The notes under the pieces are model-generated. The model was given only the letters and a program-made list of their open reading frames with translations, did no database searches and was not told where the DNA came from. From Planctomycetota bacterium (GTDB taxonomy: Bacteria > Planctomycetota > Brocadiia > Brocadiales > Brocadiaceae): DNA of 64,000 nucleotides. Below are positions 1 through 64,000 of this stretch, piece after piece (the first letter of the stretch is position 1; every line of letters starts with the position of its first letter). The position numbers were made by a program, and so were the translations under genes. The stretch spans positions 1-64,000 of the forward strand of contig VGXV01000006.1 of NCBI GenBank assembly GCA_016873165.1, written 5' to 3'.

Positions 1-392
1 ACTGGTGCGGATTTCTATAATCCGTAACTAAAAAACCTGAAAATACGGGTGCGGTCAATGGAATGAATGCTTTTGGACATTATAATTTTTTCATTTAATA
101 AGGCAAAAAATCTACGATTTTTTGCTAGGGGAAATCTTTTTCGCTTGACAAAAGCCTTCTAATGGGTGACCCCATGTTTTTTTCCCATTCCTTCCCATTT
201 CCGTTGCTTTGGTTTTTAATTTTGCTAAAAAACTTGCAATCGTCTTCGTTTTTGCTATACTGGACACCTCATGGTAAAAAGCAATTTCCTATCATCAATC
301 CATCATCAATTCTCTAAATTAGCTCATTATTCCAGTCTCTATTTTTCTGCACGCCGATGGGTTGAGATTGCTTCCCTTCAGGAACATCGCCC
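1..392. other. Left-edge non-coding region upstream of the fusion transposase
   Basis: I see no convincing gene here. It holds a perfect 10-bp hairpin at 103-125 (arms 103-112 and 116-125, three-base loop), AT-rich and without a following T-run, and a promoter candidate at 234-261 for the gene starting at 393. The left end of the mobile element carrying that gene should lie here, but I could not identify a convincing terminal repeat. Confidence 0.5.
234..261 (+). promoter_or_regulatory. Sigma70-like promoter candidate for the fusion transposase gene
   Basis: TTGCAA (234-239), 16-bp spacer, TATACT (256-261). It would start transcription near 268 and leave a leader of about 125 bases before the ATG at 393. 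Found by eye; one-sided evidence only. Confidence 0.4.
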
Positions 393-3362
393 ATGATGAT
401 AACGTCAGAGATTTTCGAAGCCTATCTTAAATGCCCTTCCAAGTGCTGGTTCCGCTTTCATGGCGAAGAAGCCGCCGGGAGCACATATTCTCAATGGATG
501 GGGAAGCAGAACCATTGGTACCAGGAAGAAGCCCTCAAACGGATTGTAAAAGATAGCGGTGGGGACTATTACACCTTTTCTCCGACTCAACCTTTGAACA
601 TAAAAACGGCTAAGTGGAAGTTATCTGTAGATTTTGTTGTACGTAAGGAGAACTTGGAAGCCCATGTTCCTGCTGTCGAGCGATTGTCTTCCCATGGCAA
701 GCCCGTTAAGCTCGTTCCCATTCGATTTGAGTTCGCTAATAAGCTTACAAAAGTGGAAAAGCTGACACTCGCGTTTGATGCGCTCGTGTTGTCCGGAGCG
801 TTTAGGCATGAAATAGTCTGCGGCAAAATAGTCCACGGCGATGACTTTTCCAGGACAAAGGTTAAGCTGCATTCTCTGACACGAGAGGTGCGAAAGCTTA
901 ATGGCAAAATTGCCACGTTGCTTTCAAACAGCGCGCCACCTGATATCATTCTAAACCGACATTGCCAGGAGTGCGATTATCACGCCAAGTGCCGACAAAA
1001 GGCTATTGAAAAAGACGACCTCAGCCTGTTGGCCGGAATGCACGAAAAGGAGCAGTCAAAATATAACAAGAAAGGTATATTCACCGTTACACAACTTTCG
1101 TACACATTCAGGCCTCGTCGCCGACCGAAAAGGCAACGGGATAAACGAGAGAAGTATCACCATTCGCTGAAGGCGCTCGCGATTCGTGAAAAGAAAATAC
1201 ACATTGTCGGCAGGCCGGAACTGAAGATCGAAGGCACGCCAATTTATCTCGATGTCGAGGGACTACCCGACCAAGACTCATACTATCTGATTGGAATGCG
1301 CATCAAAACCGCAACGGGGACCATTCAGCATAGCCTGTGGGCTGATGAAAGAGATGCCGAAGGGAAAATATGGCTCGATTTTCTCGGAGTTCTCGCTCAA
1401 ATAGAGAACCCCATCTTGATTCACTATGGAAGCTTCGAGTCGACATTTATAAAACGAATGTGCGAACGGTATGGCGAACCCTTCTCGGATTCAGCAATGG
1501 TATCCACGATCAAATCGACAGTCAACCTCTTATCTGTTGTTTACTCTCAGATATATTTCCCCACCTTTTCCAATGGGTTAAAGGAAATAGCCGGTTATTT
1601 GGGATTCATATGGTCGGACGCTGTAGCATCCGGACTGCAAACAATCGCATGGCGTCATGAGTGGGAAGTTACGAAATCGCCCGATATAAAAGCAGCGCTC
1701 CTGACATATAATGTGGAGGACTGTGAGGCGCTCGAAATTGTAACCAGCAAGATAATTGAACTGCATCAATCTTTCTCTGAAGGTGAAACTGCGTCTTCAG
1801 ACACCGTGGTACGTACAGATAAAATGAAACGTGATCATCCCTATGGCTTCAAACGCAATACCTTCTCCCTTCCGGAACTGGATGCCATAAACAAGGCGGC
1901 ATATTGGGATTACCAGCGCGAGCGCGTTTACCTGAAGACAAAGCCCCGCGCTCAGGTTTTTTTGAGTCGCCCGCCATCACGGAGCAGGACACCCTTACCT
2001 CCGAACAAGACAATCACATATCCTCGCCCCCGCTCTTGCCCAAGGTGTGAATCTGTAAAGTTTTTTATTCACGGAAAGGCCAGTAGGCGCGTTCTTGATC
2101 TCAGATTTATGAGACACGGACTGAAAAGATGGATAGTAGTTCACCAGTTTTATCGCTACAAATGCCAGAGTTGTGGAGCCACTTTTTATACGAAGGAGAG
2201 ACTTTGCACTCGAAGCAAGTTTGGCGGTGGGATCGGGGCCTATTCTCTTTACCTGAATATCGGGCTCCGGTTACCACAGGAAAGTGTTGATCACAGTCTG
2301 AACAAATTGTTCGGTTTCGATTTAGCTATTGGAACAGCAGGACGCTTCAAGGAGAAAGCAGCCATCTTCTATAAGGACAGTTACAACGATATGATCAAAC
2401 GCTTGTGCAGCGGCCAATTACTCCATGCGGATGAGACAAAGATCAGCGTGGGCGGCAAAGAGAGTTTTGTGTGGGTCTTTGCAAATATGGAAGATGTTGC
2501 CTATATCTACAGTGAAACCCGACAAGGCGACATTTTACAGAACTTGCTTAAGAACTTCACCGGCGTACTTGTCTCGGACTTCTATGCGGCCTACGATGCA
2601 ATTCAATGCCCTCAGCAGAAATGTTTGATTCACCTGATCCGCGATTTGAATGATGCTGTTTTGAAATCTCCATATGATGACGAATTGAAAACTCTCGTTA
2701 AGAGTTTTGCCGGTTTGGTAAAACCCATAATTGAAACTGTGGATCGTTACGGACTGAAAAGTCGCTTTTTGCGAAAGCATCGTGTCTCAGTAGATCGGTT
2801 CTATCGGCGGCTCTCAAGAGAGGATTTACACAGCGAAGCGGCGATAGGTTTCAAGAAGCGTTTTGAAAAGAACAAAGACAAGCTATTTACCTTTCTTACG
2901 CACGACGGAATACCCTGGAACAATAATAATGCTGAACATGCAATCAAAGCATTTGCAATGCTTCGCAACATCATCTCAGGCGTTACTTCGGAGAAGGGCA
3001 TCCAAGACTATTTGGTGATGCTTAGCATATGTGAAACGTGCAAATATAGCGGTGTGGACTTCTTGGACTTTTTACGATCAGGAATGAAAGATATTCATGT
3101 TTTTGCTGAAAGTAAACGCAAGCGAAGGAGAGACAAAGTCTCACTTCCCATGCGCAATTATGGAAGAACCGGCATCTCGCCATCAAAAACTATGCGGCAT
3201 CAATCTTCCGAGGAGATAGAAGGTTTTTATCGGAAACTGTTACTGTGTCAAGAATCGCACCAGTCTCAAGTGGTCGGTGAACTCAATATTGATAGTCTGT
3301 TTCCTATCATCGCTGGTTATCAGGTGTATAGCGCATCCGTATCGATAAGGATACACCTCTAA
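393..3362 (+). CDS. RecB/Cas4-like nuclease + RNase H-like exonuclease + IS66-type transposase fusion
   Basis: One 989-residue frame joins three modules. Residues 1-210 resemble the TM0106-type RecB/Cas4-like nucleases, with cysteines C14, C18, C191, C194 and C200 placed as for an iron-sulfur cluster and candidate metal-site acids D80 and E113. Residues 280-460 look like a YprB/RNase_H_2 DEDD exonuclease: YLDVEG (D287, E289), HYGSFES (about 344) and YNVEDCEAL (D443). Residues 545-600 form a zinc ribbon (C549/C552, C591/C594), and 610-900 an IS66-family DDE transposase with HADET (D680), SDFYAAYD (D729) and WNNNNAEHA (E848). The ATG has AGGAA eight bases upstream. The IS66 accessory genes tnpA and tnpB are absent. 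Base composition looks richer in GC than the neighbours. The domain calls are motif reading; the joint function (self-mobilisation with end processing, or a captured host nuclease) is inference. Confidence 0.82.
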   Translation: MMITSEIFEAYLKCPSKCWFRFHGEEAAGSTYSQWMGKQNHWYQEEALKRIVKDSGGDYYTFSPTQPLNIKTAKWKLSVDFVVRKENLEAHVPAVERLSSHGKPVKLVPIRFEFANKLTKVEKLTLAFDALVLSGAFRHEIVCGKIVHGDDFSRTKVKLHSLTREVRKLNGKIATLLSNSAPPDIILNRHCQECDYHAKCRQKAIEKDDLSLLAGMHEKEQSKYNKKGIFTVTQLSYTFRPRRRPKRQRDKREKYHHSLKALAIREKKIHIVGRPELKIEGTPIYLDVEGLPDQDSYYLIGMRIKTATGTIQHSLWADERDAEGKIWLDFLGVLAQIENPILIHYGSFESTFIKRMCERYGEPFSDSAMVSTIKSTVNLLSVVYSQIYFPTFSNGLKEIAGYLGFIWSDAVASGLQTIAWRHEWEVTKSPDIKAALLTYNVEDCEALEIVTSKIIELHQSFSEGETASSDTVVRTDKMKRDHPYGFKRNTFSLPELDAINKAAYWDYQRERVYLKTKPRAQVFLSRPPSRSRTPLPPNKTITYPRPRSCPRCESVKFFIHGKASRRVLDLRFMRHGLKRWIVVHQFYRYKCQSCGATFYTKERLCTRSKFGGGIGAYSLYLNIGLRLPQESVDHSLNKLFGFDLAIGTAGRFKEKAAIFYKDSYNDMIKRLCSGQLLHADETKISVGGKESFVWVFANMEDVAYIYSETRQGDILQNLLKNFTGVLVSDFYAAYDAIQCPQQKCLIHLIRDLNDAVLKSPYDDELKTLVKSFAGLVKPIIETVDRYGLKSRFLRKHRVSVDRFYRRLSREDLHSEAAIGFKKRFEKNKDKLFTFLTHDGIPWNNNNAEHAIKAFAMLRNIISGVTSEKGIQDYLVMLSICETCKYSGVDFLDFLRSGMKDIHVFAESKRKRRRDKVSLPMRNYGRTGISPSKTMRHQSSEEIEGFYRKLLLCQESHQSQVVGELNIDSLFPIIAGYQVYSASVSIRIHL

Positions 3363-3569
3363 ATGACAGGAAGAAGTTATTGAAGACGATTATGTAAATC
3401 ATTTTTTCGATTGCCGGAACAATCGAATTGCTGTTCTTGCGACTTTCATGACAAAAGAGTGTCCACATGGAACTCGATTGACATTGTTTGTATCATCTCT
3501 TTCCATTTGAAATATTGCTGTATATGCATATTCCCAAAATCACCATTATGGTTAGAAAGAAGTCAACTA

Positions 3570-3614
3570 CTACCGGCTAAAGCCGGTAGCTTGGCTGGTT
3601 CGGCTACAAGCCGA
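3570..3614. repeat. Two subterminal hairpins at the left end of the IS200/IS605 element
   Basis: First hairpin: 9-bp arms CTACCGGCT (3570-3578) and AGCCGGTAG (3581-3589) around AA. Second: 6-bp arms TCGGCT (3600-3605) and AGCCGA (3609-3614), ending directly at the transposase stop codon. Single-stranded hairpins like these are what Y1 transposases bind. Confidence 0.65.
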
Positions 3615-4052
3615 CTAAAGTTCATCCGCAATCTTGAAGTCTCCATCTGGAGGTTCTTTACCTTGTTCTTCTATATATTTTATTATTACTTCATCAGTAA
3701 CATTACCAGAACTTGCGACAAAGTACCCACGTGCCCAAATATGCCTACCCCAATATGCTCGACTCAAACTCTTATATTCCATCAACAATTTTCTGGATGT
3801 TTTACCCTTGAGAGATTGTACCAACTCGCTTACCGATATGTGCGGAGGAACAGACACAAATATATGCACATGATTTGCAGACACATGACCTTTGAGTATT
3901 TCTATATCTTTTGCCCTCCAAATCTGACGAACCAAATCCCTTACCCGTTCTGCTATTTCACCACGAAGAACTGGCTTGCGGTATTTGGTTATCCACACTA
4001 TGTGATATTTTATGTCATAGACGGTATGGCTGCTTTTTCTGTAATGCTCCAT
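3615..4052 (-). CDS. tnpA: IS200/IS605-type Y1 transposase
   Basis: This 145-residue protein is a full-length HUH/Y1 transposase, which cuts and rejoins single-stranded DNA through a tyrosine-DNA link. Visible are the family start (H-x-V-Y-D-I-K-Y-H-I-V-W, then TKYRKPVL), the HUH pair H61-V-H63, the conserved WGRHIWARGYF segment, and the candidate nucleophile Y126 in IIKYIEEQ. Its length matches the family (about 130-155). It ends exactly at a subterminal hairpin. No frameshift is seen, so it may be active. The plus-strand open frames through this region are its antisense shadow. Confidence 0.93.
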   Translation of the reverse strand: MEHYRKSSHTVYDIKYHIVWITKYRKPVLRGEIAERVRDLVRQIWRAKDIEILKGHVSANHVHIFVSVPPHISVSELVQSLKGKTSRKLLMEYKSLSRAYWGRHIWARGYFVASSGNVTDEVIIKYIEEQGKEPPDGDFKIADEL

Positions 4053-4073
4053 ACCGCAAGCATACTAAAGTCT

Positions 4074-4087
4074 TCGCCTCAAGGCGA
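4074..4087. repeat. Subterminal hairpin at the right end of the IS200/IS605 element
   Basis: Arms TCGCCT (4074-4079) and AGGCGA (4082-4087) around CA, lying just upstream of the transposase start on its coding strand. Confidence 0.5.
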
Positions 4088-4173
4088 GGGTTTTTCTCCC
4101 ATTCCCCGAGGGTGACAATTAAAGAAAACCCGTCTCTTTTTAGGATGTTCTTGCTGTTGAAATTTGAGTTAAC

Positions 4174-4200
4174 AAATAGGGACAGCGACCATTTATTTCC
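4174..4200. repeat. Dispersed repeat copy beginning AAATAGGGACAGCG
   Basis: The 14 bases at 4174-4187 recur exactly at 63951-63964, and both copies continue into a similar TTTATTT stretch. It sits where similarity to the integrase begins, so it may mark the break in that gene. Confidence 0.5.
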
Positions 4201-4592
4201 GCAACGTCAGATAGCATTCGAGATTCTTTTAGAAAAGTCAAAACTAAGAACTGTCAGGAATGATCTTGTATTTTTGAGTCATGCAGGAACGAAGATAGAC
4301 CGACATAATTTGAGAAGGTCGTTTAATATCGCTTTAAAGAGGGCAGGAATAGAAAATTTTCATTTCCATGATCTAAGGCATACCTTTGCGACCCGATTAG
4401 TTCAAAGGGGCATACACCTCTATAAAATATCAAAATTACTCGGTCATCATTCTATAGAAATGACACAGAGATATGCGCATCATTGCCCTGATAGTCTTAA
4501 AGAAGGGGTACAAATTTTAGAGTCAGGTCACAATTTGGTCACAGTTGACAAAAAAGAGGAATGGGGAAAAAGTCGTAAATCTTTGCCATTAC

Positions 4593-4670
<78 letters not shown>

Positions 4671-4750
4671 CTTCTGGAATAGTATCTTATTTTTCGTTTA
4701 TTATCAACCCTAAATCTCTTTTAATTATAGATGAATCGGGGATTTAAATT

Positions 4751-4779
4751 TTGACAACAACATTATTTTCTAATATAAT
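4751..4779 (+). promoter_or_regulatory. Perfect-consensus sigma70 promoter upstream of ftsH
   Basis: TTGACA (4751-4756), exactly 17 bp, TATAAT (4774-4779). Start of transcription would fall near 4786, three bases before the inverted-repeat element at 4789-4938. The only downstream plus-strand gene is ftsH at 5018. Confidence 0.7.
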
Positions 4780-4788
4780 TTTAGTATC

Positions 4789-4938
4789 GTCCGGTTAGGA
4801 ATTTGCATGTACCGGCTTTTGTCATACCAGAATGCTTTTATCGGGTCCAGAGGCTCGTTTATCTTGGATTCCCGTTCAAAACATGCGGGATGACAGCTTT
4901 AGAACAAGGAAGTAAAACATGCAAATTCCTAACCGGAC
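4789..4938. repeat. 150-bp MITE-like element with 22-bp perfect terminal inverted repeats
   Basis: The terminal arms 4789-4810 and 4917-4938 are perfect reverse complements, beginning GTCCGGTTAGGAATTTGC. Inside is a second imperfect inverted pair (GTCATACC near 4821 and GGGATGACA near 4888). There is no coding capacity and no clear target duplication. It lies between a consensus promoter and ftsH, so it would be transcribed into the ftsH leader and fold into a long hairpin. Confidence 0.8.
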
Positions 4939-5017
4939 AATGGTGATATAATTTGAAATAATTTCCCACTTTTAAATTATTTACATTTTTTTACTTTTCC
5001 ATCATCTTATTAAGTAC

Positions 5018-6925
5018 ATGATCAAAAATAAACATCCTGTTAAAAAGAACAAAAAGAGGTCTTTTTCCTTTGGGTATATCCTCCTGTTTTTTGCCATTGT
5101 TTATCTGGCACAGATGTTCCTTTCCCCAAAAGCAGAAGAAATGTCGTATAGCCAATTTAGGCTCTATCTTAAAAATGGCTATATCTCCGAATGCACTGTG
5201 GGACAAAACATTATACGGGGCTACTACAAAAAACTTTCCGCTGAGAGTGGTGATGAAGAGAGAATTGCTTTTTTCACCGTGCCTATCCAGGATCAGGCGC
5301 TTATAAGCGAACTTGAGGAACAAAAAGTACGCTTCAAGGGTGCGGCGGAGAATAATTTTCTGAAAAACACGCTTATGTGGTGGGTTATTCCTTTCGGTGT
5401 TATGACCTTAGTTTGGTTTCTGTTATTAAAAAAATTCAGTGGTATGGGTTCTCCTTTCATGTCCTTTGGAAAGGCAAAAGTTAAACTTTACTCTGATAAC
5501 GGCACACAAAAAATAACTTTTGCAGACGTCGCGGGATGTGATGAGGCAAAGGAGGAATTGAAAGAAATTAAAGATTTCCTTTCCTATCCCGAAAGATTTC
5601 AGAAATTAGGGGGGAAAATTCCGAAAGGTGTGCTTTTGGTAGGATCGCCAGGAACAGGAAAAACACTTCTTGCAAAAGCAGTTGCGGGAGAAGCCGGGGT
5701 GCACTTTTTTTCCGTCAGTGGTTCTGACTTTGTCGAGATGTTCGTTGGTATGGGAGCTGCCCGTGTGCGGGATATGTTTGAGCAGGCAAAGGAAAAAGCG
5801 CCATGTATTGTTTTTATTGATGAAATTGACAGTGTGGGACGCCAAAGAGGCACCGGGCTTGGCGGTGGCCATGATGAGCGTGAACAAACGCTAAATCAGC
5901 TTTTAGCAGAAATGGACGGGTTTAACTCGCAAAAAGGCGTAATTATTATTGCGGCAACGAATCGACCGGATGTATTAGACAATGCCTTATTGCGTCCAGG
6001 ACGTTTTGACCGCCAAATCACGATTGACAGGCCGGATCTTGCCGGCAGGGAAGCTGTTTTGGCAGTCCATGCAAAAAGTATAAAAATAGATCCTGATGTC
6101 AGCCTTAAAACCATAGCGAAACGTACACCCGGTTTTACCGGCGCCGATCTGGCAAACGTTATAAACGAATCCGCGCTTTTAGCAGCAAGGCATAACAAAA
6201 ATTCTGTGGGCATGGAAGAATTAGAGGCTGCTATTGACCGAGTCCTTGCCGGACCAGAGCGAAAAAGCAGGATAATGAGTGAAACAGAGAAAAAGACTGT
6301 CGCCATACACGAATCCGGCCATACCCTTGTTGCGGCTATTTTGCCCAAAACCGATCCGGTTCATAAAGTCTCCATTATTCCCAGAGGAACAGCGGCTTTA
6401 GGATATACAATGCAATTGCCTATTGAAGATAAATACTTAACAACAGAATCCGAACTGTTAGAAAATATCTGTGTTTTGCTTGGAGGCCGGGCTGCAGAGG
6501 AAATTATTTTAAATGAAATTTCAACCGGCGCTCAAAATGATATTGAAAAGGTATCAAAACTGGCAAGAAATTATGTATGCCGGTTTGGTATGAGCAAGAA
6601 AATAGGCCCTCAAACCTTTGGCAGGCAATCTGGCAACATTTTCCTCGGACATGACCTTGTCCAGGAAAAGGAATATAGTGAAAAAACCGCTGTTATTATC
6701 GATGAAGAAGTAACAAAAATTATTAATGACTGTTACGAAAAGACAAAAAAACTCATTCGGGACAATCGGAGCAAACTTGACATATTGGTGAAGAAATTGG
6801 AGGAAGACGAAGTACTTGATGGAGATCAAGTACTTGATTTGCTCAATTTAAAAAAGAAAGATACTTCATTTAATACGGAGAGAAAAGAAGATATTCTGCC
6901 AAAAGAATTACCGGAGCGAAATTAG
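5018..6925 (+). CDS. ftsH: ATP-dependent zinc metalloprotease FtsH
   Basis: FtsH is a membrane-anchored AAA+ protease that unfolds and degrades misassembled membrane proteins and some regulators. The 635-residue protein has two N-terminal membrane helices (about 18-36 and 118-137) around a short exported domain, an AAA module with Walker A GSPGTGKT (209-216), Walker B VFIDEID (265-271) and the second region of homology around 310-330, and an M41 protease domain with HESGH (431-435) and third ligand candidate D508. Length is normal. Its leader contains the inverted-repeat element. It ends 11 bp from the convergent yebC gene. Confidence 0.97.
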
Positions 6926-6936
6926 GTAAGTACCAA

Positions 6937-7695
6937 TCACTCTTTATTCTTCATTTCTGCAAAAATTTCTTGTGTAAGATTCAGATTTGAGTATACATTA
7001 TTTACATCATCATGATCTTCCAGAGCCTCAATAAGAGTAATTACTTTACGGCATGCCTCACCCTCTAATTCAATAGTGTTCTTTGGAAGCCAGCTTATTT
7101 CCGCACTTTCAATGGTTATGTTTTGTTTTTCAATGGTTTTTTTAATAACATCCAGATTGGTTTGGGAGCATAATACCTGGTAATATTCCCCTACCGCTTG
7201 CAAATCTTCTGCACCCGCATCCAATACCATCATCATAAATTCATCTTCAGGACAAACATTGCTGTTCACTAATATAATTCCTTTTTTCTCAAACATCCAG
7301 GAAACACAACCCGTTTCTCCCATATTGCCGCCAAATTTTTCGAACATTTTCCTTAATTCAGGTACTGTTCTGTTTTTATTATCCGTAACCGCATCTACCA
7401 TCAATGCTATTCCATGCGGTCCATATCCTTCAAACAAACACTCTTGCAATTCAACATTATCTCCGCCCGTACCGGTACCTTTCTGTATTGCGCGTTCTAT
7501 ATTATCCTTTGGCATATTTGCAATACGAGCTTTACTTATTGCAAGTTCCAGTTTCGGATTCATATTAGGATCACCACCGCCTTTTTTTGCAGCCATGGTG
7601 ATCATTCTGGATATTTTAGAAAACACTTTGCCTTTTTTAGCATCGGCGATGCCTTTTTTATGCTTTATACCAGCCCAATGTGAATGACCTGCCAA
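6937..7695 (-). CDS. yebC: YebC/PmpR family (TACO1-like) protein
   Basis: Starts MAGHSHWAGIKHKKGIADAKK, the signature of the family, and keeps the full length (252 residues). Family members are described as DNA-binding regulators (PmpR) and, more recently, as ribosome-associated factors that help translation of proline-rich stretches; the mitochondrial relative TACO1 is a translational activator. It is the last gene of a same-strand series running from nusA, 44 bp after the TPR lipoprotein gene, which fits a translation-related role. Which of the functions applies cannot be read from the sequence. Confidence 0.93.
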   Translation of the reverse strand: MAGHSHWAGIKHKKGIADAKKGKVFSKISRMITMAAKKGGGDPNMNPKLELAISKARIANMPKDNIERAIQKGTGTGGDNVELQECLFEGYGPHGIALMVDAVTDNKNRTVPELRKMFEKFGGNMGETGCVSWMFEKKGIILVNSNVCPEDEFMMMVLDAGAEDLQAVGEYYQVLCSQTNLDVIKKTIEKQNITIESAEISWLPKNTIELEGEACRKVITLIEALEDHDDVNNVYSNLNLTQEIFAEMKNKE

Positions 7696-7739
7696 GTTTA
7701 TTCTCTCCCATTAAATGCGTATAATTTTATTATATAATT

Positions 7740-9305
7740 CTATATCTTTTTCTCTCTATGACCCGCAATTATCTTTGTACTGTTTTTCTCCATGGAAATC
7801 AGTCTTTTTAATTTCTCTATTTTTTTTGTTACATTTCCTAATTGTTTCTCACAGGAAGGTATCTTTTCATACAATGCTTTTGCTTTTTCCCACACATCCA
7901 GCGCATCACACCAACTTCCCAGACTGTAGGCTACATCTCCTATATGTTCAAAAATATCCGGTTCTTCCAATATCTTAACTGCCTCTTCCAATTTTTGAAG
8001 CGCCATTACTAAATAATCGTCTCTTTCTTCTATTTGCGCTTTCTTATAGTATGCCCATCCCAAACTATCAAGATATGCACCATTTGTTGGTTGAGAATTG
8101 AGAGCTCTCTTAATCAAGACAATTGCTTCGTCAATATTCCTATTATTTTCCGCAAAAAAATACCCTAAAAAATTATTCGCCTCATGAAAATCAGGATTGA
8201 TTTTTAATGCCAAGCGCAGTTCTTCTTCCACTTTACCATAGTTTTGAGATTCATAATAAAGATTTGCCAGCAAAAAGTGGGCTTCCATTTCTGCTTCTTC
8301 TTCTAAAGGCAACAACCTCATATTTTCAATCGTATTTATTGCCTCGTTAATCTTATGTTGACTTCTGTATATCTGACTGAGCAAAAAATATTCTCTAGGA
8401 TTTTTACTACCTGCATCTACGTTATTTTCAAGAATTTTTTTGATTTTTTCTACTTCCTCATCTCTTTCCGATTCTCTTTCTAATTTCTCATATATTTCAG
8501 AAAGCGTAAGACGCATTGCCCAATTATCTGGTTCTTTAAGAAGAAACCCTTTTGCTTCTTCAACCGCATTATCATAATCTTTTAAAATATCATAGCATAG
8601 TGTTATATAAAAACTCGTAAAATTTAATTTAGGATCGTATTTTTTTGCGCTCAAAAAATGTTCTAACGCTCTATCTACAATATTTTTCTCAAAATATTTT
8701 ATGCCAATCTCATAATGAAATTTTGCCGGTTGAGCTATAAGGTGCATCTTAAACATAGTTTGATAACACTCCGCACCTTTCTCTATCACGCCCTCGTCCA
8801 TATAAATATTTGCAAGTCTGTAGAGAGCATCCGCCAGAAATACATAATCCAGTTGAGTAATATTACATTTTCTGGCATATTCATACTCAAAAATAGCCTC
8901 TTTCTTTTTGCCAACTGATTCATAAAGAGTGGCTAGTGTATAATGAATATTGAATTCCTGCGGAATTTGTTTTGCGAGTTTTTCGAGGGAACCGATGGCT
9001 TTTTCATTCTCTCCTAGTTGGAAATAGCATGTGGCCAAATGCTTTAAAATTCTCTCAGAAGAGGGATCTATCTCACTTGCCTTCTCAAAATTATCAGCAG
9101 CTATTTCCCAACTTCTTTCCAGCAAAAAAAAGTATCCTGTACTAAAATAGGAAAACGCTTCTTTCTGTTTTCTTAAGAGCAGGTATGCATCTTTTCCGGA
9201 TTCCGGAGGATTTTGTTTTGTGCTAAAACTGCCGCATCCCAAAAGACCAAAAGAAGAGAGGGCTATTGATACTGCAATTATAATAAAGGATTTGGCAAAA
9301 ACCAT
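7740..9305 (-). CDS. TPR-repeat lipoprotein
   Basis: 521 residues with an N-terminal hydrophobic signal and lipobox LLGC (lipidated C24), followed by many tetratricopeptide repeats (for example residues 60-170, 190-260 and 360-470). It should be an envelope-anchored helical scaffold for protein-protein contacts. TPR lipoproteins act in outer-membrane assembly, secretion or cell-envelope complexes, but the repeats do not say which. The gene sits 43 bp after hisG on the same strand. No enzyme motif is seen. Confidence 0.85.
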   Translation of the reverse strand: MVFAKSFIIIAVSIALSSFGLLGCGSFSTKQNPPESGKDAYLLLRKQKEAFSYFSTGYFFLLERSWEIAADNFEKASEIDPSSERILKHLATCYFQLGENEKAIGSLEKLAKQIPQEFNIHYTLATLYESVGKKKEAIFEYEYARKCNITQLDYVFLADALYRLANIYMDEGVIEKGAECYQTMFKMHLIAQPAKFHYEIGIKYFEKNIVDRALEHFLSAKKYDPKLNFTSFYITLCYDILKDYDNAVEEAKGFLLKEPDNWAMRLTLSEIYEKLERESERDEEVEKIKKILENNVDAGSKNPREYFLLSQIYRSQHKINEAINTIENMRLLPLEEEAEMEAHFLLANLYYESQNYGKVEEELRLALKINPDFHEANNFLGYFFAENNRNIDEAIVLIKRALNSQPTNGAYLDSLGWAYYKKAQIEERDDYLVMALQKLEEAVKILEEPDIFEHIGDVAYSLGSWCDALDVWEKAKALYEKIPSCEKQLGNVTKKIEKLKRLISMEKNSTKIIAGHREKKI

Positions 9306-9348
9306 TTCATATTTCTTTTTATGTTTTCCTGCAATGATTAATGAACAA

Positions 9349-10221
9349 TCAGAGAATTACTTTATTGAGTGGATATTCAATAATTCCTTCTGCCCCTGCC
9401 CTAATTAACGCCGGTATAATGTTTCGTGCAATACTCTCGTCTATCATTGTTTCAACTGCATAGCCGGCGCCTTCACTCAAGGTAGAAATAGTAGGTTTTC
9501 TTAATGCAGGCAATTGTTTTAGCACTTTTTCCAGAGACTCACCGGGAACATTCATCTTCAATCCGACTTTTTCACGGGCTATAATTGCCCCTTCAAAAAG
9601 CATAGCGAGGTTTTCCATTTTTGTACGCTTCCAATCATCCTTCCAAGATTGGTGATTCGCGATAAGCTGTGTTACCGATTCCATAATTGTATCCACCACA
9701 CGGAGGTTGTTCGCTTTGAGACTGCTACCTGTTTCGGTAAGTTCAACAATTGCATCAACCAAGGCAGGAGCCTTTGCTTCTGTCGCACCATGGGAGAATT
9801 CAATATCTGCAACTACTCCTCTTTCCGCGAGATACTGCCGCGTCACATTCACCAACTCTGTTGCAATTCTCTTGTTATTTAAATCCTGGACAGACTTTAT
9901 TTCCGAATTTTCCGGAACTGCCAATACCCATCTGACTTTTGTAAGTTGTTGTTTCGCATATACGAGATTCACCACAATTTTCACATCAGACCCGGCTTCC
10001 TTTACCCAGTCCGCACCTGTTAAACCCGCATCAATAATACCCTTTTCCACATATCTTGACATATCCTGTGGCCGAATTAATCTTATAGATATTTCATCAT
10101 CATCAATTGTAGGATAATAGGACCGCGAACTTACGCGAACCGTATAACCTGCTTTCTTCATCATGTCAATAGTAGATTCCTGCAAACTACCTTTCGGTAA
10201 ACCAAAATTTAATTTTTTCAT
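9349..10221 (-). CDS. hisG: ATP phosphoribosyltransferase, long form (HisG)
   Basis: Catalyses the first step of histidine synthesis: ATP + PRPP to phosphoribosyl-ATP. 290 residues is the long, HisZ-independent form; the GLTGADWVKEAG motif is near residues 65-80, the PRPP-binding region lies around 150-175, and a C-terminal ACT-like domain (about 215-290) should bind histidine for feedback inhibition. The ATG overlaps the rbfA stop by four bases (ATGA), so the two are translationally coupled. No other his genes are in the window. Placement behind rbfA is unusual. Confidence 0.95.
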   Translation of the reverse strand: MKKLNFGLPKGSLQESTIDMMKKAGYTVRVSSRSYYPTIDDDEISIRLIRPQDMSRYVEKGIIDAGLTGADWVKEAGSDVKIVVNLVYAKQQLTKVRWVLAVPENSEIKSVQDLNNKRIATELVNVTRQYLAERGVVADIEFSHGATEAKAPALVDAIVELTETGSSLKANNLRVVDTIMESVTQLIANHQSWKDDWKRTKMENLAMLFEGAIIAREKVGLKMNVPGESLEKVLKQLPALRKPTISTLSEGAGYAVETMIDESIARNIIPALIRAGAEGIIEYPLNKVIL

Positions 10222-10595
10222 TCTTCTGATCCATTCTTTTCAGTTACAGTACTTCCCTGAACTGCTTCATCAATAATTTTTAAGATACGATTGCACTTTT
10301 CAGATGACTCATCCAAACAAAATTTCAATTGGGGGGTATATTTTACACGCAAACAAGCTCCCAATTCTGCCTGAATAAATCCCTTTGCATGCCCCAATCC
10401 CCACAGAGTGTGTTTCTGTGCCGCTTCATCACCGAGCACAGAAACATAGACTTTTACATTCTTTAAATCCGGCGATATCTCTACCTTGGTAACCGTTATA
10501 AAACTCAGCCGCGGGTCCTTTACTTTATAAAGGATGATTTTACTTACTTCTTGTTTAATAAATTCAGACAATCTTTCAACTCTTCTCGTAGACAT
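10218..10595 (-). CDS. rbfA: Ribosome-binding factor A
   Basis: 125 residues starting MSTRRVERLSEFIKQEVSKI, with the KH-type fold and the motif VKVYVSVLG typical of RbfA. It binds the pre-30S subunit near the 5' end of 16S rRNA and helps late maturation. It follows nusA, infB and the DUF503 gene, the conserved order in many bacteria, and overlaps hisG by four bases. Confidence 0.94.
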   Translation of the reverse strand: MSTRRVERLSEFIKQEVSKIILYKVKDPRLSFITVTKVEISPDLKNVKVYVSVLGDEAAQKHTLWGLGHAKGFIQAELGACLRVKYTPQLKFCLDESSEKCNRILKIIDEAVQGSTVTEKNGSEE

Positions 10596-10647
10596 AAACT
10601 GCTATCAATTCATTTTTTCCAAAGACAATTCCCGAATAAACACTTCA

Positions 10648-10971
10648 TTACGATTCGGAATATATAAATTCCAGATTGTATCCAACAAGCTCAAAGGAGG
10701 TTGCACATCTAAACATATTGACTAAATTGGAAAGAGTGCTGTTTACATACTGCTTGTCGTTTCCCACCATGGCAATTCCCAGACTAGAATACTGACAATG
10801 GTCCAATACTCCTGTTTCCGATATGGAGACATTAAAATTATTTTTTACACGATCCTTTAAACTTTTGATGACACGCCGTTTTTCTTTTAATGTTCGTGCA
10901 TTTCGGATAACCAATCGCACAGATAGCAAACCTACCATCGTGTCATCAGACTTGCAAAATTCCAGATTCAT
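10648..10971 (-). CDS. ylxP: DUF503/YlxP-like protein
   Basis: 107 residues matching the small YlxP/DUF503 family: VGLLSVRLVIRNARTLKEKR, then a short mixed alpha/beta fold. Family proteins usually lie between infB and rbfA, as here, and Bacillus relatives have been tied to ribosome biogenesis; the biochemical role is not established. Most relatives begin at the second methionine, so the true start may be 10938 (residue 12) and not 10971; neither has a clear Shine-Dalgarno sequence. Confidence 0.85.
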   Translation of the reverse strand: MNLEFCKSDDTMVGLLSVRLVIRNARTLKEKRRVIKSLKDRVKNNFNVSISETGVLDHCQYSSLGIAMVGNDKQYVNSTLSNLVNMFRCATSFELVGYNLEFIYSES

Positions 10972-11271
10972 AGTTCTGCATGCGGAAAACAGATGCTATC
11001 GAAAACAACAACTATTTTAACATATCAACAAGATATTCTATTTCTGAAATCAACACCGCTCCTGCCTATCTTGGGTATTTATGGTTTTCTTTAAATTCAA
11101 CAACAAGGATTTGATTTTGTGCTTATTTACATCTTTGCAAAAACACAAAAATAAAGGACACATACTGGAATTAACTGTGTATATTCAAGGTATGAGTATC
11201 TTTAATATTACAATCTGTGTTGCCTTCACAAATTCACTAAACTTATACACTACCACGCAAAATATTCTTTA
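10972..11271. other. 300-bp gap between infB and ylxP
   Basis: AT-rich. I see no gene, RNA or terminator I can support. A 64-codon plus-strand open frame (11081-11275) is antisense to the operon and shows no family resemblance. Confidence 0.5.
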
Positions 11272-13503
11272 CTAAACAGAAAGTGTTCTGGCGATCTTTT
11301 GTATTTCATATGCTTCAACGATATCACCAGCTTTAATATCGTTAAAATCGGCAATTTTTAAACCGCACTCAAATCCTGCCTTTACCTCTTTTACATCATC
11401 CTTCACAACTTTCAATGATTCCAACCTTCCGTCATATATGATAATACTGTCCCGAATCAGACGGACAAAGGAATTTCTCGTGATTTTACCGGATTTCACG
11501 TAGCATCCTGCAACATTACCGTATTTCGAGATATTATATACCTGCCTGATTTCCACATGACCCAATACAACTTCCTTTTTTTCAGGCTCCAGCATCCCCT
11601 CCATTGCAGCCTTTATTTCGTTTGTTGCATCATAAATAATCTTATAAAGCCTGATTTCCACACCTTTTTCTTCTGCCAGCAAACGTGCCTTGTCTTCCGC
11701 TGTTACATAAAAACCAATAATTAACGCATCCGATGCATCTGCAAGAAGCACGTCAGACTCTGTAATGCCGCCAACACCGCTGTGTAAAATTTTCACTTTG
11801 ATTTCAGTCGTAGAAAGCGCATCTAACGCCTTCTTCAGCACTTCAACAGAGCCTTTATAATCAGCTTTTAAGATGATTTTAATTTCTTTAACATTTCCCT
11901 CTGCAATCATGGAATAAAGATTATCGAGGGTAACATGTTGATGTTTTGCAAGGGAAGTTTCCCTGTCTTTACTTCTTCTCTCCAAAGCAATTTCTCTTGC
12001 TTTTTGTATATCACTCACCACATAAAACTTATCTCCCGCCTCAGGGATATCGGAGAAATCAGAAATTGAAACCGGTGTGGCAGGTCCCGCTTCTTTCATT
12101 TCTTTCCCTTTATCATCTATTAACAGCCTAGCTCTGCCAAATGTTTTTCCACAAAGAACAATATCTCCCTGCCGCAAAGTTCCATCTTGAATAATTACAT
12201 TTGCAACAACACCTCTCCCTTCGCTAAGATGAGCCTCAAGAACCACTCCCCTGGCATAATTCATGGGAATAGCTTTTAGTTCAAGTATTTCTGATTCTAG
12301 TAAAAGCACCTCAAATAAAGAATCAATCCCTGTTCCTGTTACTGCCGAAGTTTCCACGAACGGGGTTTTCCCACCCCATTCTTCAGGTATTAAATCTAAA
12401 TTAGCAAGCTGCTGTTTAACACGTAAAGAATTAGCGCCTACCTTATCAATCTTATTAATTGCAACAATTATTGGAACGTTAGCTGCCTTAGCGTGATTAA
12501 TTGCCTCTTCTGTTTGAGGCATCACTCCATCGTCTGCTGCAACCACAAGGACTACCACATCAGTAACATTCGCACCTCTTGCCCTCATTGCTGTGAAAGC
12601 TTCATGTCCGGGGGTATCAAGAAACACAACGTGTTTGCCATTCGTTTCCACTTTGTGCGCTCCTATATGTTGTGTAATGCCCCCAACCTCTCCTTCCGCA
12701 ACCTTTGTTTTACGAATACGATCAAGTAACGATGTTTTCCCGTGGTCAACATGTCCCAAAAAGGTTACTATTGGCGCACGAGGCACTTTATCTTCCTCTC
12801 GTGTAGATATTTGTTCCGCAGTGAAATCGTATTCTTCTCTAGCCTCTTTTTTGTTAATTTCTATTTCTACATTATATTCTATACCTAATAACTGAACTAT
12901 TTCTTCACTTAAGATTTGATTTATTGTCGCGCGAACATTATGCTCAAGCAATAATTTGGTTATAATTTCATTTGCGCGAATTCCTAATTTAGAAGACAAA
13001 TCCTTTACCGTAATTGGCGGCTCCATAATAATGTGCGTTTCCCGCTCTTTCACTATCGGCTTTTTAACTTCTATATATTTTTCCGATAATTCTCTGTTTT
13101 TTTGCTGTGAAGAACTATCCGTTTGCTTCTTCTTCCAAAATGCTTTTGCTGGAGCTACTTTTGCCGGTTGTTTTTGCCGTTGTGCCGCACTCTTATGAAA
13201 TCTAACAATTTTACTTGGTTGCACACTTTTTTCTGTCCTATCTTCCTGCAATATGTCCTTATCTTCCAGTTTTTCTTCTTTTGCACTAGTCTTGATAGCC
13301 TCTTTCACTTTAGGTTCCTTTGTTGTAACAGAATCGTCCGGAGTTCGCTTGAACAATTTCTTTAACATTTCAACTTGTTCGGGATCAAGGGTATTTGCAT
13401 GGTGGTTAATATGTGTCAACCCTTTCTCTTGGCATGTGCTAATTAGATTATTACTCTTGATGCCCAATTCTTTTGCAAGCGAACTAATTCTTATTTTTCC
13501 CAT
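11272..13503 (-). CDS. infB: Translation initiation factor IF-2
   Basis: 743 residues. The N-terminal IF2 module ([15 protein letters not shown]) is followed by a charged linker (about 55-150), a second IF2_N module (160-215), and the GTPase with G1 GHVDHGKT (250-257) and the DTPGHEAF switch segment, then domains II-IV. It delivers initiator fMet-tRNA to the 30S subunit and promotes subunit joining. AGGA lies about eight bases before the ATG. It follows nusA by 49 bp, as in most bacteria. Confidence 0.97.
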
Positions 13504-13552
13504 TTAAATTCCTAAAAACAATTGATATTAAAGAAATAAATTTTCTTCCTCA

Positions 13553-14632
13553 TTAACTAGTCGATTCGACATTATCGCTGCATTCAGAATTTGCCGGATC
13601 AGCACTTTTCTCCATTAACTCATCGGCAGAAACGTTATTCGTCTCGGCAACTTCAATAAGCGCAACATCACCGGTTTTCTGTCTTTCTTCAAGTTCTGCA
13701 TCTGTAATAATATCAATATTCCACTCGGTCAGCCGCGAAGCAAGGCGTACATTCTGCCCCCTTTTCCCTATCGCCAAAGAAAGCTGATCATTCGGAACAA
13801 CTACTGTCGCCGTCCGGTTTTCAGGGGATAAAATTATTCCCGAAACTTCCGCAGGTTTTAAAGCATTAGGCAATAACAATTCCGGCTCTTCGTTCCATCT
13901 GATAATATCTATTTTTTCACCATTTAATTCGTCAACTATATTCTTTATCCTGGCGCCGCGCATCCCAACACATGCCCCTACGCAATCAACATTTTCATCA
14001 CTCGAAGCAACAGCAATCTTTGTCCTCTGACCGGATTCTCTTGCCAGCGCTTTAATTTCAATAGTATTTTCTGCAATTTCCGGAACTTCCAATTCAAAAA
14101 GTTTTCGGACAAAATCAGGATGAGTTCTCGATAATATTATTTTTACCCGAGTTCCTACTTTTTTTACATCAAGCACAATCGCCCGGACCCGTTCTCCTAT
14201 GTTATAGTGTTCATTGGCAGTTTGTTCAGACTTTTGCAAAATACCTTCCGTTTTCCCTAGGTTTACAATCATTGTCGTCCCTTCATACCTTTGGACTTTA
14301 CCGCTAACAATTACCCCTTTCCTATGAGAAAAATCTTCAAATATTACATCTCTCTCTGCTTCCCGAATCTTTTGAATAATAACCTGCTTGGCGGTTTGGG
14401 CTGTAATTCTCCCCAATTCCGAAGGGTCTATTCTGCGGTCTCCTTCCATTGCCACAATTTCACCTGTGGTTCTATCTATTTGGATAGAAACTGTTTCCTG
14501 GGATCTGAAATGTTTTCTCGCAGCCGTGGTTAAAGCCGCTTCGATGCCTTGAAACACCACTTCCTTGGCAATTTCCTTGTCTCTATGCAAACTATCTACT
14601 AAGCGGAGTAAACTTTCTTTATCCATATACAT
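13553..14632 (-). CDS. nusA: Transcription termination/antitermination factor NusA
   Basis: 359 residues: N-terminal RNA-polymerase-binding domain (1-125), S1 domain (about 130-200), and two KH domains (GACVGMRGARIKNI near 220 and QLSLAIGKRGQNVRLA near 285). It lacks the acidic repeats of the E. coli protein, as do Bacillus-type NusA proteins. It modulates pausing, intrinsic termination and antitermination. Start may be M1 or M3. No rimP gene precedes it, although that is the common arrangement; instead there is a leader with its own terminator. Confidence 0.95.
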   Translation of the reverse strand: MYMDKESLLRLVDSLHRDKEIAKEVVFQGIEAALTTAARKHFRSQETVSIQIDRTTGEIVAMEGDRRIDPSELGRITAQTAKQVIIQKIREAERDVIFEDFSHRKGVIVSGKVQRYEGTTMIVNLGKTEGILQKSEQTANEHYNIGERVRAIVLDVKKVGTRVKIILSRTHPDFVRKLFELEVPEIAENTIEIKALARESGQRTKIAVASSDENVDCVGACVGMRGARIKNIVDELNGEKIDIIRWNEEPELLLPNALKPAEVSGIILSPENRTATVVVPNDQLSLAIGKRGQNVRLASRLTEWNIDIITDAELEERQKTGDVALIEVAETNNVSADELMEKSADPANSECSDNVESTS

Positions 14633-14705
14633 TTTTATCTAAATGAAATAACGAAAAATAACCAATAGTTCAAAAATTATTGACTATAAATTTCTCAATC
14701 TTCTT

Positions 14706-14729
14706 ATATAATCATATATGTGATTATAT
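14706..14729. repeat. 9-bp inverted repeat between leader terminator and nusA
   Basis: Arms ATATAATCA (14706-14714) and TGATTATAT (14721-14729) around six bases. It lies 74 bp before the nusA start. It could be an operator, an RNA hairpin, or part of a second promoter, since each arm contains a TATAAT-like hexamer. Confidence 0.5.
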
Positions 14730-14737
14730 TGCCATTT

Positions 14738-14765
14738 AAAAAAAAAAGTGGGGTATACCCACTTT
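14738..14765 (-). terminator. Intrinsic terminator in the nusA leader
   Basis: On the minus strand an 8-bp stem AAAGTGGG/CCCACTTT (14758-14765 and 14745-14752, loop of five) runs directly into a run of about ten T. No minus-strand gene lies upstream within the divergent gap, so it must end a short RNA started at the promoter at 14873-14900. Confidence 0.75.
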
Positions 14766-14866
14766 AATCTGAAGTTGCTCTGTTATTTACTGCTTTTCAC
14801 AATCCTGAAACAATTCCATCAGGGCAACCTTATGAAAGCTTACATTATATTGTAACAGCCACCAAC
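14741..14866 (-). ncRNA. Candidate structured leader / small RNA upstream of nusA
   Basis: A consensus-like promoter and an intrinsic terminator on the minus strand bracket about 125 nt. Inside, 14820-14831 can pair with 14772-14782 (11 pairs interrupted by one bulge and one mismatch), enclosing about 37 nt, followed by the terminator hairpin. I do not recognise a known riboswitch or RNA family. It is either an attenuator controlling nusA-infB, perhaps through NusA itself, or an independent small RNA. Confidence 0.55.
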
Positions 14867-14872
14867 AATAAA

Positions 14873-14900
14873 ATTTTAACAAAAAGTGTTATATTGTCAA
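14873..14900 (-). promoter_or_regulatory. Promoter of the nusA leader
   Basis: On the minus strand: TTGACA (14895-14900), 16-bp spacer, TAAAAT (14873-14878). Initiation is expected near 14866. Confidence 0.6.
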
Positions 14901-14972
14901 GTTGTTTTTATATCTATGTTTTTAATTGCAAACATTATCTAATCGCTTATTTAAAATGCACTTAAAAACTTT

Positions 14973-15001
14973 TTGCTATTCAATATTTCATTTGATATTA
15001 T
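14973..15001 (+). promoter_or_regulatory. Promoter candidate for the trpG/pabA gene
   Basis: TTGCTA (14973-14978), 17 bp, TATTAT (14996-15001); initiation near 15008 would leave a very short leader containing AAGGA (15008-15012). Confidence 0.4.
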
Positions 15002-15024
15002 CGGTTTAAGGAAAAACAAAAACT

Positions 15025-15591
15025 ATGGTTATCATTATTGACAATTACGACTCTTTCACCTATAACCTTGTGCAGCAAATAGGCGCATTTGGTGAAAAAA
15101 TGGAAGTTTTTAGAAATGATAAAATCAGTCTCGATAAAATTGAAAAGGAAAATCCGACTCATATTATTATTTCACCCGGGCCATGCACCCCGGCAGAAGC
15201 AGGCATATCAAACGACATCATACGATATTTCTCCGGGAAAATACCCATTCTGGGGGTTTGTTTGGGACACCAGTGTATTGCATATACATACGGAGCGGAA
15301 ATTGTCCGTGCACGAAGGCTTATGCATGGAAAGACTTCCATGATCAGCCATGATGGTAAAACTATCTATAAAGGCCTTTCCAATCCGTTTGTGGCAACAC
15401 GTTATCATTCACTCATTATAAAAGAAGATACCTTGCCAGATTGTTTTGAAATTACCGCAAGAGCTGACAATGATGAAATTATGGGAATCAGACACAAAAT
15501 TCATTTGTTGGAGGGCGTACAGTTCCATCCGGAATCTTTCCTTACAGAAGAAGGACCAAAGCTCCTCAAGAATTTTTTAATGCTCTCATAA
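15025..15591 (+). CDS. trpG: Anthranilate/aminodeoxychorismate synthase glutaminase subunit (TrpG/PabA)
   Basis: A class I glutamine amidotransferase of 188 residues that supplies ammonia to TrpE (tryptophan) or PabB (folate). The triad is complete: C79 in GVCLGHQ, H168 and E170 in QFHPES. DNYDSFTYNLVQ at the start is characteristic of this subfamily. No trpE or pabB partner lies nearby, so the subunit probably serves a distant synthase, perhaps both pathways; TrpG and PabA cannot be told apart here. It is followed after 37 bp by pyrF and may share its transcript. Confidence 0.92.
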   Translation: MVIIIDNYDSFTYNLVQQIGAFGEKMEVFRNDKISLDKIEKENPTHIIISPGPCTPAEAGISNDIIRYFSGKIPILGVCLGHQCIAYTYGAEIVRARRLMHGKTSMISHDGKTIYKGLSNPFVATRYHSLIIKEDTLPDCFEITARADNDEIMGIRHKIHLLEGVQFHPESFLTEEGPKLLKNFLMLS

Positions 15592-15628
15592 CCGGCTCTC
15601 CTCACCGCCATTATTAAGGATATTTAAT

Positions 15629-16597
15629 GTGACAACAACAGTAAATCGTAAGGCAAATTTTTCAGATAAATTAATCAATATTATACAAAAAAAAAATAGC
15701 TGTGTGGTTGTCGGATTAGACCCTTACTTTGATCTTATCCCCGATACTATTAAGCAAAATTTTCTAAAACTGCACGACAATGTCTTTAAATATGCCGCAA
15801 ACGTAATCCTTGAGTTTAACAAAGAAATTATTGACAGTTTAGAACATCTGATTGGTATCGTGAAACTCCAAATTGCTTTTTATGAACTTTATGGATGGCA
15901 AGGCATTTGGGCATACACAGAAACGATTCATTACGCAAAACAAAAAGGGCTTATTGTGATTGGTGATGTCAAAAGAGGAGACGTCCCCAGTACAGCAACT
16001 GCATATGCAAATGCTCATATCGGAAAGGTGTTGATAAACAACTACTCCGCAACCGCATTTCAATCTGACGCAATCACCGTTAACCCTCTATTGGGAACGG
16101 ACAGCATGCTCCCTTTTATAAAAAATGCGGAAACATACGACAAAGGCATATTTATCCTGACAAAAACATCTAACCCTTCCTCCGTTGAATTTCAGGATAT
16201 ATTGTGCGGTTCGAAAAAATTACACCGGATCATTGCAGAGAAAATTCACGAATGGGGAAGTCAGTTAATTGGAACCCACGGTTATAGCTCAATAGGCGCG
16301 GTTGTGGGCGCCACATACCCTGAAGATATTTCAGCATTGCGGAAAATAATGCCCAATGCATATTTGCTTATTCCAGGCTACGGAACACAAGGCGCAACGG
16401 CAGAAGATTTAAAAAATTGTTTCAATCCGGACGGTTACGGAGCCATTATCAATGCATCCCGATCTGTTCTCTATGCATATACCAACCAAAGCTGGAAAGA
16501 CAAATATGGCACACATACGTGGAAAGAAGCGGCACAAAATGCCGTAATAAAGATGAATGAGGATTTAAATAAGTTTATGTCAGCAGGAAATCTATAA
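15629..16597 (+). CDS. pyrF: Orotidine 5'-phosphate decarboxylase, type 2
   Basis: Converts OMP to UMP, the last step of de novo pyrimidine synthesis. 322 residues with VVGLDPYFDLIP near 28 and the catalytic cluster VIGDVKRGDVPSTA near residues 110-123 (Lys and Asp of the DxKxxD-type site). Its size and motif spacing fit the long type 2 (Mycobacterium/Myxococcus-like) form. The start is GTG, supported by AAGGA at 15616-15620. Confidence 0.93.
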   Translation: MTTTVNRKANFSDKLINIIQKKNSCVVVGLDPYFDLIPDTIKQNFLKLHDNVFKYAANVILEFNKEIIDSLEHLIGIVKLQIAFYELYGWQGIWAYTETIHYAKQKGLIVIGDVKRGDVPSTATAYANAHIGKVLINNYSATAFQSDAITVNPLLGTDSMLPFIKNAETYDKGIFILTKTSNPSSVEFQDILCGSKKLHRIIAEKIHEWGSQLIGTHGYSSIGAVVGATYPEDISALRKIMPNAYLLIPGYGTQGATAEDLKNCFNPDGYGAIINASRSVLYAYTNQSWKDKYGTHTWKEAAQNAVIKMNEDLNKFMSAGNL

Positions 16598-16724
16598 TCT
16601 TCTTACAACACACCATTGCATATAAAATCAAAAAAAAATGAAAACCATGGAACAAAATTTTGATATTGTGAGTTTTACGTAGTTTTAAGATCACTTTTGC
16701 TATCGCTTGTTAGAGGAGAAAATA

Positions 16725-17285
16725 ATGTCAATAAAAGCCGGCACATATTCTTTTAATAAAAATTCAGGGAAAATACAGGTTTATACTTTTAAGGAAGGGA
16801 TGCTAAGCGCCGTTGCGCATGATTTATTGCTGGACGTGACTCAATTTAACGCTACTTTGAGTATTCCTGCAGATGATCTTACCACAGCAACAATACATGC
16901 AGAAATACTATCAAACTCATTAAAAGTGGTTTGCGCGATGAAAGATGGACAGCAGCAACATGATACGTTAAAAGAAAAAGATAAACCGGAAATCGAAGAA
17001 GCTACAAATAATGATGTGATCCAGTCTAAAAAATACCCCACGATAAATTTTCAATCGACCGGCATCCGCAAAAATAACAACATCTATCATATTTTGGGAA
17101 AATTAACTTTACATGGTGTCACAAATACTATCGAATTTGATTGTGAAATAACCGATGAAAACACGCTGAAGGGGTCTGTTGATTTGCTGCAAAAAGATTA
17201 CGGTATAAAACCATACAAAGCGTTGCTTGGCACCTTAAAAGTAAAAAATAATATTACAATTGCCTTTTCATTTCCTTTGAAATAA
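16725..17285 (+). CDS. YceI-like family protein
   Basis: 186 residues from the ATG at 16725, preferred over an upstream TTG (16707) because AGAGGAG sits just before it. It shows the YceI lipocalin-like pattern: a beta-rich barrel with the ending KLTLHGVTNTIEFDCE and a final strand. Family members bind polyisoprenoids or other amphiphiles. No signal peptide is visible, so it looks cytoplasmic, unlike E. coli YceI. It stands between pyrF and the Rieske gene, 125 bp from the latter; a lipid or quinone link is only speculation. Confidence 0.85.
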   Translation: MSIKAGTYSFNKNSGKIQVYTFKEGMLSAVAHDLLLDVTQFNATLSIPADDLTTATIHAEILSNSLKVVCAMKDGQQQHDTLKEKDKPEIEEATNNDVIQSKKYPTINFQSTGIRKNNNIYHILGKLTLHGVTNTIEFDCEITDENTLKGSVDLLQKDYGIKPYKALLGTLKVKNNITIAFSFPLK

Positions 17286-17336
17286 CCTTCAAGAGAAAAA
17301 GTTACCCGCGAAAAAATGATTTTTCGTTTAAAAAAT

Positions 17337-17366
17337 TTGACTTTCATTTGTGATAGTAAATAAATA
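17337..17366 (+). promoter_or_regulatory. Promoter candidate for the Rieske/cytochrome b operon
   Basis: TTGACT (17337-17342) and TAAATA (17361-17366) separated by 18 bp (17 bp if the hexamer is read as ATAAAT), about 45 bp before the GTG start at 17411. Confidence 0.45.
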
Positions 17367-17410
17367 GAATGAATGTTTTTATTTCAGGATAATACAGAGG
17401 GGTATAAAGA

Positions 17411-17899
17411 GTGGAAAAAAGCAGAAGAAGTTTTTTAAAGATTATTTCGCATATTCTGGGTGGAACGCTTGCCGCAGGCATATTGGCTCCGATAATAGGC
17501 TTGATAATCCATCCCTGGCTAAAAGAAACAATCTATGGCACAGAAGATTTCATTGGTATTGGCAACTTGGATGACTTTCCCGTTGGCATCCCCAAAAAAA
17601 TGACGGTAACATCTTCGAAAATGGATGCATGGAACATCTTTGAAGGACTGGTAATGGGTTCTGTATGGGTTATCAGGCAAAAAGATAATTCATTAAAAGT
17701 ATTTTCAACAAATTGCCCCCATCTTGGCTGTGGCATAGACTGGGGAAATGACGTTAATAAATTTTTGTGTCCGTGTCATGAAGGAGTCTTCGATGTAAAT
17801 GGAAAAGTAATATCAGGACCTGCACCTCGTGATATGTACAGCTATCAGACAAAAGTTGAAAACAATACCGTCTTTGTTAATTATAAAAATATAACCTGA
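17411..17899 (+). CDS. Rieske [2Fe-2S] iron-sulfur protein
   Basis: 162 residues: an N-terminal membrane anchor (about 11-33) preceded by a twin-arginine-like SRRSFLK, then the Rieske fold with CPHLGC (C102, H104, C107) and CPCHEG (C120, C122, H123). C102/H104/C120/H123 are cluster ligands and C107/C122 the expected disulfide. It transfers electrons from quinol to the c-type haems of the partner encoded 29 bp downstream. In an anammox cell the complex would sit in the anammoxosome membrane (inference). GTG start. Confidence 0.95.
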   Translation: MEKSRRSFLKIISHILGGTLAAGILAPIIGLIIHPWLKETIYGTEDFIGIGNLDDFPVGIPKKMTVTSSKMDAWNIFEGLVMGSVWVIRQKDNSLKVFSTNCPHLGCGIDWGNDVNKFLCPCHEGVFDVNGKVISGPAPRDMYSYQTKVENNTVFVNYKNIT

Positions 17900-17928
17900 A
17901 ATATTTTGAGAAAAGGCAACGTTACACT

Positions 17929-19743
17929 ATGGCAAATAAATTTTACGAATGGATTGATAATAGAACAGGATTAAACACATTTCTTAAAATAGCCCTTGAT
18001 GAACCTGTGCATGGCGGCGCACGGTGGGCTTATGTTTTCGGCAGTGGATTAATATTTCTTTTCATTCTCCAGGCAATAACGGGAATCGTAATGGCCTGTT
18101 TTTATTCACCATCTTCAACAACCGCATGGGGAAGCGTGTATTACATCCAGGAACAGACTTCCTTTGGTTGGTTTATAAGAGGCCTTCACCATTTTGGCTC
18201 AAGCGCCATGATTATTCTAGCCATTGTGCATTTCTTCCAGGTCTTTATTTACGGCGCTTACAAAAAACCACGCGAGCTTAATTGGATTACCGGGGTTTTT
18301 CTCCTTATATTCTTAATGGGATTTGGCTTAACAGGCTATCTCCTGCCCTGGGATCAAAAGGGATACTGGGCTACGCAGGTTGCCACTAATATTATAGGAA
18401 CTATTCCCGTAATTGGCGATTATGTTAAAGTATTGCACCAGGGAGGATCTGATTACGGCAATTTCACCCTTACACGATTTTTTACCCTTCATGTATTCAT
18501 ACTACCCCTTTCCTTAGTAACTTTTCTTTTTATCCATGTCGCTCTCTTTCGCAAACATGGTGTAACTCCTCATTGGAAAATCAGTGAAAAACTGTTAAAG
18601 GAGCGGGTGGACCCTTTCTGGCCTGATCAGGTATTTAAAGATATTGTTTTCGCTATGATCATTTATGCCATACTTGCAGGATGGGTTTTTTGGAAAGGAG
18701 GGGCGGAACTTCAGGCGCCTGCTGATCCGGCCTCCAATTACCTTGCCAGACCAGAATGGTATTTTCTCTTCTTATTTCAACTATTAAAATACTGTCAGGG
18801 CAATCTTTTAATAGTAGGCACCGTCATCATACCTATGATTGGGCTGATATTTCTCTTTGTTCTGCCATTTATCGATAGAACATCTTCAAATTCTCCTGTA
18901 AGAAGAATTCCCTTTTTTGCAACTATATCTACCGGAATGATCGGGGCAATCGCATTAACCGTTCTTGCGATACATCACGATGCACACGATGTTCATATCA
19001 TTCATCAGCGTGAAGACGCTGAGATTCAGGCTGCAAGGGCTGTAATTCTTGCAAAAAAAGGCATTCATCCGGAAGGAGGAATGTCAATATTCCTGAATGA
19101 TCCCGTTTATTTAGGAGAAAAGATTTTTAAAGAAAATTGCAACGGCTGCCATAAATTAAACGGAGTCGGCGGTGAGAATGGCCCTGATTTTACCAATTTT
19201 GGTTCAAGAGAATGGTTGTTTGGATTACTCAAAAATCCAAAAGATAAAAAATATTTTGGCGACTCCGGCATTATGTCGCCGGTAAAACTCCCCGAAGAAT
19301 CATTATGGGATATCTCAGAATTTTTATTAAGCCAATCGGGAAATTTGCTCAACACAAATATTGATAGCCTTGAGAGGGGCAAGGAATTGACCTTAAAAGG
19401 CACTTGCGCCATTTGCCACCCCATAGGCGATATAAATGCAAAAAAGGTTGCGCCTAATCTGACAGATTATTTGTCGGAAACGTGGTTAAAGGACTTTATT
19501 AAAAATCCGGACGATCAAAAATTCTACGGAACAAAAAATAAAATGCCCGGATATGAAGGGAAATTCAATGCCAACGAATTGGACTCCTTGGTAAAATATC
19601 TCCTTTCTTTATCGAAAGACCGCCTCCTTGTTTCAGAATGCATACGACAAGAGCCTGTAAAAAATACAAACAATGTTTCTCCGTTAACACCAAACATCTA
19701 CTTTGGCATATTAACTGAAAAATATTTACTGGCTTCTAAGTAA
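17929..19743 (+). CDS. Cytochrome b fused to di-haem cytochrome c
   Basis: 604 residues combining all membrane parts of a bc1/b6f-type quinol oxidase with its c-type electron acceptor. Residues 1-350 are cytochrome b: haem ligands H86 or H87 with H101, and H188 with H203 (14 residues between the second pair, as in b6), then PEWYFL (275-280) at the Qo site, normally on a separate subunit IV in b6f complexes. Residues 385-565 carry two c-type haem sites, CNGCH (404-408) and CAICH (493-497). With the upstream Rieske gene this forms a compact two-gene complex. Compact Rieske/cytochrome b-c units of this kind are known in anammox genomes. The C-terminal 40 residues have no recognisable domain. Confidence 0.94.
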   Translation: MANKFYEWIDNRTGLNTFLKIALDEPVHGGARWAYVFGSGLIFLFILQAITGIVMACFYSPSSTTAWGSVYYIQEQTSFGWFIRGLHHFGSSAMIILAIVHFFQVFIYGAYKKPRELNWITGVFLLIFLMGFGLTGYLLPWDQKGYWATQVATNIIGTIPVIGDYVKVLHQGGSDYGNFTLTRFFTLHVFILPLSLVTFLFIHVALFRKHGVTPHWKISEKLLKERVDPFWPDQVFKDIVFAMIIYAILAGWVFWKGGAELQAPADPASNYLARPEWYFLFLFQLLKYCQGNLLIVGTVIIPMIGLIFLFVLPFIDRTSSNSPVRRIPFFATISTGMIGAIALTVLAIHHDAHDVHIIHQREDAEIQAARAVILAKKGIHPEGGMSIFLNDPVYLGEKIFKENCNGCHKLNGVGGENGPDFTNFGSREWLFGLLKNPKDKKYFGDSGIMSPVKLPEESLWDISEFLLSQSGNLLNTNIDSLERGKELTLKGTCAICHPIGDINAKKVAPNLTDYLSETWLKDFIKNPDDQKFYGTKNKMPGYEGKFNANELDSLVKYLLSLSKDRLLVSECIRQEPVKNTNNVSPLTPNIYFGILTEKYLLASK

Positions 19744-19867
19744 ATTGGAGATCTGACTAAAAGACAAAATTTACTATGAGTAAGAAATTTGTGAAAAATT
19801 TCTTGCCTAATCTTTTTCTTAATGATACGATTACCCTTTATCATATTTGAAAATAAAGGAACTTATC

Positions 19868-19940
19868 GGCGGCATCGCCAAGTGGACTAAGGCCACGGTT
19901 TGCAAAACCGTTACCCTGGGTTCGAATCCCAGTGCCGCCT
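19868..19940 (+). tRNA. tRNA-Cys (anticodon GCA)
   Basis: Acceptor GGCGGCA pairs with TGCCGCC; anticodon loop TTGCAAA gives GCA; T loop TTCGAAT. CCA is not encoded; a T-rich run follows and may end transcription. Confidence 0.95.
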
Positions 19941-20056
19941 TTTTTATATCTTGAAATAAGAAGTCCTCCGCAATTTCTTGTCTTTCAAGACACTCATTTA
20001 AAACACGAATTCTCATACTTCGTATATTATTACAGCAAATAAACAGGATATTTACT

Positions 20057-20141
20057 GGGCGAGTGGTGGAATGGCAGACACGAAGGACTTAAAATCCTTT
20101 GACCTTAAACGGTTGTGTGGGTTCGACTCCCACCTCGCCCA
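20057..20141 (+). tRNA. tRNA-Leu (anticodon TAA)
   Basis: Acceptor GGGCGAG pairs with CTCGCCC; anticodon stem AGGAC-type arm encloses CTTAAAA giving TAA; a long variable arm confirms the leucine class. CCA is not encoded. It lies 116 bp after tRNA-Cys. Confidence 0.94.
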
Positions 20142-20250
20142 TGTACATCACACAAGCATTAATTATGGTGGATAATACAAAGTAGATTTCAGGGATTATG
20201 CGCATTCGAGGAACTTTTTTCTTGATATGATTGTTTATTTAATACTTTCT

Positions 20251-20311
20251 TAAAAACTTTTATGCCCCCCCCAGGGATACATTTCCAATGTATTTTTCAA
20301 AAAAGTTTTTA
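20251..20311. repeat. Nested inverted repeats with a C8 tract upstream of the parvulin gene
   Basis: An outer perfect 11-bp pair (20251-20261 and 20301-20311) encloses eight consecutive C (20265-20272) and an inner 7-bp hairpin (20277-20283 with 20287-20293) followed by T. It ends 32 bp before the ATG at 20344. It may be a terminator after tRNA-Leu or an RNA leader. Confidence 0.6.
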
Positions 20312-20343
20312 GTTTCAATCGAAGAAATTTAAAAGGAGTTATT

Positions 20344-21441
20344 ATGCCGAGCAAATATTTTGCCTTTATAATTATTTCAGGATCATTACTGCTTGCCACT
20401 ATCTGTGGTTGCGGAAAGGAGGAGCAGAGCGCTCCGCAACTGAGCAATCAAGCAAACGAAAGGGATTTTGCGGAAATACATAAGAATGTTAATTTAGGAC
20501 AACAAAATCAACCAAAAATTCAAGGAGACACCAGTTCAGAAAGCGGCCATGGCATGGGCTTTGTGCATGGCAAAAAAGAAAAACCCGATCCTAATAAAAC
20601 GATTGCTTCCGTAAATGAAGAAAAAATACTCCGTAAAGATTTAGATAAAATACTTGATCGGTTCAGAAAACACGTACCGCCTGGAGCAATTCCTTCTTTG
20701 GAAAAACAAATTACCGAACAACTGGTTACACAGGCTATTCTCAGGCAATTCGTTCAGAAAAAAGGATTAAGCACAACGGATGAAATCGTAGATAATGAAA
20801 TCAACAAGATGCGGGAAAACATTGCAAAAAATCCTGCTGCCGAAGGAAAAACATTAGAGCAATTTCTTGAAATTCAGGGCAGTAACATTGATGAATTAAG
20901 AACTGCAATCAGAATGTCTGCGGCCCTTGAAGATCATGTCTCTAAGGGTGTTGATGACCAAAAACTGGAAGTCTATTTTATCGAACATATTAATGAATTT
21001 AATGGTGAACTGGTTACCGCAAGCCATATTCTTGTTGATACGAAGGGGATGACAGCACAGGAAGATTTGGACAGGGCAAGAGCAAAAATTGACTCCATAA
21101 AAAAAGAACTGAATGGAGGCGCTGATTTTGCCGAACTGGCAAAGAAATATTCAGACTGCCCCACAGGGAAAATGGGAGGAGAATTGGGTTCTTTCCCAAG
21201 ACAAGGGGTAATGGTTGAGACCTTTGCCAATGCTGCTTTTTCAACGGAAGTCGGAAAAGTAAGTGAACCGGTTAAAACGGAATTTGGATACCATTTAATT
21301 CGTGTTGCCGAACACACACCTGCGAAAGATGTGAGTTTTAGCGAGGTCAAAGACGCAGTGCGTGAAAAATTGGTTGCAATTGAAATGAATGATCTGATCA
21401 AGGATCTCAGGGATAGTGCTCAGGTTGAAATTAGTTTGTAA
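20344..21441 (+). CDS. Parvulin-type peptidyl-prolyl isomerase lipoprotein (PrsA/SurA-like)
   Basis: 365 residues with a signal peptide ending in a lipobox-like ATICGC (C23 the probable lipid site), a Gly/His/Lys-rich linker (60-80), a SurA-type chaperone helix region (about 85-215) and a parvulin domain (221-325) with ASHILVDT, GADFAELAKKYSD, GGELGSF and FGYHLIRV. It should be an envelope chaperone that isomerises Xaa-Pro bonds of exported proteins. Start supported by AAAGGAG. Next is ccsA after two bases, so it may assist exported cytochrome c folding or System II assembly. Confidence 0.92.
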   Translation: MPSKYFAFIIISGSLLLATICGCGKEEQSAPQLSNQANERDFAEIHKNVNLGQQNQPKIQGDTSSESGHGMGFVHGKKEKPDPNKTIASVNEEKILRKDLDKILDRFRKHVPPGAIPSLEKQITEQLVTQAILRQFVQKKGLSTTDEIVDNEINKMRENIAKNPAAEGKTLEQFLEIQGSNIDELRTAIRMSAALEDHVSKGVDDQKLEVYFIEHINEFNGELVTASHILVDTKGMTAQEDLDRARAKIDSIKKELNGGADFAELAKKYSDCPTGKMGGELGSFPRQGVMVETFANAAFSTEVGKVSEPVKTEFGYHLIRVAEHTPAKDVSFSEVKDAVREKLVAIEMNDLIKDLRDSAQVEISL

Positions 21442-21443
21442 CA

Positions 21444-22211
21444 ATGGATAAAGCCCTTTTACTTAATCAGATATCAGTTATTATATACTGGGTGTGTTTT
21501 GGCCTTTATTCGATTTATTGGTTTATCGGATTTACCCGGTGGAAAATACGTTTTCCTGTTTTGCTGGGAACTGTAGTTTTACAAATAGCTGTCATCACAA
21601 TACGCGGTTTATCCATAAGCTATTTTCCTCTTACCAATAAATTCGAATCATTTCATGCCTTTGCAACGGCAACATTTATAATATTGCTCATTTTTTCCAG
21701 AGCGGAGAGCCATATATACAGGATGTCATTATTTGGCATCGGATACGCTTTTTTCGTGGCAGCCGCACTTTTTAAAATGAGTCTAAGTTTTGCACCACCC
21801 TTAATGATTACCATATGGTACGCTTTGCATGTACCGCTTTCATTTTTTTGCTATGCATTATGGGTTAGTTCAGCCACAGCAGCAATAGCCCGCTATTTTG
21901 TAAAGGGTAATAAAAAACCATACGATGTAATAATAGACTCCGGATTCCGATACGGATTGGCAGCTTTTTCTATTTCCATGATTTTTGGAGGATTGTGGGG
22001 ATATGTAGCGTGGGGGTCTTATTTTTTGTGGGATGCCAAGGTTGTTTGGTCTGTTATTATATGGTTTTTTTATGCAACCTGTCTGCACCTTGATTATTGG
22101 CCGGAAGCAAAAAAATTAAAACCACCCTTTGCCATCGCAGGTTTTTTTGTACTTATGATGACATATGTTGGCACCAGCTTCGTTATAGGAAGCACTCACA
22201 GTTTTAGATAA
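21444..22211 (+). CDS. ccsA: Cytochrome c biogenesis protein CcsA (CcmC/CcsA family)
   Basis: 255-residue polytopic membrane protein with the tryptophan-rich WWD haem-handling motif (WGYVAWGSYFLWDAK near 188-202) and flanking histidines (for example H72, H129 and the C-terminal H253). With CcsB it forms the System II haem lyase that exports haem and attaches it to CxxCH motifs. It overlaps no neighbour but starts only two bases after the parvulin gene. Nearby substrates include the di-haem cytochrome encoded at 17929. Confidence 0.92.
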   Translation: MDKALLLNQISVIIYWVCFGLYSIYWFIGFTRWKIRFPVLLGTVVLQIAVITIRGLSISYFPLTNKFESFHAFATATFIILLIFSRAESHIYRMSLFGIGYAFFVAAALFKMSLSFAPPLMITIWYALHVPLSFFCYALWVSSATAAIARYFVKGNKKPYDVIIDSGFRYGLAAFSISMIFGGLWGYVAWGSYFLWDAKVVWSVIIWFFYATCLHLDYWPEAKKLKPPFAIAGFFVLMMTYVGTSFVIGSTHSFR

Positions 22212-22299
22212 GACCAATCACATTTTTTTCATATTTCCATCATGCTTTGCAAACAATCCACAGAATAAATCGGAGAATCTCAAGGTAAGGTACTGAAGA

Positions 22300-23271
22300 A
22301 TGAAAAAGGTTTATGATTTTATTAAATCCCAAAAGCTTGGAATAATTATTGGATTTTCAGTTACAGGACTCCTCATTATTGGAAGTCTGATAATGAACTT
22401 TAATCCCTACCATTACTCCGATCTTTCAGGAGAAGACATTACCTTTTTCTTCAATTATAAAAAACCTATCCACACCTGGTTTTACATGCTTTTTTTTGCT
22501 TGTATTATTTATGGCATTAATACTTTCTTTTGCACATTAGATTCAATTATCAGAAAAACAAAGGGAAGAATTAAAAAAATACCATTATATGGGGCATCGA
22601 TTATTCATGTTGGTTTTATAATCACCCTCATTGTTCATCTTATCGGCGGATTATATTCATCTTCAACACCGCCGATTTCTGTATCGGAAGAATGGACTGA
22701 CATGGGCGGTTTTGAAATGAGAGTAACGGACCTTAAAACGACCTCGTATCCAAATGGCATGCCTAAAAAAATAACCGGATATGTCTCGGTAAGAAAAGAT
22801 GGTGTCGAATATGAAGACACGCTTGGCTACAATAACCCTGTGGTTTTGAATAACGGAGTGCAGACAGTCCTGTTGCGTGACTATGGAAATATGGTTTCCT
22901 CCGTTGTGCTAAAAATCGGTGAAAGGATACACAACCTTAAAGCAAATGAAGTTTTTACCATAAATGGTCAAAAAACCAGAATGGCAGATTTATATTTGCC
23001 GCCCCAATATCGATATCCCGTGGTAAAACTTGTATCTGCAACAGAAAACAATGAACCACAGAGCATCTACCTCCCTATTGGCGAAAATAATGCAAAGGAA
23101 GTTTTTGGAACAAAAATCGTATTCGATGACCTGAAAACAGTGCCGGGAGTTCTTGTCACTATAAAAAATAATCCTAGTATTCCATTGTCATTAGTAACCG
23201 TATTTCTCTTTTCTATTGGCACAATACTTGTCGTTATAAGGATGGTAGGAAGAATGGTAAATTATTACTGA
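22300..23271 (+). CDS. ccsB: ResB/CcsB-like cytochrome c biogenesis protein
   Basis: 323 residues with membrane helices near 15-35, 58-78, 98-118 and 292-312 and a large exported loop (about 125-290), the ResB/CcsB layout. It is shorter than typical ResB proteins (about 450-600). With CcsA upstream it completes a System II synthase. It stops one base before the convergent glycosyltransferase gene. Confidence 0.85.
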   Translation: MKKVYDFIKSQKLGIIIGFSVTGLLIIGSLIMNFNPYHYSDLSGEDITFFFNYKKPIHTWFYMLFFACIIYGINTFFCTLDSIIRKTKGRIKKIPLYGASIIHVGFIITLIVHLIGGLYSSSTPPISVSEEWTDMGGFEMRVTDLKTTSYPNGMPKKITGYVSVRKDGVEYEDTLGYNNPVVLNNGVQTVLLRDYGNMVSSVVLKIGERIHNLKANEVFTINGQKTRMADLYLPPQYRYPVVKLVSATENNEPQSIYLPIGENNAKEVFGTKIVFDDLKTVPGVLVTIKNNPSIPLSLVTVFLFSIGTILVVIRMVGRMVNYY

Positions 23272-23272
23272 T

Positions 23273-25012
23273 TCACCTTTTTTCCAGAATAACAAGATTT
23301 TTTGCCGCATGTTGGTAGGAAGGATCTATTTTGAGCGCTGCCTTCAGACCTACAATTGCCGGTTCGATTTGCCCCAAACCGGCATAACACAAGGCAATAT
23401 TCGTTAATATTTTTGCATCCGGAACAGGAGCGCCTCTTAAATATTTTTCATATACCTCAATAGCAAGCGCATATTCCTTTATTTCCAAACAGAAATTTCC
23501 CATCTCTAAATATACATTATTATCCGAAGGATTCGATGCAACGACACCACGGATAAACTTCAAAGCGCTTTCCTTGTTGCCCATCAGAAAATTAATTTTT
23601 TCAATAAGACATCTAAGCATTATATGATCAGGATATAAAGGATAAATTGTCCTTAATAAACCCTCTGCTTCCCCCAATTGATTTGACTTAATCAATAAAT
23701 TTATAAGACAGGTATATGCAGTTATGTTTTTCATATCCATTTGAATTGCTTTTTTAAAAGAATCTATGGCATCTGTTGTCTTTTTTTGTATTGTTTGAAT
23801 ATCACCCAGCAATAAATATGTCAAATGGTCGGCAATTCCTGATTGTATTGCGGAATCAAGTATATTTGACGCCTCATCCAAACGACCTTGAGAAATATAA
23901 AAACGGGCAAGCGTCGAATAACACAGGGGCTCTTTATTATTGAGTTCTATTGCTTTTTTGTATGCTTTCTCAGCTTCATTTAATAAACCTAAACTTCTAT
24001 AACACTCTCCGATATTATTATACACCTTGTGTTCATACTCGTAAGTATCAACAATAAGCAAATTAAAATCGGGAGATTTTCGATCTTTTTCCTTAGCAAC
24101 AAGAAATTTTTTATATATATCCAAAGCCTCCTGAAATGCTTTCTTTCTGCTTAGTATATCGCCTAACATAAATAAATTATCCAAAAAATCAGGGTCTTCT
24201 TTCAATGCTTTCTTGCATATTTCTTCCGCCCTGTCTAAGTTATCCTTACGGAGCAATGCGAAGGCAAAGTCAACGCTAATCCTTTGCCGCTGGTTTCTCG
24301 TTGACTGGTCAAGAGAAGATTCAGATATTTTCAACCCTTTCTCCGCCAGCTTTATCACTTCATCATAATTGCACTCATTTCTGTAGTTTCTCACAAGATT
24401 TGCTATTGCAAAAATATCTTCGGGATTCTCTTCCAGTTGTTTTCTCAAAAGATCGCCTGTTCGTTTATATTTCTTTTCCATTTCATCTGCAGTTAGATTA
24501 TATCCATAGTGATACATCCTTACTTCAGAAGGAAGGGAATCGCCGATATGTACAAGCTGATTGTGAACAATTCCTTCATAATGCGCCTTTCCTCTGCGAA
24601 ATACCCTTGTAAAATAATGCTTTGACTGACCACTGGGGAGTTCGCTGTATATAGCGACATAAAAGGCATTGCAGGCAGTATTGCAAATAACCTTATATAA
24701 TAACGGAATATCTTCCCGTTCCAATTCTTCATCCGCATCTATTTGTAAAATCCATTCACATGTCGCATAACTTAAAGAATGGTTTCTAGCCTCACTAAAA
24801 CTGTTGCGCCATGGATGATGATATACTTTCGCGCCAAAAGATTTTGCGATATCAACTGTCTTATCCGTAGAGCCTGTATCGACAATGATTATTTCATCCA
24901 CCGCATCCTTTATACTTTCAAGGCATTGGGGTAAAAACTTTTCTTCGTTCTTGACAATCATACATGCAGATATAGTGGGTCTATGAATATTGTTGTTATA
25001 GGTTTTGTTCAT
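23273..25012 (-). CDS. Family 2 glycosyltransferase with TPR tail
   Basis: 579 residues. The N-terminal third (10-235) is a GT-A fold of the SunS-like GT2 subgroup: SACMIVKNEEKFLPQCLESI, VDTGSTDKT, and the metal-binding DADEE. The remainder is a long TPR array (about 250-570). It probably adds a sugar from an NDP-sugar to a protein or lipid-linked acceptor in the cytosol, the TPRs recruiting the substrate. It is a close paralogue of the gene at 25059 (46 bp upstream), sharing the whole N-terminal motif run. Confidence 0.9.
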   Translation of the reverse strand: MNKTYNNNIHRPTISACMIVKNEEKFLPQCLESIKDAVDEIIIVDTGSTDKTVDIAKSFGAKVYHHPWRNSFSEARNHSLSYATCEWILQIDADEELEREDIPLLYKVICNTACNAFYVAIYSELPSGQSKHYFTRVFRRGKAHYEGIVHNQLVHIGDSLPSEVRMYHYGYNLTADEMEKKYKRTGDLLRKQLEENPEDIFAIANLVRNYRNECNYDEVIKLAEKGLKISESSLDQSTRNQRQRISVDFAFALLRKDNLDRAEEICKKALKEDPDFLDNLFMLGDILSRKKAFQEALDIYKKFLVAKEKDRKSPDFNLLIVDTYEYEHKVYNNIGECYRSLGLLNEAEKAYKKAIELNNKEPLCYSTLARFYISQGRLDEASNILDSAIQSGIADHLTYLLLGDIQTIQKKTTDAIDSFKKAIQMDMKNITAYTCLINLLIKSNQLGEAEGLLRTIYPLYPDHIMLRCLIEKINFLMGNKESALKFIRGVVASNPSDNNVYLEMGNFCLEIKEYALAIEVYEKYLRGAPVPDAKILTNIALCYAGLGQIEPAIVGLKAALKIDPSYQHAAKNLVILEKR

Positions 25013-25058
25013 TTGATATTTCCTGCCTTACTATTCTATAAAACCTGAATAGCATAAC

Positions 25059-26441
25059 TTAATTCCGCAACGCACTGTAACCTATTTGCGCTGCATCTTT
25101 ATACCCTGATTTCTCGTAACACCATGATAATTTTAATAATGCATTTTTATCTTCGGGACACAACTTTAGATATTTCTCATAGTATACAACTGCCTGCTTG
25201 TAATCCTGTTGTTTAATAAATAATTCTCCCAAACGGATGAAAATTTCCTGATCTGCGATATTTTCAGAAATTGATCGTAACAACGTATTAATAGCCTCTG
25301 TATTGTTTCCCATAGCTGAATAGCAAGCTGCTAAATTTTTATATGTTGTACTATATTTAGGATTTGCTAGTATCGCTTTTTCCAAAAAATCAACCGCTTT
25401 TTCCCACTCCCCCAAGCTGCCATAACAAAAACCAAGACCATTATATGCGGAATAATCATATCCAAGAGTGTCTGTCATAAGACAATTATTAATATTTTCT
25501 AAATACCACTTACGTAATGTTAAATAACGCTTAAAATACTCAATTGACTTATCACAATCTCCTTCTTTTAAATACACACAAGCCAGTGTATAAACAACAT
25601 CGATATTTTCCGGAGTAATATTCATTTCACTTAATTTGGATAATGCGGCATGACAAATCTTTTTTGCCTCTGCTGTATTTCCGATATTGAGATAACAATC
25701 TGCTATTTCATACAGAATCATTATAAAATAATGAATATTCGATTCCGGAGTAATTCTTTTCAGCGCTTCTTTTCCCGTCTTAATGCCATCCTGAAACAAT
25801 TGCTGTGTACAATAATTACGGATGAGATTCAACCACGCAAAACTGTCATTCTCATTTAGCTCTATTTGCTTTTCCAATAGCTGGGTAGTTCTTAACCATT
25901 TCTTCCGCATCGTATTTGCGTCAAGATCGTATCCATAATGATAAAGGCGTATCTCCGTCGGACACTTTTCTCCACTAACAACAACTTGTTCATGAATAAT
26001 ACCTTCATAATGGGCTTTTCCTCGCCGAAACACACGCGTATAATAAAACTTGTGCATTCCACCTTTCACTTTGCTGTATATAGCAATAATAACACCATTA
26101 TATTTATCGTTCCTTATCGATTGTCTCAATGCAGGAATATCATCCTGTTCCAACTCTTCATCCGCATCAACCATAAAAATCCAATCTTTCGTAGTATGGC
26201 TTATTGCATAATTTCTTGCCTCGCTGTAGTTATTATTCCATGAATGAAAAAACACCTTGGCGCCATATTTTTTTGCAATATTTACCGTATTATCTGTTGA
26301 ACCCGTATCGACAACAATAATCTCATCAACCGCATTTTTAAGGCTTTTGAGACAATTAGGCAGAAACTTTTCCTCATTTTTTACGATCATGCAGGCAGAA
26401 ATTGTTGGACTATTTAAGACCTTCATTTTATATGTCATCAC
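25059..26441 (-). CDS. Family 2 glycosyltransferase with TPR tail, paralogue
   Basis: 460 residues with the same SACMIVKNEEKFLPNCLKSL, VDTGSTDNT and DADEE signature as its neighbour and a shorter TPR array (about 240-455). The pair looks like a tandem duplication that diverged in its TPR part, so they may use similar donors on different acceptors. It follows the DegT-type gene at 26475 by 33 bp in the same direction. Confidence 0.9.
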   Translation of the reverse strand: MMTYKMKVLNSPTISACMIVKNEEKFLPNCLKSLKNAVDEIIVVDTGSTDNTVNIAKKYGAKVFFHSWNNNYSEARNYAISHTTKDWIFMVDADEELEQDDIPALRQSIRNDKYNGVIIAIYSKVKGGMHKFYYTRVFRRGKAHYEGIIHEQVVVSGEKCPTEIRLYHYGYDLDANTMRKKWLRTTQLLEKQIELNENDSFAWLNLIRNYCTQQLFQDGIKTGKEALKRITPESNIHYFIMILYEIADCYLNIGNTAEAKKICHAALSKLSEMNITPENIDVVYTLACVYLKEGDCDKSIEYFKRYLTLRKWYLENINNCLMTDTLGYDYSAYNGLGFCYGSLGEWEKAVDFLEKAILANPKYSTTYKNLAACYSAMGNNTEAINTLLRSISENIADQEIFIRLGELFIKQQDYKQAVVYYEKYLKLCPEDKNALLKLSWCYEKSGYKDAAQIGYSALRN

Positions 26442-26474
26442 CTTTTTAAAATCTCAAACATACTATTCCTATTT

Positions 26475-27647
26475 TCAAATCTTGTTCAACAGTGTACATA
26501 GTTGTAAGATTCGATCTTCTTTAAGTGTAGGATAGTTGCCAATATAGAATCCGTAAAAATGAATATGATCAACTTCTGGAAAATCTTTATAAGCATTGGG
26601 AGAAACAATGCCTTTAAGATAAGGCTGTCTCAATTGGTTGCCGCCTCCGGCGCTGCCACGCCTGAATTCTATCTTGTTTTCCCGTAAAGTCTTCATTACT
26701 TTTTCACATAATACGTCGTCTGCTTCCCGCAGTATCAAATTGAAAGCATAATTGCTGCTCCCCTCTATTTTGAAATCCGTGCGGTAACGATTTGCGTCAA
26801 GGTTTTCCAAAAACAGTTTCAAATTCTGTGTACGCTTTATTATATTATCATCAAGACGTTTTAACTGGTTGCGACCCAGCACCGCACCGACTTCTGTATT
26901 GCGAACATTGTACGCCGGAAATGCAAAAATAAACTCTGGATTTAAATCGGAATGTCGCTGAATATAGCCATCTTTGATCGAATTATCAGTAACCTCGCGT
27001 ACCATTCCATGGGAACGAAACATGCGTATAAGTTGATAAAACTCTTGATCATTGGTACAGACCATGCCTCCCTCTATAGTGCTCATATGGTGCGCATAAT
27101 AAAAAGAAAAATTTGATGCCAATCCGAATGTTCCGAGTTTTTTGCCATCGTGAGTAGCGCCATGGGATTCACACACATCTTCGATCAATGGAATGTGCCG
27201 ATCATTAAGCTCCTTGAATAAACTATCGTCGGTAAAACCATCAAATCCCTGAATGTGAATCATAAGAACCGCACGAGTACGGCTGTTAAGTTTCTCTAAA
27301 ATCTGCTGATTATCCATACTCATGGTTTTAGGGTCTACATCTACAAACACAGGTGTAAACCCATTCTGCAATATTGCAGCAATATCTGAAACCCATCCAA
27401 ACGGTGAAACAATAACTTCGCCCCCACCTTTTATCTCTTTTAGAGCCGCTAAGGTAATCAAATTAGCGGACGCGCCGGAATTTACAAACACGCTACTTTC
27501 CAATCCTAACCATGACGACCATTCTTTTTCAAAAAATTTTACATTTGACGATTGGGTCAGGATAGGTTCTTCCTTTAGAAAATCAATCAACGCATCTAAA
27601 TCCTGTCGTGTGATATTGTTTTCCATTAAAGGCCAGTTTAAAACCAT
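26475..27647 (-). CDS. ColD/RfbH-like PLP-dependent sugar 3-dehydrase (DegT fold)
   Basis: 390 residues of the DegT/DnrJ/EryC1/StrS fold, but at the position where aminotransferases carry the PLP lysine the sequence reads SFYYAHHMSTIEGG, placing H186 there. The homologue encoded at 38950 has K186 in SFYPGKN. Histidine at this site is characteristic of ColD (GDP-4-keto-6-deoxymannose 3-dehydrase) and of E1/RfbH, which remove the C3 hydroxyl and do not transaminate. The iron-sulfur cysteines of E1 are not evident, favouring the ColD type. The product would be a 4-keto-3,6-dideoxy sugar nucleotide. The GDP-sugar genes next door agree with a GDP substrate (inference). Confidence 0.88.
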   Translation of the reverse strand: MVLNWPLMENNITRQDLDALIDFLKEEPILTQSSNVKFFEKEWSSWLGLESSVFVNSGASANLITLAALKEIKGGGEVIVSPFGWVSDIAAILQNGFTPVFVDVDPKTMSMDNQQILEKLNSRTRAVLMIHIQGFDGFTDDSLFKELNDRHIPLIEDVCESHGATHDGKKLGTFGLASNFSFYYAHHMSTIEGGMVCTNDQEFYQLIRMFRSHGMVREVTDNSIKDGYIQRHSDLNPEFIFAFPAYNVRNTEVGAVLGRNQLKRLDDNIIKRTQNLKLFLENLDANRYRTDFKIEGSSNYAFNLILREADDVLCEKVMKTLRENKIEFRRGSAGGGNQLRQPYLKGIVSPNAYKDFPEVDHIHFYGFYIGNYPTLKEDRILQLCTLLNKI

Positions 27648-27720
27648 AAAACTTGTTTCCTCAAATAATTTATAAATTTTTATAAATAAAATTGTTTTAT
27701 CCGGTTTTTAAATATAATGA

Positions 27721-28428
27721 CTAACTTAAGTATTTTTTTGCCATTGCATAGCGTTCCGGTGTTCCAATATCAAAAAGTTGTTCCTGCGTTTTGAAACCAT
27801 AAATTAATTTTAGATTAACCATATTCGGGAATAAATCAAATTCAAGGGAATACTTCTTGTTTTCCGGTATAAATGAAAAAATATTTCTATTAAAAATATA
27901 TATCCCGGCATTTATAAAATTTGTATCATTCGTTCTCATCTTCTCATGAAATCCGGTAATTCTCCCATTATCCTCCAATTTTGTTATGCCACAATCATCG
28001 GATTTATCTTTTCTAATCAGAGCAATACTTGCAAAAGCATTTTTTAACAGATGGAATTTAAAGAATTCTTGTATATTAATTTTGCATAGTGAGTCACCAT
28101 TTATCGCCAAAAAAATGTCACTCTGAATTAACGTCTCTGCCTTTTTTATCGCGCCTGCAGTTCCCATTGCCTCTGTTTCTTCAGAAAATATAAATTTCAA
28201 TGCACTATTTTTATTTTCATAATAATTTCTGATCACATCTCCTTTGTAACCGGTACACAAGATGTACCTTGAAAATCCAAAGCTGCTTATATAATCAATA
28301 AGGATATCCAAAAATGGTTTCCCATTTATTTCGGCCATTGGTTTTGGAATATTATTAATGACTTCTCTAAGCCTTGTTCCATAACCGCCGCAAAGTATTA
28401 TCACATCACTATCATGTAAAGTAAGCAT
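27721..28428 (-). CDS. hddC: Sugar-1-phosphate nucleotidyltransferase, HddC-like
   Basis: 235 residues with ILCGGYGTRL, NNIPKPMAEINGKP and INGDSL, the nucleotidyltransferase signature. Adjacent to the heptose kinase gene, it most likely makes GDP-D-glycero-alpha-D-manno-heptose from heptose 1-phosphate and GTP. The nucleotide preference is inferred from the neighbour. It ends the sugar-activation pair; 12 bp separate it from the kinase gene. Confidence 0.85.
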   Translation of the reverse strand: MLTLHDSDVIILCGGYGTRLREVINNIPKPMAEINGKPFLDILIDYISSFGFSRYILCTGYKGDVIRNYYENKNSALKFIFSEETEAMGTAGAIKKAETLIQSDIFLAINGDSLCKINIQEFFKFHLLKNAFASIALIRKDKSDDCGITKLEDNGRITGFHEKMRTNDTNFINAGIYIFNRNIFSFIPENKKYSLEFDLFPNMVNLKLIYGFKTQEQLFDIGTPERYAMAKKYLS

Positions 28429-28440
28429 TTTACACTATAA

Positions 28441-29544
28441 TCACAACGTTTGAGCAGAACAAGACTCCTCTTTAATCTTTACTTTTTTCTTCGTTTTTTG
28501 AGGTATATTTTCTTTATTGATCTCGTTATCACTATTATTCGACACTATTCCCAAATCTTCCGGTTGATACACAATTATTTGGGTACCGTTATTTTCAAAT
28601 TTAAACGGAACTAATAGCAATTTGTTTAATTTTTCTTTGATTTTTTGCTGATCTTCCGGACGTGCAAAAAGCAACATAAAGCCTCCACCGCCTGCGCCGA
28701 TTAATTTACCGCCAATCGCCCCGGCAGATTGTGCTGCATCATATATACTATCAATATCCGGATTAGACACTTTGTCTGACAGGCTTTTTTTCAACTTCCA
28801 TGATTCATGCAAAAGTTTTCCGAATTCAGTAATGTCTCTTGATTCATTATTAAGTATTGTTAATGCTTCTTCCACCATTTGCCGAATAATCCACAATTCA
28901 TGTCTCTTTTTATCAATATTTTCTACCTTGCTCTTGGCAATATCAGAAGCATACCTTGAAAATCCTGTAAAAAAGAACATTAAATGTTTTTGCAACAATA
29001 ATAATTTGTCCGAATTGATTATTATAGGATTGATTTGAAATGTGTAAGTGTTATTAAATATTATTTTATTAAATCCGCCAAATGATGCTAAAACCTGATC
29101 TTGAGAACCAACATACTCCTTTATAATATCTTGTTCTATTTTTATAGCATCATGAGCCAGTTGAGCCTTCGTTGGCATCATGCCTTTTAAGGCATATAAC
29201 GCATGCAACAATCCAACCGTAAATGCAGAACTCGATCCAAGTCCGGTCATTTTCGGCAAATCACCGTCATGATGAATTTCCAGTCCATCTTTTATGTTCA
29301 TAAATTGCAACGTAGCTTTTACTGAAGGGTGTTGTATTTCTGAAACATCTTTTACCGATTCAATTTTAGAATATACAATTCTGTGTTTATGCTCAAAAAA
29401 AGGGGGTAAATATCTGCACGTAATATAACAATATTTATCTATTGTTGTTGCAAGAACAGCACCCTCATTTTCCTTATACCAACCAGGGTAGTCCGTACCT
29501 CCTCCAAAAAATGATATTCTAAATGGTGTTCTGCTGATTATCAT
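28441..29544 (-). CDS. hddA: GHMP kinase, D-glycero-D-manno-heptose 7-phosphate kinase (HddA)
   Basis: 367 residues. RTPFRISFFGGGTDYP at the N-terminus and TGLGSSSAFTVG (ATP loop) identify the HddA-type GHMP kinases, which phosphorylate heptose 7-phosphate at O1. About 30 extra residues at the C-terminus are charged and low in complexity (KKKVKIK). With HddC it forms the GDP-heptose branch; gmhA and gmhB for the earlier and intermediate steps are not in the window. Confidence 0.9.
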   Translation of the reverse strand: MIISRTPFRISFFGGGTDYPGWYKENEGAVLATTIDKYCYITCRYLPPFFEHKHRIVYSKIESVKDVSEIQHPSVKATLQFMNIKDGLEIHHDGDLPKMTGLGSSSAFTVGLLHALYALKGMMPTKAQLAHDAIKIEQDIIKEYVGSQDQVLASFGGFNKIIFNNTYTFQINPIIINSDKLLLLQKHLMFFFTGFSRYASDIAKSKVENIDKKRHELWIIRQMVEEALTILNNESRDITEFGKLLHESWKLKKSLSDKVSNPDIDSIYDAAQSAGAIGGKLIGAGGGGFMLLFARPEDQQKIKEKLNKLLLVPFKFENNGTQIIVYQPEDLGIVSNNSDNEINKENIPQKTKKKVKIKEESCSAQTL

Positions 29545-29674
29545 GGTACATGCCTCCCGTTATCTATCATTTATACAATTTAGCAGTAATCATTACTTAT
29601 GTATTTAAGTCATTTAAATAAATTAAAATTCTTGCCTCATGTCACTATAGTTTTATTTAATTTACTCTTAACAG

Positions 29675-30610
29675 TCAATTTGAAACAAAATTGATTATTT
29701 CCTTTTCTATACTACGCTTGTCGATTCCATAATATCCCCGAATAACTTCTCTACCACCATATTTATAACAATAGTGTTTTTCAACCGGTATGCCCAATCG
29801 TTTTACAGGAATTAAAATATTATGGTCGTTTAATATTTCACATATAGTACTGCCAAGACCTCCCGGCAAGAAATGTTCTTCCAAGCTTATTAATTTTTTT
29901 GCCTTTCTAATTTTTTTAATGAAAGTATCCGTATTTATCGGGATTTTGTATACATCAATAACACCAACATTGATCTTTTTCTTTTCGAGTTGAAGTGCTA
30001 TTTCCAGCGCCGTGTGTACCATGCTCCCGGTTGCAGCAATATATATATCATTGCTTTCTTTTATAACAGAAACACCTTCGGAAAAGTTTGAATCTGAGTG
30101 GTAGATATCAGGAAATAACAGCCTATCCAATCTAACATAATTTGTAGTTTTCATATTATATGAAATATCTGCAAATGCTGTAGCCATAACACTGTCAGTT
30201 ATACTACAGATTTCAATCCTTGGCATGGCTCTCATAATGGCAATGTCTTCAGTAATATGATGAGTAGGACCAGAGTCTTCATAACCAAATCCTGCTCCAA
30301 CGCCAACAAGTGTAATCGGATTGTTCATGATGGCATTTAATACTCTTGTTTGCTCAAGGCATCGTAAAACCAAAAAAGGGGCAATTGCATAAACAAATAC
30401 TTTTTTCCCTGTCATACAAAGACCTGCGGCAATAAGCAACGCATTCTGCTCTGCAATACCAGCGTTAATAAATTGAGAAGGCAAATCTCTTCTAAAATTA
30501 TCAAGTGCAGGGGCACCCATATCGGCAGAAATAACAACAAGATTACGTTGTTCTTTTGCAATTTCGTATATTCTCGTCCAAAAAGCATCTCTTTGCGATA
30601 TATTACTCAT
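29675..30610 (-). CDS. Split transketolase, C-terminal (pyrimidine-binding) subunit
   Basis: 311 residues with the Pyr domain including GIAEQNALLIAAGL (catalytic Glu that activates thiamine diphosphate) and the C-terminal transketolase domain. It starts inside the end of the N-terminal subunit gene (8-bp overlap), so the two are translationally coupled. Split transketolases occur in archaea and in sugar-biosynthesis clusters. In this cluster it is likelier to act on an activated or branched sugar than in central metabolism (inference). Confidence 0.92.
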   Translation of the reverse strand: MSNISQRDAFWTRIYEIAKEQRNLVVISADMGAPALDNFRRDLPSQFINAGIAEQNALLIAAGLCMTGKKVFVYAIAPFLVLRCLEQTRVLNAIMNNPITLVGVGAGFGYEDSGPTHHITEDIAIMRAMPRIEICSITDSVMATAFADISYNMKTTNYVRLDRLLFPDIYHSDSNFSEGVSVIKESNDIYIAATGSMVHTALEIALQLEKKKINVGVIDVYKIPINTDTFIKKIRKAKKLISLEEHFLPGGLGSTICEILNDHNILIPVKRLGIPVEKHYCYKYGGREVIRGYYGIDKRSIEKEIINFVSN

Positions 30611-31439
30611 TAGCGTATCTCCTATTCAAACATTGTCTTGCGTATTCCGCATCTTTTCCTTTTGGCGCAAGTCCATGCCATAAAGGATTATTAGAAACAT
30701 GTTCCACTCCTTCACCTTTTGTGGTATCTGCAATAATTACTAAAGGTTTGGATGACCTTCGGGATCGTAAGTTACTTAATGCGGACAGAAGACTTTCAAA
30801 TGAGTGGCCATCTATTCTTTGCGTATCCCAACCAAACGATTTCCATTTATCCTCTAACGGTTCTAATGCAATGAGATTTTCAGTAAAGTCGGTTACACAC
30901 AGGTAATTTCTATCGATAATAGCGATAAGGTTATTTAATCTGTTATGGCTTGCAAACATAGCAGTTTCCCAAATAGAACCTTCATAACATTCTCCATCCC
31001 CTAAAAGTGCAAATACTAAATAAAGGTCTCTATCCATTTTTGCTCCCAAAGCAATACCGGCAGCAATTCCAAGCCCAAGCCCCAGAGAACCTGATGTAAT
31101 TTCCACTCCAGGAACATCGTTTTGCAAATGAACCCCGAATATTCCTCCTTTTTGTGCAAATTTATCTAATTCACTCTTTTTATAATAGCCTGCATCTGCA
31201 AGGATGGCATAGAGAGCCGGACTTGCCTGTCCCTTGCTTAAAATAAATCTATCTCTTTTTTCACAGGTAGGATTTTGCGGCACATGATTTAAAATATTGC
31301 CATAATATAGCGCAACCAGAATATCAATGCAGGACAAAGAGGAAGTTACGTGCCCTGTTCCTGCTTTTATGCACATCTCCAGCATGGACTTTCTGATCTC
31401 ATACGACTTTTTTTTAAGCATTGGAATTAGCTTATTCAT
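30603..31439 (-). CDS. Split transketolase, N-terminal (TPP diphosphate-binding) subunit
   Basis: 278 residues with the thiamine diphosphate/magnesium motif GDGECYEGSIWETAMFASHN (about 145-170). It pairs with the overlapping C-terminal subunit gene. The complex would move two-carbon ketol units between sugars. Its neighbours (a ColD-like dehydrase, GDP-heptose enzymes) recall branched-sugar pathways in which a TPP enzyme adds a carbon unit to a 4-keto deoxysugar. Confidence 0.92.
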   Translation of the reverse strand: MNKLIPMLKKKSYEIRKSMLEMCIKAGTGHVTSSLSCIDILVALYYGNILNHVPQNPTCEKRDRFILSKGQASPALYAILADAGYYKKSELDKFAQKGGIFGVHLQNDVPGVEITSGSLGLGLGIAAGIALGAKMDRDLYLVFALLGDGECYEGSIWETAMFASHNRLNNLIAIIDRNYLCVTDFTENLIALEPLEDKWKSFGWDTQRIDGHSFESLLSALSNLRSRRSSKPLVIIADTTKGEGVEHVSNNPLWHGLAPKGKDAEYARQCLNRRYANE

Positions 31440-31462
31440 ACAGCCGTGCTCCTTATTTAAGA

Positions 31463-32956
31463 TTAATCACCTAAAATTCTCCTTTTCACATTTACATTGA
31501 TCATTTTCTCCAAATGTTTCTTTACTTTTTCTCCAAATTTTTTCTCAATCATCATCATATAATCAGAATTAGTGTAATATTTAAAAAAAGCTTCATCACG
31601 AAATTTTAGCACGTCTCGATCCAACAAGTATTTGGTTGGTAATGGCTGTGTGTCATAACCAAGTTGTGAAAAACCCGCCCATGTTTTCGGCAAATAACCC
31701 TCCTTTTTTGACGCCCATGCATATAATTCAGAACCGGGATATGCCATTACTGTATAAAAATTCACAAATTCACAATTTAACGCCAAAGCCTGATCCAAAG
31801 TTTCTTTCATAGTTTCCACGGTATCTTCCGGCAAACCAAACATATAATTTCCAAGCACGTAAATATCGTGAGACTGTATTTCTTTTACAATGTCTTGTAT
31901 ATCCTTATTTATATTCTTATTGACATTTGCCCTTACCTTTTCATTTGCAGATTCAATGCCAAGGCATATCCAATTAATTCCGGCTTTTTTTAATTTTATG
32001 AGTAGAGATTTTTTGATTGTATCTACTCTGCCGTATACCCAAATGTTTAAATCGTAATTTCTTTCAATTACCAAATCGCAAAATTTTTCTACTCTTTGCG
32101 GTGATAAGATAAAAAGTTCATCGTCAAATCTTATATTCTTAACCTTATACTTTTTTACCAATGTATCAATCCATGAAACAACTTTTTCCATTGACCAATA
32201 TCTAATTCCCGGTTTGCCAAATAGAGCGTTAATACAGCAATAATGACAGGAATATGGACATCCCAAAGAGGTATTCATCGCCACATAAGGAGTTCTTACA
32301 TCCGAAAAATCATCCCTGACGCTTTTTTCGAAATCTTGGAAACAATGCATATTATGAGCTCTATAGTTGCTCAACTCAGGAAGCAAGTCCCATGCGTATC
32401 CATCTAATTCAGCATCCAAATTACTAATTATCGGTGCGGGCATGGTATGATGAATAGAATCTTTATTTTTATACCACAATCCTTTTACCGTCTGAATATT
32501 CTCCTTCCCTTTAAGATAGCGAAGAAGCCCCTCTATAGTATATGCACCCTCTCCTTGAGCTACATAATCAACACATTCAGTTTTGAGTGTTAGTTCCGGC
32601 AATGCGGATGGGTGAATTCCCCCCATAAGAATATGTACATCTTTATTATACTCTTTAATATCTTTTGTAATTTTACCGGCAGAAGGCATTGTTTGAGTGG
32701 ATGCAGATGGATTATGCCCATATACCATAATTACAATAAGATTAGGGTTATAATGCGTTATCAATTCTTTTGCAATGTTCTCATTCCATCCTTTTACGTT
32801 TACATCGTATATTGCCGTACTGTATCCCTTATTTCTTACGTAATTGGCCAGTAATAATGTCCAGGAAGGAGTGGCAATTGCAGTAAATTCTTTAGCTAAG
32901 TCCTGATAGTTTCCTTTATGATTGCCGGGGTGGATAAATAATACATCAATATCCAT
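31463..32956 (-). CDS. B12-binding domain radical SAM protein
   Basis: 497 residues: an N-terminal cobalamin-binding-type domain (about 1-145) and a radical SAM domain with the cluster motif CPYSCHYC (C233, C237, C240). The arrangement is that of BchE/methyltransferase class B proteins, which methylate or rearrange unactivated carbons. Lying among sugar genes, it may C-methylate or otherwise modify a sugar; the substrate cannot be read from the sequence. It is 23 bp upstream of the transketolase pair. Confidence 0.9.
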   Translation of the reverse strand: MDIDVLFIHPGNHKGNYQDLAKEFTAIATPSWTLLLANYVRNKGYSTAIYDVNVKGWNENIAKELITHYNPNLIVIMVYGHNPSASTQTMPSAGKITKDIKEYNKDVHILMGGIHPSALPELTLKTECVDYVAQGEGAYTIEGLLRYLKGKENIQTVKGLWYKNKDSIHHTMPAPIISNLDAELDGYAWDLLPELSNYRAHNMHCFQDFEKSVRDDFSDVRTPYVAMNTSLGCPYSCHYCCINALFGKPGIRYWSMEKVVSWIDTLVKKYKVKNIRFDDELFILSPQRVEKFCDLVIERNYDLNIWVYGRVDTIKKSLLIKLKKAGINWICLGIESANEKVRANVNKNINKDIQDIVKEIQSHDIYVLGNYMFGLPEDTVETMKETLDQALALNCEFVNFYTVMAYPGSELYAWASKKEGYLPKTWAGFSQLGYDTQPLPTKYLLDRDVLKFRDEAFFKYYTNSDYMMMIEKKFGEKVKKHLEKMINVNVKRRILGD

Positions 32957-32972
32957 ATCTTTTCACTTTTCC

Positions 32973-33908
32973 CTAATATTGATTCATGAAATACTTGTAA
33001 GTATGTCTCAATCCTTCTATCAAAGCTGTAGAAGGTTTCCAGCCTAAATTTAAAAATCCTGAACTATCAAGAAGTTTTCTGGAAGCGCCATCAGGTTTAG
33101 TAATATCCCATTCAATCTTACCTTCAAACCCAACGATTTCAGCTATAATCTTAGCAAGCTCCTTTATGGTACAATCAATGCCTGTCCCTATATTATAATG
33201 CGTATTTTGAAGACGTTCCGCGTTTTTCATAGCAAAAACGGAAGCGTCAGCAACATCCTCACTATAGATAAACTCTCTTCTCGGATTACCGCTTCCCCAT
33301 AAAATAACGTTATTTTCTTTTTTAACTTTGGCTTCGTGAAACTTTCTTATTAAAGCGGGAATAACATGTGAGCTATTTGTATCAAAATTATCGTTTGGGC
33401 CATACATCGTATTTGGTATAAGAGCAATAAATCTATTAGCTTTATATTGCCTGTTGCTCGATCTGCATGCAATAATTCCGGCAATTTTCGCTATTGCATA
33501 AGCCTCACTTGTCTGCTCTATTTCTCCCGTTAGTAAATATTCTTCTTTTATTGGTTGAGAACAATTTTTGGGATATGCACACGAGGAACCATAAAAAACA
33601 AGATTTCTTACATTATATTTTAAGGATGCCTCAAACACATTATCCTGAATAGCAATATTTGCATGCAAAAAAGTTGCAGGATAAGTTTTGTTTGCAATAA
33701 TACCACCTGTTAATCCGGCACACAAAAACACATATTCCGGCTGTTCAGTTTTGAAAAATGCCTCTACCATCTCTTGTCTTGTTAAATCAAGCTCCGCATG
33801 ATTTCTCGTAACGATTTTTAAGTAGCCTTCTAATTTTAATAGCTTCAACAATGCGGAACCCAAAAGCCCTGTATGCCCAGCAACATAAATCTTACTGGCT
33901 TTATCCAT
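32973..33908 (-). CDS. GDP-L-fucose synthase-like NAD(P)-dependent epimerase/reductase
   Basis: 311 residues of the short-chain dehydrogenase fold: GHTGLLGSA (NADP binding), SSCAYPKNCSQPIKEEYLLTG and YAIAK (Tyr and Lys of the active site), the pattern of GDP-4-keto-6-deoxymannose 3,5-epimerase/4-reductase. It would act on a 4-keto GDP-sugar, made by a GDP-mannose or GDP-heptose 4,6-dehydratase; that enzyme is absent here except as a dead fragment at 55286. A GDP-heptose derivative is a possible substrate. Confidence 0.88.
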   Translation of the reverse strand: MDKASKIYVAGHTGLLGSALLKLLKLEGYLKIVTRNHAELDLTRQEMVEAFFKTEQPEYVFLCAGLTGGIIANKTYPATFLHANIAIQDNVFEASLKYNVRNLVFYGSSCAYPKNCSQPIKEEYLLTGEIEQTSEAYAIAKIAGIIACRSSNRQYKANRFIALIPNTMYGPNDNFDTNSSHVIPALIRKFHEAKVKKENNVILWGSGNPRREFIYSEDVADASVFAMKNAERLQNTHYNIGTGIDCTIKELAKIIAEIVGFEGKIEWDITKPDGASRKLLDSSGFLNLGWKPSTALIEGLRHTYKYFMNQY

Positions 33909-33958
33909 TCATTCGTTTTCCCGGATTATCAATTTTATCCATCTTCTGCTTCATACTA

Positions 33959-34906
33959 TCACACATTCGAATATTTGCTATTAGTAATAATCGTATAGCC
34001 CTTAATCAATTCTTTAATCCCCATTTCAAGTGAATAAATGGGCTTAAATCCCGTCTTTTCTATTTTCTCATTTGATACTATATAGTCCCTTTTATCAGGA
34101 TCTTCACCTACCGGCGACTCTAAATATACAAAATCAGGCAACTGTTTTTTTATTTCCGCGCATAATTCCAGCTTAGAAAGATTTGCATCGGACAGCCCTA
34201 CATTGTATGGCTCGTTTTTCATAGTATTGAAATTGTCAATAGCATGAATAAATGCCCTTGCCACATCACGGATGTGAATGTAATTTCTTTTAAAATGACC
34301 TTCGAAGATTACTACAAACCGGTCCTTAACTGCCCTATAAACAAAATCGTTCACTAGTAAATCAAGCCTCATGCGCGGCGACATGCCAAATACAGTTGCA
34401 AGTCTGAAACTTATGGAATTCTCCCTTTCCAGGACTATTGATTCTGCTTCTACTTTAGCCCTGCCATATAAAGTAATCGGTTTTAACGGTGTTTCTTCCG
34501 TGCAATATACATCTTTTTGGCCTATACCATAACCACTGTTCGTTGTTGGAATAATTATCCCCTGTTCTTTTGATGCCAGTTTTACCAGCAAAGCCGCAGC
34601 GTCTTTAATAGTAGTTATTGTCCCTATTTTGTCCCTGCTGCAAAGAGGGGCCCCCACCAATGCAGCTAAAGGAATAATATAATCCAGTTTTTTTAGGAGA
34701 CGTTTAAGCAGTTCTTCATCTCTTGTATCTCCCCTAACAACCTCAAAATTATTATCCGCACAACATTCAAGCAAAGAGTTTTGGCCAAACATAAAATTAT
34801 CCAAAACGGTAACCTTATGCCCTAATTTCAGCAATTCAGGAACCAACACAGATCCAAGATAACCGGCTCCGCCCGTTACTAAAATATTCTTCGCATCATT
34901 TGCCAT
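33959..34906 (-). CDS. NAD-dependent sugar epimerase/dehydratase
   Basis: 315 residues, extended SDR: TGGAGYLGSVL (NAD), LAALVG, TNSGYGIG and YGRAK (catalytic Tyr/Lys). It resembles the broad UDP-glucose 4-epimerase/dehydratase group often found in heptose and surface-glycan clusters. The substrate is unknown. It runs 50 bp upstream of the fucose synthase-like gene and probably feeds the same sugar pathway. Confidence 0.87.
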   Translation of the reverse strand: MANDAKNILVTGGAGYLGSVLVPELLKLGHKVTVLDNFMFGQNSLLECCADNNFEVVRGDTRDEELLKRLLKKLDYIIPLAALVGAPLCSRDKIGTITTIKDAAALLVKLASKEQGIIIPTTNSGYGIGQKDVYCTEETPLKPITLYGRAKVEAESIVLERENSISFRLATVFGMSPRMRLDLLVNDFVYRAVKDRFVVIFEGHFKRNYIHIRDVARAFIHAIDNFNTMKNEPYNVGLSDANLSKLELCAEIKKQLPDFVYLESPVGEDPDKRDYIVSNEKIEKTGFKPIYSLEMGIKELIKGYTIITNSKYSNV

Positions 34907-35038
34907 AGTTTTTTCTCCATTCCATTAAAACTTCAGGGGAATTATCCGTCTTTAATTTCTTTGCAAAAACAGTATTGAAATACTTTATGCCATGAAATAA
35001 TATTTTATATTTCAATCTAGTATGTAATTATCCCGGTT

Positions 35039-36745
35039 TTATAACTCACCCGCTTTCCCACCAAATAAATTAATGTCATTCAAACCTTCATCATAATCGC
35101 CGCCATTTGCATGGTGTAAAGTAATTTCTGCGATTCTTTTTATTCTGGCATCAGCATTATGAAATTTGCGAACTTTATGATATCCAGACAATGCTATCTC
35201 TCTGGCTTTTTCAGGATTTTGTAAATAATAGTTATATTTATCTTCCAGTTCTTCAAAAGTCTTGTAATAAACAATATCTTTTCCATCTTCAAACAGCCAT
35301 CTGCTCTTTGCCATCCCTTCTTCTTCCAAATGACAAAAACACAATCTCTTGCACGCCATATATTCAAAAGTTTTTCCTACCATTCCTTTTGAAGTAGCGC
35401 CTCCCGGATTAATAAGGATTTTAAACTTATTTATAAGCTTTACATATTCCATTATATCTTCTGTCAAATCCTTACACCTTTTGGCATGGGCAATTTGAAT
35501 TATTTTATTTTTGTCTTTGCTAAAAAAATCATATCTTCCGTGTAATGAACCAATAAAACCCATTTTGTCATACACAGGACTATCAATATCATCAAAAAAT
35601 TCTGTATGTGTCCAAGATGGCAGCCAGTAGGATAGCATACCTGGAATTTTACCCATATCACTACCAATTACGAAAAAACACATATTGTAATATTTTGAAT
35701 TCTCTAAAGCAGCATTATAATAAAAGGCGGAACCACTCCTTGTAATTAAAGACTCTGTATTTATATTTGCAACATATTGGTTTCCATTAATCATTTTAAG
35801 GAAAAACAATACCGGTTCCCAATCACCATTAATACATATGATGGGATATTTTAACATCTCTTCGAAATTTAAAGGATCATCATGATCGTAACAATACGCG
35901 TAATGCAAAAGACCATTTCTTTCAAATGTTCTCTTGAATAATTCATGCCATGTGTAAATACCAGATGGAGGGTCTCCATAAATGAGATTGACTTTATCGT
36001 ATTTTTTATCATTCTTGCAAAATTTTAATGGTGCTTGTTCCTGATTATTTCTTTTTAACTCATTGTAAGCTTGGGCTAACGCATTGTTGTTTTGATTTTC
36101 TTTTATTATTTCATCAAAAATCATTAACCCATTTCTGTAATTATTGGAATCAATAATTGCTTGTTTAAAACTTTCTAAATAAACTCTGTTTATTTCGTTT
36201 TTTAGTGCCCTTGCAAAGTTAACAAATGCCTTATTTTTTAAACCTTCCATCCATTGTACTATTCCTATGTTGTGATAACCTGATCCAGAATCTCTCCCAA
36301 ATCTAATAGCTTGTTCAAAATATTCTTTTGCTTCTTCTAATTTCATTTTTTCCAGAGCAAGTTCCCCCAAGATGTTCATTGAAAGCGTAATATAATTATC
36401 GAATCCAATCGTTAACAATCCTCTTACAAAACTATTTTTTGGATTCATTGTTTCATCTACAGTGTTTTTATGATCTATTTTAATATGCGAAAGAATTGCT
36501 ACTACTTTATCCCGAATATCTTTCCGATTAGGCAATTTCTTATAGAGAGTTATATATAATTTAAAAGCCTCTGATAACATTCCTAATTTAAATTCTACAT
36601 CAGCAACCATCTCAACAATCTCTAAATCTTTCGGATACAGTTTCAATAAACGAACCAATACTTTTAACGCTTCGTTATGTTTTTCAATCCGAATTAATTC
36701 TTTTATCTCATTTTTAATCTGAATTAACTCTAGTTCGTTTCTCAT
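35039..36745 (-). CDS. TPR protein with CgeB-like glycosyltransferase domain
   Basis: 568 residues. The N-terminal part (about 10-225) is TPR-like; the C-terminal part (about 260-550) is a GT-B type domain of the CgeB/DUF3880-like group, with INPGGATSKGMVGKTFEYMACK and the final KAREIALSGYHKVRKFH. It is probably a glycosyltransferase with its own acceptor-recruiting module. It is separated from the epimerase gene by 132 bp. Confidence 0.8.
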   Translation of the reverse strand: MRNELELIQIKNEIKELIRIEKHNEALKVLVRLLKLYPKDLEIVEMVADVEFKLGMLSEAFKLYITLYKKLPNRKDIRDKVVAILSHIKIDHKNTVDETMNPKNSFVRGLLTIGFDNYITLSMNILGELALEKMKLEEAKEYFEQAIRFGRDSGSGYHNIGIVQWMEGLKNKAFVNFARALKNEINRVYLESFKQAIIDSNNYRNGLMIFDEIIKENQNNNALAQAYNELKRNNQEQAPLKFCKNDKKYDKVNLIYGDPPSGIYTWHELFKRTFERNGLLHYAYCYDHDDPLNFEEMLKYPIICINGDWEPVLFFLKMINGNQYVANINTESLITRSGSAFYYNAALENSKYYNMCFFVIGSDMGKIPGMLSYWLPSWTHTEFFDDIDSPVYDKMGFIGSLHGRYDFFSKDKNKIIQIAHAKRCKDLTEDIMEYVKLINKFKILINPGGATSKGMVGKTFEYMACKRLCFCHLEEEGMAKSRWLFEDGKDIVYYKTFEELEDKYNYYLQNPEKAREIALSGYHKVRKFHNADARIKRIAEITLHHANGGDYDEGLNDINLFGGKAGEL

Positions 36746-36867
36746 AATTAAACAATTAATGCAAATTTGCTATAATTAAAATACAACCAAAAGAGTGCCC
36801 ATCCTTTTCACTCTTAATCTATACTTTCATAAGCTATAAATTGATAATGTTTGTAGCATGATAATTT

Positions 36868-38919
36868 TTAATTAATTTGATTTATGATTTCGTCAAATTT
36901 AGCTTTCATTTTTAATCCTTGAATATTTAAAATATAAGGAATTCTTTCTTTTATCTTTTCTTTTTTATTTTGAATTAATTCTATTTTGGATAGCAATATG
37001 TGAGCATTTTCGTGTAATGGTGATATATTTAAAAGCATATTTAAATACAATTTAGATTCTTCATAATCTTCGATATCAAAATAAAGGTCTGCTATCTTTT
37101 TAAGGATTGTCTCATTATCCAGACAATAATGTAACGCTTTCTTATATTCTTCTATTGCCTGAAGTTCATTTCCTGATTCTTTGTAATAATCACCCACATA
37201 TTCCAAAATTTTCCATAAAAAACTATTGCAAAGGTTTGTTTGGTATTCAATACCTCTTTTTGGAAAAGACTTTAGGAGAAGCTCAATCTCTAATCTGAAT
37301 ATCTGGTCGCTATTCTTTTCGATTTCCACCTGTTCCAGATAAAAAAATATTTCATCTCCTAAATATTCTGAAAAATTGTTCTGCCTGTCTTCTAAATCTG
37401 AAATAAATTTTCTTGCCAGATCAATAAATGTTTTCTGATCTTGTTTTATAAGTCTAAAAAAAGAAATTAAATTGAAACGAGGAACCACAGTCGCCTTATT
37501 TTCTTGATTAGCCAAGGTCAACAACGATTCTATTTTTTGTTTTATTTCTTTTTTTATTACGCTTTGTTTCATTAGGCAAACAGCAATATTGTTATAATAT
37601 TTTGAATTGAGTTTATTTTTGACACATGCCTCACAAAAACGAGAAATAGCCGTATCGTAATCACTGGCATAAAAACTTGAAATGCCAAGTGCATTTAGTT
37701 TCATGTCTTCCGATAATTTGCCGGCAGGTCTATCCGTCACAGAAATATTTAATTTTTTTATTTTTCGTATCACATTATTCATAAGAAACACGATGTCATT
37801 AGAATTTCTATTTTTCTTAATTGCCTGGCAGATGATTTGTTTTCTTGCAAAATCATGCTCCACATAATACTTAATTTTTTCTTCGAAATTATCTTCGTTA
37901 AAAAGCACGACTTCTTTTTCTGAGGTAAAAAATTCCTCAATTGAATGATCTGCTTCCTCATGAAACAATAATGCGCCACATGCAACCACTTCAAACGGCC
38001 TAAGAATAACGCCCCCTTGGATATTCGGACAATGTACAACTATTTTTGCTTTTCGCATAATTTCATAACATTCTTCCACTGTTCTTGTATAACCAACAAA
38101 TATCTTGTATTGCCCGGACAACTTAAGAAGTCTCCAAAGATATTGTCTCCTTTTTTTATGAAAAATGCTTTCATAATTGCCGGTAAACACGATATCGTAT
38201 TCTTTTTCCTCTTTTACTAAAGCATTTTCAAATAACCATGGAACGTATCCCTGAATTCCGGAACAAGAATCATAATATGTTGCAACATCTCCTATCCTAG
38301 AATACGAATCAGACATATTTTTCATTGCAGGCATCATTGCATCAAAAAACTTCATATCTATAGATAATTTGTTAAACCTCCATGGATCTCCGGGAAGTCC
38401 AATAACCGGATATGGTGATTGTTCTAATCCGGCAGGCAAAGAAAGCACCTCATGGAGAAATATTAGAACATAATCCGGTTCCCAATTTTTGGGTAATTGT
38501 TTAAGAATATCCAAAAATGAATTATTTTGTATGTTATACGTAATAATACTATTTTGAACCCTGCCAAGACTTTTGTGATTAATAAATGAAATGGTATCTG
38601 CATTGCCTAATAAACTTAAACCAATCCTTCCTCCCGTGACATTGGTCAATATTTTCGGACGATTATCATTTAGTTTTATTCCATGTTCAATTCTAAAGTC
38701 ATTAATGAGAGGCCAATAATTAATCGCCCTGATATGGTCATCATAAAAACCAGAAAATATATTATTTGCCTCATTTAATTGTGACAGCATCTCACAATTA
38801 ATCCCTTTCAATGCCTTTAAAAAATATGGAAGCTTTTGAAAAGGAATACTATCCAAAGCGTTTTTTATTGCTTCTAAATCTTCCGTAGTTTGCCCATTAA
38901 AAATGTTTCTCTCTATCAT
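36868..38919 (-). CDS. CgeB-like glycosyltransferase with C-terminal TPR
   Basis: 683 residues with the reverse order of its neighbour: a CgeB-like glycosyltransferase-type region first (about 60-390, including YDIVFTGNYESIFHKKR and GVILRPFEVVACGALLFHEE), then TPR-like helices (about 410-660). The order swap suggests repeated fusion of the same modules. Donor and acceptor are unknown. Confidence 0.8.
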   Translation of the reverse strand: MIERNIFNGQTTEDLEAIKNALDSIPFQKLPYFLKALKGINCEMLSQLNEANNIFSGFYDDHIRAINYWPLINDFRIEHGIKLNDNRPKILTNVTGGRIGLSLLGNADTISFINHKSLGRVQNSIITYNIQNNSFLDILKQLPKNWEPDYVLIFLHEVLSLPAGLEQSPYPVIGLPGDPWRFNKLSIDMKFFDAMMPAMKNMSDSYSRIGDVATYYDSCSGIQGYVPWLFENALVKEEKEYDIVFTGNYESIFHKKRRQYLWRLLKLSGQYKIFVGYTRTVEECYEIMRKAKIVVHCPNIQGGVILRPFEVVACGALLFHEEADHSIEEFFTSEKEVVLFNEDNFEEKIKYYVEHDFARKQIICQAIKKNRNSNDIVFLMNNVIRKIKKLNISVTDRPAGKLSEDMKLNALGISSFYASDYDTAISRFCEACVKNKLNSKYYNNIAVCLMKQSVIKKEIKQKIESLLTLANQENKATVVPRFNLISFFRLIKQDQKTFIDLARKFISDLEDRQNNFSEYLGDEIFFYLEQVEIEKNSDQIFRLEIELLLKSFPKRGIEYQTNLCNSFLWKILEYVGDYYKESGNELQAIEEYKKALHYCLDNETILKKIADLYFDIEDYEESKLYLNMLLNISPLHENAHILLSKIELIQNKKEKIKERIPYILNIQGLKMKAKFDEIINQIN

Positions 38920-38949
38920 TAACAGTATTCACTTTACCCGAAATTGGCT

Positions 38950-40062
38950 TCAAATAGGATTTTTGCCAAAAAACTTCCTTATTGTGTTTATTACATAATT
39001 AATTTGATCTTCAGTAAGTTCCGGAAACATCGGTAATGAAAGAATTTGCTCCGCAATTTTTTCACTTAAAGGAAAATCACCTTTAGAGTAACCCAGGTAA
39101 TCATATGCTTGTTGTAGATGGATGGGAACGGGATAATGAATACCTGTGTTAATACCTTTGCTTTTAAGATAAGATTGCAAATCATTCCTTTCTTCCGAAC
39201 GAATCACATACAGATGAAAAACATGATTTGCGTTTTTTTCTTCAATCGGAAGTATAATATTCTCTGCCGGAAGATATTCGCTGTATTTGCGAGCATGGTT
39301 ACGTCTGGCGCTATTCCATGAATCTAAATGTTTCAGTTTGATTCTTAATATAGCCGCCTGCATTGTGTCAAGCCTTCGATTAAAACCTACAATTTGGTGA
39401 ACATATTTCTGTTTTTGTCCGTAATTACGTAACATCCTTGCCTGATCTGCAATATTATAATCATTAGTCACTAACATTCCTCCATCCCCATAAGCTCCAA
39501 GATTTTTCCCAGGATAAAAACTAAAACAGCCAACGTGACTAATAGAACCTACTTTGCGTCCTTTGTATAATGCCCCATGCGCCTGACAAGCATCTTCAAT
39601 AACTATCAAATTATATTTTTTTGCTATCAACAAAATAGGGTCCATATCAGCAGAATGTCCGTATAAATGTACTGGAATTATCGCCCTGGTACGGGAGTTG
39701 ATAGCTTTCTCTATATTGCCAGGGCCGATGCCATAAGTTTTTGGTTCAATATCTACAAATACTGGTTTTGCCCCAACCAATACGATTGCAGATGCTGTAG
39801 CGGTAAATGTATTCGCGGCAGTTATAACTTCGTCTCCCGTTCCTATATTGAAAGCACGCAAAGCCAATTCCAGTGCAGAGGTACCGTTATCTACTCCTAC
39901 CGCATACTTTGTGTTGCAATAATTTGCATATTCTATTTCAAATTTTTCCAACTCTTGTCCTAAAATAAAATCTGCGCTTTCCATTACCGAATTGATACTG
40001 GATTTAACCTCTTCAGAAATTTTTCGATATTGTAATTTTAGATCAACAAATGGAATGTTCAT
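38950..40062 (-). CDS. DegT/DnrJ/EryC1/StrS sugar aminotransferase
   Basis: 370 residues. PLP lysine K186 lies in SFYPGKNLGAYGDGG, with EDACQAHGA and the family start IPFVDLKLQY. It transfers an amino group from glutamate to a keto sugar nucleotide. It lies downstream of the acyltransferase and oxidoreductase genes, an order resembling the WlbA-WlbB-WlbC or Fdt sets that install acetamido groups at C3 of a sugar. Confidence 0.93.
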   Translation of the reverse strand: MNIPFVDLKLQYRKISEEVKSSINSVMESADFILGQELEKFEIEYANYCNTKYAVGVDNGTSALELALRAFNIGTGDEVITAANTFTATASAIVLVGAKPVFVDIEPKTYGIGPGNIEKAINSRTRAIIPVHLYGHSADMDPILLIAKKYNLIVIEDACQAHGALYKGRKVGSISHVGCFSFYPGKNLGAYGDGGMLVTNDYNIADQARMLRNYGQKQKYVHQIVGFNRRLDTMQAAILRIKLKHLDSWNSARRNHARKYSEYLPAENIILPIEEKNANHVFHLYVIRSEERNDLQSYLKSKGINTGIHYPVPIHLQQAYDYLGYSKGDFPLSEKIAEQILSLPMFPELTEDQINYVINTIRKFFGKNPI

Positions 40063-40097
40063 ATGTCTTGTCCAAAAAGTTAAAAATGTTTACCAAA

Positions 40098-40757
40098 TTA
40101 TTTGTCTTGCGTTGGAATTCCCAACTTTTCACGAGCTTGTACATCTAAACCATCTACATAAGGTTTATCCACATAATTAAAGTGACAACGTAAATCATGT
40201 ATCGTTCCGCAATTGCGTGCCGGATTTCCATATACTAAACTATAAGGATGAACATTTTTTGTAACAACACTGCCAGCGCCAATCACCGCATACTCTCCAA
40301 TAATAACATGTGGCAGAAGGGTAGTGTTTGCTCCAATCCTTGCACCGCGTTTAATGAAAGGCCCTTTCATACATTTTGTGCATACAGGATGAGGATCATT
40401 CGTTGTTATCACACCCGGCGCTAAAAACACATCATCTTCTATTGTGGTATATTGTGCCACATATACATTACTGTGGATTTTTACATTGTTGCCTATATTG
40501 CATCCGTAATCTACTGTAGAGTTATTCCAGATTGAAAAATAATTTCCAATTGTATTTTCTTCACGAATAACAACGTTATGTCCTGTTTGTAAATAATCAC
40601 CAACGGTAACATTACAATAAATAACGGTATTCGTTCTTATATATGAATGATTGCCAATAATAGTCTTTTCTTGTTTTATTGATCTGCCAGTTCGGTATCC
40701 AATAATAACACCATGATCTGTATGAGCGTTAGTACCAATGTAATAATCCTTATTCAT
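40098..40757 (-). CDS. Left-handed beta-helix sugar N-acyltransferase (WlbB/WbpD-like)
   Basis: About 219 residues built of hexapeptide repeats (IGNHSYIRTNTVIY, IGNYFSIWNN, IGANTTLLPHVIIG) and the ending IGAGSVVTKNVHPYSLVYGNPA. It should acetylate the amino sugar made by the aminotransferase. I chose the ATG at 40757 over 40781 because it has AGGA six bases upstream and overlaps the preceding stop in the four-base ATGA arrangement. Confidence 0.9.
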   Translation of the reverse strand: MNKDYYIGTNAHTDHGVIIGYRTGRSIKQEKTIIGNHSYIRTNTVIYCNVTVGDYLQTGHNVVIREENTIGNYFSIWNNSTVDYGCNIGNNVKIHSNVYVAQYTTIEDDVFLAPGVITTNDPHPVCTKCMKGPFIKRGARIGANTTLLPHVIIGEYAVIGAGSVVTKNVHPYSLVYGNPARNCGTIHDLRCHFNYVDKPYVDGLDVQAREKLGIPTQDK

Positions 40758-42019
40758 TTTTTTCCTACGCCGGGTTGCCAATTGGTTAATTCTGTATAAT
40801 AATTAAAACTTTCTTCAAAAAGACGAACAATTTCTTCGCGACTTAATTCATTTGTAGAAACAAAAGACTGATACTCTCCTTGGCGTCCTTTAACCCAACT
40901 TTTTTCGTCAGGCACTTCATAAATTCTAATATCGTATTTTTCAGGATTATTAAAGATTGGAGTCCCTGCATATGGCATAAAAATGTTAAAACCAAATTTT
41001 TGTGGTCGCACATGCTCCATCCACTGGCGTGTTTCTTCAACCGTTTTATATGTTTCTCCGGGAAGGCCGATCATAATAAATACATTTGCAATAATTCCAA
41101 TTTCCTTACACAGTTCTACAAATTTTGTATTCTGATCAACCGTTTCTTTTTTATTGACACTATCCAGTATTTTTTGTGATCCACTTTCAACTCCCACCCC
41201 AATTTCAACACAACCAGCCTCTTTCATTGCAATCAATTTTTCTTTTGAAGTGCTTGATCTTGCATAACAACGCCATTTGATGTTTAGAGGCACCATAAGA
41301 CGGCATAATTCTAATAACCGGCTCTTGTGTAATGTAAGTGTATCGTCTAAAAATAAAAAATGCTTAATGCCGTATGTTGTAATAATATGTTCTAATTCTG
41401 AAATCACATATTTTGCTCCGTGAAAACGGGTGCCTGTCTGCCATCCGTCTTTAGAACAAAAAGCACATGCATAGGGACATCCCCTACTTGTAATGATCGT
41501 TGTGCCTCGTCCCCCATCAATGTCATATGCGTACGAATTGATGTCAATAAGGTGTCGCGCAGGAATAGGAATTGAATCCAAATCCTGAATTGCCTGAGCA
41601 CGAATTTCACCATACTGAGGTTTCTTAAATTTCAAATTATTTACTATTTGAAGTAATGCATTTTCTCCTTCTCCAAGTACTACGAAATCAAAACCATCTT
41701 TAATGCAGTTGTTTGGCACTGAAGAAGGATGGGCTCCACCAACTGCAATAAGATTTTTTTTGTTTTGTTCGCATAATATTTTTTTGATTATTAACGCTTG
41801 CGGATACTGAGGAGTTGTTGCGCTTATACCGTAAAGATCTGCTCCGGCATAGAGTTCTAATGTTTCTATTAATTCCTTTTCTTTATCAGCTAAATCGACA
41901 ACTTCTACTTCAATATTATGCCGTTCTAATATTGCAGCTAAATACAAAATTCCAAGAGGGGGAAATGCTTTTTGATTGATTAAAAAAGGACTTGGAGGAG
42001 AAATCAAAGTAACTTTCAT
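40754..42019 (-). CDS. B12-binding domain radical SAM protein
   Basis: 421 residues: cobalamin-type domain (1-140) and radical SAM domain with CPYACAFC (C181, C185, C188). It sits between the oxidoreductase and the acyltransferase genes and overlaps both by four bases, so all three are one translational unit. A sugar-modifying reaction such as C-methylation is likely but not proven. Its C-terminal part has no extra recognisable domain. Confidence 0.9.
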   Translation of the reverse strand: MKVTLISPPSPFLINQKAFPPLGILYLAAILERHNIEVEVVDLADKEKELIETLELYAGADLYGISATTPQYPQALIIKKILCEQNKKNLIAVGGAHPSSVPNNCIKDGFDFVVLGEGENALLQIVNNLKFKKPQYGEIRAQAIQDLDSIPIPARHLIDINSYAYDIDGGRGTTIITSRGCPYACAFCSKDGWQTGTRFHGAKYVISELEHIITTYGIKHFLFLDDTLTLHKSRLLELCRLMVPLNIKWRCYARSSTSKEKLIAMKEAGCVEIGVGVESGSQKILDSVNKKETVDQNTKFVELCKEIGIIANVFIMIGLPGETYKTVEETRQWMEHVRPQKFGFNIFMPYAGTPIFNNPEKYDIRIYEVPDEKSWVKGRQGEYQSFVSTNELSREEIVRLFEESFNYYTELTNWQPGVGKK

Positions 42020-43029
42020 TGGGGTATTTCCTCTGGAACACCCCGTTTTTGAAGAGATCGTTCAATGGCAGCAAGTACCTTCACAACCATTAACCCACTT
42101 TGGCCGTCTGATAATGGAATTGTATTTTTCTCCAGACACGAAACAAAGTGCTTTATCTGATTTTTCAATGGTTCGCTTGTTTCAATACGAGGGCTAATGA
42201 TATCTCCGTCTCTTAGTTGTAATTGAAATTCTCCATAATTATTGACGTCTCCGGAAATTTCAGCGCCTTTCTCGTAAATACGGACAGATTCAAGATTATT
42301 CAAATCATCAAACACGACTCTCTTTTTACTGCCAACAACAACAATTTCTCTTACCTTATTCGAATTAACCCAACTTACATGTATATTGCCAATCACATTA
42401 TTCGGATACCCTAAACTAATAAAACCAACATCAGGTTTTGTGTCCTTTAAAAAACATCCACCCACTGCGCTTACCCATAAGGGATTTGTCCCCAAAAAAT
42501 ACGAAAACACCGCGATGTCATGGGGAGCCAAATCCCATATCGCATTAACATCATTTCGTATCAAACCCAAATGTGTGCGTGTTGCATGCAAATAATAAAT
42601 TGCTCCAAAACTGTCCTGCGTGATATATTCCTTAATTTTATTTATACTGGCGTTATATAAAAATGTGTGACCAACCATTAACGTCCTTCTGCTCTTTTCT
42701 GCCAGCAAAATTAACTCTTTTGCATGTTCAATATTTGTTGATAATGGTTTTTCTACTAATGTATGTTTCCCATTTGCTAAAGCGGTTTTCGTGATGGTAT
42801 AGTGAGATTCAGCCTCTGTGGCGATAATAATCGCATCTATCTCCGGATCGTTAATTAAATCTTCTACTCTTGAGGTTGGGAATACATAAGGAAATCTTTT
42901 ATGGATTATCCGCAGTCGTGCATCATTTATATCACACACACGAACAACCTTTGTTTGCTCTAATTCATGACAAGCACGTATATAATTTATTCCCCAATAA
43001 CCACAACCAATCACTCCAATACGAACCAT
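42016..43029 (-). CDS. Gfo/Idh/MocA-family sugar nucleotide oxidoreductase
   Basis: 337 residues: Rossmann N-terminus GVIGCGYWGINY, IIIATEAESHYTI, and the family motif EKPLS (about 92-96) containing the catalytic Lys. WlbA-type members oxidise a hydroxyl, often C3 of a UDP-sugar acid, before transamination. With the aminotransferase and acyltransferase it makes a complete ketone-amine-amide route. Confidence 0.9.
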   Translation of the reverse strand: MVRIGVIGCGYWGINYIRACHELEQTKVVRVCDINDARLRIIHKRFPYVFPTSRVEDLINDPEIDAIIIATEAESHYTITKTALANGKHTLVEKPLSTNIEHAKELILLAEKSRRTLMVGHTFLYNASINKIKEYITQDSFGAIYYLHATRTHLGLIRNDVNAIWDLAPHDIAVFSYFLGTNPLWVSAVGGCFLKDTKPDVGFISLGYPNNVIGNIHVSWVNSNKVREIVVVGSKKRVVFDDLNNLESVRIYEKGAEISGDVNNYGEFQLQLRDGDIISPRIETSEPLKNQIKHFVSCLEKNTIPLSDGQSGLMVVKVLAAIERSLQKRGVPEEIPQ

Positions 43030-43142
43030 AGTAATTTCAGAACCTCTCCAATAATTGTTATAGATAGTTATAAAGCATTGTAATGGTTGTTTATCAAAAA
43101 CATTTCTTACTGCTTGTTATATTATCAATTTTTACCGCCAAC

Positions 43143-46010
43143 TTATACATCATTATTTGCCAAGCCAGCATCAGCCAGTATTTGTGTTACACGGTGTTTA
43201 AATGTATGCTTTGCACATACTTCTCTATAACCATTTTCTGCAATAATTTCCCTTTCTTCTTCATGTTTTAGGTAATATTCGGCAAGATCTTCGATATTTT
43301 GATCATTAAAATACACAAGATGTTCCCTATCGTTAAAGAACCGTTCGCTCTGATTTATTTCATTCGTCAATAAAAAAGACCTGCACCCCAGAGCTTCAAA
43401 TACTCTTAGGTTATACCCTATATTCGTCACACCCAGGTTTAATACAATTTTTGCTTCATTAAAAATCCGTGCCATATCTTCCATATATGCTTTCGTTTCA
43501 TAAACACCAAACCTTTTTTTTAATCTATCAAGAAGTTTTCTTCGATCGGGATAGATGTTTCCGACAAATACAATATCATATTTCTTTTTTGTTCCCGGGT
43601 AATATTTATACACAGATGGATCCGTTGCAGGCAGTAAAACATTACAACGAGAAATTCCCATCTCTTTTAACGTACTTAATCCGCTCAGATTAATATAATA
43701 CAATATATCATACGCATACCCTGACAATCTAATGTCTGCGACCGCATGCTGTAATGACTGTATATCATCCGGGTACCAAAGAATTGTAGGGCAACTCATC
43801 AATTCTATAAATCTTGGGTTTACACCGGAACCTTTAAAAGTAATAACAATATCTTTGTCCATTTCAATAAATTTTCCAATGCCATCCGTATCTTTTTTGA
43901 TATCAAAATCAATTACATCATGCCCTAATTCATGCAAGGCTTTATAAATGAAATTCTCCGTTCCCCAAGGATAATTAGTTAGCCGTGATCCTATCAAAAG
44001 AATCCTTAATTTTTTACGTATCATAGCTGTTTTGCGTGAAGCGACTATGGTAAAGTTTCCATTAGATACCGACACTTTTTTTGGCCACATGCCTAGTTCA
44101 TTTAATATCCGCTTCATTTCAGGAACATCAAAGCCAGCATGATGAAAATTGTCAGCATAATCTTGTCCACCATATATACGCCTTGAGAATTCATTTGCGG
44201 GAATTTGGTTAGTTACAAAAGCATATGCAAGGGTACGAATATCCGGACATTGAATCTTAAGCATCCCTTCCGGTCTCAACAAATTGATCCAGTTTTTCAA
44301 AACTTCTTGTGTTTTATTTCTGGGGAAATGTTCCAAAATGTCATTGGCAACTATTTCGGCAACAGACATATTTTTGAAAGGAATATGGGAAACATCCGCT
44401 CTTACATTAACACCACTGATTTCACGGCAATCTATGTTTATATATCCATTTTTAATGTCTGTTCCACAACCAATGTTAAGTCGCACATTTACACAACTTG
44501 AATTTATTACCTCCTGAAAAATATCTTGTACTTTTTCTTTAAATTGTACAAATGAAAACTCATTCGCCAATTTTATGGTATTTTCCTTCATAGCACATCT
44601 CGTGGGTACATCCATTATTTGCTGCATCTTTTTTGCCATATCGTCTATATCGACATGAACACCATCAACAAATATGCCCTTGTAGTTTTGTTTTTCCCCG
44701 ACACGGCAAAGATACCCGGTTTCTCTATGGATAACAAACTCATTCATGGGTGGCGCATCAACTGTAATAATTGGTAACCCGCAGGCAATCGATTCAAGAA
44801 AGGTCAAGCCTAACCCTTCCCACTTTGAGGGAAGCACTGCAACATCCGCTTCCTGATACATTCGTATGATTTCTTCCCGGGAAACTGTGCCATACTGTAT
44901 TTTTATATTCCTCTCATTTAGCAAGTGCTGATGGTAATTATCTATTGTGGTCGTATCTTGACGAAACTGTGTATGAACAAGCAATTCCGATTCTGAATTA
45001 TTCATTTTTACAAATGCGTCAATAACAAATTGCGTTCCTCTCCGTGCATGCAAGCCACCCCAGCCGGCAGGATGAAAAAATCTTACCCTAGTATTTTCTT
45101 TTTTTTCTCCCGGCTTGAATTGATTTAAATCGATTCCCCATTGAATGTATTCAATATTATTTACTCCCAAACTTTTAAATTTCTGATAGCACGACTTCGT
45201 AGGGCAAATAATTTTATCATAAACCAAATTACACAGTTTCACATAGTCAGGATTAAACCATTCCCAAATATAATACCCGATAGTTTTAACACCAAGCCCT
45301 TTAATTTCTCCTATCAATTCAAAATTATATTCTTCATTAAAAAACACCGTCGTTATGCAATGAGATTTTACCCACTCAACTAAAATTTCTTTCGGTATTT
45401 TGTAATGAGTATACGTTACAAGATTTGGAACATGCCACTCACCCGTAGTTTCTATTAAAGGATTATGAAGAGTTCCTCCATTTCGGGCAAAAACAAATGT
45501 ATTATGCTGATCGCTTAATGCATCACGGATTGCCTTTGTTACATATGCCTGACCTCTCTCATACCACACAGTGACAAAACCGATATTTTGTTTTCTAAAA
45601 GAGATACTGCCGGACTTTTTCTCCGCAGAAATCATTGATGTTTCATCTAATCTTTTTTGTATATTTTCCAGATTTTTTTTAGCTTCTTCATAATTTGGTT
45701 CGATAGATAAGGCCAATTCAATATACTTTTTTGCCTCTATTAAGTTGTTATTTCTAAAATATAACGCACCAATATTATTATAAACAGAAGTGTCTGCAGG
45801 ATTTAATTTTACAATTTTTTTAAACGTATCAATAGACTCAGAGAATAATCCCAGTTTATGGTATAAGATTGCCAAATTATAATACGCACTAATAAAACCA
45901 TCATCATGTTCCAATGATTTCTTATAATACGACACGGCATCTTCAATACGACCGTTTATTTTACAATCCTCAGCCTTTTTAAAATAATCTAGCGCTAATT
46001 GTTTATTCAT
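43143..46010 (-). CDS. TPR + glycosyltransferase + methyltransferase + second glycosyltransferase
   Basis: 955 residues with four modules. TPRs occupy 1-115. A GT4-type glycosyltransferase spans about 140-500 (PSKWEGLGLTFLESIACGLP, 394-413). A SAM methyltransferase covers about 505-665 (LNIGCG at 511-516 and DILEHFP). A CgeB-like glycosyltransferase fills 670-950. One polypeptide could thus extend, methylate and further extend the same glycan. It is the first gene of the minus-strand glycan operon, preceded by 835 bp of AT-rich DNA. Confidence 0.87.
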   Translation of the reverse strand: MNKQLALDYFKKAEDCKINGRIEDAVSYYKKSLEHDDGFISAYYNLAILYHKLGLFSESIDTFKKIVKLNPADTSVYNNIGALYFRNNNLIEAKKYIELALSIEPNYEEAKKNLENIQKRLDETSMISAEKKSGSISFRKQNIGFVTVWYERGQAYVTKAIRDALSDQHNTFVFARNGGTLHNPLIETTGEWHVPNLVTYTHYKIPKEILVEWVKSHCITTVFFNEEYNFELIGEIKGLGVKTIGYYIWEWFNPDYVKLCNLVYDKIICPTKSCYQKFKSLGVNNIEYIQWGIDLNQFKPGEKKENTRVRFFHPAGWGGLHARRGTQFVIDAFVKMNNSESELLVHTQFRQDTTTIDNYHQHLLNERNIKIQYGTVSREEIIRMYQEADVAVLPSKWEGLGLTFLESIACGLPIITVDAPPMNEFVIHRETGYLCRVGEKQNYKGIFVDGVHVDIDDMAKKMQQIMDVPTRCAMKENTIKLANEFSFVQFKEKVQDIFQEVINSSCVNVRLNIGCGTDIKNGYINIDCREISGVNVRADVSHIPFKNMSVAEIVANDILEHFPRNKTQEVLKNWINLLRPEGMLKIQCPDIRTLAYAFVTNQIPANEFSRRIYGGQDYADNFHHAGFDVPEMKRILNELGMWPKKVSVSNGNFTIVASRKTAMIRKKLRILLIGSRLTNYPWGTENFIYKALHELGHDVIDFDIKKDTDGIGKFIEMDKDIVITFKGSGVNPRFIELMSCPTILWYPDDIQSLQHAVADIRLSGYAYDILYYINLSGLSTLKEMGISRCNVLLPATDPSVYKYYPGTKKKYDIVFVGNIYPDRRKLLDRLKKRFGVYETKAYMEDMARIFNEAKIVLNLGVTNIGYNLRVFEALGCRSFLLTNEINQSERFFNDREHLVYFNDQNIEDLAEYYLKHEEEREIIAENGYREVCAKHTFKHRVTQILADAGLANNDV

Positions 46011-46845
46011 ATACTAAAAATACTCTATAAATACGTAATAATTTAAAGGTATACTTAAACAAAAAATCTACTAATTATGGTTACCAAGCAACGCTTATAC
46101 CTAATAATAACAATAAAAAAATTTTAGCTTTTATAGAATATTGTATTTCTTTCCAAGTGAGAGATTATAGATACACTTCTTAATAATTTTTCCCCCCACA
46201 CTATTTATCACAAAAGAAAATGTGCATGTTTTCATTAATAAATTTTCTGTTTTCTTTGGATATTTGAATTAATTCAAAAAATATTATAATAATTCACATA
46301 TCCTTATATAATAAGTTGTTATCATAACAAACATTTGATTGATTTATTGTATGATTTCATAAACCTGTTATCCCTCTTTTGAAAAGTGGTTTAGACCATT
46401 GACTGATTTTAAACAAAAATACTTAAAATTTTATTCATTTCTATATTCCACTTTTAAAAAATTTATGAGAATTTTTAGCTAAATAATGGCTCTTTTTAAT
46501 ACAAAATTCAGTTGAAGTAGAATTTGTAGGATAATGCACCTTTCTTTGTCTAATTATTAGACATATTTGTTGTTGAAAACGGGAAAATTTTTAAGAACCG
46601 TGAAATGTGTTAAAAATTTCAATATTGTAATACGGCTTAAATTTAGCGTTTAACAACCTTATTGAGGATTACAAGTAATGCCTGATATTCTAGAAAATAA
46701 GTACCTTAAATGTCTAACTGGTACTTATTTTGCGAAATTTTGTGAATCTAATAGATAATTACGAATATTATTCATAATTTACTCGTAAACAAAATACTAA
46801 AAATGTCAATAGAACCATGTTTTACAAAAAGCCAACAAAACAAAA
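46011..46845. other. 835-bp AT-rich divergent intergenic region
   Basis: It separates the minus-strand glycan genes from the plus-strand ones and should hold both promoters, but I cannot single out a strong one. It contains a 12-bp perfect hairpin at 46694-46731 and a possible 26-codon open frame at 46678-46758. No larger gene is supported. Confidence 0.5.
46694..46731. repeat. 12-bp inverted repeat near the plus-strand glycan operon
   Basis: Arms AAAATAAGTACC (46694-46705) and GGTACTTATTTT (46720-46731) around 14 bases. Lying 115 bp before the ATG at 46846, it may be an operator or a leader hairpin; the T-rich end would also allow a weak terminator. Confidence 0.5.
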
Positions 46846-48066
46846 ATGAATAAAAAATCAATTGATGATTACTCCAATTTGGCTAATTACTATTACACAC
46901 AAGGCAATTTGAATGAAGCAATAACACATTTTGAAAAAATAGCCGCATTGAATCCTCACGAATACAAAGTTTTCCAAAGCATAGGGGTGTTAAACTATTT
47001 ATTAGGAAATCTAAAAGATGCTGAAAAAAATTTTAAAAAAGCAATATCGCATGATCATAATAACACTGAAGCTCTTTACGGCCTAGGGAATGTGTTTCTT
47101 AAACAAAGAGAGATTTTTTTGGCTATTACTGCTTTTCTGAGATGTTTAAATATTGATTTATTAATGGATAAAGCAAAGAGAAAGCTCGATGAGTGTTACC
47201 TTACTCTAAACAAAAACCTTTTAAATAATACTGAGTATTTCGATCCTTTCTCTGAATCATATCTTTCATCAGTTTACAATATTCGACCCTTAAAAAAAAA
47301 TATTACCGCAGAGAAAAATAGATACAACAATCAGACAACTAATGGCTATTTCGCTTGCAATGATGGTAGAACTTGCTCTTTTTGCAACGGTGTTTTAGAT
47401 GGGCCAATTGTTAAGGATTTGCTCAAATGTAATACTTGTGGAATTTATAGAAAACAGCTATTTCCTTCAAAGGAAGTAGTCCGTGAACAACTCAAAGGAT
47501 TTATGCTTAGCGCCTGTTTTGATAAAGTACGAGAAGCATCCAGATTGCGTGACGCAAAATACCAGGTATCTATATTAGAAAAACATAGCAAACCGGGGAA
47601 ACTATTTGATGTAGGCGCTGCTGCCGGTTTTTTTATGAAAATTGCAAATGATCATGATTGGATAGTAGATGGCAATGAAATCAGTGCAAACGCGATTTTG
47701 TGGTGCAAGGAAAAGTATGGTTTAGATATAAGATATGGCTTTTTGGAAGAAATTAATCTGCCAAAAAATTATTATGATGCGGTTGTCTTATGGCATTCTT
47801 TGGAACATGTATTTAATCCTCAGCTAACGTTAGACATTTGCAAAGAAATATTACGCTTAAATGGTTTACTATTAATAGCTGTTCCAAATAAATATGGGCA
47901 TGATTTAAGCAAATATTACGAAGAATTACATTTTTTTGAATTTAATTTGAATGGATTACATTGGTGGTTACAGAGTTACGGATTTGAACCTCTGGAAATA
48001 ATCGTTATAGACCATGAGGAAATTCCTCAGATAAATTTACTTTACAAAAAAAGCAACATTCATTAA
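46846..48066 (+). CDS. TPR protein with zinc-ribbon and SAM methyltransferase domain
   Basis: 406 residues. TPRs at 8-115; a four-cysteine ribbon (CSFC and CNTC, about 177-207); then a class I methyltransferase (about 230-390) with LFDVGAAAGFFM and LWHSLEHVFNP, of the Methyltransf_23 type. It may methylate a sugar or glycan-bearing peptide held by the TPRs. The zinc ribbon is unusual for this combination. First gene of the plus-strand part of the locus. Confidence 0.85.
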   Translation: MNKKSIDDYSNLANYYYTQGNLNEAITHFEKIAALNPHEYKVFQSIGVLNYLLGNLKDAEKNFKKAISHDHNNTEALYGLGNVFLKQREIFLAITAFLRCLNIDLLMDKAKRKLDECYLTLNKNLLNNTEYFDPFSESYLSSVYNIRPLKKNITAEKNRYNNQTTNGYFACNDGRTCSFCNGVLDGPIVKDLLKCNTCGIYRKQLFPSKEVVREQLKGFMLSACFDKVREASRLRDAKYQVSILEKHSKPGKLFDVGAAAGFFMKIANDHDWIVDGNEISANAILWCKEKYGLDIRYGFLEEINLPKNYYDAVVLWHSLEHVFNPQLTLDICKEILRLNGLLLIAVPNKYGHDLSKYYEELHFFEFNLNGLHWWLQSYGFEPLEIIVIDHEEIPQINLLYKKSNIH

Positions 48067-48143
48067 AAGGTGTTTCCTTTGTTATTCAAAACTCGTATAT
48101 CCTCTTTTAACCGCTATCACATAAATTTTCCAAAAGGAATTAT

Positions 48144-49373
48144 ATGCAAAAATATAAAATTTTTATTGAAAAAGCTTATCAAATGTTGAAAGAAGGAAAA
48201 GATGAGGAAACAAGAACACAATTACGAGATATTATTTTGGATCAAATAAAAGACAGGGAAAATTTAAAAAAGTATAATTCCGAAGATTATATAAAATTGG
48301 GAGAGTGTTGTAATTTGGTCGGATTATACACAGAAGCAGTAAAGAGTTTTTCTGAAGCTGTACGTCTGGCGCCAAACAGAGATGATGCATGGTTATATCT
48401 GGGTAAGATTTTACAGAATAACGGTAAGCCTGAAAATGCCATTTCTGCATTTGAAAAAGCAATTGCAATTAACCCAAACCAGTATGAAGCACAAGAAAAA
48501 CTACTCCAATGCAAGATTTCCACCGCTTTTAATACTTCTTCCAAAGATTGTAATATTAATAATATATTGTTCGATGGAATAGTAAAGCTTTTAAAATCGA
48601 ATAAAGATATTCTGGGAAAAATTGCTTTTCAACCTTTTTTTGAATGGCTATATCTGTATTCAATAACAGGAATGAACTATGGAGGAATCGTCGATAATAT
48701 CCATACCAGTGGCGAATTATTTGCAATCAAACATGTCGCTAAACATATCGCACCGGAGAAGGATCCCATTGTTTTTGATGTTGGCGCAAATAAGGGTGAA
48801 TTTTCATTAAAAGTACTTGAATATTTCGGCAAAAACGTAAATGTTTATTGTTTTGAACCAAGCATTCTTATTTTTAAAGAATTACAGCTCGCATTGAAAG
48901 AATTTCCAAACGCAAAATTGCTCAATATTGCCTTAGGTTTAGGAAACGAAACAGTAACGATGTATGGACACACTTCATCTAGCGGACTTGAAGTGTGTCC
49001 AGAAAATGTAAGAAAAAAAGCAATGAACTATACAGAACGTGTAAACTTTATGCGCCTTGATGACTTTTGCAAACAACATCATATAGATCATATTGATTAT
49101 TTAAAAATGGATGTGGAAGGTTGTGAATTAAACATCTTAAAAAGCGCCCAGAATATGATCAATTCAGATTCAATAGATTTCATTCATTTTGAATTTAACC
49201 ACCCCAGTATTTACTTAAAATTATTTTTTAAAGATTACTACGATTTTCTCTCACCCAAGTATAGTATTTACAGAATCTTGCAGGATGGATTATGTCCTAT
49301 TCAAAATTACTCAGAACATTGTGAAATATTTGCAAATTCAAATTACCTTGCAATAGCTAATTGGATAAAATGA
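48144..49373 (+). CDS. TPR protein with FkbM-family methyltransferase
   Basis: 409 residues: an N-terminal helical/TPR region (about 1-125), then an FkbM-type methyltransferase (about 195-385) with FDVGANKGEFSLKVL and YLKMDVEGCELNIL. FkbM enzymes O-methylate sugars and polyketides. In this locus an O-methyl sugar in the surface glycan is the simplest product. Confidence 0.9.
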   Translation: MQKYKIFIEKAYQMLKEGKDEETRTQLRDIILDQIKDRENLKKYNSEDYIKLGECCNLVGLYTEAVKSFSEAVRLAPNRDDAWLYLGKILQNNGKPENAISAFEKAIAINPNQYEAQEKLLQCKISTAFNTSSKDCNINNILFDGIVKLLKSNKDILGKIAFQPFFEWLYLYSITGMNYGGIVDNIHTSGELFAIKHVAKHIAPEKDPIVFDVGANKGEFSLKVLEYFGKNVNVYCFEPSILIFKELQLALKEFPNAKLLNIALGLGNETVTMYGHTSSSGLEVCPENVRKKAMNYTERVNFMRLDDFCKQHHIDHIDYLKMDVEGCELNILKSAQNMINSDSIDFIHFEFNHPSIYLKLFFKDYYDFLSPKYSIYRILQDGLCPIQNYSEHCEIFANSNYLAIANWIK

Positions 49374-49453
49374 TTTCAGTTATGTACATCGGAAACAACT
49401 ATTGTAGAAAAACATTTTAATGAACAATTCTAATTGAATAATGGAATACTGTA

Positions 49454-52279
49454 ATGGAAGAGTATAGCAAGATAATTGATCATGCAAGCAAAGCTGAAAA
49501 AAATGGGAATTTTGAAGACGCTTACATGTATTATGAAAAAGCTATCATATTAAATCCCCTGAAAGTGATTGCTTACTATAACAGAGCATCTCTTTATTTA
49601 CTGCAAAATAAACAGGATGAGGCAATTTCTGACTTTGAAAAGGCAGCAGAATTGAAACCAGAAGATGCCTCTGTTTATAATAATCTTGGTGTCTTGTATT
49701 ATGGCAAAGGACAACTTGAAGAAGCAGAAAAAAATTTAAAAAAAGCCTTAACATTAAACCCCGATTATTTAGAACCTACATACAGTCTTGCAAAGCTTTA
49801 TCTGAAACAGGAAAAACGGAAAGATGCCATTTCAATGTTAGTTGAATGCCTGAAAATCGATGCTAATTTTGAAAAAGCAAATAAATCATTAATAAAAATT
49901 ATTCAGGAAGCAATTGATAATAAAGAAAAATCAAGGCATATAAATAACGCCGAGGAATTGGTTATGCTCGGAAACGGTTGTTTAGCGCTAAAGAAAGATA
50001 AAGATGCCATGGAATTTTTTGCAGAGGCAACACGTTTGGCTCCTGAATATTCTGAAGGATGGTACCAACTGGGCAAGTTCTATCAGGAACAAGAAAATTG
50101 GGAAAAGGCATTCACCAGTTATGAGCATTGTCTGAGGGTATATCCAGAAAATTCTGATGCACAAGAACGATTTCTGTACTGCAAAATATATTTATCTTCC
50201 GATTCTCAAAAAGAGCCTGAAGACCCATACACTGTTATAGAAAAAGGACTCAAACCACATGTTTTATTTGTAGGGCCGAAATGGATTAATGCTAAACCCG
50301 AATTAGGCATTGTAAACCAATCGCATCATTTGTGGGGTTCTCTGGAGGCTACTGGCTTAACAGAACAAAGTAACTTTCATTTTGACAATTTTTTTATTAC
50401 TCATAATAAAATTGGGGATGGAGCATTATTAGAATTATGCCTGAAAACAAAACCTAATTTATTATTTTTGGATTGGCAACATGGACTTTCCTATAATCCT
50501 AAAATTGAAACATTACAAATAATAAATCACAAAATGAAAATACCAATAGTAGTCGTATGGTGGGATCATGTATGGGATATTCACATAAAAACCGCTGATT
50601 CCATTCAAGAATATGTAAATTTAAATGTTGTCGCCGATACAGGGACTTTTTTTCACAAAGTTTCTCATCCTGAGAAATATTTATTATTGTGGACACCCCA
50701 AGATCAAAGAATATTTTATTCAACAAATGAAGAACGAGACATCCCAATATGTTTTATGGGAAGAACTAACAAGATTGGTCGTCAAGAAGCGGTTAACGCG
50801 CTAAAAACGGCAAATATCGGATTATATCATCCCGGTGGCCAGCACGAGGATAGATTATCGTTAGAAGAGTATGCAAGTATATTTCGGCGTTCAAAAATAG
50901 CCGTAAATTTTTCAGGATCGTTTTCCGGTCACAAACAATTAGTAGGAAGAGTAATGGAGATTACGCTTTCCGGTGCTCTATTGTTGGAAGAAAATAATCC
51001 TGAAACGGCAGGGCTATTTCAACCAATGATAGATTACATCCCCTTTACAAGCATTGAAGATATGGTAAATAAGGCAAAATATTATCTAGAACACGATGAA
51101 GAACGTACTATTATTGCAAAAAACGGCTACCAAAAGGCTGTATCTTTTTATAGTAATCGTATTTTTTGGGAAACGATTTTTTCCCATCTCAACATACAAA
51201 ATAAAAATGAACAGAAAAATAGAAATACTATTAAAAATACTAAAGGAAACAATGCGGAAATATCCACGAACTACGCTACATCAGTACAAATAAAGAACAA
51301 ATTATCACAATCAGAGAAGCTAAAAGTATATATTTACCCAAATGCAAAACCGGTAAACTGCGACGATAATCCTAATTTTGCCAACACCGCACCATTAAGC
51401 AAACAAGGACTGTTTACCTGGATAGATGTAGTAGAGCCTGAAGATGCCGAGTATTTTTATATGGGACAAACAACAGACAGTACAATACATGAATTTGATA
51501 TAAATAAATTTGCATATTTCAATGGCAACGAAGAAAGACACATCATAGACATCGAGGGAGACTGGCATAATCTTTATCTAGATCAGGTTCATCCTTACTT
51601 AAAAAAATCCATTGTCACTATTTCTGGCAATGCTTCATGCCAACCAATTAAGAATTGGAATGTTTGCACAAGACCTCCTTTTTCCTATCTTCTTGCAGAT
51701 ATATTAAAAAACAGACATGAACGTTTTTCTTTTCCGAATAAAAATACGTTTGGATTTAAGGGATGCATTGATAGGGGAATGATTAGAATAAAGGTTGCAA
51801 ATGCGATAAAACTGGCAAATTTAAACTGCGAATATATTATAAACCAGCAATGGTTTGGCAGAACAGAAAAAGACCACCCGGAAGTAAAAAAATATGAACA
51901 ATTTATGCTGAAACATTTATTTGCATTGTGTCCACGAGGCACCGGCCATGATAGTATTCGGTTTTATGAGGCTTGCTTTTTTGAAAGAGTGCCGGTTGTT
52001 ATAAGCGACAGTTTGATAGCGGGGGAAGACTACTATAATATGTCGTTTCTCTTTAGAATTTCCGCCAAATCATCAGAAAAAGAAATAGCCGCTGAGCTTA
52101 AAAGAATATCTGAAATTCCGCTGAGCGAAGCAATTGAAAGAGGTAAAATGGCAAGGCAATATTTTGAGGATGTTATAAGAACATATTATAATGATCCAAC
52201 AAAGTATTTCATTACGTTTCTCAACAGAAATCAATTGCGATTCAAGGACAAGATAGGCAAATTACATTGTATGATGTAA
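49454..52279 (+). CDS. TPR + CgeB-like glycosyltransferase + exostosin-like domain
   Basis: 941 residues. TPRs (5-245), a CgeB-like glycosyltransferase-type region (about 265-575, with FMGRTNKIGRQ and FSGHKQLVGRVMEITLSGALL), an Asn/Lys-rich linker (about 577-615), and an exostosin/GT47-like domain (about 620-925) with CPRGTGHDSIRFYEACFFER and VPVVISDS. It could be a two-site polymerising or extending enzyme. It is the largest plus-strand gene in the locus. Confidence 0.85.
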   Translation: MEEYSKIIDHASKAEKNGNFEDAYMYYEKAIILNPLKVIAYYNRASLYLLQNKQDEAISDFEKAAELKPEDASVYNNLGVLYYGKGQLEEAEKNLKKALTLNPDYLEPTYSLAKLYLKQEKRKDAISMLVECLKIDANFEKANKSLIKIIQEAIDNKEKSRHINNAEELVMLGNGCLALKKDKDAMEFFAEATRLAPEYSEGWYQLGKFYQEQENWEKAFTSYEHCLRVYPENSDAQERFLYCKIYLSSDSQKEPEDPYTVIEKGLKPHVLFVGPKWINAKPELGIVNQSHHLWGSLEATGLTEQSNFHFDNFFITHNKIGDGALLELCLKTKPNLLFLDWQHGLSYNPKIETLQIINHKMKIPIVVVWWDHVWDIHIKTADSIQEYVNLNVVADTGTFFHKVSHPEKYLLLWTPQDQRIFYSTNEERDIPICFMGRTNKIGRQEAVNALKTANIGLYHPGGQHEDRLSLEEYASIFRRSKIAVNFSGSFSGHKQLVGRVMEITLSGALLLEENNPETAGLFQPMIDYIPFTSIEDMVNKAKYYLEHDEERTIIAKNGYQKAVSFYSNRIFWETIFSHLNIQNKNEQKNRNTIKNTKGNNAEISTNYATSVQIKNKLSQSEKLKVYIYPNAKPVNCDDNPNFANTAPLSKQGLFTWIDVVEPEDAEYFYMGQTTDSTIHEFDINKFAYFNGNEERHIIDIEGDWHNLYLDQVHPYLKKSIVTISGNASCQPIKNWNVCTRPPFSYLLADILKNRHERFSFPNKNTFGFKGCIDRGMIRIKVANAIKLANLNCEYIINQQWFGRTEKDHPEVKKYEQFMLKHLFALCPRGTGHDSIRFYEACFFERVPVVISDSLIAGEDYYNMSFLFRISAKSSEKEIAAELKRISEIPLSEAIERGKMARQYFEDVIRTYYNDPTKYFITFLNRNQLRFKDKIGKLHCMM

Positions 52280-52342
52280 AAATACTTGTTTCGAAACAAA
52301 CAATATAATCATGTTCGAAATTATTCAACAGGACGATATATT

Positions 52343-53368
52343 ATGACGGCAAATGCAATGTTACAGGAAATGATTTGTATATTCATACCCACTAAAAACA
52401 GATCTGATTTTCTGGCAAGAGCCTTATATTATTATTTGAGAGTGGGTTTTAAGGGAAAGATTTATATAGGCGACTCAAGCAATGACGCACACGCAGAAAA
52501 AAACAAAAATACAATTGAGATTTTGAAAGACAAATTAAAGATTATTTACCGTTATTTCCCAAACCCTCCCTACATAAACGAAGGTATGTGCGTCAAAGCG
52601 CTTTCAGAAATGGCAGATACTCCCTATGCGGTTTCTTCGGGAGATGACGATTTTTTGATACCCGCAGGATTAGAAAAGTGCGTTGAATTCTTAGAAAAAC
52701 ATCCTGACTATAGCGCGGCACACGGTTTTCGAATTAATTTTTCATTAGAACACGATGGCGCTTATGGCAAAATAATTTCAGGCTATGTTCTTCCCGGCCA
52801 TACAATGGAATCCAACGTAGCCACTGAACGATGGACGGCTTACATACAGGAAGCGTTTGCCACCCAATATTACGTCCATCGGACTGATACATGGCGCAGA
52901 ATGTACCGTGATGTTGATTCTGTTCCTATTCGCTACTTTGGACCGGAATTCCTCCCTTGCAGCCTAACAGCTATTTTAGGTAAAGTAACGCGTCTTGATT
53001 GTTTAACTACAGTGTTTCAAAAAAACATGCATAATACAAGCAATTGGCAGCAAGATAATTTCTTCTTGTTAATTACTAATCCAAAGTGGTATTCTTCCTA
53101 TATCGCAATGAAAGAAAGCATTACAGAGGCTATCGTTTTACAAGATGGAATATCTCATAAAAGCGCTGAAGAAATATTTAACCGAGAACTATGGTTTCAC
53201 CTCGCATTTTATTTACATTCTCAATACCATGTTAAGTATAAAACATCTAATATACCTATAGAAAAACAAGACAATAATATTTTACATTCTGTTTTATTAA
53301 ACCCCTCTTTTCGGTTTTATTCGGATTTTAGACAAATATATCTTTCTGTTTCAACACTAAAAAAATAG
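52343..53368 (+). CDS. TIGR00180-type GT-A glycosyltransferase
   Basis: About 341 residues. IFIPTKNRSDFLARAL and the metal-binding SSGDDDFL (about 107-114) match the GT2-like family called TIGR00180. I prefer the ATG at 52343, with AGGA upstream, over a TTG at 52286 that gives an unlike N-terminus. It is the last gene of the plus-strand glycan group. Confidence 0.85.
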   Translation: MTANAMLQEMICIFIPTKNRSDFLARALYYYLRVGFKGKIYIGDSSNDAHAEKNKNTIEILKDKLKIIYRYFPNPPYINEGMCVKALSEMADTPYAVSSGDDDFLIPAGLEKCVEFLEKHPDYSAAHGFRINFSLEHDGAYGKIISGYVLPGHTMESNVATERWTAYIQEAFATQYYVHRTDTWRRMYRDVDSVPIRYFGPEFLPCSLTAILGKVTRLDCLTTVFQKNMHNTSNWQQDNFFLLITNPKWYSSYIAMKESITEAIVLQDGISHKSAEEIFNRELWFHLAFYLHSQYHVKYKTSNIPIEKQDNNILHSVLLNPSFRFYSDFRQIYLSVSTLKK

Positions 53369-53379
53369 AGTAAAATCCT

Positions 53380-53521
53380 GTATCACTTTAGTTTTTTGAA
53401 AAAACTGTGACAACATAAGGTAAATCTTGCTTACCGGTTTAACCCTGACAGGGTTTCAGAACCCTGTCAGGGTTGCAGAATAGCTGAGAAATCATGTTTT
53501 TTCAAAAAACTAAAGTGATAC
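53380..53521. repeat. 142-bp MITE-like element with 26-bp perfect terminal inverted repeats
   Basis: Arms at 53380-53405 and 53496-53521 are perfect reverse complements and begin GTATCACTTTAG. Inside are two 15-bp palindromes, AACCCTGACAGGGTT (53441-53455) and AACCCTGTCAGGGTT (53460-53474), which are also complements of each other. AAATCCT occurs just outside both ends (53373-53379 and 53523-53529), a possible target duplication. There is no coding capacity. Confidence 0.82.
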
Positions 53522-53661
53522 GAAATCCTTGATTAAATTGGAATAGACAAAATAGAAAAGTTCTCACTCTTTTTTGTTTGTTAATGACTTATTAGGCTTT
53601 ATACCTTGTGCTAGCTTTAATTAAATTGTCACATACTTAAGTATTTTTTATGGAGGAATAA

Positions 53662-55122
53662 ATGAAAATACTTTTTTTATATCCACAATGGACAGGAGAT
53701 TATGGAATTTTTTCACATTTTGCCCGCAAAGCCGGTGTTTGGCCTCCACTTCACTTAGCGCTCCTCGCGGCAATTTCAGAACAAGATGGACATGAGGTTT
53801 CCATAATTGATGCTGAAGCGGACCGGATACCTTTAAAAGATCTCATAGAAAAAGCAATATCATTAAATCCAGACATCATTGGTCTTACTGCAAGAAGCCC
53901 CTTTTTTCATATTACTAAGGAACTTGCAATGGGTTTAAAAGAAAAAAACAATAAAATTCCTATTGCCATTGGAGGTCAACACATAACAATCATGAAAGAA
54001 AAAGCATTTCTCCCGTGCTTTGACTACGCCTTCATTGGAGAAGCCGAAAAAACGTGGCCAGATTTTTTGGAAAAAATAAATAGCGGCGCTCATGATTTGT
54101 CATCTGTTAAGGGTCTTATATATAGAAAGAATGATTCTCATCTCTTCACTGGATTCCAGGAAACAACGAAAGATTTGGATAATTTACCATTTCCTGCAAG
54201 GCATTTGTTAAATATGAAAAATTACACTTTAGGAACAATGCAAGGAACAAAAAATTTCACTTCTCTACAAACAGTAAGAGGATGCCCGTGGAAATGTATA
54301 TTTTGTGCATCTGATGCATTAAACACAACCGATGTCAGAAAACGCTCCCCAAAATCTGTCATTCGGGAAATTAAAGAGGTTGTCAATAAGTTTAATATAA
54401 AACACTTCATGTTTATTGACGATGTGTTAACTTTATACGAAAAACACATATTAGAAATATGCGATTTAATACTTTCTGAAAATTTAAAAATAACCTTTGA
54501 AGGCAGCACAAGAGCAAATTTAGTTAATGAAGAAAATATAAAAATAATGAAAGAGGCTGGACTTATAAGGCTTTCTTTTGGCCTGGAAACAGTGGATGAT
54601 GAGATGAGAAAAACTATGAATAAAAAAGTCCCACTGGAAGCATATACATCCGCAAATCGATTGCTCAATAAGTATGGCATTGAAGCATTAAACTCCGTCA
54701 TGCTTGGTCTGCCAGGAGAAACGAAAGAAACAGTGAGAAAAACCCTTCATTGGCTGAGAAATGCCCGCGAAGTTAAACAAGCAAACTTCGCAATTGCCGT
54801 TCCGTATCCGGGTACAGAACTCCATCGTATGGCAAAGGCAGGAGAACATGGAATTCAGCTATTGTCCGATAATTTCTCTGAATATAGGCGTTATGGCTCT
54901 GCAGTTACCAAAGTAAATGAATTGGAACCAAAAGACCTTATTGATTTACAAAATGAAGGATTTGTGAGTATTTACTCTGCGCCATGGAGATGGATACCGA
55001 TGGTAAAGAAAAATGGTATGTTTGGCGCTTTATTAATGCTGTTCAGATTATTTAGTTTAATTATACAAAAATTTGTATCCAGTAAAGTCCCTCAGAATAT
55101 CGTTCATGCCAAAATTAAATGA
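53662..55122 (+). CDS. B12-binding domain radical SAM protein
   Basis: 486 residues: B12-binding-type domain (1-145) with WPPLHLALLAAISEQDGHEV, and radical SAM domain with CPWKCIFC (C208, C212, C215). GGAGG (53652-53656) precedes the ATG. The C-terminal extension has a hydrophobic stretch (about 450-470) that may be a membrane helix. The substrate is unknown; its domain plan is that of the copies at 31463 and 40754. Confidence 0.9.
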   Translation: MKILFLYPQWTGDYGIFSHFARKAGVWPPLHLALLAAISEQDGHEVSIIDAEADRIPLKDLIEKAISLNPDIIGLTARSPFFHITKELAMGLKEKNNKIPIAIGGQHITIMKEKAFLPCFDYAFIGEAEKTWPDFLEKINSGAHDLSSVKGLIYRKNDSHLFTGFQETTKDLDNLPFPARHLLNMKNYTLGTMQGTKNFTSLQTVRGCPWKCIFCASDALNTTDVRKRSPKSVIREIKEVVNKFNIKHFMFIDDVLTLYEKHILEICDLILSENLKITFEGSTRANLVNEENIKIMKEAGLIRLSFGLETVDDEMRKTMNKKVPLEAYTSANRLLNKYGIEALNSVMLGLPGETKETVRKTLHWLRNAREVKQANFAIAVPYPGTELHRMAKAGEHGIQLLSDNFSEYRRYGSAVTKVNELEPKDLIDLQNEGFVSIYSAPWRWIPMVKKNGMFGALLMLFRLFSLIIQKFVSSKVPQNIVHAKIK

Positions 55123-55160
55123 AACATCCATGACCTTCGGTCACAAAGGGTTATGAAAAT

Positions 55161-55225
55161 GTCACCCTGAGCCACAGGCAAAGGGTCTCGTCAAAAGAGA
55201 TTCTTCGCTTCGCGCTCAGAATGAC
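55161..55225. repeat. Imperfect palindromic intergenic repeat
   Basis: GTCACCCTGAGC (55161-55172) pairs with GCTCAGAATGAC (55214-55225) at 10 of 12 positions, and inner arms (AAGGGTCTC and GAGATTCTT) also pair partly. This resembles the widespread gamma-type intergenic repeats with GACCCTTCG-like motifs. Confidence 0.6.
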
Positions 55226-55285
55226 GGCATAGGAGGTATTTACAGGTGAAATTAAAGTGCGGGGTTACAAATTAACATAATAAAA

Positions 55286-55425
55286 ATGAAAAAGGTTCTC
55301 ATTACTGGTATCCATGGCCAGGACGGAAGTTACTCGGCTGAATTATTCTGCACAAAGGATATGAAGTACACAGAATAATACGTCGTGCAAGTACTTTTAA
55401 TACGGAAGGATTAGATAATATTTTC
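55286..55425 (+). pseudogene. gmd: 5' remnant of a GDP-mannose 4,6-dehydratase gene
   Basis: The ATG at 55286 opens MKKVLITGIHGQDGSYSAEL, the Gmd N-terminus with its NADP motif. A frameshift follows; the next frame continues GYEVHRIIRRASTFNTEGLD, again clearly Gmd. The rest of the gene is missing and a different gene starts at 55449. A broken copy of the enzyme that supplies GDP-4-keto-6-deoxymannose is relevant to the GDP-sugar genes at 26475-33908. Confidence 0.85.
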
Positions 55426-55448
55426 TGTTTTAAATCAAACGATTTTTT

Positions 55449-56462
55449 ATGACTTTCATCATAGAGAAACTCAAAGAAAATGATATAGAAACGGTGGTAG
55501 ACCTTTATTACCACATAGTCGATGAGTTACACTCCAAGAATCCGGAGGTTGACCGTTCGCATTTCCGGAATATCTATACCTCGGATAAATTAAAAAAACG
55601 ATTCGACAATAAAAATTGCATTTACCTTGTCGGGAAAGAAAATGGGAACATCATCGGTTTCGTGTTTGCCTGGATATCTCACCAAATAGGGAATATCTTT
55701 TGGTTGGGAATCGAACCGTCATATAGAAGAAAAGGATACGCAAGCAAACTATTAGAGGAAACTTTGAATATTTTTGCCAACCGGGAGTGTTACAAGGCAA
55801 AGTTTTTTACCTATCCTTCGGAGGAACTGGCAAACCATTTCTTTCAAAAGCATGGATTTACGGAGACTGCTCGCATCGATAAAAGTTTTTTTGGAGTCGG
55901 TGTTGTCTTCATGGTAAAGGAAATTACCCCCGTTCCCGAGGAACACCGTATTAAGAAAATCATATTGGCAGGAGAAGCTGGCCAGGGCATTAAACTTATG
56001 GCTCATATCCTGGCAAATATCCTTACGAAATTAGAAAAGGAAGTTGCCCTTAATCTTGTTTACGACGCTACCGTTCGCGGCGGCAATATCAAAGCGGAGA
56101 TTGTCTATTCTGACGAACCTATCGACGTTCCTTTTTTCGAAGAAGCGGATATCGCACTTCAACTTTCAAGAATACACGACGCCTCTATTAAGGCCAAACA
56201 TATCCTTATTGAATCTTCCGCATGTGGAACCGACTGTAAAAAATGTGATTTACGCTGCCCGGCAAGCGACAGAATTCCTTTTGAAAAAATTGCAACAGAA
56301 CACTTCAGCAGCCCTATTTTTGTAAATATGGTTGCTTTGGGCAAATTACTGCAAAAAATCGGCATTACCATTGAACTGGTAAATTTTGACACCGTCTTTC
56401 CAACACAATTTTTTGATGAAAATATAAGGGCCATTCGGTATGGATACACCTATCAGGATTAA
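55449..56462 (+). CDS. GNAT acetyltransferase fused to 2-oxoacid:ferredoxin oxidoreductase gamma domain
   Basis: 337 residues. Residues 1-157 are a GNAT fold with the acetyl-CoA loop RRKGYAS (93-99). Residues 168-335 resemble the POR/KOR/IOR gamma (PFO_gamma) domain, with LAGEAGQGIKLMA (173-185). A four-cysteine run C259-x3-C263-x2-C266-x3-C270 could bind an iron-sulfur cluster. No alpha or beta oxidoreductase subunits are nearby. Its end overlaps the fumarate hydratase alpha gene by 23 bp, so they are co-translated. The combined role is unknown. Confidence 0.82.
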   Translation: MTFIIEKLKENDIETVVDLYYHIVDELHSKNPEVDRSHFRNIYTSDKLKKRFDNKNCIYLVGKENGNIIGFVFAWISHQIGNIFWLGIEPSYRRKGYASKLLEETLNIFANRECYKAKFFTYPSEELANHFFQKHGFTETARIDKSFFGVGVVFMVKEITPVPEEHRIKKIILAGEAGQGIKLMAHILANILTKLEKEVALNLVYDATVRGGNIKAEIVYSDEPIDVPFFEEADIALQLSRIHDASIKAKHILIESSACGTDCKKCDLRCPASDRIPFEKIATEHFSSPIFVNMVALGKLLQKIGITIELVNFDTVFPTQFFDENIRAIRYGYTYQD

Positions 56463-57300
56463 CGCGGCAGAAATTTCAGAAACCGTTTCACAACTTTGCC
56501 AGGATGCAAATTTTAATTTGGGTTCCGATGTTGTCAAGGCTTTGGCGCTTGCCCATGAAAAAGAAGAATCTCCTGTTGCAAAAGAAATTCTTTCCGAATT
56601 ATTAGAAAATGCAAAAATTGCCCGAAAAAATACAATGCCCTTATGCCAGGATACCGGAGTTGCTGTTGTATTCGTTGAAATGGGTCAAAATGTCGAGATT
56701 ATCGGCGGTTGCATCTACGATGCAATCAATGCAGGAGTTCATAAAGGATACAAAAAGGGGTTTTTGCGAAAATCTATCGTTGCAGATCCTCTCGGACGGA
56801 CGAATACAAATGATAATACCCCTGCTATTATTCATACAGAATTTGTCGCTGAAAATCATTTAAAGATCACTTTTATGGCAAAGGGCGGCGGATGCGAAAA
56901 TATGAGCAAAATCGCCATGCTAACCCCTGCCGATGGCAGGGAGGGATTGATTCATTTTGTTGTGGAAACGGTCGCACATGCAATGGCAAATCCATGCCCG
57001 CCGATTATTGTGGGAGTCGGAATGGGCGGGACATTTGATTATGCCGCCCTCCTGGCAAAAAAATCCTTGCTACGTCCCGTTGGCTCGGAAAATAAGAATC
57101 CTGACACGGCACAATTGGAAAAAGAACTTTTGGATAAAATAAATAATCTGGGGATAGGCGCACAAGGTTTAGGGGGCAGAATAACCGCCCTGGCAGTTCA
57201 TGTGGAAAGCCATCCTTGCCACATAGCAAGCCTTCCTGTCGCAGTCAATATAGACTGTCATTCTCATCGTGTAAAAACAGCAATATTGGGAAGTAAATAG
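56440..57300 (+). CDS. Class I fumarate hydratase (or tartrate dehydratase), alpha subunit
   Basis: 286 residues with the three cluster cysteines C69 (MPLCQDTG), C152 (GGCENMS) and C186 (ANPCPP) of the oxygen-sensitive 4Fe-4S hydro-lyases. Converts fumarate and malate (or L-tartrate). The beta subunit follows after two bases. It starts within the GNAT/POR-gamma gene. Its iron-sulfur cluster suits an anaerobe. Confidence 0.93.
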   Translation: MDTPIRINAAEISETVSQLCQDANFNLGSDVVKALALAHEKEESPVAKEILSELLENAKIARKNTMPLCQDTGVAVVFVEMGQNVEIIGGCIYDAINAGVHKGYKKGFLRKSIVADPLGRTNTNDNTPAIIHTEFVAENHLKITFMAKGGGCENMSKIAMLTPADGREGLIHFVVETVAHAMANPCPPIIVGVGMGGTFDYAALLAKKSLLRPVGSENKNPDTAQLEKELLDKINNLGIGAQGLGGRITALAVHVESHPCHIASLPVAVNIDCHSHRVKTAILGSK

Positions 57301-57302
57301 TT

Positions 57303-57887
57303 ATGACAAACATTATATCCATAAATACACCCCTGTCAGACTCTGTCGTCGAAAAACTGAAAATAGGGGATAAAGTCAAAATCAGCGGCATACTTTATAC
57401 TGCAAGAGACGCAGCACACAAAAGGCTTGCAAGCCTTGCTGAACAAGGCAAGGAATTGCCCTTTGACATAAAAAACCAGATTATTTATTACGTAGGTCCG
57501 AGTCCGGCGCCGCCAGGCATGCCTATCGGGTCGTGCGGACCGACCACGAGCTATCGAATGGACAAATATACGCCACTATTATTGTCTCTCGGATTAAAAG
57601 CAACCATTGGCAAAGGAAACCGTTCCGAAGAAGTGCTGGAAGCCATGAAAAAGTATAAGGCCGTCTATTTTGTCGCTACAGGCGGCGCTGCCGCATTACT
57701 GGCTCAATCAGTAAAAAAAGCAGAAATAGTGGCATATGAAGATTTGGGAACAGAAGCAATCAGGAAGCTGGAGGTTGAAAACTTTCCGGTAATTGTCGCA
57801 AATGATATTCATGGAAACGATTTATATAAAGAAGGTATTGTAACTTATTCAAAGACTTCCCTTTCTCATAGATCAAAAACAGCCTGA
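57303..57887 (+). CDS. Class I fumarate hydratase (or tartrate dehydratase), beta subunit
   Basis: 194 residues matching the Fumerase_C domain: GPSPAPPGMPIGSCGPTTSYRMD, TIGKGN, and VYFVATGGAAALLA. It forms the active enzyme with the alpha subunit. Two-subunit layout as in archaea and many anaerobes. It ends 76 bp from the convergent smr gene. Confidence 0.93.
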   Translation: MTNIISINTPLSDSVVEKLKIGDKVKISGILYTARDAAHKRLASLAEQGKELPFDIKNQIIYYVGPSPAPPGMPIGSCGPTTSYRMDKYTPLLLSLGLKATIGKGNRSEEVLEAMKKYKAVYFVATGGAAALLAQSVKKAEIVAYEDLGTEAIRKLEVENFPVIVANDIHGNDLYKEGIVTYSKTSLSHRSKTA

Positions 57888-57963
57888 GACCTTTATCCCC
57901 AATGAAAAACCAATACCCATTTATATATTTATATCTTCTCATAAAGAGATAAAATGCTATTCC

Positions 57964-58218
57964 TCAATGTTTAAACCGTACAAAAAACCTTCCAAAATTA
58001 TCCCGGTCTTTATCAATTCGATGATACATTCTTTTAATTTCCGAACGATTGAGAAACCTCAAAACAGTCTTCTTTAACTGTCCGGTTCCCTTCCCGGGAA
58101 TAATTTCCACGAGTGCAATTCTTTTCTCAACAGCTTCATTCATCACCCGGTTCAGTTCTTTTTCAATCAAAAGACCCTTCTTGCAAATCTCGTGTAAATC
58201 CAGTTTTAATTTTGCCAT
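57964..58218 (-). CDS. Small Smr-domain protein
   Basis: 84 residues consisting only of a Smr domain: KLDLH (5-9) and IIPGKGTGQLKK (about 39-50), the nuclease motif of MutS2-type proteins. It may act as a nicking nuclease or RNase on its own; small Smr proteins are poorly studied. It starts 4 bp after the stop of the HD-GYP gene. Confidence 0.85.
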   Translation of the reverse strand: MAKLKLDLHEICKKGLLIEKELNRVMNEAVEKRIALVEIIPGKGTGQLKKTVLRFLNRSEIKRMYHRIDKDRDNFGRFFVRFKH

Positions 58219-58222
58219 AGAT

Positions 58223-60193
58223 TCATTTTTTTTCTTTTTTCTTTTCTTCCAGATAATGTTCGTATACTTTTTCTTTTATCATCAGTTCCACAATATCTTT
58301 GTCCAACTCGCCATTATTTACCATAGATATCAATATTTGATATACTTTTTCCAATGGCATCGCCTTTTTGTATGGCCGGTCAGCAGCCGTAAGAGCTTCC
58401 GTAATATCGGTAACCGCCATTAAGCGGCCTTCAAATGGTATCTCATTCCCCTTAAGTCCCAGAGGATATCCTTTCCCATTAATATACTCATGATGCGCTC
58501 CGGCAAAGAACGGCACATTTTTGAGTTTCTTTGTAAAAGGAATTTGTTCAAGCATTTTCATTGTAACAACGGCATGATTCTGCATAACCTTTCTTTCCTC
58601 TTCCGTAATACTTCCCCTGCGGATAGAAAGGTTTTTCAATTCATTTTCAGTCAAATAATTCTGCTCATTTCCGTCTGCGTCTCTATACGTTAATTTGCTT
58701 ATCATTCTCAATCGTTCTAATTTATTATCTTCCAGAAATTCTCCCGGTTTGTTGCACTGGAGAACAAATTCTTTCATTTCCTTTAATTCGCATACCCTTC
58801 GCCGTGTTTCTTCCTCTAATTTTTCAATTTCGCCTTTTTCGGCATTTCTTTCCATCAACTCCAATCTTTTCTGGAGGTATGATTTTTCCGTCTGTTGTAT
58901 TAAATAATTAAACCTCAATTCCACGTAATAAATCCGGTCAAAAATCGTTTCAAGTTTATTTCCTTTTTCTACGATATTTACCGGGGTGGTAACTTTTCCA
59001 ATATCATGCATCCAGGCAGCCATTCTCAATTCATGCATCTGATTTTCGCCAAAATAAACATTTGCAAAAGGCCCTTCTTTTTGCTCATTAATTGTTTTCG
59101 CCATCATTAATGTCAGGTCTGCGACACGTTGAATATGCCCGCCGGTAACGGGTGATTTTTCGTCAATCGCAGTGGCCATTACCTTTACAAACGAGCTAAA
59201 CAATTCTTCCATGTCTCTAATCAGCTTTGCATTCGTAAATGCAACTGCTGCCTGGGAAGCGAGAGAATGTATAAGATTCTCATAATCAGCAGAAAAGGGA
59301 ATCACGTCTCCCGTGCGTTTGTCCTGCGCATTAATAAGCTGAAGAACCCCAATAACATCGTCCTCATGGTTTTTCATGGGAACCACAAGCATGGATTTTG
59401 TCCGATATTTAGTGGCCGAATCAAATTTTTTTGGCCCTGTAAAATCAAACAATTGAGAATCATACACATCGGGAATATTAACAATGACATCGTTAATTGC
59501 AGTATATGCAGAGACATTAGACTCTTTTAATTCAACCGGCGGAAATGTTATTTCATTACCGGAGACTCCTCCCATTCTGATTTTCATGGAAACATTTTGC
59601 AGGATTTTAAATTTCAGGTACTCACCTTCTTTAATATAGAGCGTACCTGCGTCAGCATTCGTAAACTCACGAGCTTCATCAACAATCATTTCAAGCAATT
59701 TATCCAGATTTCTCTCTCCGGAAAGAGCGCGCCCGATATCAACAAGCTTCGTTATTAAATTTTTCAGATCTTTTGTGTAATTTTCATTCTCGTTTTTGTT
59801 TTTTATAAATATGGCTATTTTCTTATCTTCCTCGAAAATGTGTTTTTCTATCCAGTCACATACTTGCTGCCGTATTTGTACTATCAGGTTTACCGTAATA
59901 TCGTGATTATTTATTTTCTTTTCTAAAGTAAGAATGTCTTTTTTAAACTGCAGATGTTCGTTCTTGTGCTTTCTCAGATCATCATAATGTTCACTCAACA
60001 TTAAAAGTTCCTCATCGCGGAAATGCTTCACCACATACCACGACAGATACTCCAGCACTTCTAATGCCGCTTTCCCGCCGTTGCCCGTTTCTATTTCATC
60101 AAGAAATGCATTCATCCTTTTGAAAATTTCTTTGTGCTGTTCATCAACTGATAAAATACCAGTAGCTAAATCATCTCTCCATTGAAATTTCAT
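58223..60193 (-). CDS. Hemerythrin-GAF-HD-GYP cyclic-di-GMP phosphodiesterase-type regulator
   Basis: 656 residues in three parts. A bacteriohemerythrin domain (1-130; ligands H20, H57, E61, H76 or H80, H118, D123) should bind oxygen at a di-iron site. A GAF domain (about 150-325) follows, then an HD-GYP domain (about 335-640) with HDIGK (396-400) and HHEYINGKGYP (567-577). Between HD and GYP motifs an unusual insert of about 100 residues rich in Glu/Lys (about 415-515) looks coiled-coil. It probably lowers cyclic-di-GMP in response to oxygen or ligand. No response-regulator receiver domain is present. Confidence 0.92.
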   Translation of the reverse strand: MKFQWRDDLATGILSVDEQHKEIFKRMNAFLDEIETGNGGKAALEVLEYLSWYVVKHFRDEELLMLSEHYDDLRKHKNEHLQFKKDILTLEKKINNHDITVNLIVQIRQQVCDWIEKHIFEEDKKIAIFIKNKNENENYTKDLKNLITKLVDIGRALSGERNLDKLLEMIVDEAREFTNADAGTLYIKEGEYLKFKILQNVSMKIRMGGVSGNEITFPPVELKESNVSAYTAINDVIVNIPDVYDSQLFDFTGPKKFDSATKYRTKSMLVVPMKNHEDDVIGVLQLINAQDKRTGDVIPFSADYENLIHSLASQAAVAFTNAKLIRDMEELFSSFVKVMATAIDEKSPVTGGHIQRVADLTLMMAKTINEQKEGPFANVYFGENQMHELRMAAWMHDIGKVTTPVNIVEKGNKLETIFDRIYYVELRFNYLIQQTEKSYLQKRLELMERNAEKGEIEKLEEETRRRVCELKEMKEFVLQCNKPGEFLEDNKLERLRMISKLTYRDADGNEQNYLTENELKNLSIRRGSITEEERKVMQNHAVVTMKMLEQIPFTKKLKNVPFFAGAHHEYINGKGYPLGLKGNEIPFEGRLMAVTDITEALTAADRPYKKAMPLEKVYQILISMVNNGELDKDIVELMIKEKVYEHYLEEKKKEKK

Positions 60194-60522
60194 GTGCCTG
60201 CCCTCACAAAATATTGTGGGTTTGTAATTGTTTTAAAATCAGGAAAACGACAGAATGATATAAGAATAAGAACGAAAAAAGTCTATCAAATACGATGGAT
60301 GAGTGCAAGTGCTATATTATTAAGAACATAAAAGAATTGCATCTTGCAGTCTATGAGAAAATAACGCTTTTTTGACATCACGTCTTTTTTTTTACAAGAA
60401 AATCTTGGCATTTTTGCCAGAAATGATGATAATATTCTGGCTTTGTATCTTATCTTTTATCTTCTTCCCATTTTGGAATATAGGCATTTAAAAAACCATT
60501 TTATTATCTGCTTATCGTATTT
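60194..60522. other. 329-bp divergent gap between HD-GYP and protease genes
   Basis: Nothing coding. It holds a promoter candidate for the protease gene (60405-60433) and a short palindrome TGGCA-TTTT-TGCCA at 60406-60419 overlapping it. Confidence 0.4.
60405..60433 (+). promoter_or_regulatory. Promoter candidate for the Ste24-type protease gene
   Basis: TTGGCA (60405-60410), 17 bp, GATAAT (60428-60433), 90 bp before the ATG. The -35 region lies in a 5-bp palindrome that could bind a regulator. Confidence 0.4.
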
Positions 60523-61773
60523 ATGGAAACCTATCTCACCGTTGTATTCATTGCATATATTTGTGTGGTAATTGCAGGATACTGGCTGGACTACCTTAAT
60601 CTTTCACACTTAAAAAAAGAAGGGAACAAAATCCCTCCTGACTTTGAGGGTTATATAGACCAGGAATTACTCAATAAGACACAGCGGTACATTATTGAAA
60701 ATACTAAATTCGATTTTATCAGCTCTCTTTTCCATAATGCAATTTTACTGGTATTCCTCTTCGGAGGGCTGCTTAATACTTACAATTCATGGATGGCTTC
60801 ACTGAAAATGCCCTTTATTATTTCAGGATTAATCTTTTTTTTGATTTTGCTGTATGCCGATACCATCATCATGATTCCCTTCAAATGGTATCAGACTTTT
60901 GTTATTGAGAATAAATACGGCTTCACCACCTCAACTATGAAGCTATGGCTAACAGACCTCTGGAAATCGCTCCTGATAACTACCATCATTATATCTTTGA
61001 TAATTTCAATAGGATTCCTCATTGTGCAGGCAAGTCCTGACCTGTGGTGGCTCTGGATCTGGTGTTTTTTCTTATGCTTCAGCATTCTTATGATGTATGT
61101 ATTCCCTTATGTAATAGCGCCGGTCTTCAATAAATTTACTCCTGTGGAAGACGAATCGCTTCAGGAAGGAATACGGGGACTTATGAAAAAGGCAGGCATC
61201 ACCGTAAAGAGTGTGTTTAAGATGGACGCGTCAAAGAGGACGAAACACACAAATGCGTATTTTACCGGCATTGGCAAGGTAAAAAGAATTGTCCTCTACG
61301 ATACGTTGCTTGAGAAAATGGAAAAGGACGAAATACTATCGGTGCTTGCGCACGAAGCAGGACACTGGAAGAAAAAACATCTTTTAAAACACCTTATTGT
61401 TTCAGAAATAATTGCAATAATCGTAGTGTTCGTGTCGTTCAAAATAATGCAAACGGAAGGTCTCATACATCTCTTTCATTTAAAAGAAAGCACCTTTTTC
61501 GCAAAGATCGTTCTTATTGGATTTTTAGGCTCTATCGTATCATTCCCTTTTACCCCCCTTCCCCTCTATTTTTCAAGAAAACACGAATATGAGGCCGACA
61601 CATTTTCCTATGACATTACAAAAGACCGCAAAAGTATGATAAGTACGCTCGTAAAGCTTTCCAAAGATAATCTTTCTAACCTCTACCCACATCCGCTCTA
61701 TGCGGCTTTTCATTATTCTCATCCGCCGGTGTTAGAAAGAATAAAAGAACTTAAAGCTGAAAATAACGCATAG
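60523..61773 (+). CDS. Ste24-type M48 membrane zinc protease
   Basis: 416 residues with several membrane helices, HEAGH (277-281) and a downstream EYEAD (about 355-359) as third zinc ligand, matching the CAAX protease/Ste24 branch of M48. In bacteria such proteins take part in membrane protein quality control; no prenylation role is implied. It pairs functionally with FtsH at 5018 only in general terms. Confidence 0.93.
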   Translation: METYLTVVFIAYICVVIAGYWLDYLNLSHLKKEGNKIPPDFEGYIDQELLNKTQRYIIENTKFDFISSLFHNAILLVFLFGGLLNTYNSWMASLKMPFIISGLIFFLILLYADTIIMIPFKWYQTFVIENKYGFTTSTMKLWLTDLWKSLLITTIIISLIISIGFLIVQASPDLWWLWIWCFFLCFSILMMYVFPYVIAPVFNKFTPVEDESLQEGIRGLMKKAGITVKSVFKMDASKRTKHTNAYFTGIGKVKRIVLYDTLLEKMEKDEILSVLAHEAGHWKKKHLLKHLIVSEIIAIIVVFVSFKIMQTEGLIHLFHLKESTFFAKIVLIGFLGSIVSFPFTPLPLYFSRKHEYEADTFSYDITKDRKSMISTLVKLSKDNLSNLYPHPLYAAFHYSHPPVLERIKELKAENNA

Positions 61774-62114
61774 CGAAAATAACACACATGGGAGTATAAA
61801 AAGCAGAAAAATTTGATTGTATACGCCTTTTTATAGAATAAAAATCATTTATTTAATTTTTTCCCATTTATTATTGCATCACTCCCGACATCTTTCTGTA
61901 GTTTTTTTCTGTTAGGAAGTGTGGCAGAACGGGTAATCCGGCAATCACCGAGTCCTGTTCTTGGTTCCTTCAAAATAAGAGTAATAGAAGAAAGTTGTTT
62001 TTCACTTTAAAAAAACAATGCCGCCGAGTTTAAAAGTGGCAGATGTTCCTGCTATTCATATTACTTGTGGATACCGTATAAACCTTTTGGTTTAAAATAA
62101 ACTGAAAAAACAGA
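61774..62114. other. 341-bp gap before the last radical SAM gene
   Basis: AT-rich, no gene seen. A segment near 62030 (GTGGCAGATGTTCCT) resembles the window-end repeat around 63985 and may be a decayed copy. Confidence 0.4.
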
Positions 62115-63536
62115 ATGAAAGATATATTACATAAAAATGTTTTATTAGTTGGCGCCACAACTGGTATGGCAACAAATGGATTGCTTTATTTGACCTCTTA
62201 TTTATACCGTAACGGCATTAATGCTCTATGTCAATTGCGCGATAATAACACTTCCGACGATGCCTTGAAAACAAATATTTTTCGGCTCTTGATAGAACAT
62301 CATCCCACATTAGTGGGTGTTAGTATAAAATGGTTTCAACATATAGCACGCGGCTTGAGAATTTGCAATCTGGTAAAAAGTTACTCGCATTCAATTAAGG
62401 TGGTTGTAGGCGGTAATACGGCATCTTATTTCCGGTATGATATTATCCATAATGAAAATGTTGATTATATCATTTGCGGGGATGGAGAACTGCCATTGTT
62501 AATGCTCTGCCAGGGGAAAGATGAAATCCCTAATTTTGTATATAAAGAACATCGTCAGGTTAAAGAAACAGGCTTCCAATATATTCATAATCATGAGAAT
62601 TCCGAAAAGATATTTATTTCCGACATTGGCAAAATTGTTATTGAGAAGGATGATTTTTCTTCCTTTTCGTATCTTTATATTAATACGGGAAAAGGCTGCA
62701 ACCAGAACTGTTTTTATTGCGGGGGAAGCCTACAGACACAAATTAATACGTTCAACAGGAAAGTGCCTTTTTACCGGCCTGTAAAATCCGTGCGTAAAGA
62801 TATTTTGGAGTCTGTTAGATATACCGATACATTGATGTTCGATTTCGAGATAATCGGCGTCGTTCCCTATAATATCTACGAGCAATCTTTTTCGGGTATT
62901 GATCTTAAAACGAAAAATGGTTTTTTTTATTGCTGGGTGTTACCTGCAGATAATTTAATTAAGCTGTTAGCATTAACATTTAATAAAGTTCAACTTATGA
63001 TTGACATAGCCAGTTTATCTGAAAACCATCGACTAATACTACGGGAAAAAGGCATGATAAAAGAACAACCTACCGATGAACAACTCTTTAATATCCTGAG
63101 ACATTGTAGTGAATTCAAAAATGTGTCGGTAGGTTTCTCTTGTATCCTTGGAATGCCTTTTATGGAACATGGTGATATCGGCGCCGGGGAAGAGTGGATT
63201 AAAAATATAACAGACAATTTTCCGTCCTTCAATTTCTTGGAATTTGGCAGACTTCACGCCCAACCCGGAGCGCCAATGCTGTCAACTTACGAAGATTTTG
63301 GAATGAATGTTCCGGCTTTATCTTTTCATGACTATTACAAAGTAAGTGAAATGAATTTGGAACAGGGATCCTACCCTGACATAGGACACTTAAAATATCC
63401 TCAAATTACTTACAAGGATGAAAAGTTAAACAAAGCCATTACGCTGCATTCAAAAAACATTCTTATGATGATGCAAAGATATTATAGAGAGAAAGAGAAA
63501 ACCTGCCTGTTCGGTAAGTGTTCTTTACTGATTTAA
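62115..63536 (+). CDS. B12-binding-like radical SAM protein
   Basis: 473 residues. An N-terminal cobalamin-type domain (about 8-140, NGLLYLTSYLYRNG and VVGGNTAS) precedes a radical SAM motif CNQNCFYC (C195, C199, C202). It is more divergent than the three other radical SAM proteins here, and the C-terminus ends in Cys (CLFGKCSLLI). Substrate unknown; it is flanked by non-coding, repeat-rich DNA. Confidence 0.85.
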   Translation: MKDILHKNVLLVGATTGMATNGLLYLTSYLYRNGINALCQLRDNNTSDDALKTNIFRLLIEHHPTLVGVSIKWFQHIARGLRICNLVKSYSHSIKVVVGGNTASYFRYDIIHNENVDYIICGDGELPLLMLCQGKDEIPNFVYKEHRQVKETGFQYIHNHENSEKIFISDIGKIVIEKDDFSSFSYLYINTGKGCNQNCFYCGGSLQTQINTFNRKVPFYRPVKSVRKDILESVRYTDTLMFDFEIIGVVPYNIYEQSFSGIDLKTKNGFFYCWVLPADNLIKLLALTFNKVQLMIDIASLSENHRLILREKGMIKEQPTDEQLFNILRHCSEFKNVSVGFSCILGMPFMEHGDIGAGEEWIKNITDNFPSFNFLEFGRLHAQPGAPMLSTYEDFGMNVPALSFHDYYKVSEMNLEQGSYPDIGHLKYPQITYKDEKLNKAITLHSKNILMMMQRYYREKEKTCLFGKCSLLI

Positions 63537-64000
63537 TATCTATCGCGAAATGGTACTGTAGGGTTGGGGAGAATGGAATGAAACCCAACATACGGGTAAT
63601 ACTTGGATTTCAAAAACTGTTGCATTTCGTTTCACCTTGCTTTCCGGCAAACAAGGCATCAAACTGCCGAAATTATTATTAAACCTCATTCAGGGAGTTA
63701 TTTTTTTACAATATGTGAGTAGCCAGCGCCAAACATTAAACCACTTTCACAACTCGCATGACATCCGCTACCCGATCAAATCATAAATAGCCCCTATTAA
63801 ATCTACGCTAATCACAAATCAAGGTTTGACACCAGTTCCCAGCAACTCATCTTGCGAAAAAAAAAGAAAAACATGGGGTCAAACCTAATCTATTGACAAT
63901 AAAGAGTTATCGTAGGTTGGGTTGAGGCGCGAAACCCAACACCCTGCGATAAATAGGGACAGCGGCTGTTTATTTTCATAAAAATGGCAGATGTCCCTAT
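63537..64000. other. Repeat-rich non-coding window end
   Basis: No gene seen. It holds two GGTTGGG/AAACCCAAC palindromes (63556-63591 and 63909-63950), an imperfect pair AGGTTTGAC/GTCAAACCT around 63822-63880, and the start of an inverted-repeat element (63953-64000) probably cut by the window edge. Confidence 0.5.
63909..64000. repeat. REP-like palindrome and inverted-repeat element with AAATAGGGACAGCG
   Basis: 63909-63950 is an imperfect palindrome around GTTGGGTT/AAACCCAAC. Next, ATAGGGACA (63953-63961) and TGTCCCTAT (63992-64000) are perfect 9-bp inverted repeats. Its first 14 bases match 4174-4187. Confidence 0.6.

Follow-up and report, generated by a model that had tools for sequence, protein, structure and literature searches.

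The nearest sequence family of the protein described here is the IS66 transposase TnpC (NF033517, PF03050), which has a zinc ribbon and a DDE domain with a D-D-E triad and a WNNNxAE motif, and whose elements carry GTAA-type terminal inverted repeats and an 8-bp target duplication. RecB-like nucleases of the TM0106/COG2251 type (TIGR03491), in turn, consist of a Cas4-like domain followed by an RNase_H_2 domain with DEDD residues, and AAA domains have been reported for COG2251 (PMC3985635). The TM0106 module was likewise joined to helicase domains in other loci compared here (AAA_11/AAA_12 in L136; AAA_11/AAA_30 in L133), bearing out the statement in the earlier note on this DNA that such nucleases are usually helicase-linked. 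In the literature searched, no paper was found in which TM0106 is paired with a transposase.

In the 64,000-nucleotide stretch of Planctomycetota DNA analyzed here (contig VGXV01000006.1; hereafter the window), an IS66 transposase takes the place of the helicase. A single open reading frame of 989 codons with no internal stops encodes the entire TM0106 module, in its usual domain order, followed by the transposase (Table 1). The protein exceeded the curated NCBIfam cut-offs for both families, with TIGR03491 matching residues 5–450 (176 bits; cut-off, 97.45) and NF033517 matching residues 529–896 (204 bits; cut-off, 180). Pfam placed Cas4/DUF83 at residues 10–200, RNase_H_2 at 284–453, and DDE_Tnp_IS66 at 608–871; the zinc ribbon (residues 545–594) was a weak match below the cut-off. 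These matches confirm the nuclease-exonuclease-transposase fusion in one frame that the earlier note had proposed, with the domains where it had put them. Structure prediction, suggested there as a check, gave an AlphaFold2 model (pLDDT 83) that resembles both Cas4/Dna2 and a transposase. By comparison with this model, the predicted N-terminal fold is that of Cas4/Dna2 Fe-S nucleases (8d3l, 5ean, and 7mi4), and the best structural match, to the DDE half, is the ISCth4 transposase (6xg8), which, unlike the fusion, belongs to another IS family (IS256) and has no N-terminal nuclease module. Residues ~916–989 are not conserved among relatives, and the model shows them as disordered.

Table 1. Positions of the fusion gene, its domains, and the adjoining mobile and tRNA features in the window
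Feature	Position	Strand	Remarks
Fusion gene: TM0106-like N-terminal half (Cas4/RecB-type Fe-S plus RNase H-like) and IS66 DDE transposase	393..3362	+	
Cas4/Dna2-like PD-(D/E)xK fold, residues 1–210	393..1022	+	C14, C191, C194, C200 kept; (D/E)xK lost
RNase_H_2 DEDD domain, residues 281–460	1233..1772	+	D287, E289, E349, Y439/D443 conserved
Zinc ribbon, residues 541–600	2013..2192	+	C549, C552, C591, C594
IS66 DDE catalytic region, residues 601–900	2193..3092	+	D680, D729, E848
C-terminal tail, residues 916–989	3138..3359	+	Non-conserved; low model confidence
IS200-type Y1 transposase	3615..4052	-	Between fusion gene and integrase remnant
Tyrosine integrase, C-terminal remnant	4140..4630 (start approximate)	+	End ..GVAGFEPTTS reads into tRNA
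tRNA-Pro (ggg)	4593..4669	-	Probable attachment site of island; related L028 unit has tRNA-Pro(ggg) 3'-end repeats

The window copy lies at the start of a contig in a draft assembly, which might speak for two genes joined by an assembly or annotation artefact. This explanation, whose probability is negligible, is refuted by about 70 unbroken, colinear relatives with the same domain order from many independent genomes, where they occupy single frames. The search for such homologues had been put forward in the earlier note, and its outcome shows that the fusion is not a junction of two genes. Carriers include isolates (Methylomonas, Bradyrhizobium, and Pedobacter), a complete Polaromonas chromosome, and metagenome bins, and they span Planctomycetota, Verrucomicrobiota, Acidobacteriota, Bacteroidota, Cyanobacteria, Pseudomonadota, Nitrospirota, and others. 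Colinear homologues in genomes of the same order were 49% and 33% identical. A scan of species genomes yielded 80 loci; in most of them the match extends from residue 1 to ~910, and in most the frame is open throughout. All 45 members tested matched both TIGR03491 (E ≤ 1e-10) and NF033517. One locus (L045) holds two different fusion genes in tandem (6001–8745 and 9485–11677). Viral contigs and phages gave no match to the fusion. It occurred in 2 of 72,556 plasmid records, a rarity that is not used as evidence because a stand-alone IS66 control likewise gave none. When a tree was built from the DDE region together with stand-alone IS66 controls, the fusions formed one group (SH-aLRT 98); the method was a quick one, and control rows in the wrong frame and a single divergent fusion row (F_L085) had been removed. 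This grouping supports, without proving, a single origin of the fusions.

The catalytic centers of the protein have had different fates. The complete IS66 triad noted earlier (D680, D729, and E848) was borne out and is invariant in all 71 members. In the RNase H-like domain, D287, E289, and D443 are present in 71/71, with E at position 349 in 69 members and D in the other two, leaving the DEDD 3'-5' exonuclease-like center intact. Of the processing activities that the earlier note had ascribed to the protein, the 5'-3' one did not hold up. At the places where canonical TM0106 relatives have their D, D-x-K, and Q-L motifs, the fusions read P-I-R/L-F; both D-x-K and Q-L are replaced in every fusion (column 111 is R, L, or I; column 113 is mostly hydrophobic or Ser), unlike in TM0106/COG2251 or Cas4/Dna2 nucleases. 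Seven chance 'ExK' strings close to the lost motif were judged not to be aligned with it. The Fe-S cysteines shared with Cas4/Dna2 are all that remains: the three C-terminal ones are invariant, and C14 is found in 68 of 71 members, with gaps in the other three. Since the (D/E)xK center is lost while these cysteines are kept, 5'-3' nuclease activity is unlikely, and the Cas4/RecB-like nuclease domain is probably dead, serving instead as a structural or DNA-binding Fe-S domain. Most close pairs showed purifying selection in every domain, with dN/dS mostly 0.04–0.33 and exceptions in short or nearly identical segments.

Near-identical DNA for residues ~100–350, followed by very different C-terminal halves, was seen in a set of mosaic genes (L040, L048, L023, L025, L030, L038, L050, and L051). 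For example, L040 and L048 share 82–98% of residues over 101–350 and only 10–56% beyond ~351. In trees, residues 100–352 of L048 group with Verrucomicrobial proteins and residues 540–900 with another clade (support 100). Similar conflicts between N- and C-terminal trees were found for L050/L051 and, in the reverse direction, for L069/L071. As judged from these comparisons, the two halves of the fusion recombine; most of the loci concerned are metagenome bins, for which chimeric assembly is a caveat, although the samples behind the bins differ and the conflicts recur.

The IS66 model score above the cut-off, the intact D-D-E triad, and the patchy spread across phyla would fit an autonomous insertion sequence of the IS66 family, provided that its ends have diverged or that metagenome assembly has collapsed its copies. 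However, a joint scan for terminal inverted repeats with an 8-bp target duplication was negative at all 78 fusion loci, whereas the same scan found inverted repeats (GTAA-type and similar) with a perfect 8-bp duplication in 14 of 33 stand-alone IS66 controls (p = 4e-9). Extending the search to 6 kb gave only chance matches at fusion loci, and sequences up- and downstream of close relatives showed no obvious conserved end motif. The transposon with definable ends that the earlier note had expected from comparing flanks was therefore not recovered; relatives at different sites have no ends in common except short gene-proximal margins. In the phylum of the window, the fusion was present in 4 of 392 genomes as one copy each, unlike IS66, which reached 14 copies in one genome, and no multicopy expansion of the fusion was seen. 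Copies within one host genome differ in their identity to the query and so look like different subtypes, a comparison made via the query only. An autonomous IS66 element thus appears improbable, and the best reading of the sequences is that the fusion does not reside in an ordinary jumping gene.

The surroundings of the gene point to genomic islands. In the window, the fusion lies 1.2 kb from a tRNA-Pro(ggg), with the integrase remnant and the IS200 gene between them; an integrase end running into a tRNA is typical of an island edge. No left-hand tRNA-Pro repeat was found in the window, where the left flank is lost because the contig begins at base 1. The segment at 4560–4641, comprising the integrase end and the tRNA-Pro 3' end, recurs elsewhere in this genome (contig C6, 69191–69272; contig C39, 28540–28589), which suggests related islands. 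Beyond the tRNA, a long inverted repeat with 46-nt arms (78%) lies at 4765–4962, upstream of an ftsH-like gene, and is perhaps a MITE. Across loci, direct repeats of 24–143 bp flanked the fusion gene in 14 of 65 cases versus 2 of 60 random loci (p = 0.003), the 14 including some short, possibly unrelated repeats (L034, L038, and L096). The clearest are tRNA 3' ends (L028, tRNA-Pro(ggg), 56 bp; L030, tRNA-Gly; L026, tRNA-Asn), and a 52-bp identical tRNA 3' end flanks L049 just beyond the counted range. In L050 and L076, the repeat is the comM 3' end, of which a diverged copy follows the unit. L062 is flanked by clear attC sites (consensus cores GCCTAAC..GTTAGGC), and attC-like hairpins lie to the left of Bacteroidota copies; general attC enrichment was absent (12 per 326 kb vs 7 per 400 kb).

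Near neighbors of the fusion include AbiE (Bacteroidota and a Verrucomicrobial tRNA-Gly unit), HigBA (Nitrospirota), Fic, PIN/ParE, and a methylase paired with a companion gene. Addiction and defense families were richer in the near than in the far gene set, with two lineages dominating (AbiE in Bacteroidota and HigBA in Nitrospirota). PADLOC matched only residues 2–207 of the window protein, as Cas4-type, and returned no described system beyond this; no CRISPR context was seen for the fusion. Several arrangements recur. In L063, L064, L068, L069, and L071, the fusion forms a unit with the DUF6088/AbiEi-like and AbiEii genes that follow it; in four of these loci, attC-like hairpins that end in GTTA lie ahead of the unit. 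A HigB/HigA-like pair accompanies the fusion next to comM in L050, L051, L076, and L094. A three-gene unit with sharp ends (a putative endonuclease that matches no Pfam family, a DNA methylase, and the fusion) occurs in L058 and L061 and is 93% identical between the two Planctomycete bins. REP-like repeats and Y1 transposase genes (RAYT-like, by eye) lie beside the fusion gene in L038, L044, L055, and L085.

These bounded units raise a second alternative, which we regard as possible but doubtful: the fusion could be the recombinase of compact integrative elements (2.9–6 kb) that carry addiction modules and integrate next to the 3' ends of genes, with its N-terminal half processing the element ends. 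A simple motif scan found no tyrosine-integrase motif inside 15 direct-repeat-bounded units, leaving the fusion as the sole recombinase-like protein seen in most; several units hold the fusion gene alone (L041, L082, and L093), and sharply bounded units travel together (L058/L061 and L063/L068). However, because the fusion served to select the loci, finding it in all of them carries no independent weight, and the simplicity of the integrase motif weakens the scan. Repeated gene 3' ends are characteristic of tyrosine recombinases rather than DDE enzymes, and an integrase remnant or gene lies near the window copy and L078. The absence of a conserved end motif also counts against such an element, as does L031, which is 90% identical in DNA to L028 yet has no tRNA within 2.1 kb upstream, whereas L028 sits at tRNA-Pro. 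An integrase of a new compact element class, in which an IS66-type DDE domain would be combined with built-in 3'-end trimming and a dead Cas4-like DNA-end binder, inserting beside gene 3' ends (tRNA and comM) with interchangeable addiction modules, is a conjecture that we hold to be unlikely.

The reading we prefer, with a rough probability of 0.45, is that the fusion is an IS66-derived DNA-processing enzyme, an accessory gene of genomic islands or cassettes and not an ordinary IS transposase. Its island-borne setting, often beside toxin-antitoxin genes, and its distinction from an ordinary jumping gene make a repurposed enzyme probable. In favor of this are (i) the conserved DEDD, DDE, and Fe-S residues under purifying selection, (ii) the lack of IS66 ends, and (iii) the direct repeats, the addiction and defense neighbors, and the integrase remnant and tRNA-Pro of the window. 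Against it, the fully conserved DDE triad would also fit an active transposase, the neighbor enrichment is dominated by two lineages, some of the 14 repeat-flanked loci have short, possibly unrelated repeats, and PADLOC found no system in the window protein beyond the Cas4-type matches. In such an enzyme, binding of DNA ends or junctions may fall to the Fe-S Cas4-like domain and zinc ribbon, trimming of 3' strands to the DEDD domain, and cleavage or joining of DNA to the DDE domain. The selected role would most likely be to counter mobile DNA that invades or competes, or to maintain the carrier island; the 'defence-related recombination enzyme' that the earlier note gave as one possibility fits the neighborhood data.

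If a transposase has become stably joined to a nuclease module and has spread to many phyla while lacking transposon ends, it would clearly exemplify the conversion of such an enzyme into a different DNA-processing machine. In public records, these proteins appear as either 'TM0106 nuclease' or 'IS66 transposase'; such split labels hide both the fusion architecture and its association with islands and toxin-antitoxin genes. The fusion offers a system in which defense, or a novel way for islands to move, could be tested.
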